Shown piece after piece: positions 1 to 64,000 of a DNA stretch of 64,000 nt. Each line of letters starts with the position of its first letter. Position 1 is the first letter of the stretch. A model generated the notes under the pieces. It was not told where the DNA came from, did no database searches, and was given only the letters and a program-made list of their open reading frames with translations. Source of the stretch: Bifiguratus adelaidae (lineage: Eukaryota; Mucoromycota; Endogonomycetes; Endogonales); NCBI GenBank assembly GCA_002261195.1, contig MVBO01000048.1, forward strand, positions 1 to 64,000, given 5' to 3'. The position numbers were made by a program, and so were the translations under genes.

Positions 1-498
1 GCAGAAGTACTGTTCCAGGGCGATGAAGATGACGCGAGCGTAACATCCTGCATTCTTGATGTCCTATTGAAGGTATGTCGGATGCTAGTTGAGACAGACA
101 TGCTCGACGAAATGATTTTTTATGGTATTTGTCCGCTTTAGGTTCCCTCTGATCTACGGCGTCCCCTCGCCTCGTCATTGCTATTGATTGGCGGTACTAC
201 ACAGACACCAGGCTTTCAGTACCGCGTTCAAAGTGAGCTCATGCGTGCCCTATCGCAAACCGGTCCAGGATCTTCATACGCACGCCTAAGCGGAACCGCA
301 AAGTACCTGGCCTTTGCAGATGATCCCACGCAAGGAGGTCAAGGACGGGTGTTCATGCCCAATGTGCGGGGATGGGTCGGTGGATCGTTGATGGGCTCTC
401 TCAAAGCGACCGCCTTGGATATTGCTCGCGACAAGTATGACGGAACGTTGCCTGACTGGTCATTTGGACATTTAGGAGATGGCGATGTAATTCGATAG
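1..498 (+). CDS. Actin-related protein 10-like (dynactin Arp10/Arp11), 3' part
   Basis: Partial gene whose 5' end lies outside the window. Exons are <1..72 and 142..498, with a GT-AG intron of 69 nt between them. The visible C-terminal portion has actin-fold signatures: LIGGTTQTPGF resembles the actin phosphate-2/adenosine region (usually xxGGxxxxxGF), and a later RGWVGGSLMGSLK resembles the actin 'W-GGS-ASL' segment near the C-terminus. The divergence from actin, and the replacement of the usual C-terminal end, fit Arp10/Arp11, the pointed-end subunit of the dynactin complex that works with dynein on microtubules. This is a family inference from about 140 residues. Another divergent Arp (for example Arp4 or Arp8 type) cannot be fully excluded. 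Confidence 0.6.
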
Positions 499-620
499 AA
501 TGTATGCAAACCTTTTCTCCATTTAATGTACAATAATTCACACTGAAAGCACACATTGCGCTCGCAACATTGACTGTCGTCTGACAGAGGGAAAAGAGAT
601 CTGAAACTATGGTCATCTAC

Positions 621-1796
621 TCACGCCATCTGTTCGTCCTTCCCTTCGTTTTTCTCCGGTGACTTGTGATCAGTCAGAGACCCGTCTTCCTGTGCCTCGG
701 TGTCTCTTCCTTTAAACTTGATGTGTTGTTCGTAGAATTTGATCATCTAGGCAAGGTTGAGTGAATAAAAACAAGAGGAGGAATCATATACCTTAAAGGG
801 AGCATTCTTATTTATCGTATTGTTGGAGTGTACGCTCTTTGTTCCATCTTTCCTGGAGTGACGTGTGAGAGGTGTCACGCAACCATATCAATCCCCTTAC
901 CACAACACATAAACCAAATACCGGCCGTCCAGTCTATGATTCGTATCCTCGGCCACCGTGACGATTTCTTCAATATCCTTCTCCCAATCGTGTGATATTA
1001 TGGGCAATTTAGGAGCTCCAGCGATGACATCTTGTTCCTTGGATGCTTTCTCTAGTCGAGGAGATTTTGTCTTTTCGCGAGGTCGAGCAGCCGGGCTGGT
1101 GCGTTTTTTGCTCTGTGTTTTGCTCTTCTTGCCTTTTTTCTCCCAATATTCCTTTACAAACTCGGGACAATCTCTGCACACATGTGTGAGCCATCGCGGA
1201 CGGACTTGTAGTCTCACCGGCTTACTCTAATAACGTCTCCTCGGGTTCCCATGAAGCTTCCGACAAGGGGTAATTAAGCCACTTGACCAAGTATGTCTTT
1301 TGACCGGTCTGTACACGAGCGTTGAGTACGAGATCAGAGATCAGAGATCAAGTCAAACCCACATCCCTACCTTTTTGTTTGTCTTGCAGTCCAAGAGCTC
1401 CTCTACTTCGTATTCCGTTTCACCTCCACTCTCTTCGGAGCGATGAACCTCAGGGATAGGTGACTCCGCCTCATGGTTTGCCGTTGTATCATTCTGATGG
1501 GCTATAAAGAGAACCAACCGTCAGCAGCGATGGAATTTGACCACTCTGCGCGTCCTTGCACCCGAAACGCGGCTCGGATGAGGCCTACGGCCGCCTCTCA
1601 GTCATTCTCGTCACTGATTTTCTTTGACAAGGCAGGGTAGACCAGAGAACAACGAGATTCACGAACCGCATGTGCGTTCCATCCCACTTTCAGTTATAGA
1701 CTTACGCTTCGCATCAAGCTCGGGAGACTTCGCTCTGTGACCATTGATCCCCTGTACGTCTGTTACCAAAGAACCCTCCTTCATGTCAACATCCAT
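621..1796 (-). CDS. Heterochromatin protein 1 (HP1/Swi6-like), chromodomain plus chromoshadow domain
   Basis: Six exons, complement(621..746, 792..852, 901..1173, 1226..1308, 1371..1501, 1706..1796), giving 254 residues. The chromodomain spans about residues 53-102: YEVEELLDCKT leads into TYLVKWLNYPLSEASWEPEE, the aromatic-cage type fold that binds methylated H3K9. A Lys/Ser-rich hinge follows. The chromoshadow domain begins near KDIEEIVTVAED and continues with LVYVLWKDGTKSVH and KMIKFYEQHIKF, the dimerisation surface. All exon joins keep frame, and the two domain joins reproduce the family consensus exactly. The intron between exons 1 and 2 is 204 nt, longer than its neighbours. Known role of the family: heterochromatin formation and silencing in the nucleus. 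The start ATG at 1796 is the first in frame. Confidence 0.9.
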
Positions 1797-1945
1797 AGCT
1801 GCTGTAAGAGAGTCGCGTTGCTAGACGTCGCAAGGCATGTAAAACGCGACGCGCAAAAAATTGGAACACTTGCATGGAACACTTGCGATGAAACGAGGCA
1901 TTATAAGCTTAGATATAAAGGTTACAGAGGATATCCAGGACGAGC

Positions 1946-2663
1946 TCAATACTGCTCTCCTACAATGACCAACTCTACACCATCGTCTGTCCTATGTGCT
2001 TGGACACTGGCGAGATCCTTGACAATGTGATGAGCACCAGCGGCTCGCATCTGTTCTACAGTATGTGTAGTCAAGAGACCCAAGCATTGCATGCCTGCTG
2101 CAATGCCTGCTTTCACTCCTGCGGAAGCGTCTTCAATTACGATACAATCGCGTCCAGAATATCCCAATAACCTTCCAGCCGCCGTATATCCCTCTGGGGA
2201 TGCTTAGCAAAGATGCTATGTCGACTATTTACGTACCTGGATCAGGCTTACCCTTGGTCACCTTGTCAGCCGTGATGAGTACTTTGGGAATCTCCAGCTT
2301 TGTCTGTTCCAACCGCTTGTTGGCCATGTAATCGAGCGCACTTGTACAGATGGCATATTGGATGCCTTGTGCTTTGAGCGACTCCATGAGCTCCTTAACG
2401 CCAGGCAGCAGTTTGACACCTTCCGCTTGATCAGCTAGTCGCATTTCATAGAAGCGAGCGAGTTCTGGTGTGGCCTTGTCTGGCATGTGATCCATCATTG
2501 TCTCTAGACTAGGTCGACCATGGGATGTCTTGAGAATGAGCTCCGCGTCCAGATTATGTTCCTTGGCGATAGCTCTCCAATGTGCTTCTACACCCTCTGT
2601 AGTATCAATAAGCGTAGAGTCCAAATCGAATAAGAGACATTTGGCTTTGAGTATCGTTGGCAT
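1946..2663 (-). CDS. HAD-superfamily sugar/glycerol phosphatase (Gpp1/Dog1-like)
   Basis: Two exons, complement(1946..2193, 2237..2663), 224 residues. HAD motif I is LLFDLDSTLIDT at residues 9-20, with the nucleophile and acid Asp pair. Motif II is the ICTSA segment, motif III is the Lys in GKPDPE, which is created exactly across the splice, and motif IV is VIEDASAG. The cap-domain length and the STLIDT/IEDA wording match fungal DL-glycerol-3-phosphatases and 2-deoxyglucose-6-phosphatases (Gpp/Dog family). These dephosphorylate glycerol-3-phosphate or sugar phosphates in the cytosol, often for osmolyte production. Substrate cannot be decided from sequence alone. It lies head to head with the glucosylceramide synthase gene; the two start codons are about 160 bp apart. 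Confidence 0.8.
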
Positions 2664-2821
2664 GGCTAAGTGTAAGATTTATCGCCTTTTCCCTCCCATT
2701 GACCATTGACCTTTGGGTCATTCGAGACATTGGTACTCGGGGTTGTGGAGACTTCCACGTCAGGGGTAGTGTAGAGCATGAAGTGGTTTCAGGTAGGTTA
2801 CGGCAGGTCTGCTATTCATCT

Positions 2822-4414
2822 ATGGGGCTTGATCTCACCATGGCTCAGGATTGGACACTGGCGACAGCCATGGACCAACTTTATGCCAAACAAGTATACG
2901 ATGACATGAAACCCTACATCAACACGCTATTACCTCACACCTCAAGTTATGGAAGGGCTAAACTTGCGCTACTATCCCTTGGCGTCGCCTTTTACGTCTT
3001 CATCATTGGTTTATCTTTGCTAGGATTGTATATCAGGTGAGCTGGAGAGAGGTGCACTCAACTTACGATACTCATTTGTCGCCCTCGCTCAGTTTGACGC
3101 GGTATAGATCTAAACCTTCACCCAAGTCATCTCGATTACCACCCACAGAAGCACCACCTGTGTCTATTTTACGACCACTGAAGGGAGTCGATCTTAACTT
3201 ATATCAAAACCTCGAATCCACCTTTAAGCAAAGGTATCCCATTTTTGAACTCATCTTTTCCATCGCCGAAGCACAAGATCCAGCAAGACAAGTCGTGGAG
3301 CAATTGATGACAAAATATCCCAACGTAGACGCGAGACTCATCATTGGTAAGTTGTACGCGGTGCTATCGGAATGAATGTCGAGATCTGACCTGGCTCTGT
3401 AGGAGAAAAGATTGTGGGCAGTAATCCGAAAATCAACAATCTAATACGCTCTTATGAAACTGCGAAATACGACATTGTCTGGATTTGCGATTCCAATGTC
3501 TTTGTGGATGTCGATACGCTAGGACGATCGGTCGACGCGTTGACAAGTCCAGGTGTGGGTGTCGTTCACCACTTACCGCTGGCTGTCTTGCCCTCATCCT
3601 ATGGCGCCGAAGTCGAGCAGGTCTTTCTTGACACTAATCACGCCAAAATGTACATTGCCATCAACTACGTGGCCGTATCGTCCTGCGTGATGGGTAAGTC
3701 CAATCTCTACAGACGGTCGGATCTAGACAAGGCTGGCGGCTTGGCAGCGTTCGCCAACTTTATGGCGGAGGACAACCTAGTAGCCGATGCCATATGGAAG
3801 CAGGGCCTTTCACATGTGATGACCTGCGACACCGCATGCCAATCCATAGGCTACATGTCGCCGCGAGAATACTTGATGCGCCGTTCAAGGTGGCTCCGGG
3901 TCCGAAAGTACATTGTTACGGCAGCTACCTTGGTCGAACCATTCCAAGAGTGTGTTCTCACCGGCATCTATGGCGCAGCATCCTTTCATGCTCTATGGCC
4001 CAACATTAATCCATGGCGCTTCCTAACCACACACTTCATTCTTTGGTTTTGCATCGATTATACATTATTCCACACCTTTCTCGCATCACAATCCATGCAA
4101 CATCCCAACAAAACCATGCCATTCCACAAATTTCTTCGCGCGTGGATCACACGGGAAGTCTGTGCCTTGCCCATCTGGTGCTATGCCATGGCAGGTACAA
4201 GAATTCGATGGCGAGGCAGTTATTACCGTCTGCGCATGGACGGCAGTGGCGTTCCCTATGTAGAAAGGCCCCTCAAGAAGTGGGTCAAGGGAAGCGGCAA
4301 GAAACTCGTTGAATATATTGGATCACCCATCCTGGTAAGTGGACCGTCTGTGTCTGAACTCAAACTGACCCATTCTTTCTTTAGAATGGTAATAGTAGCA
4401 CGAATACATCATAG
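2822..4414 (+). CDS. Ceramide glucosyltransferase (glucosylceramide synthase, GT21)
   Basis: Four exons, join(2822..3036, 3093..3346, 3403..4334, 4385..4414), 476 residues. An N-terminal hydrophobic segment (AFYVFIIGLSLLGLYI) anchors the enzyme. PPVSILRPLKGVD starts the GT-A glycosyltransferase domain. WICDSNVFVD carries the D2-type motif, MAEDNL the D3 aspartate, and RRSRWLRVRK the (Q/R)XXRW motif that closes the family signature. Further hydrophobic stretches follow in the C-terminal third. The family transfers glucose from UDP-glucose to ceramide in Golgi/ER membranes, making glucosylceramide for fungal membranes and growth. The last exon encodes only nine residues plus stop. I chose ATG 2822; ATG 2840 is an alternative, and an upstream in-frame ATG at 2663 would add an improbable leader. 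Confidence 0.9.
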
Positions 4415-4515
4415 AGAGACCGTGTAAATCTTGTTGCATGTAGAAAAGCAACACAATCGCCCCCGTGTGCTTGATTCCAAATTCACCCAATTTGTGCTTG
4501 TTTTGTGCTTGGACC

Positions 4516-5260
4516 ATGTTGCGACACATTAGCAGACGAGTGACTAGTCGAGTCCCGGTAGTCAGGGTAAATGCCATGTCCTCATGGCCTTCACGCTACG
4601 CCATGCCCCTGACACGACGCGCTCCGCTTCCGCCCACGTCATGGCCGAGATCGCGTAGAGTCATGGCGTCCGCGATCCGCGCCAACACCTACACGGTGAG
4701 GTAAGACCGACTATACCCACTCCATAAGCTGTTTTTCACCTATGTGCCCCAGCAACCTATCGGATGCCGAGTATCATCAATATTCTGACAAGGCGTTTGA
4801 ACTCATGGTGGAGTATCTGGAAGAAATAGGCGATACATGTGATCTACCAGGTTTTGATATCGAGTATAGCGTGAGTAGAAGTGGGTTTTGCGCGACCGGG
4901 ACTCATGTACGGGTAGCAAGGTGTCATGACGTTAAGACTTGGGTCACATGGGACCTATGTCATCAACAAACAACCGCCCAATAAGCAGATTTGGCTATCC
5001 TCTCCCAAAAGGTAAGTAGCAAGTGAATATGGATGGGGTTGGAGGTCTAATGCGGGCCTATGTACAGTGGTCCAAAGCGCTACGACTTTGATAAAAAACA
5101 CCAGAAATGGTTCTATGGTCGAGACAATCATACCCTTGATGAATTACTCAATGAGGAACTGACCGACATCTTTAAGCAGCGCATTGAGGTTCCGTTAACC
5201 GAGGTAGGTCATCGTCAATGTTATCCTCGGAGCTCACTGCTAAACTTGGTTCGACAGTAA
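4516..5260 (+). CDS. Frataxin, mitochondrial iron-sulfur cluster assembly factor (Yfh1-like)
   Basis: Five exons, join(4516..4700, 4753..4870, 4917..5011, 5068..5203, 5258..5260), 178 residues. The first 60 residues are Arg/Ser-rich and lack acidic residues, as expected of a mitochondrial presequence. The frataxin domain follows: [20 protein letters not shown] with its acidic ridge, [36 protein letters not shown] and SGPKRYDFD. The splice joins reproduce the family consensus. The family acts in the mitochondrial matrix with Isu1/Nfs1 in Fe-S assembly. Oddity: the proposed last intron (5204..5257, 54 nt) lies directly before the stop, and because it is a multiple of three, retention would add 18 residues and end at the same stop codon. 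The 3' end overlaps the Arp6 coding region on the other strand. Confidence 0.92.
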
Positions 5261-7000
5261 TAACTTCCGTGCTCATGGTACTCTTTGCGGGTGACCGCAT
5301 GTCTTCGAAACATTGCTTCCGAGGATCCCAATGTTGCGCCTCCGATCCACGGATACGTGATTGGGCTGTTCTTGACTGTCAGTGAGAGGCATCAGACACC
5401 AGCACTTACTCTATCGGCTTGGAGACGCGCATCATGTATTCACTAGGTACCAGTTGCCGAAGATCGCGTTCACTACCATCATCAGATCAATGTTCCATTC
5501 ATCCTCGTCCACCATTATTCATCCACTCACATTCTCTCTTTAAACCCCCGAAAGTTTGCGTTTCCTCCAATTAGTACAATGTTGGCATAGAGCGGGCCAT
5601 GTAATTCTACAACGATAGATGAGGTTTTGTTTGCCAAGCTCCTTGGCTATTATCTCACCTTCTGGACAGGATTGAACCGATTCTACCATAGCTTCCACGA
5701 TACCGCTCTGTGGCATACCAATATCGGAGGGATGAAAGAGGATTTCGGGGATAGCGATACGTTCATTGTTCAACGTCAACAATTGTTCATTGTTGGAACT
5801 GAGTGATTTTGTGCCCGTCTCAGATCGTGGCTACATGTTGAATCAGCGCTGGCTATGGTTCTCGCAGACTTACCTTGATGTATCCTTTCTTGTTGGTTGA
5901 AAAGTCCGGAAGAACATAGTCAACGGCAATGCCGTGCCCTTGTGGCTTTCTAAGACACTGATAAGTGGATGGAAGTGAAAAGCAACGCATGTGACCAACA
6001 TACCGAGCATTCTCTAGGTCCCTCATAAAATCTTGCGAGACAAAGCAGCAAGTCTCCTTAACATCGTTGACGAGATACGTTTCCTCCATCATATCATAGT
6101 ACCTTGTGCCATGAGGAATCGGTCATTACTGGGTGACCGGGCCGACTTACCGGAAGGATATCAGTTCCTTGAGCGTATTCGTCAGGAGTTTGCCGCCAAC
6201 ATTGATTCTGAAACCATCTTGTAAGCTTTGCCATACATCAAGTCCGTCTAACGTACCGTTTAACGCCTTCTGCTACAATCTTTCCCCGGCACATGGGCAC
6301 ACAATGCGTAAAAGAGTATCCAGAGTCAACGACCAGGACACATTCTGGAGAAGATACGGCTTGGTGGTCTCCAAAGAGCGCAGAGACGTTATTCACCGTG
6401 GACAATTGCGCCGCTGTCAAGTCAATGCCGTTAGCGTGCGCATCAAAGGTATCCACTCCACATACGTGTAGATCGTAGGTAAGATTTGAAATCATACTCT
6501 TCAAAGATGATTTCATTGTACATTTCTTGAACATTGGGTAAATTAAAGTATGGCTCGGTGAGAATCAGACTACTGTCTTGCGTAGAGCACTACATCCATG
6601 TCAATGACGCGATGACAAGCGTCAGCACGACTTACGTGAAGCACCTCCTTTGAAAATGTCCTGTCCCATACTTGCTTCTCTACTTCCCAATTCGTCAGAA
6701 TACCCTGCGTAACCGATAGGTTAGAGACGTCGCCATCTTTTGCCCATCAAACCTACCTTTTCAAATCCAAGTCGATAGTATAAACCCGAAAAGTCTCGGC
6801 ACGTTGCCAGCTGGTCTCCGATAAAGGTCCTGCGATCGCTTTTCCCTCGAGTAATATAGTTTGGTATAAGTCTAATGAGCAAAATCAGTCTCAAGTCATC
6901 GTCAGCAGCTCCTCAAGCATACTCACTTTGGATCCACGTGCACTCCGGCCACACCAGCCTTCAACGTATACGCGCCATTATCAAACACGACCACCGTCAT
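5221..7000 (-). CDS. ARP6: Actin-related protein 6 (SWR1 complex subunit)
   Basis: Twelve small exons, complement(5221..5365, 5410..5472, 5531..5606, 5659..5830, 5874..5949, 6004..6102, 6151..6207, 6257..6413, 6466..6589, 6636..6704, 6757..6871, 6927..7000), 408 residues, close to the ~400-440 usual for Arp6. Family segments in order are [13 protein letters not shown] (nucleotide-binding loop), [39 protein letters not shown] (second phosphate loop), [46 protein letters not shown] and PITYPWIGG. Every splice keeps the frame. Arp6 is a core subunit of the SWR1 remodeller that deposits H2A.Z in nuclear chromatin. The C-terminal coding exon overlaps the last 40 bases of the frataxin gene. The start codon lies 79 bp from the divergent ATP synthase d gene. 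Confidence 0.93.
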
Positions 7001-7079
7001 GAAGCACGCGTCAATTTTGTCTACGTCATCTTTTTTTAAATACACAAACAACTGTGCGCTTTCGTCTGTTGTTGTGCAC

Positions 7080-7756
7080 ATGGCGACTAGGGCAGTGAAG
7101 ACGATTGATTGGACCAGACTTGCATCTAGTCTGCGGCTAAACAAGGAAGCCGTTGCTTCTTTGCAAGCTTTCCGCAAGCGCAATGAAGAAGCTCGTCGGG
7201 TGATCAACGACCTCGCTGAACAAAAAACCGATGTCGACTTTGCCTACTACCGATCGGTCTTGAAGAACCAAGATATTGCAGCACAGGCCGAGAAGACCTT
7301 CAAGGAGTTCAAGCCTACTACCTACAGTGTTGATGCTCAAATCGCCAATATCGAAAAGTTTGAGGCTGCCGCTGTAAGTAGCGCTCGCTGATGGAGAGAT
7401 GGAGTCATCCGCCTCTTGCTGACCAATATGCATTCGTGAAACTCAACCATCATCATTTTACAGGTCGAGAGAGCGCAAAACACTGTCAAGCAAGTTGAGT
7501 CCGAGTTGGCTGATCTTAACCAAGCCTTGAAGGACATCGAGTCCACAAGACCGGTTGAGCAACTTACGGTAAGTTTAGCGCAAATCGCAGTGGATGAATT
7601 GGATAAATGAGCCTGTAATGACACGCTCTCCTCCAGGTGGATGATGTCTTGATTGCCAAGCCTGATCTCAACGAGAAGGTCGAACGAATGTTGCAAAAGG
7701 GCAAATGGTCGGTGCCTGGATACAAGGAGAAGTTTGGTGATATCTCTTACTTCTAA
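7080..7756 (+). CDS. ATP7: Mitochondrial F1Fo ATP synthase subunit d (Atp7)
   Basis: Three exons, join(7080..7373, 7464..7568, 7637..7756), 172 residues; all introns are phase 0. The N-terminus ATRAVKTIDWTRLASSL is the family hallmark. A long charged helical stretch follows, then VSPGYKEKFG-like WSVPGYKEKFGDISYF at the C-terminus. Subunit d is a stator-stalk component that links F1 to Fo in the inner mitochondrial membrane. I chose ATG 7080 because the family starts within a few residues of the conserved IDW; an upstream in-frame ATG at 6999 would add 27 residues and overlap the Arp6 start on the opposite strand. The gene shares a very short divergent promoter with Arp6. Confidence 0.93.
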
Positions 7757-8159
7757 GTCACTTGGAGAGACTTTGTGTGTAGTATAGTCAGGGACGCTTT
7801 GCCATGTGAAAAGCTGCCTGACGCTGGATGCCCCAATATATCATTCTAGAGCATACTTTTTATATCGCCTTGCTTTTCTTAGCATTGTCAGAGACCTGCA
7901 GCCGTTTATCTACTCAACTCGTTCAATTTGACCATAGCAGACCAGTCAATGGATGAACGTGCCATAAGCTTTCTTTTCCTCTCACTCCCCTTACACGTGA
8001 TATGACTGATGTCACTCGCTCCACTGCCTTTTCTTGCCTGCAAAAAATTCGCTTCTCTCGCGTGTTACTGAAACGTATAGATCTACGCCGATTACCCAGT
8101 CCATTACCCTCGTTCCATAACCGCTTTCACTACGCACTACCCCTTTGTCACTGCACGCC
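7757..8159. other. Intergenic region without recognisable gene
   Basis: Holds the ATP7 3' UTR and the leader of the eIF4E-like gene. I see pyrimidine-rich tracts close to 8000-8060 and no RNA gene, repeat or conserved coding segment. Confidence 0.6.
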
Positions 8160-9298
8160 ATGGAAAACAGGAACGCATGGGCTGCCCGCAAGATGCCGTG
8201 AGTACATGGGTTGTTATTGGTCTCATGTCGGGGTCGTTGCTAACGTTGATCTGGACAAGGACCAGAGCGCCTTCTTTCCCACCAAAACAGCCAGTCCAGA
8301 GCGTACCCAAGGAACCAACGCCGTCGCCACCTTCCGTCAATTCGTCGTCGTCAACGAAGTTGATTCAGCTCCAACGAACTTCGCAAGCACCGCAATCGGT
8401 CTCGACGCCGCCACCAGTCTCAAAGCTCAGTAGCCTCAAACAGTCTGGACCGAGCGGCGCGCTAACGAATGCTGCGCGCAGCAAAGGCGACGATAAGCCA
8501 TTTGCCTCGAAAAGCCCTACTGGTGTCATCCATCCCATCTCCTCAACAACCTCTTTTCCACCAGCAGCCGACAACTGCATGATTCACCCACTTCACTACA
8601 CATGGGTGTTTTGGTTCATGCACCGATCGCCTGGCGCAAAGATACAAAATTACGAAAAAGAAATGAAGAAGATTGCCGTGTTTGCCTCTGTTGAATCCTT
8701 TTGGTCCGTTTTTTCACACTTACGACGACCTCATGAACTACCCAACATTAGCGACTATCATCTGTTCAAGGAAGGTGTTCGGCCCGTTTGGGAGGTATGT
8801 ATGCCGTGCGCGCAGATGCCATGAAGCCCTACGAGATCTCATTTTATGTTAGGACGATGCGAATATCAATGGAGGTAAATGGATCGTGCGATTAAAGAAG
8901 GGTCTCGCTAGCCGATATTGGGAGGATTTGGTAGGTCGAATGATGAGTGCGCTCCTCTCACCGCATCTAACCTTGGTTCTCAGGTCCTTGCCATCATTGG
9001 AGATCAGTTTGATGTTGGACAAGAGATATGCGGAGCCGTTCTATCGATTCGGAACTCTGAAGACATCTTGTCTGTGTGGAATCAAAGCGCCCACGAAGGC
9101 AGGATTAATCTCAAGATACGGTAGGTGCCACAGGATGTAATCTTGTCTCGAATTGTCCTCCCTTATGACTCTTGTGATTTTAGCGATACCCTGAAACGCG
9201 TCTTGAGCTTGCCTCCAGATACGGTCATGGAGTACAAGACACATAATGATGCCTTGAAAGACAATTCTAGCTTCCGTAACACTGATGTCTTTCGGTGA
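8160..9298 (+). CDS. eIF4E-family cap-binding protein, 4EHP/eIF4E2-like
   Basis: Five exons, join(8160..8197, 8260..8794, 8853..8930, 8984..9120, 9184..9298), 300 residues. The first ~130 residues are Pro/Ser-rich and low complexity. The cap-binding domain begins at HPLHYTWVFWF. Segments FASVESFWSVFSHL, DYHLFKEGVRPVWEDDAN, NGGKWIVRLKKGLASRYWEDL, GEICGAV-like GQEICGAVLSIR and RDTLKRVLSLPPDTVMEYKTH match animal and fungal 4EHP far better than the translation factor eIF4E1. The family binds the mRNA 5' cap but commonly represses translation. The residue equivalent to human eIF4E Trp43 is kept as Trp, whereas that of Trp56 is Tyr, a mixture of class I and class II features. The first exon (13 codons) is inferred from its splice consensus; a start at 8177 without that intron is possible. 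Confidence 0.88.
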
Positions 9299-9354
9299 AA
9301 AGGTACGAATTTGACACTTAATAAATTCGTACTTTCTATGTAGTCTTTGCCACG

Positions 9355-10840
9355 ATGTTATTACGTGTCATGTCTCGGTCACTACGGACAATGTTGCGAG
9401 TCCCGGGCAGGCAGTTGCCTATACCTAGAACATATCCAACACATATATTCCGAAAGCACTATGTGCCAGTACCACGAATATCTCGGCAAGGCGAAGCAGG
9501 TAAGAAGACTGCAAAGTGCACAGTTGGGCGTCTTGCTAACGTGCTTCGCGACAGCTCGACGCTTACCCAGTCGATATGCAGTAGAGTCGGTACAACGCCG
9601 TACCATTCCGATGGGCCAACAAGTATTGGAGCAACCACCGGAACAGTTAGCCAAGCAAGGTGGTTATATTGCCCATTCACCGACGTTTAGTGAACACCCA
9701 GAGAGTACGGCCGTCAGCATCCCAACAAGTCCAGATGCGGTGCTGAAACCTGGATCGAACGGGGCAGCATTGCTTTCGAATTCTGCTCTCGTCATTGGAC
9801 GTCAGCTTGAGATGCTAAATGTGTTTATGGTAGGTTCAAGGCGGCACCGGGGTAACGTGATCTAACTTGAACTAGGGATTTGAACAAGCAAACAAGTACG
9901 CCATCATGAATCCCGATGGTCAACACGTTGGATTTATCGCAGAGGAGGAATCGTTTGCGTCCTCGGTCAGCCGACAGTTTCTGAGGACGCATAGACGATT
10001 CAATGCGACGGTGATGGATGCCAGTGGCAACATCGTATTCAAGGTATGTCTGCCTATACAAATCGTGGAGAATTCTATGCTGATGCCCTGTAGATCCATC
10101 GACCATTCCAATGGATAAATAGCAGAATCTACATCTCCACCGCGAACGATGAGATCATAGGCGAAGTACAGCAAACATGGCATGCATGGCGCCGTCGATA
10201 CGATCTATTCGTCAATCGAAGGCAATTTGCTCAAATCGACGAAGGACTTTTCGCCTGGGATTTTTATCTTCGCGATGAACAGGGTGGCCTATTGGGCAAC
10301 GTCAACAGAAACTTTGTTGGATTTGCACGAGAGCTCTTTACGGACACGGGACAATACGTCCTTCGTATGGATGCTGTAGAAGGCGCCGCGCGAGGTTTGA
10401 CGTTAGACGAGCGTGCTGTGACGCTTGCTTGTGCTATTTCCATTGATTTTGACTACTTTTCGCGACATTCGCATGCTGGATCACCCGGTTTCATGCCCTT
10501 ACCCTTTTGGGGTTACGGAGAACCGGTGGAACGTTCAGAAACACCGGCAGAGGCTGGCTCTGGCACTGTTGGTGGCGTAGCTGGTGCCGGTATGCAAGCA
10601 GGGGCAAGCGCTGGTACAGGCGCCGCCGCTGGTGCTGGAGCTGATGCATCCAATTCACACTACCCGCCCTTCGAAAAACCGCGGGAACATCCGTTTGGTG
10701 AGCAACAGACATACAACGATGAGGAAGACATTTGGGCCGAGGATCCTGGTGTGTATTCGCCGCCAGACGACAATGCGGGCTGGAATTGGAATCCATTTGG
10801 TGGCCAATCTGGAGGAGATGGGGACGATGATTGGTTTTAA
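9355..10840 (+). CDS. Phospholipid scramblase-like mitochondrial protein (Aim25 family)
   Basis: Four exons, join(9355..9499, 9555..9829, 9876..10043, 10094..10840), 444 residues. The N-terminus (LLRVMSRSLRTMLRVPGRQ) is Arg/Ser-rich with no acidic residues, which fits a mitochondrial targeting presequence. The scramblase/tubby-like beta-barrel domain runs from about residue 115: LEMLNVFMGFEQANKYAIMNPDG, HRPFQWINSRIYI and EVQQTWHAWRRRYDLFVNR are characteristic of Aim25 and PLSCR relatives. Near residue 350 the FDYFSRHS segment precedes a Gly/Ala-rich tail (GAGMQAGASAGTGAAAGAGA) and an acidic C-terminus. In yeast, Aim25 affects mitochondrial inheritance and oxidative stress tolerance; the biochemical activity is uncertain. 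It starts 56 bp after the previous gene on the same strand. Confidence 0.85.
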
Positions 10841-10928
10841 GGCATTTAGAAGCTAAAATCACAGCACATGTATAAAAGTATGATACAATAGAATTTTTTC
10901 AAATCATCTTGCATCTTCGCCCGCGCGA

Positions 10929-13900
10929 TCAATTGGCCGTGACGAGAGAAGCCGACGGCGTTGCTGGTTTCCGTTTCCAATAGCACTTTTGACACAATTT
11001 CGGTGAAGGATGCTCCATATGGTCTGCATATTCCCGAGCTGATTCCAACGAAATCTGGATCGTGTCGGGTCCTTCAGAGGCTCGACCGTTCGGCATCTCT
11101 GGTGGATCCCACCACATGGGAGATACCGTCGTGTGGCATTCGAGACACGAGTACTTGGGCGGCGGTTGTGACATTGCCCACTCTGAAAGGGCTTTTCGGG
11201 ATCCCAGGTGCGCGGGTGGGATGGTGAGAGATTGTGACTTTTGTCCGGGAACGCTGGTTGGAGCTGTTTGATGGGAGATGACATTGGTAAGGTGGTGATT
11301 GTAGGAGAGATTGTTGGATGCCGATACAACGATACGAGATTTTCGCATCGCTCCGGTAGACGAGGTATCGGATTGCTTGTAGTTTTTAACGTACGTGGAG
11401 AGGGCGCACTAAGACCGAGATCCAGTGAGCTTCAACAATGAGAAAAGGGCTTGACGTACCTTTTTGGTATCCAAGTCCATGTCACGAATATTCAAAAGAC
11501 GCTTGCCTTTCAAGTCATGATCGGGACACCAAATCATGGGCACCATCAGGCCTCCTCCACTGGGGAAGGAACTGCTGGGAATCGTAGTGACATGACGAGA
11601 TGCCTTCACCGGATTGAGCTCGAACACGACAACATACTTGTTTTCTTGCGCACATGAAACGTGGATGGGTTTCTTGCAGTCGCCACAGGCAGCCACTGCA
11701 CCTCCGGTCGTGTTGCAGATCTTGCACACCTAGAGAACGACGCAGTTAAGTACATTGGCTCGATGAATTCCACCTTTAACTCACGTCTTTCCACCGATGC
11801 AAAGCTACCATCCCCACTCCTTCTACAGGCTGCAGCTTATCGGTATCTGCAAATTTGATTTCTGGTAGGAAAGTGGCGCACAACACATGCGCCCAATTGT
11901 TGCCAGATGTCTTTTTGAGTGCATGATGCGCTGCCTTGCCGACATTTGAGCACAAGACACACTTGTAGGTCTAGTGTAGTGTTAGTCACGGTTCTGAAGA
12001 TTGCGAAATTGCAGCGTATGGCTTACCGTAGAGACCAATGGATTTTTGTTGTTCTGGCATGTGTCACAGTACCAATGGTGGCTGCCAGCAGCAGCCTGTA
12101 TCCCGTAACAATCTTGATGCGCAGACAAACCACATTCCCGGCATGTAAATAAAATCTTTGACGGTTCGAGGGATTGGCAAACAGCGCAAGGTGATGGCGG
12201 GAAAGGCGTGGGTGATCTCCCGCGTCTTCCGTTCTGAAACGCATTGTGTCAGTTACAGCGACACGTCTGAATCGCAAAATAGAGACCCAGCTTACCGTTT
12301 CGCCGCCCGCTCTGCGTCGCATGTCCATCTTCCTTTTGAATAATTTGGCTAGCAAGCAAAGTGCATAAGCATCTTTTTCAATGAGGAGCCATTGACAACT
12401 TACCCGCTTCCAATTTACCAAACTTACCGCCGCGCTTGGACAAGGCATCCGGTACTTCGCGCATGATGCTGTACTTTAACCAATAGATACCACATTTATC
12501 ACATAGGACCTTGGTGTGATGTTTGCGCCTCTTGTCCGTGTCGCCCGGTGCTCGTCGCCATATGGCAGAATGCTCTTCGCCGCAGTTCATACATGCATTG
12601 ACATACTGCATTGAGCCTCGACGGGGTGGCGCAATAATTGTGGTATCCTCATCCGATGATTCTTCTGAATCGCTGTCTTCCTCCTCGTCTTCATCCATTT
12701 GGGAATCGCCGTTGGAAGGAAGCGTCTTGAATACTTTCCTGTTGGGATATTAAGATTGATATCCAGTCATTAAAGGTGCTCTACTCGGTACTTACCCTGG
12801 TCGATTCTCGGTTGTCCATTCAGAGTAAACGGGTTGATAACGATCCGTCTTCTTCCACTGGTAAAAGTGTCGAATGATTTGACCAAACGTCACATGGGGT
12901 AGAGCTTCATGCACCATCTCCCAATCCTTGCCATATTTTGCAATGGCGGTCTCGAACGCTTCTTCTTCCTCTTTGTTCCACGTCTTGATATCCAGGTCTT
13001 CCTTTGTGAGCATGGTGATGGCGGCTATAGCAGCAGCTTTGTCAAAGCCTGACCTTTGATATTCCAAGATCATGCGATCAAAAACATCCATATTTTGTTT
13101 GACATCCGCGAGCTTGGGTAGCTCTTCGATGGCTTTTCTTGCGGCCGTAATATAGGCATCCACTAGGAACGTTCAGCAATAGCAAGAATGTATACTCAAT
13201 GCTCACCTTGTTCGTCCGATACCGTCTCTGGCCGTACAAATAACTTTGTTATCGTTTCGTCAGTTCCTCGGACAGGAATGCCCACATCTGGATCCATGAT
13301 TAACAAGAGCACCTTCATATTGCCCAACACACTCACCAGCCGGCTCGCGTGCGTCGCCCTCGCTAAGTATTTTGCTGCGGGTGGAAGGTCGACCACCCCT
13401 ATTGGGCTTGCGTCCGCGTCCTCTCCCGGGCCCTTTGGTTTCGCGACTGCCAGCCTTGGTAGCCCGTTCTTCTTCAGCCTTGACTTGATCATCCCAATCA
13501 AGAACGACAGCTTGATATTTCGCACCAATGCGACTCTTGACGCGTGGATAGATGGGATCGTCGGGGTCTGCCAAGACATCAGCGACTGACTGACAGATGC
13601 GTGCAGATTTGCTTACCAATCACGTCGTGGACGTTGCTGTGAATGCCAAAGTAACGAAAAGGCCACATGTGCGTCATAATGTCCACACCTTTCGGAGATC
13701 TCGGCCCTGCAATGACACATATGTCCGTTAGCACAAGCTGCCCATCCACTATGCCTACTTACCCTGGTCTGCGTGGGAACTTCTCCGCTTCGCATCCGCA
13801 TTACCATTGGCTCGATGATGCGTCGTTTTATGCTTCGTAGCAGGATGCGCTGGCTGGACAGGCGATCGCAATCGCTTCGTGCCTCTCGCTGTGGACGGTG

Positions 13901-14862
13901 TAGACGCGTTATTGGTCGAACGGCTGGGTGTAGAATCCGCAGTCTGTGTTTCTGAGCTGTCTTCTAATTCATCTTCTGAACTCATGTCCGCGTCTTTCCG
14001 GGAACACCATGCGCATTCCCAAGCAAAGCCTTTGGAAGGCTTCTTGATCATTGGAGGGTTTAAGCACTCCATATGATAGTGGTTTTGACATGTGCTACAC
14101 TTTACCGAGTCCGCGCTACATGGGAGTAGTTAGCCACTATTTCTGTCACGCAAATTTTAACCCCCAAAATCACCTGGAGCACCAGTCGTTGCAGATGTGA
14201 CAGACTCTGTGGGTCCCCGTGAGTTCCACGGCTTTCGTGGGTTCGGTAATGATGTATTGATACAAAGCTTGTAAGCTTGCTTTGGCTTGATTTGGCACGT
14301 TACGGACCAGTTCGCAAGGAACTACCTCGTAGAATCGAGCGATATAACGATCATAAAACCGGTGATAATAAAAATGGTCTTCGCGCGATTTGTAGACATC
14401 GAGGTCTTCGGGAACGTAGTACTTGTGAGTTACCGTACAGAGGCCTCTGATGACGCCAACTGGATTGAAATCGCTGTTGAACGTAGCAATCAGAAGGCGA
14501 GGATCGTTGGTTCTGCGCGCCACAAATTCCTTCGTTCGACCAAACCAGGCAATGCGAGCGTGAAGGCCCTTTTTGCCAGGCAGATTGGCAAACTCCATGA
14601 CTCTCCCAATGTGGAAGGCCTCTCCCAGATGAGTTGGATCCACATAGACATGATCTATAATGACAATAAACACGAAAACAGGTCAATGATGGCAATTTCA
14701 TTGCATGATGGCTTGTTTGCATCCCACCCATAAAATCCTATCCACTCGCAAAGCAACGACTAATGTTACTGGGAAATACATACCATTAACTCTCACGGTC
14801 TGGCCATTGCTGAGCACTGCTTCAGTGATCTCCTCCCCCTTGCTGTTTGTCCTCGTCGCCAT
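10929..14862 (-). CDS. Snt2-like chromatin protein: BAH, PHD, SANT, GATA-type and extended PHD fingers
   Basis: A large multi-exon gene (about 12 exons; the first two are 14784..14862 and a BAH exon ending near 14174). After ATRTNSKGEE and a short leader, the BAH domain has HVYVDPTHLGEAFHIGRVM and later DVYKSREDHFYYHRFYDR. A PHD finger follows: CHICNDWCS, CSTCQNHYHMECLNPP and WECAWC. Next come acidic and Ser-rich linkers with AT-hook-like GPGRGRGRKPNRGGRP, a SANT/Myb segment (EEEEAFETAIAKYGKDWEMVHEAL), a GATA-type finger (CMNCGEEHSAIWRR...CDKCG), an extended PHD (NWAHVLCATFLPEIKF; CKICNTTGGAVAACGDC) and a C-terminal CLECHTTVSPMWW...CQKCYWKRK finger. The order matches fungal Snt2, which joins an Ecm5/Rpd3 deacetylase complex in yeast and marks H3K4-methylated or acetylated chromatin. 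The internal exon boundaries were not all resolved. Confidence 0.85.
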
Positions 14863-15758
14863 TCCGAAACCACCGCCCACGCAGACGTGAATGTGGGTTA
14901 GGGTACCAAATGAGAGGAAGGAGAGAAAGAAGCAAAAAGTGGGATTTGAATACGATGAACACGTTTATGGTAGTGCGAAGACTTGATTAACGCGGTGGCC
15001 ATAGATCCGACGGCGACGAGGATCGCGTAACAAATGCCCATATCATACTACCATCCAGGATCCATTGCCCCTATGGCACCTGGTACATATTTGACAAGCT
15101 GGGATGTAGTCTGTGCGGTATGGCTTTACTTTTGGTCCTTGACACATATCATCGCTTAACGTTACGCAAGTCAACATTCTGTTCTAAGGTATGAATAAGC
15201 CAAGAAGATCGAATCAAAGCGTTCTAGATGGCCTTGACTGAGCGACAGTGCGTTGGCAACATGTTGGTTACGGCTCCGGATACCATGCAATTGACATGGA
15301 TATTCCGATGAGCGTTCATATTGGTTCCTGGGCCGTGGAGTCTTTTGATGGTCAACATCCGGGCAACAGGCACAACGGATGACACCAAGTAGTTCCCGCG
15401 TGGTATGATTTTTGACCGCTGCTCGCCGCTGATTATATGCACGCCCTATCCCAATACATTCTTGAGAGTTTAAAGTCAGGCCCCATCGGCGACGGGCGTA
15501 TTTAATGCGCGAAGCCAAATTGATGATTTTGATTCATAGGGCAGAGTATATGTAGACTCTAGGAAACTAAGACTGGCTTGAGGTTATCAAATCGTACGCA
15601 ACAATAGGAGTCACTGTGTGTCATCGCAACCATGATGTTTGCTGACAAGCTGCCATAGTATGCTCTGCACTACATATTCACGTTGCTCTTCCTTCCAATC
15701 CACCTCATTGGCCGAACCCTAAAAGCAAGCCTCGGGAAATTTTCTGGTCAGCTTGGCC
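14863..15758. other. Intergenic region (about 0.9 kb), no supported gene
   Basis: Promoter side of the Snt2-like gene and upstream region of the orphan gene at 15759. Open frames here lack an ATG near their start and show no family similarity. No RNA gene or repeat is seen. Confidence 0.55.
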
Positions 15759-16647
15759 ATGGACGAAGACACGCCGCGTCCATTGGCAACAAAGCCGGTA
15801 TATAAACGACGACGAGATACGCCTAATGACGGCCTTATAAGAACCAGGGCCCTCAGCGGTCGAAGTGCACCTCCGCGCTGGTATAACTCGGGTCGACACG
15901 GCATTGGAATCGTCGGTGCTGGTGAAGTGCCATTCACGGCACCCACGACGCCGATCACTCCGTCAACACCAGAAAACGCCAGGTAAGCACTGCTCAATGA
16001 TCCCTGATTTGCTTGTCGAGCCGGCGCTTACGCTTGTTTTGCAGAGATATGAGGCAACTCCTCATTAATGAACTACTGAGCAGAAACAAACTGCTAGAGC
16101 ATTTGAAATCACGAGTCAAGCATCACATTACGCAGCTTCAGGTGGAGGAATCCGTCCTGTTTGGCATGTTGAACATCAAGACCAATGAATTGGAGGGGGT
16201 TCCCCCGGGAGACATTGGTTTCCTTAAACCAATCTATGAGACTAGTCTGGAAAATGAGCATTGGATGAAGGGGATGGGCTGGGTAAGTGTTGTAAGCCAT
16301 CGAATGGCCTTGTTGTTGATCAAAATATCCAGAGTCACCCTGCGCCTGCTTCTAGATATGAATATGGGCGACAACAGGAGTCTGATGACGGTGGTGTCAC
16401 CTCGACAACGCACGCGAATAAATCCAAACTTGATTCTTCCGATAACCGAGTCATCACGATAGACGATGTCGATGACAGCACACAGGTGATGGATGATGAC
16501 GACCGGCCTGTGACCCAGGTCGAGGAGGAAATTTACGAGGAACAAGACGAAGGAGAAGACGAAGACATGGATGACACTGAAGAAGATGAAGAAACGGCTC
16601 GTGCAGCGCTTCGCAAAATGCTCGAGGAATTTGGAGGAGGCATGTAA
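15759..16647 (+). CDS. Orphan nuclear-type protein with predicted coiled helix and acidic tail
   Basis: Three exons, join(15759..15982, 16045..16282, 16333..16647), 258 residues; all joins keep frame and use consensus GT-AG sites. I do not recognise the family. The N-terminal third is basic and Pro/Thr-rich (KPVYKRRRDTPND; FTAPTTPITPSTPENAR). The middle, RQLLINELLSRNKLLEHLKS followed by VKHHITQLQVEES, looks like an amphipathic helix able to form a coiled coil. The C-terminal third is strongly acidic (VEEEIYEEQDEGEDEDMDD) and ends in a short helix RAALRKMLEEFGGG. Basic N-terminus plus acidic tail would suit a nuclear or chromatin-associated protein, but that is inference only. The consistent splice phases argue that it is a real gene. 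Confidence 0.65.
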
Positions 16648-16865
16648 ATAGTGTATATAGGCCACATGTACATACGATTATGCCATTGTAGTATACTTAG
16701 ATCGCTATATGCGCTATTATGTACCAATAGATAGACAAGACCGTCACTTCTTTAGAGAAGTTTAGGAGCCGATCCAAGACCGCCGGCAGGAGTGTCATTT
16801 CTGAGATCTGCGGTGGCAACTCTAGAACACGCGTTAAATTATGGATTGAGGGACAACGGTGTAAC

Positions 16866-17090
16866 TTACTCTTCCTTATTTTCGGGAGTATGGCTGCCGC
16901 TACGATCGTGATGAGTATGGTGATGAGGATGCAAGACCTTGTCCAAGAAGCCTCGGTGTTCGTGCTTGCCTTCCTCCACATCGACTGGTGCGTTGCCAGG
17001 AGCATTGACGGTTTCGGGAGCGTGAGGAGCCAGGGTGGCATCAGGGACATTGGGAAGTCCGTGTCCAAACGTAGTGTGTTCTTCAGTCAT
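16866..17090 (-). CDS. Small histidine-rich hydrophilic protein, unknown function
   Basis: Single exon of 74 residues starting MTEEHTTFGHGLPNVPDA. It is Pro/Ala-rich at the N-terminus (TLAPHAPETVNAPGNAPVD) and has a His cluster, VLHPHHHTHHDRSG, near the C-terminus. There are no hydrophobic segments and no cysteines. Such small hydrophilic His-rich proteins recall stress-induced hydrophilins or metal-binding peptides, but I recognise no family. A CRE-type palindrome lies about 76 bp upstream of the start (17166..17173), which supports transcription. The stop codon overlaps a potential splice donor (GAGTAAG), so the real C-terminus could be different if an intron is removed there. Confidence 0.5.
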   Translation of the reverse strand: MTEEHTTFGHGLPNVPDATLAPHAPETVNAPGNAPVDVEEGKHEHRGFLDKVLHPHHHTHHDRSGSHTPENKEE

Positions 17091-17165
17091 AATGGAAATG
17101 ATGATTCCTCGTAGAAGCGTGGTGGCCCTTTATAATAATCGCGCTTCCGTACCTAGTGCTACACA

Positions 17166-17173
17166 TGACGTCA
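17166..17173. promoter_or_regulatory. CRE/ATF palindrome TGACGTCA
   Basis: Perfect 8-bp CRE, the binding site of bZIP factors of the ATF/CREB type, about 76 bp upstream of the His-rich protein start on the minus strand. Confidence 0.45.
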
Positions 17174-17578
17174 AAGCTGTCAAAAGCTTAAAATGGAAAG
17201 AATGGCCACAGTTAGCGAACGCCATTGATGTATCCCCCGTAACATGCATCGGGGAGGATGAGTAATGCCCCTGCCTGCTTCCAAAAACATTTCGACGGCT
17301 ATTCATTCAGTCATGGCGTCTGATGTCCAACGTCAGGCTATGGACCGTGATGGCACCGCGGCTCAATTTTGCTGCCAGAACTGGAGAATTTCGCTAAACA
17401 TATCATGTCGATGAGAGTAGCCGTGCAGCACCCATCGCCTCTGTCCGTGACCACCAATACTCGTAAGAGACAGAGACGCATGTATGTATCTCAATGATCA
17501 ATGAACACACCAAATATTAAACGGAAGGTTCATTTCATCGGACCCAATAGTTTTGTATGTTCGTGACGTTGTTGGAGT

Positions 17579-18244
17579 TTAGTTTGCTTTGGTGTAAGCC
17601 TCTGGCCAGGCCTTCTTGCTGCTAATGGTCTTCCACCAGCGAGAAACATCGGGACGAGAAGGATCCTCAAGAGCAGACGCACCAACCAAGTCGTAGTAAA
17701 ATTGACCGTAGGGCAGATGCTAAATGTCGGCCAAGATAAGGTGACCGCCAACAAGGTAGCTCTTACCTGCCAAGATCTTGTCGTACACTTTCAAGGCTTC
17801 AATAATCTTAGTCACGAGTTCAGCTATCTTGGCTGGATCAGCTTCACCAAGACCGTGGCACTTTCTGAAGCGCTTCTAGTGGACATCGGCAGAGACTGCA
17901 GGATTTCAGTATTAGTATTCGGTAGAGATAATTTGATTAACGAGAGCCCCTTGCTCGCGATTCTTGAGTATCAATTACACCCTGTTGTCGTTATGGTGCT
18001 TGAACAAAAAGTAGCGAGCAAATGGCACGACTTTCGTACAATTGAAAGTCACCGCCGACGAAGGCAGGCATACGTCGAAAGGGCTGCTTAGTAGCAAGAT
18101 ACACGAGTGATTTGTGTTCGCCATTGGCAAATTGACAGGAACGTTTTCGTAGGGAATACCGAGGGCCTTGCAGGTCGTGAAGACGCGAAGACCGCAAGCG
18201 GAAGCAGCAGCGCCAATGATCTTGATGGGAGTAGAAGTAGCCAT
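17579..18244 (-). pseudogene. Decayed glutathione S-transferase gene
   Basis: The first and last parts of a phi/theta-like GST are clear. It starts at ATG 18244 with PIKIIGAAASACGLRVFTTC, and continues in a shifted frame with ANGEHKSLVYLATKQPF and MPAFVGGDFQLYESRAIC, the glutathione-binding region. A further shift restores RYFLFKHH. Downstream, GALVNQIISTEY is followed by two in-frame stops before NPAVSADV; then another stop interrupts DVH/KRF, and TAG replaces a residue in DI-HLPYGQFYYDLVG. The ending EAYTKAN and TAA at 17579 fit the usual C-terminus. At least two frameshifts and four stops cannot be removed by plausible introns, so the gene is inactive. The promoter and start look intact, suggesting recent decay. 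Confidence 0.88.
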
Positions 18245-18739
18245 GTTGATATGCTCATGAACTAAACACCGGAGCGCGCTTCCTTAATACCTGCATTATT
18301 GTCCTTATTGCCAAACAAAAAGGTCGTTTGTCAATCGTAGTTAGCAAGCTAAATTGAGTTAATACAATCAAATCGCCCAGGCTGACGGCGCTTGCTATTT
18401 CCATGAACCCGAATTTCGATAGCCGCTTGACATTGCGCATGGGGGGACAAGTATTCGAGATGCATGAGCGAGTTCAACATGTTAGAAGGCAAGTATGAAC
18501 GATATTTGTCGGAAAAGAGCCAGCGCGGGACCTGTGATGGTGCACGACCAACGTGGATTGCAATGTGTTTACATTTTCCCCGATGAATTGCTCGAGATAA
18601 AAGGATGTCATTGCATCTTGCCGGCGAATGGAACATACGCGAGTCGTGACCCACAAGCTGCGGACTCGGACAGCCGGAAATGCGTGCAACAGGCGAGCCG
18701 TGTGGAATTAGAGATCGGCTGTAGAGGCAAGCTTTTTGC
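18245..18739. other. Region without supported gene
   Basis: Contains the upstream side of the GST pseudogene. Short open frames are present on the minus strand but have no recognisable domain. Confidence 0.5.
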
Positions 18740-18976
18740 TCAGTTTCCATCAGACACCTCTGGAGCAGCATTGAAACCTAACGCTAGGGTTTGGCCATGA
18801 CTGCTTGAGGGCGAAGCTTTCAGCGTCTCCTCCCACGGTTTGCCACGAGATTGATAAAATTCCAAATGTTCTCTGAAGTCCATACAGCTCTCATAGAAGT
18901 GTTCGAGTACTGATAGCGGTTCAAAAGAAAGATGAAAACGTTTGCAAGATAACTTGGCTTCACTCAATCCTGCCAT
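18740..18976 (-). CDS. Possible small protein of unknown function
   Basis: An uninterrupted 78-codon frame with a true ATG at 18976 (AGLSEAKLSCKRFHLSFEPL). The composition is balanced, with an amphipathic middle (LSVLEHFYESCMDFREHLEF) and a Ser-rich tail. No family is recognised, and there is no signal peptide or membrane segment. It sits alone between the GST pseudogene and the UPF0658 gene. It could be the remnant of a longer gene or a chance frame. Confidence 0.25.
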   Translation of the reverse strand: MAGLSEAKLSCKRFHLSFEPLSVLEHFYESCMDFREHLEFYQSRGKPWEETLKASPSSSHGQTLALGFNAAPEVSDGN

Positions 18977-19223
18977 TGCTCAAGCAAACCAATTTGCGCT
19001 CGGGCATGCTCACTCACACTTTCCTTTTATGGAAATTCCATTTCCCCTGACTGTCACGCTACGATTCCACGCGAGGTTGGGACGATAGGAGCAACTGTTA
19101 CAAGGCAGCTGATAGCCACAGTAGGTGGACGACTGTGTTCTTATTGTAATAGTGGCAGCAATTGCCGCTATCCATGTCCAGTGTTGACAGCTAAGCATCA
19201 TCCAGTCTCATCACACCGTCAAC

Positions 19224-20600
19224 ATGTGGATTCTCTCACGCATCGTAAGTGAAGTGACCTTCCGTTGGGCAAAAGACTAATAACCTTGCCAGTTTGGCGA
19301 ATCGAAATGGACGCGGCTGACGTTCATTACGGTCGCTGCACAACTAGCTCTCGTCATCATCTTCGAAGCCGTCATTTACGCTTACCACTCACGAGAAGTT
19401 GATCTCCTCATATCAGCACAATTCGATAAATTGAGCGACACCACTGTGGCCTATGCCAATGCCCGCAGTTTGTCCGTGTACCATGCCTTGTTCATGGTCG
19501 CTCAAATCTTTGCATGCGGATTTGTCGTGGACGCTATTTACCAACAAAACACCATTGAGTTGGGTTGTCTTGCCTTTTTTGAAATGGGACTCTTCATATA
19601 CTCAGTTATTCAATATCATCAAGCAGCTACCTTGTTCAACGACTATCCCCAGATCCTTGCCACGTTAGGAGATCAATTTCATCTGAGTGCCTGGGCGGAA
19701 GAAACCGTCATTGGCCTCTCGGCCCTATACATGCTCGCTTACTGTTGGTTTGCTTTCAAACTCTATCAAGAGTTTGGATGGACCATTTACAAAAAGATTG
19801 GTGCCGATTTGGCCATGCGAGGTAAGTGCAAGCATGTTGATGCAACATTTTTGACCTGGACTTGCAGAGATGTACAAGACCTATCAAATCTTCATGACCA
19901 TTCTCAAGTTCGATCTCTTCTTTTTCATTGGCTTCTCAGTTCAGTATCTGGCTGTCTTGGTTGTGACGGATACGAGCGAAGCCGGCATGTCATCAAACTC
20001 TGCAGGCCAGTCATGGACACCTACGCTATTGGCCACGAGTCTAGCAGAACACATTGTGCTCTCCGTCCTGGCCACTGTCGTCTTGTTCATTTTTGCTTTT
20101 TGGGGCGTGAGTATGATAGTCTTTGGAGTCACCGGACGTACTGATGGCGTCCACAGCTCATGTCGGAAAAGAAACCGGCCTTCATTACCTTCATGGTGAT
20201 TGGTGTAGGCAGTCTGGGATACTTCATCTACTCCTTGTGGGACATTTCTGCGCATCCATCGCTTTACGTTGGATCGCGTATCTTTCTGACATTTTTCCGT
20301 ACGTATGTCCTCTGCTTGCTGCATTACTTGCACACTCTGACCGACATCTTCACACTCGTGTAGTCACGGTTTGCTTGGTCATGATAATCACCACCTTGAT
20401 CATTGCATGGCACTGCCTGGGAAACTTTAACAAGGGATTGAAATACCACAGTAAGTAGAATATGGACAAGGATCCCGCGGCACTCAATGATGGCTTTGAT
20501 AGTTCGAGGCGCCAGAAAGTCTCCTCAAAACTCTTTTCATTCCATGCAAGCCTTTGGTATTATTGAGAAGGATGGTTCAAAACGCTGGTCGATTGAATAA
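19224..20600 (+). CDS. UPF0658 family Golgi membrane protein
   Basis: Six exons, join(19224..19244, 19293..19821, 19868..20106, 20157..20298, 20364..20450, 20503..20600), 371 residues. The first exon encodes only seven residues. The protein has about eight hydrophobic segments, including LTFITVAAQLALVIIFEAVI, LIVIGLSALYMLAYC-like stretches, FDLFFFIGFSVQYLAVLVV, FITFMVIGVGSLGYFIYSL and LTVCLVMIITTLIIAWH. The block MYKTYQIFMTILKFDLFFF is a hallmark of the fungal UPF0658 family, which is annotated as Golgi membrane proteins in fission yeast. The family's function is not known to me. The cytosolic tail (NKGLKYHIRGARKSPQNS) is basic. It converges on the degenerate acyl-CoA synthetase gene, with 36 bp between stop codons. 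Confidence 0.82.
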
Positions 20601-20636
20601 TTCTCATCTACCTTGTATTAGACGTTTCAATATACC

Positions 20637-22755
20637 CTATACTCTTTCAATCACTCGGAATGTGCCATTAGGGAATACTTCAGCAACGATGCCCGTCTTG
20701 AGCCACCCATCTTGATCCACCGCTTCTTTTGTTGCCTTTGCGTCTCCCAGATATCCCGAAAACACATTGGCGCCCCGAACATGAAGTTCGCCGCGCGGGT
20801 TAGGTGTATCTTCAGCAGTATATTGTCCAGGAACATCCACCAGTTTGACTTCGTTATGCGCCAGGGGTGCACCGGCTGTGCCTGGGCTACTGTAATCGTA
20901 GAGATGAGTGGCAAGAATAGGACCGGTGGTCTCGGTCAATCCGACGCCTTGAATAAATTGGGCACCCATGACGGCCCGGAAAAAGGTCGCAAGGGAGGGA
21001 TCCGAATTATCTGGGGATCCATGAGACAAAGTTTCACAACCTAGGTCCAAAAACCTACCGGCAACCGACAAGATCAATTTCACCTTGCCTCCAAAGACCT
21101 TCTCTCTCACATCGCGAAATACGAGCGAGTCATAGAGATCGTTGTTAACACAACGACCATCATGAAGCAATAGCTTTTCCTTCCTAGCCATGCCCCGATT
21201 CCAAAGGAAAGAGCGTCCATGCGTCTTCTGAATATCTTCTCGCAGTCGATAAAAGTACTTGGGAACACTAAATTTGCCATCTCAGTGAGCGGATGTCGTA
21301 TAAGCTGTGAGCTTGAGCTTACCCTGCAAAGATTGTAGGCTTTGCCTTTTGTGCATCTTCCAAGACATTGTCAGCGTCTCCAGACGTAAAGGCAATAGAT
21401 CCTCCCACGAGTGTCAAACATCCAATGATGAGATGCTCCATAATGTAACCTTTTGTCTTTGATTAGAGACGAACATGCAACTTGGAATGCACTTACCCAA
21501 AGATAGGTATGACATGGCACGATCATTAAATTTCAACTTTTGGGCTGGAGGCAGACTGTTGAGCATAGCAGCTGAAGGTGATTATGTTAATGCAAGATGC
21601 CAAGACACGAGACGTTGGACTGCAAAAACATACTTATAGCGGAGACCATGTTCTATTACAATGTCCTTAGTACAGAAGCCGAAACTGAGCAACGAAGACT
21701 TACCTTGTGTGAAACAGTGACACCTCGACTGGATGAATTCTGGATATAGATGTAGCTTCGACAAACAACATCATTTTTATCGCCTCAAGCTTACCTTATG
21801 CAGAGTGCTGGTGAAGAAGATTGACGCAATGTCTTCGGGTGCTAGAGGTTGAAAAAGAATGAGTCGAAAGCGCATTGTCATGTTCCCCAGAGAAAGCCTA
21901 CCTGGCGGAATAGCTTCCTGCACATTGTCCCGGCCAATGTCCATAATCTCATCAAATCGCCAGACTTTTAATCCGTCCAACAAAGCCTTCTCGCCGTCGA
22001 ACAAGTCGCCGGTCACAATAACATGTTCTAAGCCAGCTTGAGCCAATGCCTCGGCGATACGTATGAGCTTTGAGAAGGTAACACTGTCCACCACCAGGAC
22101 TTTCAATTGCGTTTGGCCAACAATGGACGAAAGAGCAGCCGTGGGAACGTGAACGTCGAGCGGCACGGTGGTCAATGAGTACTGATGACAAGCTAACACA
22201 TTTTATTAGTCCTGTATGCAGCATGAACTGCTATTGAGCACTCACCAAAGGATGTCACTGCTGTATCTACGGTATGACGCGTCCAAATGCCGACTAGTCG
22301 ATGTGATTTATCCTTGAGCGATATCCCAGGTGCTACCATCAAGCCGGATCCAAAGTTTGTCACTCTTGACTCAATGTCTGCATACGTGTGCTATGCAATC
22401 GTTAGCAGAATCCAAAAGATAACGTCTGCAAGCGATAATTTACCCAGACAAAGTCTTCGCCCTTGCCGCGCGTTCCCAGGAACGGGTTTCCTCTGGAGAC
22501 TTTGAGACCACCTTCCTGCATCACGTCATACAGTGTTCGTATGCTTCTGTCAGAGCTGAGCAACAGAGGCGAACCATTAGGATGCGACTTTGCACGGTAC
22601 ACGGCTGATTCCCCTTGGTTACGAATTCTCGACACATCCGACTGATGGTTGAGTAAGAGAGGGTGAACGTCAGGCGCCTGATTCGCTTTGATAGACACCA
22701 GCGTCACTGCACCAATAGCTCCAAGCAAAATAAGTGATAGCGTATCGACCTCCAT
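20637..22755 (-). pseudogene. Degenerate long-chain acyl-CoA synthetase, truncated at the C-terminus
   Basis: The N-terminal part is typical of membrane-anchored fungal long-chain acyl-CoA synthetases: a hydrophobic anchor (TLSLILLGAIGAVTLVSI), VYRAKSHPNGSPLL, GNPFLGTRGKGEDFVW and HTYADIESRVTNFGSGL after a clean splice. About eight introns can be removed with the frame kept. However, the ATP-binding P-loop (normally TSGTTGxPKG) reads FFTSTLHK, then NSSSRGVTVSHK after the splice, lacking the Gly-Thr-Thr-Gly core and the lysine. The conserved TGD aspartate is replaced (GWLKTGIVAE). The ISGSAP segment is gone, and translation stops after GTFRVIERV, before the roughly 100-residue C-terminal domain with its catalytic lysine. 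Either a pseudogene in early decay or a non-catalytic relative; catalysis by the usual mechanism is unlikely. Confidence 0.72.
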
Positions 22756-22813
22756 GTCAAGAAGTAATCCAGGTTTCCCCACGCTTTCCATTTCGAGGCT
22801 TTGGGAGTGTTCC

Positions 22814-24324
22814 ATGCCACCGTTTGATCCGGTAGCCAACAGCACTGGGGTATCTATACCGACCAAATCGCTCGAGTTTCTCTTGAGGACACTGCGGCAT
22901 GCGCACTTTCGCAACGATGTTCAGGTTCTGGATCGCATTTACTACCGCAACAAGAATGCACAGCGACCAATGACTTATTGGAAGCGTCTTCAAAAGGTAG
23001 GCAGGTCGAAGAGGTGCCAATTGTTCAGTCCTATGCGCTTACGTTTTCGCAAACATAGCTACGACGTTTGCTGGTCCGTTTGAACAACGTTGGTATAGAA
23101 CAGGAAATCGAACTACTATTTTGTGCGTGCTGGAACGAAACATCGTACGTACGTCGCACTGTAGGCTGTTTTATGATCTGACAACGCCTTGGCATATGGC
23201 TATAGCGCTAGACAATGTAAAGGGCCACCTAAATACAGACCCGACGCGCGACATGTAGCAGCTGTGCTGCATAAGTGCATTGCTGCTGTTTTGCTTCTCG
23301 AGGAGGTAACGAGAACATGTCTCTACGTGAATTGAACTCAGGCTTATCATGATGCTCATTTATAGCTTCAGATGGTCACCGAGGATGTATACCTGTGAGT
23401 GAGAAAAGCTCTGCGCGAAAGAATATCCAATTGACCCATGAACTCGTAGACGATTTGGATCTCTCCTTTCACAAACATATCATATGACCGTTGCCCTCAT
23501 ATGCATGAGTGCAGTTGGACGTCTCCATGTTATTGCAAAGGCCTTGCAACAGGAGATTTCTGCCTGCTTTGCCGTATTTCGAACCTACTTGGCACAATTG
23601 CTGGTATGTGGACGCGTTATCTGTCTTTCGCGTGTTATTAAAATAACCTCGGCTTAGCTTGTGATCGACAATCCAGTGGAAGGCAAGGATGCGATGATTG
23701 AAAATTTGCCGCTGTCCATAGAGGACGCTCGCAAATCGATGGGCTTGGCAGCGGCACAAGCCGTGTTTAACATTCAGCCTTCCAAAATCTTTCATGTGGA
23801 ACCAAAGCAGATGGACGACTTGGGTCGTGTCACACGCCTGATTTCGGAGAAACACAATCCGGTGCCGGCAGCGACGAGTATGTCTTCCGGAGAGACCAAC
23901 GCTGCTACGGGCCACAATCTTGTGCTAATCGCGGAACCTGGTGGCGGAGATGAAGAAGACCTCGGTGGTACGTGCGCTGAGTTTGAATCGCACAACTTCA
24001 CATGCTTACGATTGTCTTTGATACACAGAGGCTTTAACCGAACACAGTAACGAGCTAAAAATGTTGCATCCGCAAATACCCGGAATACGTCAAGACCATC
24101 CAGCGCCTTTCAAAGATCAAATTACACCATCCACATCAACTCCACCGACAGTTCCATCGACACCTACCAAACGGAAGTCCGACATGTCACTCCCATCCAA
24201 ATCGAAGCATCCAGACAATTTCACTCCTGTCAATACTAATCAGCCCCCAAATAAGCTCAAAAAGAAGAAAAAGAAGAATTTGAAAAAGACAATGGACGAC
24301 ATTGACCGCATCTTCAACGCATGA
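22814..24324 (+). CDS. RNase MRP subunit Rmp1-like protein
   Basis: Five exons, join(22814..22996, 23059..23144, 23450..23603, 23658..23967, 24029..24324), 342 residues. The N-terminal LDRIYYRNKNAQRPMTYWKR resembles the Rmp1 signature seen in yeast as HRNKNQHR followed by a Trp-containing stretch. A helical, hydrophobic part (TVALICMSAVGRLHVIAKAL) occupies the same position as the hydrophobic middle of Rmp1. The C-terminus, KLKKKKKKNLKKTMDDIDRI then FNA, mirrors the Lys-rich end of Rmp1 (Lys tract followed by IDxIF). Rmp1 is specific to RNase MRP, which processes pre-rRNA in the nucleolus. The identification rests on scattered motifs. The third intron is about 305 nt, unusually long, and a missed exon there is possible. 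The start codon lies 58 bp from the ACSL-like start on the other strand. Confidence 0.6.
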
Positions 24325-24894
24325 CAATCGCACAACCCTAATCTGAGTGGTACGTGCGTTTTGCACGTGAAATTGGAATCGGAGCAAGGGGTGTGCATAC
24401 CCTTGCGTTCACATGAATCCGCGTTGATGAGGAATGTGTATGATAGATAGATAAGACATAGTCTATAGCTACTTATGCATTGCATAAGACTGTATTATAC
24501 TATTCCTGTTCTATTCAGACTTATCGGCCGTTATCTCTACGAATTTTGGGCGCAGCAAAAATCCCGTTTTTGGCAGCCTGGCGACAGGTTGACATCAAGA
24601 CAAGATTAGCATGAATTAAGTGGTCGTTAAAGGGGGGGGATTGATTGGGCAAGAACAAGGAAAAGTGGCAAAAAGTCCAGGCTTTTTGACCCTAAAAGGA
24701 TCGGCAAGGCATACTCGTCACTGTTTGATCTTCTCCCTTCCTTCTCTCTCTCATTTTCATCTCTCGCTCGCTTTTGCGTGTCGTTTTCAAAGCACATTTG
24801 GAACAAAGCACACTCTTTTCAACCGCCTTGACATCAAACACACGTGCGTCCGCCTATTCCCGATAGTCATACGTCTTTATCTCGTTATCGCTCC
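24325..24894. other. Intergenic region upstream of the perilipin gene
   Basis: Contains a CT-rich tract at about 24727-24775, typical of strong fungal promoters and leaders, and a short run of eight G at 24632-24640. No gene is seen. Confidence 0.5.
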
Positions 24895-26880
24895 ATGACA
24901 TCCAAGGACAAAAAGACTCGACAGAACGGTAAGTACGACGACCCGGTGATCTCATAAAAACCGAATGCACGCACCACCTCTGTGTGACACACGCGCCGCC
25001 CATGGGGGTCGGTATCGTACTATATCTATTGTTTGGCGACCTGTACTCGGGTACCCTTATCCGGGTTGCCCTATTTTACTTTATCTCAGCACGTTCCGTG
25101 TGCTGTTAGTCTCGTGTGAAATTTTGGGCGCTTTTTTACACCATTCACTTGCGAGCAAACGTCATTATTGGCGCTCACTGTTCCGAGTTCCGCCCTTCTC
25201 CCACCCCCCTGTTCCCCTTTTTACGTTTGACCACGGATTTGGCGTTTTATCTCTCTTTCTTTTGTGTGTTTGGGACTTGTAGAGCGCGTGTTTCGTCACT
25301 AGAGGTGTGTTGTCTGTGCCGAGGGATGGGAGGCGTGGAATTTGAGGATCGGCAAACGGAGCATTCGCTTGCCCGAATCAAGTGTACCAGAGGGCCACAG
25401 CTCGGGATTAGCTGGAATAGAAAACAGGAGCTAACAACCTTTGTTCCGTAATTTAGGTTCGAAACGAAAAGCTAACGGACACGGTGTTAACGGATCAAGT
25501 GGACAAGACCGCATCCCCGAATACGTGAGAATTGCAGACGAAGCACTCGGTCAACCTAACGCTATGGAAGACCCCACTCCAAACTACGTGTTTGACGAGG
25601 AGACAAACAAGGTACCCGAGTATACCGAGTACAATGGTGTGAGCAATGGCCATACTGCGAATGGCACCGCAAACGGCTCCACGGATAACGCGGCCAAGAA
25701 TGCCACTTGGTCCGTTCCTGAGACATTTATTCGTGTCTCGTCCTTACCGGTTTTGAAGGATAGTATAAGTACTGCCCATTCCATTGTCACGCAACACTCG
25801 CTCGGTCGCTATGCCCTCAATCAAGCGAATATCACACTGGATTTCGTGGCTAAATATGCCACACCTTATGCTGCTCCGTTGTCTCAGCGGTTCCACACTC
25901 AACTCACCAAAGCGGACGAATTGGGTTGCAAGTCGCTGGACCTTATCGAAAGCAAGTTCCCCATTGTCAAGCAACCAACTCAGGACATTCTGGACCAGAT
26001 TAGCAAGCCCTTGACTCGTGTGGATGCTATGCGCATGGACCTGAAGAAGCGTGTGGATGCAACGGTAACTGTGGTCACCAAGCCTGGATATGATATGGCG
26101 TATGAAGTCAACAAGCGCGCAATACATGTCGTCGACAATGTCGAAGCCGTCGTGAACAAGTATCTTCCAGCCAAGTCAGAGAATGCACAAAAGGCGGAGT
26201 CGACCAAGGACGATCAACAGGTGACTCAACGTGTCTATCATCTTACTATGTCTCTTCCGGACCGTCTGGGCCATCGTTTCAGCACGACTCTTCAAAATAC
26301 GCCTCGTACCCGAGAAGAATTGACCAAGTTGCTCGAGACCAATGATCTCCTTGCGACTTCTATTGCGTCTCTCTCACAGCTCAATGATCATCTCAAGCTC
26401 TGGCTCAACAACACTGCACAACAAGCTCAAGCCAGACTGGTACCTGCCCATGTCTCTGATCGCGTTCATGGCCTTACTTCTCAAGTCGTCCAACAATATG
26501 CCGAAACACAAGCCAAAGCATCTGCTCGTATCCAAGAATTGTCTCAAGAGCTGCTCAAGGAACTCGATGCAGTCTCTGCCTATGTACGCCAACACGCTCC
26601 CCAGTTGCCACCCTCCATTCAACAACGATTGGACCCGCTTGTTGGCTTCGCAGAGGATGAATATGCCTTGATTAGGGACCAAGTCCTTCGTCAAGACCAA
26701 ACGGCCTTCCAAAAGGCCCAAAACGTTGTGCATTTGACTCAGGATAAGGTGCTTCCTGTTCTCTGGGAATCCGTTGCCTCTGTTCGGGAAGAAGCCACCT
26801 ATTATCGCGTCTTTATGGGTGTACAGAGTGAGAAGGTTGTCAATGATGTCCGTGGAGCATTTGGCGTTGCTGTCAAATGA
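24895..26880 (+). CDS. Perilipin-like lipid droplet protein (fungal CAP20/MPL1 type)
   Basis: Two exons, join(24895..24928, 25457..26880), 485 residues. The first exon encodes only the leader TSKDKKTRQN, after which comes a 528-nt intron, the longest in the window. After a hydrophilic Asn/Gly-rich leader, the perilipin-type region begins at about residue 95: SVPETFIRVSSLPVLKDSIS, then YALNQANITLDFVAKYATPY and FPIVKQPTQDILDQISKPL, matching the wording of fungal perilipins (PAT-like domain, 'FPxxxxP'). The C-terminal half is a series of long amphipathic helices (TRVDAMRMDLKKRVDATVTV). The family coats lipid droplets and regulates storage lipid use, and in pathogens appressorium function. No signal peptide or membrane segment is present. 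Confidence 0.78.
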
Positions 26881-27116
26881 CGGGTCTTTTACAATATATG
26901 ACATGAATACCCCCTACAATAAAACTTTGCATGATCATTCCTTTTCCAGTCGTGCCTTGTCATTACGGATCTGGTGATCTTACACTAAGCCACGACAATG
27001 GCTCCCAAACAACATGCATCCCAAGTCTCATTGTCTCTGTCGAAGTTGAAAATCTCCCTCACTTGAAAATTTTGTCGACGTCATCGATTGCTAGTTGTCG
27101 CTTCTTCTTGTTGATC

Positions 27117-27496
27117 ATGTCCTGGAAGTCATCGCTTTCCAACACAGTCAAGGAGATTCGCCTTCACTTTTGTCAAACCTCGCCTTCAAGTGCAGGTATA
27201 AGGTACGATGCCAGGATCCTTCTTTTGCGACGCTAATGAGTGTAGACAATATTTGACGGAGAACTATGCTTCGATAAAGAAGGACAACCCTTCGTTGCCT
27301 ATTCTGATACGGGAAGTGAATGGCATACAAGCACGCGCCTTCGCTCGATTCGGTACGTTGCTTAGAAAGTTATGTCTTTATACAGCAGGGCTAACAGGCG
27401 TTTATAGACAAGGGTGTCGAGAAACAGATCAAGCTGGATAATGTGGCCGCCAAGGATGTGGAGCAAGTATTACAGCAACTAATCAACAAAAACTAG
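27117..27496 (+). CDS. NADH dehydrogenase (complex I) subunit B8 / NDUFA2-like
   Basis: Three exons, join(27117..27202, 27246..27352, 27408..27496), 93 residues, the usual length for this subunit. It begins SWKSSLSNTVKEIRLHFCQT. The thioredoxin-like fold signatures are EIRLHFCQTSPSSAGIR, QYLTENYASIKKDNPSLPIL and IREVNGIQARAFARFDKG, and the end is NVAAKDVEQVLQQLINKN. The human homologue has the same LPILIRE and C-x(n)-RD positions. NDUFA2 is an accessory subunit of mitochondrial complex I. It lies 236 bp downstream of the perilipin gene on the same strand and ends 133 bp before the converging Msb2-like gene. The stop is TAG at 27494. Confidence 0.9.
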
Positions 27497-27629
27497 AGCG
27501 AAGGTTATAGGCTGTACTTGTCATTTATCAATGGACGCCTTGTCGTCATTTTTCTCTCATTTTGCAGATTTCAACCTCTTCCTGATCACGTTTATTGTGC
27601 TATGGGTCCATGCAGCAGAAAAATCAACG

Positions 27630-30050
27630 CTAGAAAGCTTGAGGCGCCTTGAACCGGCCAAGTTGTCCTCCACGACTGTCATCGCTCGTCTGACTGAACG
27701 ACCAAATGTCGCGTCTCTGGTCGAATCCCAATGAATTGCCCATCATCATTGGTGTACTAATCTCTGGTGCTGGCACAAGCCCGGGAGCTTGAACAATGTT
27801 TGGTCCCATGCTGTTTTGCCGCGCCTGCTTCCGACGTCGGTAATGAAGGACCAATCCGACGGTGACGGCAACGTATGCCAAGGCAGCCCCAGCAACTGAG
27901 AGCCCAATGACGAGAGCATTATTGTTACCACTACCGGGAGCACCGGAAGACGTATCGACATTGTTGGGGAGACTGCCAAGGAAGGGGGACCCATTATTGG
28001 CCGGAGATGTCGTCGTCGCCGCTCCTTGATTCTGGACTACTAGCATGAAGGATTGATCAATCAATGAGCCCAAGGGAGGCTGGTTCAAGAGAAACGAAGA
28101 TGTGTCTTCCATCTGTTGTTGCAGCTTTCCCACATAGGCTTCAGGAAGTCCAAAACTAAGATATACGCCTTGTCCAGAAAAGGTTTGGGAAGTACCAGCG
28201 CTTCTTTTCGCAAGCACCATAGACGTACTTGAGGCACTACCGGGCAAGGCACTCCATATCTTTACCACCATGACCTGACTGGAATTAGTACCAGTGGCTT
28301 CCTCTATTAATGAAGTAAATTGAGAAACGACTTGAGCAGTGGACACGGGTTGAGTGCAGAGCGCCGCATACGAAATATCCTTGAGGCGGAAGGTCACGAG
28401 CGCATAATTTGCTAAGTAAAACGGAAACGATGAGCCAAACATGTATTAGCACACAGATTCCTGCTTACCCGGGACATTCGTAGTTCCATAGGGAACTATA
28501 CTCTCTGGTAAACTTTGAGGCGACACACTCGCCTCGCTTGAACTCGCTGAGCTTCTGGATGAAGGCACATTGGTAATGGCAGAGAGATCAAGCGATGATG
28601 GTAACCAATTAGACGAACTTGATGACGCCGTCGTTGTCTGACTCGGACTCTGCGAGGTCGTGGTCGTACTTGTACTTGTGCTTGTCGCGCTGGACGATGA
28701 GCTGGTGGACGTGGCAGTTGATGTCGACGTGATCTGGCCTTGGCTTATGCTCGTAATTGGATAACCAGTCGCTGAAGATCCCCTGGACGACTCGTGAATC
28801 GTCGATGAGGATGCATGGGTGAAAAAGACACTCGATTGGCTCCAGAGAGATGAATGATGTCCAGAGTAACTCGGATATGCACTTGGAACACCAGTCATTA
28901 ATGGGCTGGACAAGGAATCGCCAGTGATATGCGACATAGTGGAACTGCCTACATCCGGCTTTGTAGATGTAGGCGTTCCGGTAGCCAGCCCCGTGGTCCA
29001 AGTTCCCTGATGCGTAAAGAATCCGCTCGTCGACGAAGCAGGATGACTATGATATGAAGACACCGATGACGCCCCTGTCGGAATTGGCAACCCAGGAACG
29101 TCCCAAGGCTGAGATGACGAAGGATACGATGCCTCGCTCGAACGCGCAGATGTTGCAATGGGATGAGAGAACGACCAACTGAAAGTCGGGAACCATGGAC
29201 GATCTGACGCACCAGTCGCACCGGCACTGGGGGTTATCGAGCTCTGTGCATCTGTAGATGAAGCAATGAGATAGGAAGAATAGACGTTCGAAGGATCACT
29301 ATTCGTTGGTATCACAGATGGTCTGCCATGATCTGAAGACATGGTTAATGACGAATGTGGGGAATACGACGCAATCGCTGGTGTGGGAGTCTTATGCGGC
29401 AACGACCTGCCACTTGATAGATAAGCCGTAGGAATCACTGGTATAGACGGGGAAAAGCTTGAGGTTATAGGCAACCACGTTGGAGATGAGGATCGATGAA
29501 TCGAACTCTCCAAGGCATGCGTTGTCACACTCGCAGAGTGAGAGAAGCTTGAAATTGCATTGGAAGGAATGATGGGAGGAAGTGTCAAATGAGGTCCCCC
29601 CGACTGGGATGTTTCGCCATGCCATGTCTCGCTCGTGGAGCTCGCCGACAAGAAAGGCGTCGCACTCGCTGCAGACTCGCTACTCGATGACATACTTGGT
29701 TTTGCGAATGACAGGAAATTCATCGAAGATGAATACTCTTGACCTGCACTGCGAGTAGACGACTGGGAAGCGGGAGAATAATGGCGAGCTTGACTCGAGC
29801 TCGTTGCCGAGGCAGCCCGATGGGTATCAACCAATGTTTGAGAAGGATAGGAATGGGATCGTGCGTCTGTGAACGGTGCTTTTGCATCTGTCAACGTGAC
29901 ATGATGCTGTGACGAACGCGCAGAAGAGGCATTCGAGCTCGCGGCCAATCCAGTCTCCAAATACTGACCAGTCACAGGCACAGGCAACGACGAGCAGACA
30001 TGGACACAAATAATGAGCACGGTAGATACCGAACTCCACCTGTGTCTCAT
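27630..30050 (-). CDS. Msb2-like signalling mucin, single-pass plasma membrane protein
   Basis: Two exons, complement(27630..28411, 28469..30050), 787 residues. It starts at ATG 30050 with a signal peptide (WSSVSTVLIICVHVCSSLP). Then come about 480 residues of Ser/Thr/Pro-rich mucin sequence. The extracellular conserved block, NYALVTFRLKDISYAALC and EEATGTNSSQVMVVKIWS, precedes PPLGSLIDQSFMLVVQ, as in the Hkr1/Msb2 homology region. A transmembrane helix (ALVIGLSVAGAALAYVAVTV) is followed by HYRRRKQARQ and a ~70-residue cytoplasmic tail. Msb2 senses surface and osmotic cues upstream of Cdc42 and the MAPK pathways for filamentous growth and invasion. The overall architecture, rather than strong sequence identity, supports the call, so another serine/threonine-rich membrane sensor is possible. 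Confidence 0.65.
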
Positions 30051-30919
30051 CAATGCTATCCACGTAGAAACGACAATACGCAACCTACAGAACCAGCCTG
30101 AGGATGGGCAAATGCAAAGAGGTGTAGCCAGACGATCATTGCGCTCCCGGTCTACTCATGGATGAAGCGAAGACAAATAAGGCAAGCATCGTCCTGAGCC
30201 CCTCATCTTGTCAAGGACTGGGTGCATTGTAGGCTGACCTTTGACTTTGCCAAAAAAGGATGAAACGTCTCCTTTTACGTTTAAGTTTTGATTGGAATGC
30301 GGAAATCATCGATTAACACGCGCGAGCTATTTTGGTGGTGGGTTTGGGTTCATGCCCCTAACCCCAAGCTCGGGCATGACAACACAAGATTCGTTTGTTT
30401 GTTTGTTTCAAAAGCAAGATGGCCCAATGTATGTTCGACCTCATTGTGCAAGCCGTGGCGTTGCGAACCCACACGGTGATGTTTCCAAAAATGGCCGAAG
30501 CTTCCCATCATTTTTGTTTGTCTGTCCTAAACAAGAATGAGTGCGTTGTAATTGCGACGTGAAGGCGGTGCGGGCGAACGAATGGTATGCGAGATCAACT
30601 CACAGAAGTGCCCCGAGTGCGCATTTGCCCACTCCAATTGGATTCGCAGCATTGACAAGCCTATCAAAACAACGATGACTATCAAGGCGCACAAATTCGC
30701 CGAGGAGTGCGCCGCAATGATGGACAAACAAATTCATTGAGGCAGGATGACGCTAGAATCAGTTCGAATATGGCCTGCCAAAATGTTGAGCATGGCCAAC
30801 GCCAATGTTTATGTTCTTTTACTGCTGCAAAAACGCTATATAATGCGCGCTTTTTCGACGACCCTTCCCATCCTCAGCCAACTCTCCACTCACCTCAATC
30901 ACCTCGATCGTTATCCGAA
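30051..30919. other. Intergenic region, divergent promoters
   Basis: 869 bp between the Msb2-like gene and the secreted protein gene. Open frames of 60-80 codons occur on both strands but have no family similarity. A TATA box lies near the right end (listed separately). Confidence 0.5.
30837..30843 (+). promoter_or_regulatory. TATA box TATATAA
   Basis: Lies 77 bp upstream of the start of the secreted Lys-rich protein, followed by a CT-rich leader with 'cccatcctcagcc' start-site-like sequence. Confidence 0.6.
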
Positions 30920-31369
30920 ATGAAGCTTTCTTTCGTCACCGTCGCCCTCTTGGCCACCATTGCGGCCGTCTCTGCCCAATTCCCCGCTCAGGCTGCTCAT
31001 GCTAAGGCTGTTGACCTCCACAACAGCAAGCAACAGCACAACAAGCACCGCCACAACCAACAGAAGGAGAATAAGGGACACGGCAAAGTACGCCAGCACA
31101 ATGAGAAATCCTGCCGCAAGAAGGAGCCCAAGCACAAGAATTGCCCTCCCCTCCGCCCCAGCCCCTGCACAGTTACCAAAACTGTAATTCTTACTCCTGG
31201 CATGCCAAGCAAGGAGCACTACCCAGAGCCCGAGAAATATGAGCCTATGAAGGAAAAGGAGCGCGAGCAGGAGGACCAGAAGAATGAGAAGAACAAGAAG
31301 CACGACTACAACTACAACGAGCCCATTTACTACGGTAATAACTGGAAGAATGGCATGCCTCGCGCTTAA
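30920..31369 (+). CDS. Secreted lysine/histidine/asparagine-rich small protein
   Basis: Single exon of 149 residues. A signal peptide (KLSFVTVALLATIAAVSA, cleaved near AQF) opens the protein. The mature part is strongly basic and hydrophilic (KQQHNKHRHNQQKENKGHGK), has two Cys pairs (SCRKKEPKHKNCPP; PSPCTVTKTVILTPG), and ends with KHDYNYNEPIYYGNNW. The CTVTKTVILTPG segment resembles the ends of fungal cell-wall or secreted proteins. A TATA box and pyrimidine-rich leader sit immediately upstream, so expression is probably high and regulated. I recognise no family; a cell-wall or effector-like role is inference from the signal peptide and composition. Confidence 0.7.
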   Translation: MKLSFVTVALLATIAAVSAQFPAQAAHAKAVDLHNSKQQHNKHRHNQQKENKGHGKVRQHNEKSCRKKEPKHKNCPPLRPSPCTVTKTVILTPGMPSKEHYPEPEKYEPMKEKEREQEDQKNEKNKKHDYNYNEPIYYGNNWKNGMPRA

Positions 31370-31879
31370 TCTTCCTGTCCCTACTCTTTTTGTATTCATG
31401 ATACTATTTATGTACCTTTTTCTTCGTGATCTTGCACCGATCTTTTCCTTCAAATAGAGATGAAATCACCTTTCCGCTATGCTGTCATGGAGACACTATT
31501 TGAACACGTCTGTCCATCTGTCTGATAATTGCATCCCTGGACGGTCTCAATGAAGACCGCCTAGACCAAATTTGACGGACATCTTTTTAGTACGAATGGA
31601 ACATGAGCCTAAAATATCCATTCTGAGGCGGTAGAGAGCTCAATGGATGCCAGACTGGGGCTCCTCTAATCGACAACTCTCTCTTGGCTTCAACCTTGGG
31701 CAGTCGTATACTCAAAAAAGCTCGTAGAGACGTTCCGTCGTCTTTTGCTGTCCTGGACAAGAAACGACTGCGTTTCCTTTTCCAGCCAGTTGCCTCATGC
31801 GTCACCTGATGCGGGGGAGGGGAGCAGTCTATAACACTATAAAGGCCGAAGCTTGTTTTACTTTTCAACACAATTCATC
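31370..31879. other. Intergenic region with TATA box and stress-type element
   Basis: Mostly unremarkable. Near its right end it holds AGGGG at 31818-31822 (the core of a stress response element) and TATAAA at 31838-31843, both upstream of the next small gene. Confidence 0.45.
31838..31843 (+). promoter_or_regulatory. TATA box TATAAA
   Basis: Located 42 bp upstream of the small protein start at 31880. Confidence 0.5.
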
Positions 31880-32098
31880 ATGCCTTCTGTACCTTCAACT
31901 TCACAACCCAAGAACAGCACCCTGGCTTCTACATCTAATGGTGCGCGCAACACCGCATCCACCAAATCGTCCAATCGACGTCCCAGTACCACCTTGCCTG
32001 CCGAACCTAGTTTTGTGTATCGACGAGTAGACGCCCGGGAAGAGGGTATGCATTTCGTTGGCGCTGGCTGTGGTGGTCCACAAATGGGTCGACCTTGA
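31880..32098 (+). CDS. Small Ser/Thr-rich protein, unknown function
   Basis: Single exon of 72 residues. It starts PSVPSTSQPKNSTLASTSNG, is Ser/Thr/Asn-rich and basic (NTASTKSSNRRPSTTLPA), and has an ordered-looking C-terminus, EPSFVYRRVDAREEGMHFVG then AGCGGPQMGRP. There is no signal peptide or membrane segment. An AGGGG element and a TATA box lie just upstream, which suggests stress-responsive expression. I recognise no family. The C-terminal FVYRR/GMHFVGAG end looks conserved in type but cannot be assigned. Confidence 0.5.
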   Translation: MPSVPSTSQPKNSTLASTSNGARNTASTKSSNRRPSTTLPAEPSFVYRRVDAREEGMHFVGAGCGGPQMGRP

Positions 32099-32599
32099 GG
32101 TGTTCATCCTTTGTATGTATGGTGTACATAGGCTTGTCTATAAAACTGTCTGCCCAAAAGAAAACGTGTTCTACCTTGTTTAATGCGGGGTAATCCCACC
32201 CTCTCCCCCTTTTGTGCCCATACATACTGCCAACCCTACTTCTCTAAAAGCCCTCCATTCCCATATGTTTACCCTTGTCCAATGCCAAAGCTTGCTTTCT
32301 GCATGTTGACGCACAAGGGAAAAATGGCACCACATGACACTCTTTTGGAACACTAGCTTCGTAACCTTCTTTCCTGTTCTTCAAGGGTCCGGTTGTCGGG
32401 ATAGTCTCCTGTCGATTTGTCCTTGAGTGAACGCCTCACCGGTCCACAGTAGCGTTTCACAAGTCCGTGTCCTTGGTCGTTTGGGTGCACCGCAAAAAGA
32501 GTCAACGGCAAATAGTCCGAAGGATGCCAGGAGACTGCTGAAAACTTCATACTCTCAACGACCTCTCCACCTCCTTGACCCCTGGGCCCGAGCTATACC
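32099..32599. other. Intergenic region without recognisable gene
   Basis: Upstream region of the Nem1-like gene. Nothing beyond short chance open frames is visible. Confidence 0.5.
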
Positions 32600-33852
32600 A
32601 TGGAGGGTCTGGACACTTCAGGTGACGAGCCTGTGAGTGTATCAGCCCGATCTCATGAAGGCGAAGCCTTGACAGCAGCCTCGACGACATCGCCTCGTTA
32701 CTCATCCTATGTCATCATTCATTACGTTTTTCTCCTATACGCACTGTTTTGCCGACTGCTCAACTGGACAACAACTAACGTTCACCTTGCTCATGGGTCA
32801 ACGGAGCTGGCCGCCAAACAACGTTCGTCGGAAGAGGACTCTGTCCCAGAGTCGCGTCTTCTTCATGAGGCTGCTGCTCAACAAGCCATGATTAAGAGTG
32901 ATACGTTTCCTCCTGGCCTCGAATTGGCTCCACCAACACCGTCTTCCTCGTCTCCCCTTTCCGACATCACCAATGCGAACGACACAGACACAAATTCATC
33001 TGATGGCAAAGTGGTCGCACGCCGCAGATCCAATCGCCATATCAAATCACCATCCTTTCCAAATACCCCTTCCCCGTCGCCATCTACCTCGTCCAACTTG
33101 ATCAAATCCTCTCCCCGCAAACCACTCAAACCTCCCTCATCGTATTTTGTAACCAAGACATTGGTCCTCGACCTTGACGAAACGCTTATTCATTCAACGT
33201 CCCGTGGTTTCGCGAGCTCTTCAAGGCGGTATGGACGAAACAATCATCAAAGTCACATGATCGAGGTCATGGTGGATAAGCGAAGTTGCCTCTACTATGT
33301 GCACAAGAGGCCGCATGTGGATTACTTTCTCAAAAAGGTGAGCACAGGTGCACGGCAGAAGGATGATGTTAACGCCACATGGAGGTGTGTGAATGGTACA
33401 AGGTCATTATCTTTACTGCGTCCATGGCCGAATACGCTGATCCAGTAATTGACTGGCTGGAACAGGGGCGTAAGATGTTTGGCGGCCGATTGTTTCGTCA
33501 GGTAGGTCAATCGCAACGCGGCATAGCCCATCTGATGCTCTTGCAGTCTTGCACCACGCACAATGGAACCTATCTCAAAGATTTGACGATTGTCAATCCT
33601 GACCTGTCCAAGGTTGCCTTAATCGACAACTCTCCAGCCTCGTATGCGCTGAACAGAGAGAATGCTATACCCATTGAGGGCTGGATATCCGATCCCAACG
33701 ACGAGGCCCTCCTTGATCTACTTCCATTCCTGGATGCACTTCGCTTCTTGGAGGACGTGCGCAGCGTGTTGCGATTACGCGCTGTGGGTGGACCTCGTCA
33801 TGAAGCTTGTGTGCCTGCTGATGTGGATTGGGTCAAGGAACAGGCCATTTAG
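32600..33852 (+). CDS. Nem1/CTDNEP1-like FCP1-family phosphatase
   Basis: Three exons, join(32600..33337, 33385..33501, 33547..33852), 386 residues, with phase 0 introns. The N-terminal part carries a membrane segment (SSYVIIHYVFLLYALFCRLL). A Ser/Pro-rich linker follows. The catalytic FCP1 homology domain begins with TLVLDLDETLIHSTSRG, with the DxDxT nucleophile, and continues with YYVHKRPHVDYFLKK, IFTASMAEYADPVIDWLE, CTTHNGTYLKDLTIVN and ALIDNSPASYALNRENAIPI. Nem1 with Spo7 dephosphorylates the phosphatidate phosphatase Pah1 at the ER and nuclear membrane, steering phospholipid versus storage lipid synthesis. The membrane segment near the N-terminus distinguishes it from Psr1-type phosphatases. 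Together with the perilipin gene it marks a lipid-droplet theme, although the genes are unlinked in function here. Confidence 0.85.
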
Positions 33853-33908
33853 ACCAATCAATGCTTGACATGCTAGATATAGATAGGAGGTGTCCATAGA
33901 TTGTTGTA

Positions 33909-34184
33909 TTAGCTTTTGTACATTAGGATCTCTGGATGTGTGAAATAAGAGGGGACATCACGGATACAAATCGTGTTTGATGGCGCAGGTTCCGAGTTTG
34001 TCACGACCGGTCTTGTTATTGCCAGAGGACTGCCTAGTGCTTGCACTTTGACGTTAGGGACCTCGGACCACCTAACAGTGATTGTCTGAAAGTCAGTATA
34101 TCCGGAAGCGAGTAACAAGGGTATAATGAAGAAACGGATGACATGCAAACGCTTCAGGTCTTTGATAAGGTCCCCGTCTACCAT
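33909..34184 (-). CDS. Possible small membrane protein, family not recognised
   Basis: 91 residues from ATG 34184. A basic start (DLIKDLKRLHV) runs into a hydrophobic stretch (IRFFIIPLLLASGY) and then a polar C-terminal domain, VPNVKVQALGSPLAITRPVV and NTICIRDVPSYFTHPEILMY. The ordered C-terminal part looks like conserved protein rather than noise. It is tail to tail with the Nem1-like gene, with 56 bp between stops. An additional intron may exist around 34070-34090. I cannot name the family. Confidence 0.45.
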   Translation of the reverse strand: MVDGDLIKDLKRLHVIRFFIIPLLLASGYTDFQTITVRWSEVPNVKVQALGSPLAITRPVVTNSEPAPSNTICIRDVPSYFTHPEILMYKS

Positions 34185-34629
34185 CAACTACCTGCCTTCA
34201 TTCCTCTATCTCTAAACCAAGTGAAAAGTACTCTGTATCGGGGAACAATGACACTCGTATACCACGCGCGACATACATTTGTTCGAATTTCCTGATCCGT
34301 GTCAACCGATGACCGCACCAAGGAGCTAAAATATTAAGGTGCCATTGACGTCATGGATTCATTGAGGAAGAACATGCGAGACGAGATATATCCATACTCT
34401 CTACTCAATTCTGGAGCATTGAGGCTATACAACTTTTGCCCCGGTCAATAGCACCCTCCCGTGCCTTTTGCATTCAACTGTAACCTGTTGCTTTGCCGTT
34501 TGCGCTAGCAAAGGGTGGATAAATATCGTTACGCTGATTTTCTGTATACCGAAGATTCCAACCTACTCTTCCGCGGCTTGCGTCTCACTTTAATCGCGAT
34601 TCCTCAGTGCGGCACATTCGCTGCATAGA
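34185..34629. other. Intergenic region with CRE palindrome
   Basis: Upstream of the tyrosine phosphatase gene and of the small membrane protein on the other strand. A TGACGTCA palindrome lies at 34346-34353. No gene is seen. Confidence 0.5.
34346..34353. promoter_or_regulatory. CRE/ATF palindrome TGACGTCA
   Basis: Perfect bZIP half-site pair between divergent genes, 284 bp upstream of the phosphatase start and 162 bp upstream of the small membrane protein. Confidence 0.4.
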
Positions 34630-35873
34630 ATGTCTTCACAACAGGCCAATTGCCAGCCTAGACATTCTACCTCTACCAATTCCTCGCACCCACACATCCC
34701 GTCATCAAAATCCATGCCGGGGAAGGCCAAGCTGGACCCAATAAACACGGCGCTAGATCTTGCGTACAACACACGGCCGGTAACCGAAGCGTTGGAGAGC
34801 ATCGTTAACTTTCGTGATGTCGGACAAAGTCTGAAAGACAGTTCGCCAGACAATAAGAGGCAAGTGGCTGGTCTAGGTATCCAGGGTCATCTCATCGATC
34901 GCTTCCGAGTAGTTACATCAAGATCGGTCGATTCTTTCGCTCGGGTCGGCTTGGTAAGGCTTTGAGCCTGGATGTAGAATACCTAGCCTGACGACCTTCA
35001 GATGATGCAACAACCGGTGATTTGGAAATCCTCACCAAAAAATATAGCATTGAAACCATCATTGATTTGCGATCAGAGTGAGTTGGAACGGTATAGCTCT
35101 GGAAACCATGACTGAATAGCACGTGCAGAATCGAAGGCGAAAAGAGCGAGGGTGTTCAACGAGCCTTTCCATCCTCTTCCGTGAGCGCCTTGACAGCATC
35201 AGATTTTGCTGCTCCAAACCGCAACAACCTAGAATCCAGCTTTAAGGGCTCCAGAAAGGACCTCATATGGACCAAGGAAGAAGGCAATCGAAACACCTTT
35301 TACATCAATTTCGCGGGGACCTCCTTTCGTTTCAATTCGATATGGCGAAGAGCCCCATTTGCGCTAAAGACAAAAATTGCTGGCTGGATCACGGTGGGGC
35401 AAAAGGTCAGGGCCGTCAGAGCGGTCGGTGAGACGGTTCTTGCATCTCGTGGGCTAATTGGACTCAATCAAGACTTTTTGGATTTTTGTGGAAAAGCCAT
35501 TGTTCAAGCGATTCGATTGATTGCAGAACCAGATTATAAGCCGGTGTTGCTGCATTGCTCGCCGGGCAAAGATCGAACCGGGCTTGTCGTTGCTTTGACG
35601 TTGGCATTGTGCTCGATACCGGAAGACTTGATCGTCGCCGATTATGTTAAATCTCAGGAAGGACTCGAGCCCCAGCGTGATGTCATGGTCAAAGAGATGG
35701 CCAGGCAAGGGCTCGATAGTTCCTTCTGTGATGCTCCTGCTGAAGTGATTCGAGGGGTTCTCGAGTATGTGCGCGAAAAGTACAATGGTGTTGATGCATA
35801 CATGGAACGACTTGGTTTTACCCAAGCTGACAAGGATAAACTTAGAAAATCACTCTTGGCCGAGGGCTTATAG
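34630..35873 (+). CDS. Tyrosine/serine phosphatase family protein (Y_phosphatase3 type)
   Basis: Four exons, join(34630..34859, 34913..34953, 35002..35077, 35129..35873), 363 residues. The catalytic signature is VLLHCSPGKDRTGLVVALTL, i.e. HCxxGKDRTG, with the cysteine nucleophile and arginine. Upstream are VNFRDVGQSL and, after splicing, GRFFRSGRLDDAT and TIIDLRSE, characteristic of the Y_phosphatase3 family (related to bacterial lipid/tyrosine phosphatases such as MptpB). The C-terminus is helical (YMERLGFTQADKDKLRKSLL). The family dephosphorylates phosphotyrosine or phosphoinositides; the substrate is not predictable. The first intron (34860..34912) starts GCAAGT and ends AG: it is the only way to join the coding frames, so it is a GC-AG intron. 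Confidence 0.85.
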
Positions 35874-36030
35874 ATCGAGTATGTAAGCTTAGTATTTATA
35901 TCGTAATTGAACAGTAACGCTTCCCCGGTAGTGCCAAGCTCACACATTGTCCGAAATAACATTGCCAATTTAGGACCTGACGAAATCAGTCGGGTGACCT
36001 TCCTTTTTTGACGGTGGCTCAGGCAATATA

Positions 36031-39000
36031 ATGGTGAGATGTCATAAGGCAATTGCGGTCTACTTCCTCTCCTCTGCTGCTCTCGTGACAGGTTCACCAG
36101 TGGCGTACGTCTCGCAACGAAAAAGGTTATTTTCACCCAGTGCATGGAGGTATAACGTCATACAGCAACCACCACCCCCACCACCTATGCGAACAACGCC
36201 GTACTCTGTTCGTTCCAATAGTTCAGATGATTGGCGGTACCCGCCAAGCAATCCAAATGGGTCCAACGGTTCTCAACCTACCAGTTACTCCAACGATAGC
36301 TCACCATATCTTCTCAGAGGCTCTAGGAGCGCACCCAGGATGGGTTCAGGGACCGGAAGACAAGGAAGCGTTGAGATCCCTATGGCGTCGTATCCGCCAA
36401 ACATGATGCCTCAAATGACTCAATACAATCGTACCAATGTGACGCAGACTCAGATGCCGGTACCAGAGCTTCCTCGGACTGTTGTACAAAGGCAGGAACC
36501 CTTCAATAGCTCCGATGATGCCTCTCGATCGGATCGTCCACTATTCCAGGACAGGATGATTGGGCAACCGTCCCAGCCGATGCTCGAAATGCAATCCAAT
36601 ATTCCCTATGATGCCACGGCGGTTCATTTTGCAGAGACTGGCGGACCGCATTATGGAGAAGCCCCCCGAAGACAACCCCGACGGTACAACACAAAGAAAC
36701 GGGTCAAGCTTTTCGGTGGTAATTTGGTGCTGGACTGTCCTGTTCCATCAAAGTACCTTGCCATGGTACCAAGAAGGCAAGAGAAGGAGTTTACGCACAT
36801 GAGATACACGGCCGCAACCTGCGATCCCTCAGAATTTGTGCAGCAAGGATTTACATTGCGCCAAGCCCTCATGTCCCGACGAACTGAGCTGTTCATCGTC
36901 GTAACCATGTACAATGTGAGTCTTGGATAAGCAAACGGTAGCAGCTGATCGTGTTTCCAGGAAGACGAAATCTTGTTTACTCGGACCATGCACGGTATCA
37001 TGAAAAATATTGCTGGGCTATGTACCCACCATCGGTCCCGAACATGGGGCGAAAACGCTTGGCAAAAGGTAGTGGTCTGCATAGTCTCCGATGGTCGAAG
37101 CAAGATACATCCCAGAACACTGAACGTGTTGGCGGCCATGGGTGTGTATCAGGAAGGCATTGCGAAGAATGTGTTTGATGGGAAGCCGGTGACAGCTCAC
37201 ATCTACGAGGTATTTGGCGAGGCTTGGTCGGCCGCGCGCATGTTAACCTGGCATTGTGTAGTACACCACTCAGGTATCTGTGGGATCCGACATGAAATTC
37301 AGGGGAGCGAACGAGGATATCGTGCCGGTTCAAATATTGTTTTGTCTCAAGGAGAAGAATGCCAAAAAAATCAATTCTCATCGCTGGTTCTTTCAAGCCT
37401 TTGGTCCCATCATCGATCCCAATATCTGCGTCCTTCTTGACGTCGGTACTCGGCCAGGCAACACGGCTATTTACAACCTATGGAAAGTCTTTGATCTCAA
37501 TTCCAATGTCGCCGGCGCTTGTGGTGAGATACGAGCGATGCTTGGCACGGGCGGTGTCAATCTGCTCAATCCGCTTGTGGGAGCGCAACATTTTGAATAC
37601 AAAATGTCCAACATTCTAGACAAGCCTCTTGAGTCGGTCTTTGGCTACATCTCGGTTTTGCCTGGAGCATTTTCGGCGTATCGATACATTTCGCTTCAGA
37701 ACGACGTGAACGGCAATGGACCCTTACAAAAATACTATTTGGGTGAGACACAACACGGAGCTGGAGCCGGCATCTTCACGGCAAACATGTACCTGGCGGA
37801 AGACCGAATCTTGTGTTTTGAGCTTGTGGCAAAGAAGGATGCTGCATGGATCTTACGTTATGTCTCCTCGGCGTTTGGAGAAACCGACGTTCCCGACCAA
37901 GTACCCGAATTCATCTCGCAACGTCGTCGCTGGTTAAATGGCTCATTTTTCGCCGGTGTCTATGCCCTGGTGCATTGTGCGAATATCTTTCACTCGGATC
38001 ATGGGGCGACCCGCAAGATGCTCTTGATGATTGAAAATCTGTACATGTCCATCTCTCTCCTGTTCTCCTGGTTCGCCATTGGAAACTTTTACCTGACCTT
38101 CTTTATCCTTACCCAATCACTAAGCGAGATGCAACAGCCTCCATTCGATCCATCGGTCGCAAACATCCTGCATACAGTATTGCAGTATGTGTACATCGTC
38201 TTGTTGATTCTTCAATTAGTCATGGCTATGGGCAATCGGCCGCAAGGGTGAGTTTCGGAATGGTCGCCAATGACAATGCTGACCGTCTTTCTATTAACTT
38301 ACAGATCCAAGTGGGCCTACACGTAAGTCTTTGACGTTTTAGTGTTTGCTATTCTGACCCATGTTCAGTGGCTCAATGATCTTCTTTGCTCTCTTGATGG
38401 GATACATGTTATTTGCGGCGGCATGGCTAGCGTACGTTGGTATTAGCGATGCTATTCAGCAATCCAACGGCCAAGGTGTCTCCCATGCCTGGAGTCTCTT
38501 CACGACCAGCTCATTCCGCGATATCCTCATCTCGGTCGCTTCGACCTACATCATGTATTTTGTGGCCAGTGTGCTCTTCTTGGATCCTTGGCATATGTTT
38601 ACGAGCTTTGTGCCATACTTGTTCATGATGCCGAGCTATACCAACGTTTTGAACATTTACGCGTTCTGCAATACCCACGATGTGAGGTAAGACGCGATGC
38701 TATGGACATGCGGGACATGCACACTGATACGATTGAACCTGGTTTTACAGTTGGGGCACCAAAGGCGATACCAGTGTTGCGCTCGACCTGGGCGTTGTAG
38801 CTTCTCAAAAGGATGCATCCGGCAATCACACGGCCGAAGTCAATTTGCCATCGGATGAGCGCGATCTCAATGCAGCCTACGAGGATGCCTTACACGAACT
38901 CTCCAAAAAGAACGTTGTGAAAATCAAGCAGCAAGTCGACGCCAAAACCAAACAAGACGACTATTACAAGGCCTTCCGAACTCGACTTGTCATCTTTTGG

Positions 39001-39183
39001 ATCTTGTCCAACATTATTCTCGTTGCCGTCATTACCAATCGTGATTTGGCGGGTAGTTTGGGTAGCGTGAGTCAGCGAGGGAATGGTTATTTGACATTTA
39101 TTCTTTGGAGTGTAGCCGGATTATCGGCCTTTCGCTTTCTCGGTGCTGTGACATACTTGATGTTGCGCATGTTTACCGGATGA
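36031..39183 (+). CDS. Chitin synthase, division 1 (class I-III type)
   Basis: Six exons, join(36031..36915, 36961..37209, 37262..38247, 38305..38322, 38369..38686, 38751..39183), 962 residues. The Pro/Ser/Asn-rich N-terminal region precedes [18 protein letters not shown], the conserved start of the domain. Catalytic signatures are [28 protein letters not shown] (Asp of the GT2 fold), [10 protein letters not shown], and QRRRW at [13 protein letters not shown]. Six or more C-terminal membrane helices follow. The family makes cell-wall chitin from UDP-GlcNAc at the plasma membrane. Exon 4 is only 18 nt (codes G-SKWAY-T across two introns) and is needed to keep the frame. The first ~50 residues are uncertain; ATG 36187 is an alternative start. 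Confidence 0.92.
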
Positions 39184-39265
39184 AACTGTCTATATGTTAT
39201 ATTGTATCGTGTTTATATTAGACTTATATGTACATTGATATCATTTTGTCGAGAAGCAAGAAGAC

Positions 39266-40370
39266 TTATTCTCTCGGTCTATGATCATTTCCCATCGCTT
39301 CCCGGCGTTTCTTTCGCATTTGCTCCTGATGCATAATCTCTTCCATCGCGGTCATTTTCCGTTTTTCTGGTGGTCGTGTAGGTGTAGATGATGAGAGCGG
39401 GTTACCGGGATTGGCAGCGGGTGCAGACTTTTTGGCGAGGGCAGCCAGACCTCCTGGTTTCTTCATCCCACTTATAGACATGGCAAAGGCTGTCTTTGGC
39501 TTTTCAATGCCATTGGTAGTCGCGCCGTTGCCATTCTCCTTTGGACCGAAAAGATTCAATTTGATCTTTTCCTCCTCATTCTCACGCTTCAGCTCTTTGG
39601 GACCCGTGTCCGCTTTCTCTTCCGCTTCAGCATCCCGTTTCGCCTTTTCGATCTGCTCTTGTATCTGCCTTTGTTCTCTTTGTTCATCATCCATGTCTTG
39701 TCGTGCCCTCTTTTGCTGGGCGGCCTGTACGTTGATTGTCAACATACCTGAACATGATTGCCCTCACGCGGACTTACCTGGCGTTCGAGGGCCTTGGGAC
39801 TATTGTCAATCCATGCGATAAACCAGCCTTTTTCCGACTCATCGACATGCGCAATCCCAGAACGTCCGAGATATTTGACAAATTCTGAGAGTGAGTGCCA
39901 CCGGGTAGCGTTCATGTGAATGTGGTGTCGGTCGGAGATGTATTCTTGGTATACTTGGTTTGCAAAGACACGCTGCGTATTATACCTGCACAAGAGGCTT
40001 AGTCTCGCGTCGATTCGTCACTTGCCACCACGCATTTTGCAAGCGATCGTCTACTCACCTACTAGACAGTAGCTTGATGAATTCAGTCTCGAATTCTTTA
40101 GAGTAGCTGTAAATGTAGCTCCCCGCGTGTTCTCCGACAACGTGCATTTGCCGCTGATGCGACTCGGAGTTGCAATGATTCTAGTGTAGACATCATCACT
40201 GTGAGCATCTTGAGCGCACTCGACATGGGTCATTGGCTGCCTACCTTGAAGCCATTCTCGTCCCGACATTGCTTCTGACAGACTTGGCAATACCATCTCA
40301 GTCGTTGAAGTCCTTTAGCCTTTATCCGATTGGCAATAGCCTTGGGTGTCAGGAATCCGTCCTTGGGCAT
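39266..40370 (-). CDS. Kin17-like nuclear C2H2 zinc finger protein
   Basis: Four exons, complement(39266..39724, 39778..39985, 40059..40180, 40245..40370), 304 residues. The N-terminus PKDGFLTPKAIANRIKAKGL precedes the zinc finger WYCQVCQKQCRDENGFKNH, followed by SHQRQM. Then come the winged-helix-like Kin17 domain (VYQEYISDRHHIHMNATRWH; EFVKYLGRSGIAHVDESEKG; WFIAWIDNSPKALERQ) and a charged, coiled-coil-like segment with Lys/Glu/Gln repeats. The C-terminus is rich in basic residues (MRKKRREAMGNDHRPRE). Kin17 (Rts2 in yeast) works in DNA replication, UV response and mRNA metabolism in the nucleus. All joins keep frame. It converges tail to tail with the chitin synthase gene, with 82 bp between stops. 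Confidence 0.92.
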
Positions 40371-40626
40371 AATAGAAGTGAAAGAGTCAGATCACAACGT
40401 GTGAAATTGATGCTCTTTGGCTTAAGGGTCCTTTGACCACTCTACAACATGAGCATGCCATGATGGATATAGATACGACACATGCTTCCCATGGCGGTGT
40501 GACTCGCAGTGCTTGTCCCTCGACCTCGGAGCGCTCGGCGCACGCGGAAACAGGCGATTTGTGCCAGAAAAGGCAACGCCATTTAAGGTCGCGCGACGTT
40601 GTCTCACTTCTTTGCTCTTCTTTCTC

Positions 40627-42677
40627 ATGGCTATCGACGACACTATGGACTTTGCGACAACCCTCAATGGACTGAAGGACGAGTATGTGGATACTGTCTT
40701 TTACAAGTCCCCGGAAGCCGGGCTAATGTATGGCTTTCAAACGTATCAGGGTAGGTGTGAAGAAACAGCTTGGCGTTGACTTGGCACTGACACTGTTAAT
40801 CAGACCTCATATCGCACTGCTCCCGAGAGTCCTTTGAAAGCTACTGGAAAAAGCTAGAAGGGCTTCTACAGAGAGCCAAGGAGATCGATGATACCCATCT
40901 CTCGGCTCTCCAAAAGGGAGAATTGACTCACTTCATCGGAACGGTGACCAAGGATTTGACCGGCCGGGAATGCTGGGAGTATGAGATGCCTTCGAATCAC
41001 ATGACCGGATTGTTGGCCGAGTACGCTTTCCTTCCATCCATCCAACCGCTCAACAATGAGAAGGATTTGGAAAACTACAAGAAACGCTTGTCGCAGATGC
41101 CCGACGTCCTCAAGACCGAGTTGATTGAGGCTATGCGATACGGAAAGTCAAAGGGTATCATGCCTAACAAGCAAACCATTGAGATCATGATCAAGATGTG
41201 CAAGCAGCAAGAGGTGGAAGACTTGTCCAAGTCTCCATTCAATCTGACGGAGAAACTTGAGGAGGCCAAACTACCCAAAGACGCTCTCTTTGAGTCCTTG
41301 AGCGCTCTGCCTCCGGCGTACAAAGCTGTGCGGGAGTTTTTGGAGGAGGAATACCTCCCTGCAGCGCGAACCCATGCCGGTATCTATGGGCTCCCTAATC
41401 ATGACAAGGTTTATGAGACCATGATATTCGCCAGTACCACCGTCAAGATGTCGCCGACTGAACTACACGAACTGGGCAAGAAAGAGGTTCAGCGTATCAC
41501 AGAACTCATGGAAGAAACCAAGAAGAAGGTTGGATTCGCAGGCACCCTTCAAAAGTTCTTTGTTGCCATTCAAGATAGCAAAAAATACCCTCAACTGCAC
41601 CTTGGCTCTCGAGAGGAGGTGTTGAAGAACTATGATGCCATTTTCGCAAGCATCAACAAGAAGCTTCCCGATTACTTTTCGCATTTTCCAAAGAGACAAT
41701 GTGTCATCAAGGCCAGTCCTGCCTTCAGGTAAACTTTCATCCTAAAAGTGGTTTTGATGTGATGACGCATGCGTCTTTTCCAGAGAGGCGAATGATCCAA
41801 TGGCTTATTATATGCCAGCTGGAACGTAAGTGACCTATGAACTTAACTTTAGAAGCTGTGCTGATCAATTGCGTGTAGTGATGGCGAGCCGGGACAGTTC
41901 TTCATCAACATGGCGCTGCATGCGAAGAGAGCCGTTCACATGGCCAGGTAAGTAAATGTCTATCATTTTCGCACGTCCTCAATTTGACTTGTAGCGCTCT
42001 TGCGTTGCACGAAGCGAACCCCGGACACCATCATCAGGTCTCATTGTATAATGATGCCGGTATGTTTGTGTATTAAACATCGATGTTGGGCAGAAGCTAA
42101 TTGTGCTATAGAGAATCGTCACATTTTCGACAAGATTGCTCAGACGACGGCTTACTTGGAAGGCTGGGGTCTATATTCAGAATACCTTGGTGAAGAAATG
42201 GGCATGTATGAGGACCCTTTCCAATACTTTGGTCGATTGGAGCTGGAGATGCACCGTGCCTTGCGCTTGGTAAGTGAAATAGTCACTCTTCATCGTCACT
42301 AACGGCGTCGCGAAAGGTGGTCGATAGCGGATTGCATGCCTTTGACTGGACAGTTGAGCAAGCTTTGGAGTACATGAAAATACATGAATCCCTGTCGGAG
42401 GATGAGCTTCGGGCGGAAATTTTCCGTTATACGGTCATGCCTGGACAGGCTTTAGGTATGTGATGGCATGCGCGAGACAGATCCCATCTAATTCGAGGTA
42501 CCTTTAGCGTACAAGGTCGGTGAACTCAAGATCAAGGAACTTCGTAAGCTTGCGGAAGAGCAACTTGGTTCCCGGTTTGATGTCAAGGATTTCCATGATG
42601 CTGTCCTTAGCAACTCGACCACTTTGGGGGCATTAGAGTCGACGGTTAGGGAATGGATCCGCAGTGTATCTCAGTGA
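40627..42677 (+). CDS. DUF885-family metallopeptidase-like protein
   Basis: Eight exons, join(40627..40750, 40804..41728, 41784..41825, 41879..41947, 41995..42059, 42112..42269, 42317..42455, 42508..42677), 563 residues. The gluzincin-type motif LHEANPGHHHQ (HExxPGHH) is formed by the fifth exon, and ENRHIFDKIAQTTAYLEGWG leads to the zinc-ligand Glu region (EGWGLYSEYLGEEMG). The C-terminal MPGQALAYKVGELKI is also typical of DUF885 proteins. The family is related to M3-like peptidases, with suspected dipeptidyl carboxypeptidase activity, mainly cytosolic or secreted in bacteria and fungi. No signal peptide is seen. Upstream in-frame sequence to 40513 lacks ATG, so 40627 is the best start. Confidence 0.88.
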
Positions 42678-43074
42678 ATCGTAGATTGGTAGAATTTCAG
42701 CGCAGTTGTACAGATTGTTTGTCATTATCGTGCTTCGATCATATAATGCAATAATTCGGCGTGATTGTGTAGTCAGTGCAATGAACGCCGGACATGGTAA
42801 CACACCGATCATTGAATGTACAGATTTGTAAAGCGAATCCATGTCCGCAAAAAGGGAATGTAGAGATACGATTAGGCCATGTCGAGATGACCAAGGCAAT
42901 AACATCGCTTCTGAAGTCATACATGATCCCTGAAAGAGTGGGACAGTAACAATAATGTGCATAGAAATCTCGGCCGGAACCAGCTAAAAGGTTAGGGTCG
43001 CGTCAGAGTACAGAAGTGGAAGGCGGCTCTCAAAAGGCTCCTTAAATATCTTGTTTGCTTTGCTCAGGTTGTTC
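42678..43074. other. Intergenic region, no gene recognised
   Basis: No ATG-initiated frame of meaningful length and no RNA signature is visible. It marks the start of the gene-poor stretch. Confidence 0.5.
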
Positions 43075-44107
43075 ATGGAACTACCTAACGGTTTGCAGTT
43101 CAGTCTACGTGGTAAAGTCGCGGCTGTCACCGGGGGAGTCGGTAAGTGCAATTGGACACTAAATAGCATCATTCACGACATTGGGCAGCGGGATCGGTCT
43201 CGCCGCTGCTAAGGCGCTCGCTGGCGCAGGTGCCGATGTCGCCATTACTTAATGTCTCAAATAAGAACGCACATGAAGTTGCCAAGCAAGTAAGTCGAGA
43301 ATTCGTGGCGCGATGCTTAGCTTACAAGACGGAGATTTCGGATCACGTTGCGGGACAGATATGCTATTCCGAGATCCATGCTATGTTCCTAATCATGTCA
43401 TGAGTAGATTTGCGATGCCATAAGCGCTATTGTGTCAGATTTCGGCAGCTTGGATATCATGGTGGCAAATGCAGGCATTGCCGCTAGCGGTAAAACCGAG
43501 GTATGGCTTTTGGGAGGCATTTGCTCATACTCACCCCAGCGTATCCGTTCAGGACTTCGATCCCGAGGAGTTCAAGCGGGTCCACGAGGTCAACGTCAAT
43601 GGCGTGCTTTACACGATGCAAGCCGCTGCCAAGTAAGCCAGGAGTAGGTTTGAGGTGTCATGCTAACCTGTCCCCGTGTTGTTGAAGTAAGGCAATAGTA
43701 GCATTATTACAATGTCGTCGGCAGTGGCTCATGTGGTGACCCGTCCGCAACTACCAGCGGCTGTGAGTACTCCGTCTTGAAATCAGCTTTTGCTAATGTC
43801 CGTTTAGTATTGTTCCTCCAAGGCTGCTGCAAGCATGCTCACCAGGTGTGTCGCAACCGAATGGGCAAACCAAGGAGTGCGCGTGAACGCTAATTGTCAG
43901 GCTACATAATTACCAACATGACCAAGCTAGTTTGGCTCCAGGAAAATAACTTTGCTAGAAAGCAATGGGATGAGTGGACGCCTTTGAAACGGCCCGCTCA
44001 ACCGCAGGAAATGGGGGCGGGGGACAATTGTTTGGCTTGCAAGCGATGCTAGTTCCTATGTCGTTGGGGCTGAAATTGTCATTGACGGCGGCTACACTTG
44101 CTGGTAA
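43075..44107 (+). pseudogene. Decayed short-chain dehydrogenase/reductase (SDR) gene
   Basis: A classical SDR can be followed in pieces: LRGKVAAVTGG (start of the nucleotide loop), GIGLAAAKALAGAGADVAIT, DIMVANAGIAASGKTE (NAG motif), FDPEEFKRVHEVNVNGVLYT, SIITMSSAVAHVV (catalytic Ser), YCSSKAAASMLTR (catalytic Tyr-xxx-Lys) and VVGAEIVIDGGYTCW at the end. The order and wording are those of fungal sorbose reductase / NADP-mannitol-type enzymes. Damage: an extra base after DVAIT makes TAA immediately (43254-43256), the GG|GIG join is out of frame, and the stretch GAGDNCLACKRC near 44020-44050 is shifted before VWLASDASS. Plausible introns do not fix these. The catalytic residues themselves are still readable, which implies recent inactivation. 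Confidence 0.85.
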
Positions 44108-44736
44108 TTTGATGAGCACTCTCCGCGCAATGTGCCGTCCCAGTGACATGTAGTTTCCTTTTATTGGTGCTCACGTTGTTAACTGGCCATTGCATGCAGA
44201 AGAGAGATTGATAATTATCACGGAAATGGGTTCATGTCAGTTTTTCTCAAACAAGAGTTATTACCGAGAATTGGGGCGAAGAACATGCTCTACAGAGAGC
44301 AATTTGATCTTCAGTCCAGGTTACGTTGGAAACCAAATCCTGACTTATATAACCGCAACCCACAGCCTAGGGATCTCGCCTATACGCGTTGAGCCAATTG
44401 TTCAGCGTAGTATGAGGGCATAAAAGCGCAAATTTGATCAAATCCGCAGGTCAAGCAACTTTCATGGCTTTATTGGCACTATAATTCCTTGCAGTTCTCC
44501 AGACAAGCAGCAATGAACGGATCATGAGCTTGTGACCTTTAATACACAGTGAACGGCTACACAATTTGATATAATTAGCTAAAAGCTCAGATTTAATGAC
44601 TAGAATAACTGAGTTAGTCCGCACGGTCATGAAACTACCAGCAAAGCCAATCCGGCAGTACGAAATCGGGATGAATTCAGGGTTAGGTAAATTTTACTAA
44701 ATTATATTATAAATTTAGCCTTCCTTTACCAAGCAA
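44108..44736. other. AT-rich intergenic region upstream of tRNA-Asp
   Basis: Becomes markedly AT-rich at 44685-44720 (TAAATTATATTATAAATTTAG), which could serve as an upstream TATA-like element for RNA polymerase III. Otherwise nothing is recognised. Confidence 0.5.
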
Positions 44737-44808
44737 TCTCGAATAGTATAACGGTGAGTATCCCCGCCTGTCACGCGGGAGATCTGGGTTCGATTCCCAG
44801 TTCGAGAG
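44737..44808 (+). tRNA. tRNA-Asp (GTC anticodon)
   Basis: Seventy-two nucleotides with a complete cloverleaf. The acceptor stem TCTCGAA pairs with TTCGAGA at the 3' end, followed by G as discriminator. The D arm contains TAGTATAACGGTGAG (box A), the anticodon stem CCCGC/GCGGG encloses CTGTCAC with anticodon GTC, and the T arm has CTGGG/CCCAG around TTCGATT (box B GGTTCGATTCC). There is no intron and no encoded CCA, as usual for eukaryotic nuclear tRNAs. Confidence 0.97.
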
Positions 44809-44813
44809 CTTTC

Positions 44814-44819
44814 TTTTTT
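44814..44819 (+). terminator. RNA polymerase III T-run terminator
   Basis: Six consecutive T five bases after the tRNA-Asp gene, the standard pol III stop. Confidence 0.8.
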
Positions 44820-46919
44820 GCGCATTTTCCCTTGCGATTGCGCGGTCTATGAATTAGGCTGGGGCGGCAGAGCTTAGTCAAAAAGCCGGAATCTCAATGG
44901 AGGACGGCGAAAGAAACCGCAATTAACGATTTGTTCCAGTGATTTCAAGGTCCGCTAAGCCTTGTCTGAGAACACTAGAGACCATTTTTACTATAAGCAG
45001 AATACCTATCATTCCGGGCAAACTGATATTCGGCCAAGCACTGACCATAAACGCGGATGAAGCTCCATGCAAAAATTGGTACTACGACCCAAGCATTAAC
45101 CAGAACTTCATGTAGCAAGAGGTTGACGCCATCTTACAACCGTCAAAACCAAATGCTTGTGCAAGCTGCGTGTACTGTATACACTCATATCCCCAAAGCT
45201 CCGGAGATCGGTAGTTAAGCCAAGCCGAGGAAGATGGAACTCTGTGGAAGACATGCAATTATCTTGTTTTGGTCATCCCCTTTTGGTGTTACCGCAGAGC
45301 AGATTTCAACCAGCCACACAACCGCCTAGCTGGGTTGTGGCGTTTGTTCAACGATTTTCGATGCACATTTACCCCAAACGAACTGTAAATTCTGGTATAT
45401 CCATGTGATTTTGTTTAACGTCGCACAGACGCTCTCGTGCGTTTTCCACATTATTCAAGCCCTCGATGCACTCATCGGCAAATATCCAAGCTCATTGAGA
45501 CATTGCGGGGTTAATGTTCCGGATACTAATATATGGTATACGCGTCAGGGTACAGCCTCATCGTAATCTGTCTTGGCACTGTTCTCTTTCAGGTCAATCT
45601 CCGCCTCCAGACTTACGGAGGAGCTAATTATGACCTACTTTAATCGTCGGAGCTTAAATCGGTTTGTACCGGCTCAACTGTCTGAGCTTTAGGCGCAAAA
45701 GTTCGCCGAGATAGCGGGGAATGCTCAGGAGGGTCCTTTGAAGTATCGTTTGACTGTTGGGTTATCACGCTCTAGGACAGGGCATGGCATGACCGAACAG
45801 GTAGACATGTGATGAAATGATCCTTTTGACCCTATAGCCATTCACCCCAAACCGGGGTGCCCATGGCCTAGCGCAAAGACCCTATTCACCTAAACTCACG
45901 ATCATACACAAGCGCGGAATCAAATTAGTAATCGAAGCTTGAAACTCCGCATCAGAATTAAAATGGCACTGTAAAACGTTCTGTGATTGGCTTTGGTTCA
46001 CTCTAATGTAGGACAGGCAAAAGCGTGGCATCGCCCCTCCGGTCTGTGCCTTGGCTTGCGATATATTCAGCTGGTAAGTAACCAATGAACCGGGTCGGTG
46101 AGCCAAGTCGGAGTGAAGGAGGATTCGATGAGGGCCAGATGATCAAGGCAGCGGAGCGGAATATGAAACTTAGGATTATCATGACATAAAACATATCCAT
46201 TTCACGCGACGCTCCAACCCGAGCGGAAAGGTCGTGCGCATTTTGTACAAGCGGGGAAGGTCGTTGGGGACAATTTTGAAATTATAAGGTTTTGGACACC
46301 TATGTGACGCAAATTAGCCATGTGCTTGGGGCGTGACACTGCAACCCCGTGATACGATCTGTTTAAGGAATATCACAGGGGCGTCAGAATCGTAAAGACA
46401 ATTTGCCCACCTCCAAAACGGGTAAGCAGTCAGCCCAGCGCTAGCTGATCACCCTAATGACTTGCCACGAAGCCGTTCGTCAGCACAATCAAATTCCGGC
46501 AGTAGGTGCCGACAGAGTGCGGACACTCGTTGTCTATAAAAATTCCCAAGGTTAGTATCCTGCTTCCAAGAAGCCAAGATCCTTGGTTCGCTATGACGTT
46601 GGAGCGGATAACCAATTGTTAACTCCAAATGGCAATAACTTGTGCAATATTTCGCTATCGTGCATTAGTTTTAAACCTTGTCGCACGATCCTGGACATCT
46701 CATGCACCCAATACCCGCGCGCGCGCACAAGCACTCTGAAGCAGGTCGCCCCAGCCATGGCCCCGATATTTCCGCGAAACATCGAATGGGGTGAAACAAG
46801 CCCTAAAAAGGCTTGGAAATGAAAATATAAAAAAATCAGTCCCTAACCTGTCAATTACCCTTTTTCTGCCTTTTTTATGTGCGGTGCCACCATTGCCTAA
46901 ATAGTTCCCCTCGTCCGAC

Positions 46920-46926
46920 TATATAA
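46920..46926 (+). promoter_or_regulatory. TATA box TATATAA
   Basis: Situated 60 bp upstream of the C2H2 transcription factor start, preceded by a pyrimidine-rich stretch. Confidence 0.6.
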
Positions 46927-46979
46927 GTCACCGAGGGAGTTTTAGGCAACCGCTGATATTTCGTAGCATTGCGGAAATT

Positions 46980-47870
46980 ATGGATATACGTAATCTACTG
47001 AATGCTTCTGAGGCGAATGTTCCTATTCCTCGGCGTCGTGATGAGAGTCAAGATGTCCCGGCATTAAGTTCATCCTACGGATCAACTACGTCTGAATCTA
47101 CAATAGATGGTGATCGTCCACATGAATGTACCTGGGCTGACTGTGGAAAGACCTTTTCGCGTCGCTCGGATCTTGCTCGGCATCGCCGCATCCACACGGG
47201 CGAGCGGCCTTACCACTGCAACTGGAGCAATTGCGGCAAGCAATTCATTCAGAGATCGGCCTTGACGGTTCATTATCGAACTCATACGGGCGAAAGACCT
47301 CATACTTGCGAATTTGATGATTGTCGCAAGTCATTTAGTGATGTAAGTACTGGTGACTAGCTTGGCAGGATGCAAAAAGTCGAGCTCTCTGCTCCGATAC
47401 TAACTCGATGTTACTAGTCTTCGAGTTTGGCTCGTCATCGCCGTACGCACACTGGTAAACGGCCCTACCTGTGCCTTCACGCGACTTGTGGCAAGACTTT
47501 TACGCGTAGAACTACTTTGACGCGACATCAAAGGAGCCATGAGCCTCAATGGAAGATTTACCAAGTCAACGAGCAAAAAACACCTTCTCCATCCCCTGGT
47601 TACATGGCATCTCCCAGTCTCTCCTATGACTCTGGTTGCGAAACTCCAGCTGCAAATTACAGTCCAGTATCTACTCCCCAATCCTATCAACGCACTAGTC
47701 TCTCCCACCAACCGTCACCTCAAATCCACCCGGCAGAAGCATACCCTCAAAGCTACCGTCGCCTCAAATGCGAACCGCAGTCTCCCTCAATGGTCTGCCG
47801 GGACCCAATGCAGATTTACTATCCCAGCTCCTTCAGCGGGCAGCGACTCCCACAAATTGTGCGACCCTGA
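46980..47870 (+). CDS. C2H2 zinc finger transcription factor with four fingers
   Basis: Two exons, join(46980..47342, 47418..47870), 271 residues. After [20 protein letters not shown] and a Ser-rich leader, there are four C2H2 fingers: C-x4-C-x12-H-x3-H units beginning [57 protein letters not shown] (made across the splice) and [19 protein letters not shown], with TGERP/TGKRP linkers. The four-base spacing C-x4-C is that of GLI/Zic-type fingers. The tail is Ser/Pro/Gln/Tyr-rich ([20 protein letters not shown]) and probably activates or represses transcription. The gene is isolated inside a gene-poor region with its own TATA box, suggesting regulated expression. Target genes cannot be predicted. 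Confidence 0.88.
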
Positions 47871-49695
47871 TCGCTCTATTTCTTCCTAGTCATGGCGGAG
47901 GCTGGGCTTTGCGCCATGACCAGATACCACCAACTTCGGGCGCTCTGTAAAGATTCTGTAACACTATCCGGCTTGATATTATCGCGAAAAGTATGTCATT
48001 TACCTAGACTCAAATTATAGTTCTCAGGGCGTTAGGCGATCATTTGGTTAGGATTACCTGTATCGATTAAGCTTGACGTACCTTAATACGACAATCTTGT
48101 TCTTGGAATTTCACATTGACGTTACATTACTTCTGCAGAGCAATGACCAGTTGACATTTTGGGTAGCACGAATCTAATCTAGGTTTAACGCCCTGTGCTC
48201 TATTCACCAATGGCTTCAACCGTGGTGAGTGCGGATGGAGATGCGGTTCTCCCAATAAGGTAAACGTAGTTTGCCGATACATGTCTTAGACCAACTCTAC
48301 GTCTATACTAATCCACTTTGATTGAAATTAGGCGAGATCACGCACAAGTACTTGTCACGTTATGCACGAGCGACATGTCAAATTTGGTGCCTCTGTAATT
48401 TTCAAGCTTCCCGTCTGTCATGCGCCTTGCAACTTGGCGTTTTGCACCCGGTTTAGCGCGTAATTCGCGCCAAAACCATGTTGCAGGATCCACATAACCT
48501 GACCATTTACGGTGACAGAATCGCGCTGTCGATGCTCGGTTCCTACCGAGCGTGGTGAAGCCAGATTTTTGGGTTATGAATGACCACTTGAACATGTCGC
48601 ACGGTCTTAACTAAACACCTATTTTGGTAAGATCAGCACCTCCGGCTTGGCAACCCCCGTACTGCAGCTTTGCCAATCCAACGGGATCTGATGGACAAAA
48701 TCTTGGATTGGCAAGTCATCAGACGAACCCACAAGTTCCGATACAGACGGAAAAGGGTTGAACGGAACACAAAGAACGTGTAATGTATGACATGTGAAAA
48801 GCACAAGTAAATCTGAAAGATGGCTGGACTAGAAGCTTACCAGATGTTTATGGAATAAGTTTCCATTGACATCACTCATGATACCCATGCTCTTCCTTCT
48901 TCCATCATGTCACACCCTATCGTCGTTCTGGAGCCCTCGGCTCGGTTCAAGACGGCAAAATTAGCGCACTTGCTTGGGCTTCATCCTAAATTATTCAATT
49001 GTCCGAAAGTGGAGAGGTAGAGGTCATAGGATGCAGTAAGGGGGTGAAGGCGGGAAACGACGGAGCGTTTCTGGTCCTTGATATTGGTAGAAAGTTGGGG
49101 ATAGCCTTGTTATTGGTTCACAGTCATTGTACAGCATGTACAATGTGGGGGCATGGCGCCGTCGTGGCGTTTGCTTCAGGGAACCGAAAGCCCAGGTGCA
49201 TGACAACCATACTGTCTCCAGAGTTTGACGGCCAATCCTCGACGATATGCGTGCGGTAACGTGCCTTCCATGTTCTACTCGCGGAAGATCCGAGGTCTCA
49301 CGAGGCTTTGTAGCGGCGTTTGGGGTGGATAGTACGGGGCAATGATCGGTTTTCACATTAAGCAAGGCTGATCCTACAGCATGACTTTTACACGCGCATT
49401 CATATTTTGCTATAATGCCAAAAAGTCAATGCCCCTTGTACGGCACGGCCGGCTGAGAAAACTGTAGGAGTATAGGGAAAATGGAAGTTCTACTACCCTT
49501 ACGTCGGTTACATGAAGGCAACTGAGATTTTGCGATTGACCACGGTTTCACCCAATATATCGACAAGAACCATATTAAGTGTCATGTGGCGTCGAGGATT
49601 ACCCGGCAACGAGAGGCAGATATCCAGGACCTGTACAAATTGCTTTTTTCTATATGGCTCTATATACAATGAAAATATTGAGACATGAATAAGTG
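47871..49695. other. Gene-poor region of about 1.8 kb
   Basis: Open frames (for example 48338-48595 on the minus strand and 48999-49259 on the plus strand) lack introns with consensus, ATG starts at sensible sites or known domains. A short ATG frame at 48908 (SHPIVVLEPSARFKTAKLAH) is interrupted by a stop after 37 codons. No repeats or RNA genes are recognised. Confidence 0.5.
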
Positions 49696-51672
49696 CTAAT
49701 CCTTGAGATCGGTGCTTGAATTTGACTCGCAAAGATCTCCTTCCATGGAATGGAAAATTGTTCGAAGTCTTGCAACCACTTCCTTCATATTAGGCCTACT
49801 CGTAGGATTGTGATCCCACATTTCTTCCACGAGCGCGATGAGTTCATGCGGAAATTCTCGCTTGAAGCCAGTCAAGGGTGGCCGTTGCTTCTTTTTGCCC
49901 ACTGAAAGCCGGTCAATACGACTCCAGTGTTCCATGCTTCCTTGTCACCTACCATTCTCATAAATCTCAAAATCATTCATATCTTCAAACGGATACTTCT
50001 TTTCAGGCCACCTCCATGTGAGAATCTCCCAAAAGATCAACGCGCAGCTGTAAACATCCACCTTTTCGTTATAAACAGGCTTGGGCGACCTGCATAACGT
50101 ATAAATAAGTTTAGTGAAAGAGATGCGAAGCCCGTACTCACCAAAACTCGGGTGCTTGCCAATTGCTTGTCCCGACCAGGGAATGCATTACACTGGCCGT
50201 AGACCTTTTGATCCTGGCCAATCCAAAGTCGTTGATTTTGGCCCTCACATTGCCATCAACTCTAGATCAAAATGGCATCGTCAGTAGAGCACGTAGGTGA
50301 CAGACGGAAAACCTACAAAACGTTGATGCTTTTGAGATCACGGTGAATTATGATAGGTTTGCGGGTATGTAGATAATGGACACCCTTGGCAATGTCCAGC
50401 ATCAATCGGACACAAACTTTTGGATCCGGGGCTTCAGTGGCACGGATATAGTCGAACAAATCACCGTGGATGCAAAGCTCCGTAATTATGGCAATAGGTT
50501 GAATTCCTCGTGTAGCTGGATCAGCATTGATGCTGACTCCTATAAATTTGACGATATTTGGATGTGAAAGTTGATGCAAAACTATTCAGGGTATCAGTAC
50601 TGTCTCGCCAGTCCATTGATATATGCATTGTCACTGACCTTCAAGTTCCTTAATGTCAAAGTCAGAAAGCTGATTTACTCGAACTTCACCAATGGCGACA
50701 GGCTCTCCATTGTAGGTCCCGGTATAGACATCTTTGAAGCCTCCGCTTCCGATCTTTTGGCCTTTCACAAGTTGGTCATATGGAATATTGAATTCCAGGT
50801 ATCCTTTGAGTTCCGGTACCGCTTCATGGACTGGTTCAGAGAACAAAGCTGGTGGTTTTGGAGGAGATGGAAAAGGAGCGTGATGAGCGTTCTCCTTCTG
50901 CTTGGTGACGGTGGTTCGGCGGCGTCTGCGTCCTTTCCGAGCAACAGTTGGCCTGGCGTTGATAGAAGGAGGCGTAAGAGGAGGGGATGGGGCGGCAACC
51001 TGTTGCGCTCTCAAACGATTCCACTCGTCGGAACTCTGCCTGCGGTTTTGCCGACGCTTTTCTTTTGGCTGAATCTTTGAGACGGACTGTTAGAATGTAA
51101 GGATTCAAGCAACAATTTCAACCATACCATTTTCAAAAGCTCACTGATAAGCTTTCCCTTTGTTTTACCGCCGGTATCTATATCGTAACGTTCACATATC
51201 GCGATCAGATCAGCCTTGGTTACTTTGGCGAGCGACTCTTCGTCTTGTTCCCCGAGTTCGGCTGTAAAACGCAATTCATGAGCTCAATGCAATCGTTGAA
51301 AGCCAAACTACCATTTGTCGACTCTACGCCAGGACTGCTGTCTGCAACCTCAGCTTCAGGGTTGAGGCAGTAAAGCGATTCCGGCGAAGTCGTATCGCTG
51401 GCAACACTGCTGGCGGTGCCATAGTGATCAGATTCATTATCTTGGTACAAAAGCGAACTTGAAGCAATTGGAACTTCCTTTTCCGAGGCTGAGACTGAGT
51501 TTCTTGCTTGAACATTCCGCTTTGCCCTCCTTCGAAGGTGGTATGGTCGACGCCGCTTCCGTGCCGTTTCACCAATAGCTAAACCTTCAATGTCCAGATT
51601 GATAGAGTCGCTCCGCTCAAGTCTTCGCCTGCGAGGCTTGGCTGTTACGACCATGCTCCGTGTTTTGACCAT
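49696..51672 (-). CDS. SAP-domain protein kinase of the TKL group with unusual catalytic lysine position
   Basis: Seven exons, complement(49696..49901, 49953..50089, 50142..50261, 50317..50581, 50639..51068, 51128..51261, 51312..51672), 550 residues. The basic Ser-rich N-terminus precedes a SAP-like helix-turn-helix (VTKADLIAICERYDIDTGGK), then a Pro-rich linker. The kinase domain begins near residue 260: GSGGFKDVYTGTYNGEPVAI, with HPNIVKFIGVS, HRDLKSINVL (catalytic Asp), DFGLARIKRS, GTSNWQAPEFW (APE) and DVYSCALIFWEILTWR. The wording places it in the tyrosine-kinase-like group. The beta-3 'VAIK' lysine is Gly (VAIGE, Gly292), while the glycine-loop strand carries Lys277 (GFKDVY), as in WNK kinases. 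The SAP domain suggests nuclear DNA binding or chromatin targeting. Probably active, but this needs testing. Confidence 0.82.
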
Positions 51673-51741
51673 CGCCGCCCATTGGTCGTTCCACTTCCCC
51701 CGCAAACGCGTTTCGACTTAAAAGTAATGGTTAACGTATAT

Positions 51742-51760
51742 CACGTGATAATGACGTCAT
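51742..51760. promoter_or_regulatory. Paired E-box (TCACGTGA) and CRE (TGACGTCA) in divergent promoter
   Basis: Two perfect palindromes, TCACGTGA at 51742-51749 and TGACGTCA at 51753-51760, separated by three bases, lie between the TKL kinase start (51672) and the BAR-protein start (51819). They suit bHLH (Cbf1/Pho4 type) and bZIP factors. Confidence 0.6.
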
Positions 51761-51818
51761 CAAAGTTAGCCCAAGGACTGTTTTTTTGAAGCGTGTGTCG
51801 TTCTTCACACTTGCAAGG

Positions 51819-53022
51819 ATGAGCCAAGCCGACGATTTACCTTCGCTTCCTGGTTTAACGCCCGCCTCCCAGACGCCTCATACCCCTGTCCAGCCTGCCA
51901 ATAGCAATTTTGATGCTACCACAGTCTTGCACTCGACCATGGATACTTTCTCAAACATTGGCTCGAGACTAAACCCGTTTGCTCAGCGACTTGGAAAGGG
52001 CTTCGGTCAAGTGAGACAGGTATGATTACTCATTTGCTGTAGTTATGTCCATCAATGTTGACGCTCTCCACCCATAGTATGCCCAAGAAAGACTTGGCAC
52101 TGCTGAAGACGTGACCGAACTTCCCCAAGAGTACAAGGACCTTGAGAAGGTAAGGGTGTGGTTCTCGTAACTGCGTTGAATGCATTTGCCATTGTTAAAG
52201 GAATTCTCGATCTTGTTGTTTAGCGTGTAGACGCTCTGCGTAACGTACACCAAAATCTTATCCGCATCACCCGCGTTCATGCTACGCAAACTTATGACTA
52301 CCCAACACAAATTCAGGAATCACTCGCAGACCTATCACGATCCGTCAATGATCGTATACAGTCTTTGACTCTATCTCCCGCCGAAAAGGAAGCGGCAGAA
52401 GCCCAAAATGCCGCCAAGCAAGAGGCTCCGCAACCAAAGACACTATCTCACGCACTCTCACGCGCTTGTGCCCAGGGAGCGGAGCAGATTGGAGTAGATG
52501 AGCCCTTCGGCGCGGCGCTATCAAAGTACGCCACTGTTCAAGAACGCGTTGGCAACGCTCGCATCGCTATGGACAATGAAATCAATACCAAGTTTGTTCA
52601 ACCTTTCAATACCACCTTGAGGACAAGTATTGAAAATGCCATGAAAGCGAGACGCAACGTTCAAGCCGCCCGATTGACCCTTGATGCCTCGAAGGGACGG
52701 TACCGCGCTGCAAAGCCTGAACGCTCCGATGCCGCTCGCCTTGAAGTTGAGCAAGCGGAAGATCAATTCGTCGCTGCCGTGGAGGAAGCAACAACATTGA
52801 TGAAGAGTGTTTTGGATACTGTGAGTGCTGATATTAACTTAAGCGCTTTCGCTTGCTAACCTGCCTTCGTAGCCCGAGCCTTTGCGTAACTTGGCCGATC
52901 TTGTTGCTGCACAAGTAACTTATTTCAAGGAAGCGCACGAGATACTCGCTGAACTCGCTCCTGAGATTGATGAGATGCAAGTCACTCAAGAGGCATTATA
53001 CCGAAATAGCCGCAACGAATAG
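51819..53022 (+). CDS. BAR-domain protein of the Gvp36 type
   Basis: Four exons, join(51819..52019, 52078..52149, 52224..52820, 52873..53022), 339 residues, with all introns in phase 0. After a Ser/Pro-rich leader, the membrane-binding amphipathic part NIGSRLNPFAQRLGKGFGQV leads into the BAR coiled coil. Family segments are YAQERLGTAEDVTELPQEYK, QTYDYPTQIQESLADLSRSV, LSHALSRACAQGAEQIG and a long helix LEVEQAEDQFVAAVEEATTL. The C-terminus is helical (YFKEAHEILAELAPEIDEMQ). Gvp36-like proteins sense membrane curvature in Golgi and endosomal traffic and actin organisation in yeast. The start ATG 51819 follows a 20-bp Pyr-rich leader; the upstream frame to 51786 has no ATG. Confidence 0.82.
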
Positions 53023-53156
53023 GAAATCAAGCATGCTTCTTTTGGCTAAACATGTAATGTGAAGAAGGTTTGGAATGTAATCGGTGAATTTATCAGCCAT
53101 TTGCTATATCACAATATGCTCGTGTGCATCAATTACAGAATTTCATGACAAATATT

Positions 53157-56100
53157 CTAAAGTTTGCCCGGCGTTGCTTGCTGGAGAACCGCGCTCACTC
53201 TTTTGAGTAACCGCTTCTCTTTGCTTTCCTTGACCTCCTTATTGTCCCTTGTTTCGCCAGTTTCAGCGGCGGTGAAGCTGTCATGCATCGAAGATCGGGA
53301 GATACTCTTGCTCAACGGGCCACCCACAGCAGCTGTTCTCTCCATGTCCACTGAAGTTCGAATGCTCGGCGAAGGACTGCCAGATTGTAGAATTGCGGAC
53401 ATATCCTGGTTAGTCTCGTTGAGAAGAGCAACATTTTTGTAGGCAAATGAATCAAATACGCCCTCTCCCTCGGATGAGTGTTGACTAGATGTATCCGACT
53501 TGCCATTCGAGCTTTCCCCCTCAGCTGCTTGGGCGTCTGTTGATACTGGTGTGTCGTAAGCTTGAGCCATTGGGCTGCTGTCCTGGGGTGAATTGACATT
53601 GACATTCATGATGCGAGAGTTGCGAGTGCTGCTGTTGTTCGACTTCGTGGCCAGTCTGGGCGTCAACATGACAGACTCATCGTAAGGTTCAATTTCTGGA
53701 GTACTGGCATGCTCAGTGTCTGGCGTATCTTTGCCGGAGAGAGCGTCCTCTCGTAGTGAAGGGCTTGCATGATCCTCAAGTGCCTTCTCGGTGTCTATGC
53801 CCAATGCTCCGGGGATTCCGCTAGCGGTCAACGGCGTGAGGGAGCCGCTGGCCATCTGCTCCAAATTGCCATGGGACAAGCGACGAATATCTGGTCTGGT
53901 ATTTCGGGCCTCAAAGTAACTAGTGTCAGTCTTGTCTAATGGGTCGGGTATGAAGGGTGCTTTCTGTTGCAGAATCGAGCTCCAGTCAACTCCGTTGAAG
54001 AATGGGTGAGCTTTTACATCTGCAAGAACAACATCGTTAGCACATGACATATCGCTTGGGATGCCTAACACAAACCTTTGGCATGGTAGCGATGTTTGAC
54101 GTCCGGATTGAGCAGCTTCTTAATCAAGTCGATAGCTTCATCCGACATTTGCATATCCTCAGGATTAGGCCATTGAACGTCTACAAGGGTGGATCGAAAG
54201 CATTCAATATTTGATCTAAGGTCATTCTTGATTTTCCTACCATGCTTTAAGATGTTCCTGAAAATCTCTTCTGGTTGGCTACCCATAAAAGGTGGGTAGC
54301 CAGTCAAGAACTCAAAGAGACAGACTCCAACGGCCCACCAGTCTACTGACGTATCGTGTCCTTTGCCAAGGAGCAGTTCTGGAGCCAGATAATCGGGTGT
54401 TCCAAGGAGAGATCGGTTGCTATCACGACGGCGAATGGACTCGGCCTTCTTGGGAGAGGATGGCGCGACCTTGAGCGCTTGGTCTGTGTCAATTGCCGGC
54501 ACAGCATCCGTTGCACCATCCTCGGTTGTCTCGCTTCCTTCCGGATTTGGTGGATGTTCGATAGTATGTGAGTGTGACTCATTGCGCTAGTACATGCATG
54601 TAAGTTCAAGTAGTGGCAATAGGTTATCATAAAAGCTTACTTGATCATGACCTGGGATCGAGATCCTTGAAAGTCCAAAGTCTGTCAACTTGATGTGACC
54701 ATCGGCACCTATGAGCACATTGTCTGGCTTCAAATCTCTGTGGGTAATGCCATTGGCGTGCAGGTATTCCAGTGCGAGCACTATTTCGGCAATGTACATT
54801 CTTGCCATATCCTCGGGGAATTGACCGTATATCTGAAGCAACGTGGATAAGTCGCCGCCAATAAGATATTCCATGACCTGAAAGAAGGCGCCGTAATGAG
54901 TCCATCATGTTCAACCATTCACTCCCGCTTGTAGCTTACCAGATACAGGTAGTCCGGACTTGAAAAAGCGAAATATAACTTAACGACGAAAGGTGTCTTG
55001 CTTAGACTTAAGACTCGCTTCTCAGCCAAAACATGAGTCACCATATTCTTGCGAATCATGTCCTCTTTTTTCAGGATTTTGATGGCATAGAAGTCACCTG
55101 TTTTCTTCTTCTTTGCCAAGTAGACCTTGCCAAAGGAGCCGCGACTGATCGGCTTTATAATCTCAAAGTCACGGATACTGGGCATCCGATGCTTGCGTTT
55201 TCCTTCATGTGACTATAACGAATTGGTAAGTCTCGTTGCTAGCTGAGCGTTGAAACGTACCTCTGAGCGCAAAGTTGAACTTGACTGCGATCCGGATGCC
55301 ACGGATGTTGTGGATGCAACGGAAGCGGTTCTGGCAGGCTTTCTACGCTTAGCAGCTTTGGCAGCTCTGGCCACCCTGGTGGCTTTTAGCATTGCGGCGA
55401 ATAGCGAAATGAACCCTCGATGACGCTCCCCAACACCGAGGGATGAAGTAGCCTGGCGGATAACTGCTGGACCCATGGCCGAGGTTCGCGTTGAGACCAA
55501 GGCTTGATTACCGCTCTTGATACCTTTCCCGTCTTAAAATATGTTAACATCTGCGAACATAGATGCCGTCAGACTTACCATTCGCGGACTGACTCGACAA
55601 TGTAGAAGTTGAACTGTCTGATCTTCGACGAGGTGGCATGGATTCCGCGATATAATCCTTTCTACTTGCTGAACTTGACGTCCTTCGACGAATAGTTGCG
55701 TTGTCACCCACAGAAAGTGATGTTTGTGACTTCGCGTCTGTTGTGCTCTGGAGGTAGCTCTTGGTCACATCGATTTTTTCATCCATGACATGCAGTATAC
55801 GTTTCGCTATCGCAAGCAAATCTTCATCAACTGTTGATCCCTCGCGGTGACCGGCGATTGACATCGTCTTGTCCACCTTGTGACGACAGCTTTCAGAAAT
55901 CCGAAGAATTTCCTGAGGAGTCTCCTTTTGGCCGATATTAGCTATGCGATTAGTGTATTTTTCGAGGTGCTCGGCATCCTTAACATTGTAATAGTCGTAA
56001 TATGGCGTGTTCCGTTCTACAATCTCTGCTTTTCGCTGCTCAATTGCCGCAACCAACTTCCTCAGTCTGCCATCGCAACTTCGCTTTTTGAGCTCGTACT

Positions 56101-59100
56101 CTTGTGAGATTGCACACGTCTCAGAATGTCCTTGCAGTTCCAGGGATGGTATCATTTCTTCGCAAATCCTGCATAGTAGCATTGCTGGACTAGGACTCTG
56201 GCTACCGGTTGATGCTGTCCCGACTTGTTCTGGCAGCTTCGGGAGAGAATTAGCTGTATCTGACGATGCACTCCGTAAGGAGACGTTGGAGCTGTTGTCG
56301 AATACTTTCGCATTCGGTAACGCTCTGAGAGCTATCGGAGAAGGACCCGGTGGCGACCCTTTGGAAACGGGAAATGAGTGTGAAGATGAGGAGGATGTGG
56401 GACTCGAGGAGAGGGCAGATTTGATAGATTTGAATAGGGAAACGACTTGTGGTGGACGCTTTTTGGCTGCAGGTTCACCTTCCGTTCCGCTTCCAGCTGC
56501 ACTACCACCACCGCTACCAGGTGAGCTGTGTCCGGGACTGTTTGGACTCCGTATCTGCTTTTGAAAGATATCGTAGTCAATCTCTTCTTGAAGAGCCTCG
56601 GATAGTTGCCGCTGAATTTCTTGGTTGGCAGCGGAGTCTCTATTCTTCTTCTTGGATACCGTCGGAGACGTTGGTACATTGTCTTCTTGGTCTACTTTGA
56701 GAACATGCGACGGTGGTTCTGCCAAAGGCAGCGTCGCTGTTGGCAATTTTAAGTCGCTCGGCTCGCGACTGCGCCGACGTTGATCTTCCTTTTCGTCAAT
56801 AGCGTCGGAAGGAGCAATGGGGGTTGCAGGTTCGTTAAGGAACTTGATTTCCTCGGCTTCAAGATTTGATGGCCGTTCTGTAAATGGAAGTGCAGCGACC
56901 GGAGTTTGACCAGAATCTTCCCCGTACTTATCAATCTGCTCCTGTGGGCTCTTGTCCTTGTTCAAATCTTTCACCTGCACTGAGTTATCGACATGTTCCA
57001 ACCAATATGACACTTCATCGTCTGATGTAAGCTTGGTAGAAGGTAAATCAATGTCCAAGGGCATGAATTGAGAGGTATTAGGCGTTGTAGATATTGACAG
57101 ACGAGAGGCTGACTTGGGGACGCGTGCATTTTGACTTCCGGAAGCTGTTTGTGATGTTGGCGCAGTCGGTGTTAGTTGTAATTGCGGAGAATCTGAGGCT
57201 GTTGCAGACGTCGATTCGCCTTGAGAAGACACCATATCAGACGCTGAGACACGAACCGGCGTTAAAACGCGCGGTGATGCCTTGCGCCATGGCGGTGGAA
57301 GTTGGTAGTGTGTCGTGGATGGACTAAGGGAGTAGTTGGATGAGGCTGGTGTCAGTTTAGGTGACTCGAAAGGTGGCTCCGGTAAAGCTGATGGCGTTTG
57401 CACCGGCATCTCAAACCTTGCGTCCAAGTCATGGTTTTGAAACAACTGGAATAAATCCGTTTGACGGTTCTGGAAGACAAGATCAGTTGCTTAGTATGGG
57501 GAAATTCATGCCTTATAGAAACTTACCAGAGTGTCCACGATGGTGGCAACCTTGCTGAAAATAAACAGGATCTGGGTACTGAAATCTTCCACCTCACGAC
57601 TGAATCCATTTGGCTTGTCATACTTGTCTTCCAACGGGGTGCTACCATATTCTAGCCTTGATCGGTTCAAGGACCATATAGACTCTAGTTGCATCACAAT
57701 ATGCGTAGCCAAGTTACTGTTTTGCAGTAACGCGGTGTAAGGAGTGTGCAGAATGTCGAGTACGATCGTGAGTAACGAATAAAGAAACGGCGATGGCTCA
57801 AAGAACGAGTCGTCGCCTTTGTCAGCGTTTTCATCATTCCCTTGGTGTTGTGGGAGGGTTGTGTAAGATGTGAAGGCAGAGCCATCACTGCGCGCAGATA
57901 ATATTGATGAATTTGTAAAATGTTGACTCCGCTCGTTGTTGTCCTCAACAGGAACGTTTTCGTACATTGACGCGGGGCGCGACATGGTGCGAAGTGACGA
58001 ACCCGTACTGGGTGATAGGTTTCCTTCCTCCCCGCTCAGTTCCTCTCGAATCTGCTCCATGATGGGCGTTGCTTCCGAGATCCGGCGTCTGCCTCCTGCT
58101 GCTATCGGTGTGGCCAATAAAGACGACGTCTGGGAAGTCGGTTCTCCTACCAAAATAGCTTGATCGGAGCCTCTCAAAGGTATAGTGTGGCCTTCGCCGG
58201 ACAAATTCACCTTCAGACCACCGTACTTGATGACATTCGGATCAGATAGACGAGCAGGACCGAATCCATCGCCGACTGTGCCAAGTTGTCCAAAATTGCC
58301 CCCTAAAAAGTCACTGAACTCAACACCTTCCAGCCAAAGACCACTAGAATAGCCGCTTGTATCGTTGACATCATCGTGCCCTGCGAATCTTTGAGAATGA
58401 GCTCTCCAGAAACGCCACAATAAGTTTTCGATTTCCATATCACAGACTTCTTTACCGCGCTTCAGTTCGGCAATTGTCGTCTGCTGCAGAGGTCGGAAGT
58501 CTGGAAACGGCGTGTCGAGTAAATTGTGCGCAGAGTTGACGTACAGATTCTCTGGAGCGCTTGAGGACAACTCCGGGAAAAATGCACTAATGTCTGACCT
58601 TGGCCTGTGCGTAAGCCGTGGCATTGAGAGCGCATTCTTTGAATTTAAGGAGGCTTGTTGTTCCCTGCTTTGCCCTTCGATGGATACAGACTGCGTTGGA
58701 TATGGCAGAGTGCCTTCGAGCTCTGTTTCTGTATCGGTAATGTATGAGCCATACTCGGATGCATTCGAGTCGATATCAGATGTGGCATAATCAGAAACCT
58801 CCGAGTACTGTTCTGATAGATTTAAAGAGTGACGAGCGGACGGCAAGTATTGATGTGAAGTCAGGAAGCTGCTCGGAAGATTGTATGAGGATGACGCATT
58901 GGAAGACGTTGAGTGGCGACTCTGCGATGAATTCGAGGGGGCATCCGAAGCCTTGGATAGACTGAGAATGAGTGAAGTAGGTCGTTTACCCGCTGCATTC
59001 GTGGCTGGATGAGATAATGGCGATGTAGGTGTGGATGATAATTGCGAAATGGATGACCGTGGTGAGAGGCCGGCATTAGTAGGGCTCCCATGACCGGAGG

Positions 59101-59644
59101 ACAGTGGTGAAGCGCCTTCGTCTATCATCCCTGGTGGTATTTTGATGTTGGCTACCTCTCTCGCTTCTTGAGCTGACATTGTTCGGGCCCTGGCAGCCGA
59201 AAACGCTTGCTTTAGCAACCCAGTCGACGCACTTTTGTCAACTTGCGAAATGCTTGCCACTAGGTTTCTGCGTGGTAGAACATCAGCACCTTCAAACTGA
59301 TCTTCGTGTAGAGACACCGGCCGCGCTCTAAGTTTCCTTGTCGGCGAGTGAAGGGAGCTTCGACGCCTCACATCGGCTCCCTGCGCCGAGCCCTGTTCTG
59401 ATGCATCGTCTGCGGACGACATTGAGCTCTGTGTTGACTTGGTGGAATCGTGTCGAGGTGTCTTTGGGGATTCTGAACCGTTACCACTCAGCATGCGCGC
59501 GAATGCTCGCGGAAACGGCTCGGAGCTAAAGTCATTATCCTCCTGCGCTGCCACAGGCGAACGCTCGCCTGAGGACAAGACATCAGCTGCCGATTTGCTA
59601 CGACTCCGCGGTACAGGCGGTGTAGAGTCTCCTTTGCGTGGCAT
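53157..59644 (-). CDS. RIM15: Rim15/Greatwall-type AGC protein kinase
   Basis: Seven exons, complement(53157..54019, 54076..54586, 54641..54877, 54940..55212, 55261..55532, 55579..57469, 57527..59644), 2054 residues, long as in filamentous fungi. About 1100 Ser/Thr/Pro-rich residues come first. A Cys-rich zinc finger ([18 protein letters not shown], then CAIS) is typical of Rim15, followed by [17 protein letters not shown]. The AGC kinase domain starts [19 protein letters not shown], with AIKILKK (beta-3 Lys), [19 protein letters not shown] and, after an insertion of about 60 residues typical of Greatwall kinases, [11 protein letters not shown]. The AGC tail has [12 protein letters not shown]. 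Rim15 acts downstream of TORC1/PKA and drives quiescence and stress responses through endosulfine phosphorylation. I see no response-regulator domain at the C-terminus. Confidence 0.9.
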
Positions 59645-59681
59645 CTAAGTGAAGCTCATGGCAGTGCGGCGTAATTTGATA

Positions 59682-60728
59682 ATGTCCAACTGGAAGAACG
59701 TGAACAATTGGTGAGTGAAGAAGAAGTGAGACATTTGACTAACAACGCTTAGGCATTGGTATGCTGTGGACACGGACGATAGTATCGGAGCTAATCATTG
59801 CATAGGACAAGCAAAAACTGCTTGACATGGGCACAATCTTACTTTGGGGACAAACTCGCAAATGTGAACTTGTCTGCCGACGGAATGACCGTGACGACCA
59901 CGTCAGACGTCCAGGTCAATGGCGATGTGGATCTGAATCAGCGCAAAGGCAAAGTGCTGGCCATGTTTGATGTGGCTATTACAGTAGGATGGCGAGGTAA
60001 AATGTCCATTGTTGGGGTACATATCAACTCATCGCTCACTTCTTCAAGGAACGTCAAACCAGGGAGTCGAGGCGTTCGGATCCATTCATATACCGGAAGT
60101 CGCACACGACACAGATATTGACGATTATGTGGTAAGTGCACGCGGAGAGCAAGCGTATCGGGGAATCTGATCCATGTCCCTTGCAGTTTGATGTCACAAC
60201 CAATAATGAATCCAGCGACACCCGGCCCCTCAAAGAGCTGGTGCGCACTCGGCTTACAAAGACTCTAAGAAGCATTCTTGCTCAATTCGCTGACGATCTT
60301 ATCGCTGGCAAGTGTCTAGCCATCAAATTGTGAATCCAGGCTCATCGGGTATCCTAGCTCATAAGCACGACGTTTACATTGAACCCAAAGCGTATGACGG
60401 TAGCGCAGAAGGAAACAACAAGCCCAAGGACACAGGACCTATTGCCACACCCGTTGCGCAGAGCTTTGCCACAGATACGCAAGAGCCGACAGTTTATGTT
60501 ACGCCTACACCTAAAATCCAAAGACCCGTATCATCACCGGCTTCTCCCTTGATCAAAGAGAAAGCCTCTTCCTCGAAATCCTTCAAAAGCAAGGTCAAGC
60601 ACAGAAGGCATCAGAGCGGCAAAACAAAGGAATCTTGGTGGGATTCTACATTGGTGCTCGGTAGCGCGAGTTTAGCATTGGCTGGAGCCTTAGGATGGAG
60701 TGTCTGGAGGCTCCTTGGGAGCGAATAA
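59682..60728 (+). CDS. Aha1-type Hsp90 co-chaperone N-domain with predicted C-terminal membrane anchor
   Basis: Six exons, join(59682..59710, 59753..59758, 59806..59996, 60049..60131, 60187..60307, 60340..60728), about 272 residues. The Aha1 N-domain signature NNWHWTSKNCLTWAQSYFGD is formed only if a 6-nt exon (GCATTG, 59753..59758) is included. Then come DVDLNQRKGKVLAMFDVAIT, GVEAFGSIHIPEVAHDTD and TRLTKTLRSILAQFADDL. There is no second (SRPBCC/START-like) Aha1 domain: a Lys/Ser/Pro-rich linker ends in STLVLGSASLALAGALGWSV then WRLLGSE, which looks like a tail anchor. Aha1 stimulates the Hsp90 ATPase. The join at 60307/60340 needs a 32-nt GC-AG intron; if this is not spliced, the protein stops at 60333 with the N-domain only. 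The gene is head to head with RIM15, with 37 bp between starts. Confidence 0.72.
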
Positions 60729-60768
60729 GCATGGTGCAGAAAGATTTATAGACCAGATTGTATCATAG

Positions 60769-63700
60769 CTACGCATTTGCAATGGAGGAGCAATCTTCGA
60801 TCCATGCCAGAAATTCTCGTTGACTCGAAGACATTTGATCTCGTCTCAATCCGGCAAGTGGTGGTTCTGGACCCTTGCTTGCCAATGCGAGGCTATTCTT
60901 TGCCATATCTTGCTTATCCACCGATATGGCCATTCCACTTCTAGTGTCCTTATGGTTGTCACCTGTGTTGGAGAGCGGCGATGAGACAGATTCCAATTCC
61001 AGATCATCGCTGTTGCTGTAAACGAATAAGTTTTGCTGCTTCGTGGAAGTTGAGGTATCTGTGAGACCAGCCGTCTGTTCTCCTTGCACGGCCGTGTACG
61101 CTGGATTTGCATTATCCAAATTCGAAAGCTGAAACAACTCTTCTAGCGGCCGTCGCCGCTTTTTACGACGCTCGAGTATATCCGGGGACGACAATTGCTC
61201 ATCAGCATTGAGGTTGGCGTCTGAGAAGGCATTCATGGAGCGCCCATTATTATTGACGCTAGACGACGTGTCCTCCTCATAGTCTTCTTGGTGATGAATT
61301 TGTCCACAGTGAAATGGCCCTCTTTTGAGAGTTGTACTGCTACCTTCCATATCATTCTGAGTTGCGACTCGACCGTTGTCACTTTGACGATTTTGATCTT
61401 TTCGAAGCTTGAAGTCTTTCGAAGGATGACGCTTTCCAATCTTGCAACATTCATGAGCGCATCTAATATTTACTGTGAGTTTGAAAGGCTTATGCGATAG
61501 TCATTGATTGCTTACGTGCTCTTGTTCTTGCATGCATGTTTACATCTAGAGAATCAGCTGTATTAAAATCTCGATCCCCTATTACACGCTCGTTCGTACC
61601 TTTCTCGAGTCGAATTGATGTCGGACAGATCGGCGACGTTACTGACCATTGGGGTTATCTCCGTCTCACATTCTTCAGCTGTGAATTGTTTTCAATGGGA
61701 ACTGTGTTCATGACAACTGAAGACATACCTTCTTCGGCGGGAATGGAACTCCCAAAAATTGTCATTGATTGGGCAGAATGACCTTCAAATGGATCACTGG
61801 CATCCTCGAGCATTTCATTGACCTCTTCTAATCCTGATTCCGGCGCAACTCCGCTGACCGCAAGTCGGATGAACTGACACTCGTCAACGTCTGCCTTGAT
61901 AGTAGCCTGCTTGTCCAATCCTACTGTGAAATGCAAAGTTCGAGTTATTGTCATACTCTCTGCATCAGACACGACACGGCCGAGCTTACAGTAATCTTCA
62001 CATTCCAAATGACAGATTATGGCATCATTCGGATGCTTAATAAGGACGCGAAACGAGATCGTGCGAGGTGCTTGCAACTCATATAGACTTGAGAGGAATC
62101 AATTGCCTAGTGCAGGACAAGGTGACGCATGTAGAACTTACGGATATCTTCGAAAGTGCAGAAGGTCACCGTGGCCACTCTCTGCCCAGAATACCGCCCA
62201 TATCATTGTATTTCCCTTGGAGCAGCGAGCATTTGTATTTGCAAGGCCAATGTCAGCTCTGATCTGTATCTCAGGACTCGCAACAGCTGAGGTGACCTGT
62301 TGACATTGGATGGTAAATTTCGGCAAGCTTGCAACGATGTCTCGGATCTGATCGCATCATTAGCCAGTAAAGCTAGAGGAAGAGACTTCGTTCCCTACCT
62401 GGTTGCCAAATGGTGGGTTCCGGTTCACAATCTAGAACAAGCGTTTGGTGAATACTAAAGTGCAAGAGATTGGGGCGTGAACCTACATATTCAATACGCC
62501 GAGCGTCTGTTGCTTCCAGTTTCTCAAAGCTGTTGATTCCGGCGGCCGATAACGATTTTACCATTGCGGGCCCTTCAATCTCGCAATTACTGACTGATGC
62601 TCAGCGCATGCCTCTCGCACATACCAATACCCTCCAACTGCTTCAGAATGAGTGGAGAATCCTCCCACGTTCTGGCCTTAATACTGCGATAGACATTCAT
62701 GGCATTACGGAACGCCGGCGCATCCTTGCGTTCCACAAGACAGTCAATAATGCAACGAGCAACTCGAGCTGCTAAAATGAAAACGGTGACGCTCTCCATA
62801 TTCATTGTTCCAAACGCCTTCCCAGTTTTAGGATCCGTGAAGGGGATATTGCTCAGCACAGCCTATCTCCGGGTAAGCGAACCTGTTTCTCAAATGGTGT
62901 CGTTTACCTGTATCATCAGAAAAACCTTGTGCTCAACTGCGGAGACTTTGCCTTTTACACCAAAGCGGATGTTAGGGTCTTTGTTCATGGCGTTCAGGAT
63001 CGTCTTCTCGCCCGAGTTGAAGCGACAATCCTTAAATTCTTCGGCTTGCGTGATAGTCTCAAGCTAAGAGTGACAATCGTTTGTCAGTGCGCCTACCTCG
63101 CTCACCGCAGTCAACGCGATACATACCACCTCGCGAAAGGATGCATGCTCCGGCAATTGCGCTATCTTGATCATGGTCCCGCATTTTAAGTAGTATTTCG
63201 CCATGGCTTCACCCAAGACTAAGTTATGTTTGAGTTGGCACTCTTTGGATTTGTGTAGTCCTCACATGTTGACTTGAGCTGTCTTTCCTCGCTATCTTCA
63301 GCCTCCTCCATCGTGACGATGCCATGCTTAGAAAGCAAAGCCAGGTCCTTGACGCAGATACCTACATAAAGTCAGCATTTGCCGACGCAACTGTTATGCG
63401 CTCACCCTCGAGCCGCTTCTCTGAGCTTTGGCTAGTCCCTTTGTCTTGCCGTCCAAGATTGTAATGTTGCGGATTCCGCTTGATTCGAATGTAAAGAAAG
63501 GTGGACTTCAACCTACAATTGCAGTTAAAACGCGTCATGCCTGACTCAACAAACGTACCAGTCAATAGCTCCCTGTACATCGCGAATTGTTCCCAAACAA
63601 ATTTCAGCATTAAGATGCTCCATTAGATGCTGATGCAAGCTGCTCTCCAAGATTTCCGTGCCCATGACCAAGGTCCGATATCTATGCTGCATACTTGGCG

Positions 63701-64000
63701 TTGTCATAATCACGGCAACGCCTGAGTGATCGTAACCTGGTCTGCCCGCCCGCCCAATCATCTGAAGTATGTCCAGGTCGGAGTATTCGGAAAAGGACCC
63801 ATTGGAGTACCCTTAAAGGCAAGCGGCCAGTAAGTGATTGTTTACATCAAGGGGACACTTTCAATACCTTTAGTGCCCTTGATGATGACCAAATGCGCGG
63901 GCAAATTCACCTAGAGACATGTTTAGAGGAAAATATTGAAAAAGGTACGGATAAGCTTACCCCAACAGCCAAGGTGGATGTTGTACCTGTCGCGAATCAG
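60769..64000 (-). CDS. MER3/HFM1 meiotic DNA helicase, 3' part (5' end outside window)
   Basis: Partial gene reading in from the right edge, with many introns. At the edge VGVNLPAHLVIIKGT and, after a splice, LDILQMIGRAGRPGYDHSG carry helicase motifs V-VI. The Sec63-type region follows: VIMTTPSMQHRYRTLVMGTE, ESSLHQHLMEHLNAEICLG, TFLYIRIKRNPQHYNLG, then VFLMIQAVLSNIPF-type segments. The C-terminal part includes the Cys/His finger CKHACKNKST-CAHECCKIGK, formed across a splice near 61462, as in HFM1/Mer3, and a poorly conserved acidic/Ser tail ending at TAG 60769. Mer3 is a 3'-5' helicase of the meiotic crossover (ZMM) pathway. Its presence with intact motifs suggests that this fungus keeps a sexual cycle. 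Exon borders were only partly resolved. Confidence 0.85.

Follow-up and report, generated by a model that had tools for sequence, protein, structure and literature searches.

Does a protein kinase whose beta-3 lysine has given way to glycine hold ATP with a lysine placed elsewhere, and is such a replacement peculiar to a single gene? These questions were raised by a kinase gene in the window, i.e., the whole stretch of 64,000 nucleotides of Bifiguratus adelaidae DNA analysed here. An earlier note on this DNA had described the lysine swap as a trait of this one kinase gene; the swap proved to be real but wider than that, being an old trait of a family. We think it likely, judging from sequence, that the gene belongs to an old SAP-TKL family of fungi and aphelids in whose ancestor the lysine was relocated, and that Lys283 would be the ATP lysine of an active, DNA-tethered kinase.

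Gene model and domain content of the window kinase

Removal of six GT..AG introns of 41–57 bases each leaves a single frame running from 51672 to the stop, with the kinase exons in frame with those of the homologues. The start is either 51672 or the second Met (codon 51654–51652), and the length of 556 aa assumes 51672. The features of the gene are as follows:

51672..49696, minus strand: SAP-kinase gene, 7 exons, 556 aa, stop codon at 49698–49696
51672–51312, 51261–51128, 51086–50639 and 50581–50317, minus strand: exons 1–4
50261–50142, 50089–49953 and 49901–49696, minus strand: exons 5–7
51134..51232, minus strand: SAP-like helix-loop-helix, residues 131–163 (LAKVTKADLIAICERYDIDTGGKTKGKLISELL), in exon 2; Pfam 12.8 bits, family SAP profile 17.7 bits
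49771..50765, minus strand: protein kinase domain, residues 273–532, with four introns inside; Pfam Pkinase 2.9e-45, PK_Tyr_Ser-Thr 1.3e-44
50727..50750, minus strand: glycine-rich loop GSGGFKDV, residues 278–285, its glycines and aromatic residue kept in the family
50733..50735, minus strand: proposed ATP lysine Lys283, codon AAA, replacing the third glycine of the loop (PKA Gly55), where WNKs carry their lysine
50688..50690, minus strand: Gly298, codon GGT, standing in for the VAIK lysine of beta-3; the strand reads VAIGEVRV
50646..50648, minus strand: Glu312, the glutamate of alpha-C, with which Lys283 is proposed to form a salt bridge
50337..50345, minus strand: HRD motif, residues 394–396
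50222..50230, minus strand: DFG motif, residues 414–416
50147..50155, minus strand: APE motif, residues 439–441

Pfam recognised one complete protein kinase domain in the window protein, with the glycine loop, alpha-C Glu, HRD, DFG and APE all present, and the codons of the alpha-C Glu, HRD Asp, DFG Asp and APE Pro are intact. Inspection of the codons bore out the earlier statements that glycine replaces the beta-3 lysine in an otherwise intact set of HRD, DFG and APE motifs (50690–50688 is GGT) and that a lysine occupies the WNK position in GSGGFKDVY (50735–50733 is AAA). The two residues had been named correctly, but as Lys277 and Gly292; in the 556-aa model they are Lys283 and Gly298, and the earlier numbers, 6 lower, fit a start at the second Met. 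The range reported then, 50639–51068, falls within exon 3. In the predicted model of the window kinase, the loop block has a pLDDT of 71.

Just upstream of the kinase gene, on the opposite strand, lies an exon of a BAR-domain protein (52224–52859, plus strand; BAR_2, 132 bits). The exons of a second protein kinase (54068–54889, minus strand; Pkinase family matches at 54068–54442 and 54650–54889) are found about 2.4 kb upstream of the SAP-kinase start.

Lysine swap across the family

Homologues were collected with three queries, namely the window protein, a divergent member and a protein of the aphelid Amoeboaphelidium, and the best 120 of 277, 296 and 263 matches, respectively, were taken. The counts below cover the 264 distinct proteins listed in this way plus the window protein, which were split by score gaps in the lists into 181 family rows (the window and 180 homologues) and 84 other rows, with P0205 set apart from the family as a WNK. 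The gap in family-profile scores is narrow (217 bits for the lowest family row, the fragment P0158, and 213 for the top other row, P0172), and the profile was built from members matched by the window-protein query, so that its scores lean to the family.

In the profile alignment, Lys was found at position 283 in 176 of the 177 readable family rows listed; the loop site is blank in P0160, P0161, P0163 and P0224, and in P0161 so is the beta-3 site. The beta-3 site of the 180 family rows listed holds 93 G, 54 A, 26 S, 5 C, one T and one K, i.e., a small residue (G/A/S/C) in 178. Among the listed family rows, the alpha-C Glu is present in 179/180, the HRD Asp in 177/178, the Asp, Phe and Gly of DFG each in 180/180, and the Glu of APE in 181/181, with its Pro in 169/181. 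The 84 other kinases, 83 of them readable, have G (75), A (7) or K (1) at the loop site and K at beta-3 in 80, and the reverse pattern, no loop Lys with a beta-3 Lys, occurs in 80 of the 83 listed. The sole other row with a loop K is P0205, a plant WNK scoring 271 bits against human WNK3. Lysine at the loop site in nearly every family row and in one other row, itself a WNK, implied that the swap is not a matter of chance. The same division was seen in an 81-row MAFFT alignment (89 rows minus 14 plus 6), in which 44/44 family rows have a loop K and G/A/S/C at beta-3, and 27/27 TKL rows and 6/6 own-genome rows have G/A in the loop and K at beta-3.

The candidate exceptions were rejected one after another. 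P0225 begins just after the loop-Lys codon, at an apparent exon edge; P0164, seemingly a K,K intermediate, lacks its beta-3 strand and reflects an alignment artefact; and P0217 (K,T) is a damaged model with a scrambled beta-3. In P0228 the loop lysine sits in a piece preceding an exon-edge-like break, and P0167 carries an intron-like insert. Genuine Lys+Lys intermediates were absent among the proteins listed. The covariation of the two sites, on which the earlier reading depended, was thus found: Lys283 together with a non-Lys beta-3 residue is fixed across the family rows listed, none of which has a genuine beta-3 Lys.

The 12 members without the APE proline read AVE or AAE (P0012, P0018, P0028, P0031, P0033, P0044, P0050, P0051, P0054, P0057, P0059 and P0096). 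The named ones belong to Tilletia, Meira, Kalmanozyma or Tilletiopsis (smut-like), and nine of the 12 also miss the SAP match described below.

Extent of the family

The closest match listed is a Calcarisporiella protein (60% identity over 72% of the query region). Among the matches listed, the named basidiomycete members come from mushrooms, Tilletia, Malassezia, Rhodotorula, Phakopsora and Kwoniella, and the other named members from Mucoromycota, Rhizopus, Mortierella, Rhizophagus and other Glomeromycotina, Coemansia, Basidiobolus, Dispira and Calcarisporiella. Two aphelid proteins are also among them, that of Amoeboaphelidium and P0128, whose prefix Partr we take to stand for Paraphelidium. 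No ascomycete or chytrid member occurs among the named rows of the matches listed, and the chytrid proteins P0178, P0180, P0184 and P0197 fall among the other TKLs, outside the lysine-relocated family. Three of these four have the beta-3 lysine; P0184 has F there.

When the B. adelaidae genome was searched with two family proteins, a second member did not turn up. Calcarisporiella thermophila has two, P0001 and P0079, one in the branch of the window protein and the basidiomycetes and the other in the Mortierella/Glomeromycotina-type branch, suggesting that the family may include two or more old paralogues.

Placement of the family among TKL kinases

The earlier assignment to a TKL-like kinase was upheld by sequence neighbours, fold neighbours, trees and a C-lobe motif alike. 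The sequence and fold neighbours are CTR1/RAF/MLK-like, the nearest solved structures being CTR1, MAP3K12 and RAF; a WNK chain was absent from the 50 entries shown of the 1000 chains returned by VIA-align, which gives no evidence of a different fold. Five family rows share 34–40% identity with the six nearest TKLs vs 27–33% with WNKs. Three careful trees, whose sampling comprised the window, 44 of the 180 homologues and three WNK rows, grouped the family with TKLs, apart from WNKs and from the other own-genome kinases, with supports of 96/92, 99/92 and 90/82 (the last not starred). The trait columns were removed for the first two trees and the N-lobe for the third; the 96/92 tree left out 10 long rows, and the 90/82 tree dropped 6 more rows from the 81-row alignment. 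A quick tree, which left out the own-genome kinase own_L019 as too short, gave the same placement with an SH-aLRT of 87. Trees constrained to a family+WNK clade were 9.6, 13.8 and 10.4 log units worse, and the AU test did not reject that clade (p 0.128, 0.123 and 0.152, the last without the N-lobe).

The C-lobe pointed the same way. The TK/TKL motif W-x6-RP is present in the window protein and in the family rows with letters there (W 43/43, P 42/43), compared with W 19/27 and P 22/27 in TKL rows and L/I and L in WNK rows. A Trp before APE occurs in 14/27 TKL rows, i.e., TKL-type residues are not universal even there. The WNK C-lobe wording CDNIF, GTPEFMAPEMYEE and EYPYSEC, taken from human WNK3 and from L001, the WNK of the same genome (which has close forms), is without counterpart in the window protein, where KSINVL, GTSNWQAPEFW and KYPFEDM stand instead. 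L001 itself (contig C236:18499–19230, plus strand) lies in a 702-aa open frame, reads LLGRGAHKVVY...EVAWN and scores 308 bits against human WNK3 vs 127 for the next kinase (PAK). As L001 is a true WNK, B. adelaidae has two lysine-relocated kinases.

A sister relationship between the family and the WNKs, under which the relocated lysine was inherited and one relocation sufficed instead of two, seems rather unlikely to us. The window kinase does have the lysine arrangement of a WNK, its beta-3 site lacking a lysine and its PKA position 55 having one. The loop of the plant WNK P0205 (GSGAFKDVY) is similar, threonine at a gatekeeper-like site is shared by 3/3 WNK rows and 34/44 family rows, and the AU test does not reject the family+WNK clade. 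This common ground is set against the tree support and the cost of the constrained trees, the CTR1/RAF/MLK-like neighbours with their higher identity, and the presence of a true WNK in the same genome. The independence proposed in the earlier note, there for one kinase, is favoured by the trees, for the family as a whole, but the AU test does not reject a link to WNK; with that reservation, we infer a relocation separate from that of WNK.

SAP-like motif upstream of the kinase domain

The earlier note had also coupled the kinase to a SAP-type domain. In the window protein, Pfam SAP (PF02037) stays under its curated cut-off of 23.9 bits, so that this much of the claim fell short, but a SAP-like motif was found upstream of the kinase domain across most of the family. 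Twenty-four members with a precomputed Pfam SAP served to build a family SAP profile, which was applied to other proteins with at least 60 residues ahead of the kinase. The best of 197 shuffled controls reached 1.0 bits, against the score of the window protein given above, and a score of at least 8 bits was reached by 119/135 family N-termini, 0/197 shuffles and 0/62 proteins of the other group (P0228, a family row, being among those 62). With Pfam SAP, a match at E<=0.1 was obtained for 48/63 members of subset A1, i.e., 63 hand-chosen proteins, mostly under about 560 aa, of the 120 matched by the window-protein query. At E<=1, 7/8 members scanned matched, all under the curated cut-off; the remaining one, P0001, scores 29.2 bits with the family SAP profile. 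These matches suggested that the SAP-kinase pairing is ancestral. The 16/135 family members that miss at 8 bits include several Tilletia- and Meira-type (smut-type) proteins, in which the motif seems lost or unrecognisable.

Exon 2 alone was predicted as two helices (pLDDT 81), and Foldseek found no significant fold match for this model (best E 5.0). SAP domains elsewhere serve in DNA tethering and nuclear location. Most likely, the SAP-like motif and the basic stretches of the protein would anchor the kinase to nuclear DNA or chromatin.

Proposed role of Lys283 in catalysis

We propose that the lysine anchoring the phosphates was relocated in the family ancestor, from PKA K72 on beta-3 to PKA 55, where the glycine loop ends. 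Lys283 would span the small Gly298, touch the alpha and beta phosphates of ATP and pair with the alpha-C Glu312, as is thought for Lys233 in WNK1, while HRD and DFG would function normally, making the protein a putative active Ser/Thr kinase and no pseudokinase. Since the swap is fixed together with an intact HRD, DFG and alpha-C Glu, Lys283 as the ATP lysine of an active enzyme is the simplest explanation. The small beta-3 residue fits a model in which space is needed there for a side chain extending across from beta-2.

For the WNKs, a beta-3 cavity has been proposed to bind chloride or small ligands. An extended version of our proposal, to which we allow a slim chance, would have the relocation occur once in the TKLs, independently of WNK, before the aphelids split from the other fungi and persist ever after, the cavity left by the small beta-3 residue bind chloride or another small ligand, and the family members act as nuclear sensors of ions, osmotic state or crowding.

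That the loss of the beta-3 lysine ended catalysis, leaving a scaffold protein in which the loop lysine is incidental, appears quite improbable. In the accessible passages of the literature, kinases lacking VAIK are commonly classed as inactive (PMC4280135), and, of the kinase groups, the TKLs are said to have the largest number of pseudokinases, chiefly those of plants and fungi (PMC10211241). A scaffold needs none of HRD, DFG and the alpha-C Glu, and these are fixed from fungi to aphelids together with a loop lysine conserved as strongly as HRD and DFG, which weakens this explanation.

It is highly improbable that another basic residue, such as Arg301 of beta-3 (GEVRV), has taken over. Position 301 is R or K in 39/45 aligned family rows, but the remaining six rows, some of aphelid type, have S, Q, D or N there, whereas position 283 is K in 45/45, and no other basic position between residue 272 and about 322 is invariant; to our knowledge, there is no precedent for a basic beta-3 residue standing in as Arg301 would. 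A sequencing or gene-model error at the Gly298 codon, conceivable because there is a single assembly only, is so very unlikely as to be negligible, since homologues carry G/A/S/C at the same site and the conserved frame runs through it.

Comparison with known kinases

WNK1-4 and the plant WNKs resemble the family in the PKA 55 lysine, the missing beta-3 lysine, the alpha-C Glu and HRD. At beta-3, Cys or Asn is seen in the three WNK rows, which are without the TKL-type C-lobe of the family (the Trp before APE, W...RP and the WE in FWEIL). Unlike WNKs, the family has the SAP motif upstream, and WNKs are less similar to it than TKLs in sequence and in trees. The canonical TKLs (CTR1, RAF, MLK and TNNI3K; STY13/HT1 in plants) are nearest by sequence, fold and tree, but differ in having Gly/Ala in the loop, the VAIK lysine at beta-3 and no SAP match, as counted above. 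The Coprinopsis kinase P0020, labelled 'TKL/TKL-ccin' in the database, is a family member by sequence, lysine swap included, and differs from the window protein in its 955 aa and its long acidic N-terminus. The literature passages on TKL-ccin say nothing about the lysine, and their functional hints (the Coprinopsis CC1G_05652 fruiting cluster and a Lentinula phosphosite) gave no tie to this family.

The FslK kinases are, as is this family, fungal and TK/TKL-like. As far as the accessible passages go, they are a fungi-specific lineage, sister to tyrosine kinases, that occurs only in chytrids and Agaricomycetes and was lost in Ustilagino- and Pucciniomycotina (PMC3937382). The family differs from that range in occurring where FslK was lost and in early-diverging fungi, with members from Tilletia, Rhodotorula, Phakopsora, Rhizopus, Mortierella, Coemansia and the aphelids.

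WNK and POMK are the precedents known to us for a relocated lysine, and bacterial CAK-chloro is a suggested third. According to the accessible passages, the lysine at PKA position 55 of WNK1 replaces K72 and is needed for catalysis (PMC1821047; PMC10211241), the positive charge of POMK is shifted from PKA 72 to the loop/beta-2 (PMC10211241), and for CAK-chloro the same shift is only suggested by the authors (PMC1821047). The substrate of POMK is a sugar on dystroglycan, and CAK-chloro is a kinase-like family; neither is a TKL ePK with a SAP motif. The same kind of passages record WNKs from microsporidia (PMC4280135) and a 2007 survey in which no functional ePK family but WNK lacks the beta-3 lysine K72 (PMC1821047).

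Significance of the relocated lysine

In the passages of the open-access literature that we could consult, neither a report of a relocated lysine in fungal TKLs nor a function that ties to this family was found. A survey of pseudokinases was reportedly made by Kwon et al. in 2019. What the comparison of sequences points to is a TKL that may work like a WNK, with no claim of being one, in which the relocation probably arose anew. Another ePK lineage with the swap would be a natural replicate of the movement of the catalytic lysine, and the family allows asking whether the special regulation of WNK stems from the swap or from ancestry. It is also a warning that fungal TKLs classed as pseudokinases for a missing VAIK may be active, in a family that spans mushrooms, smuts, rusts, moulds and mycorrhizal fungi.
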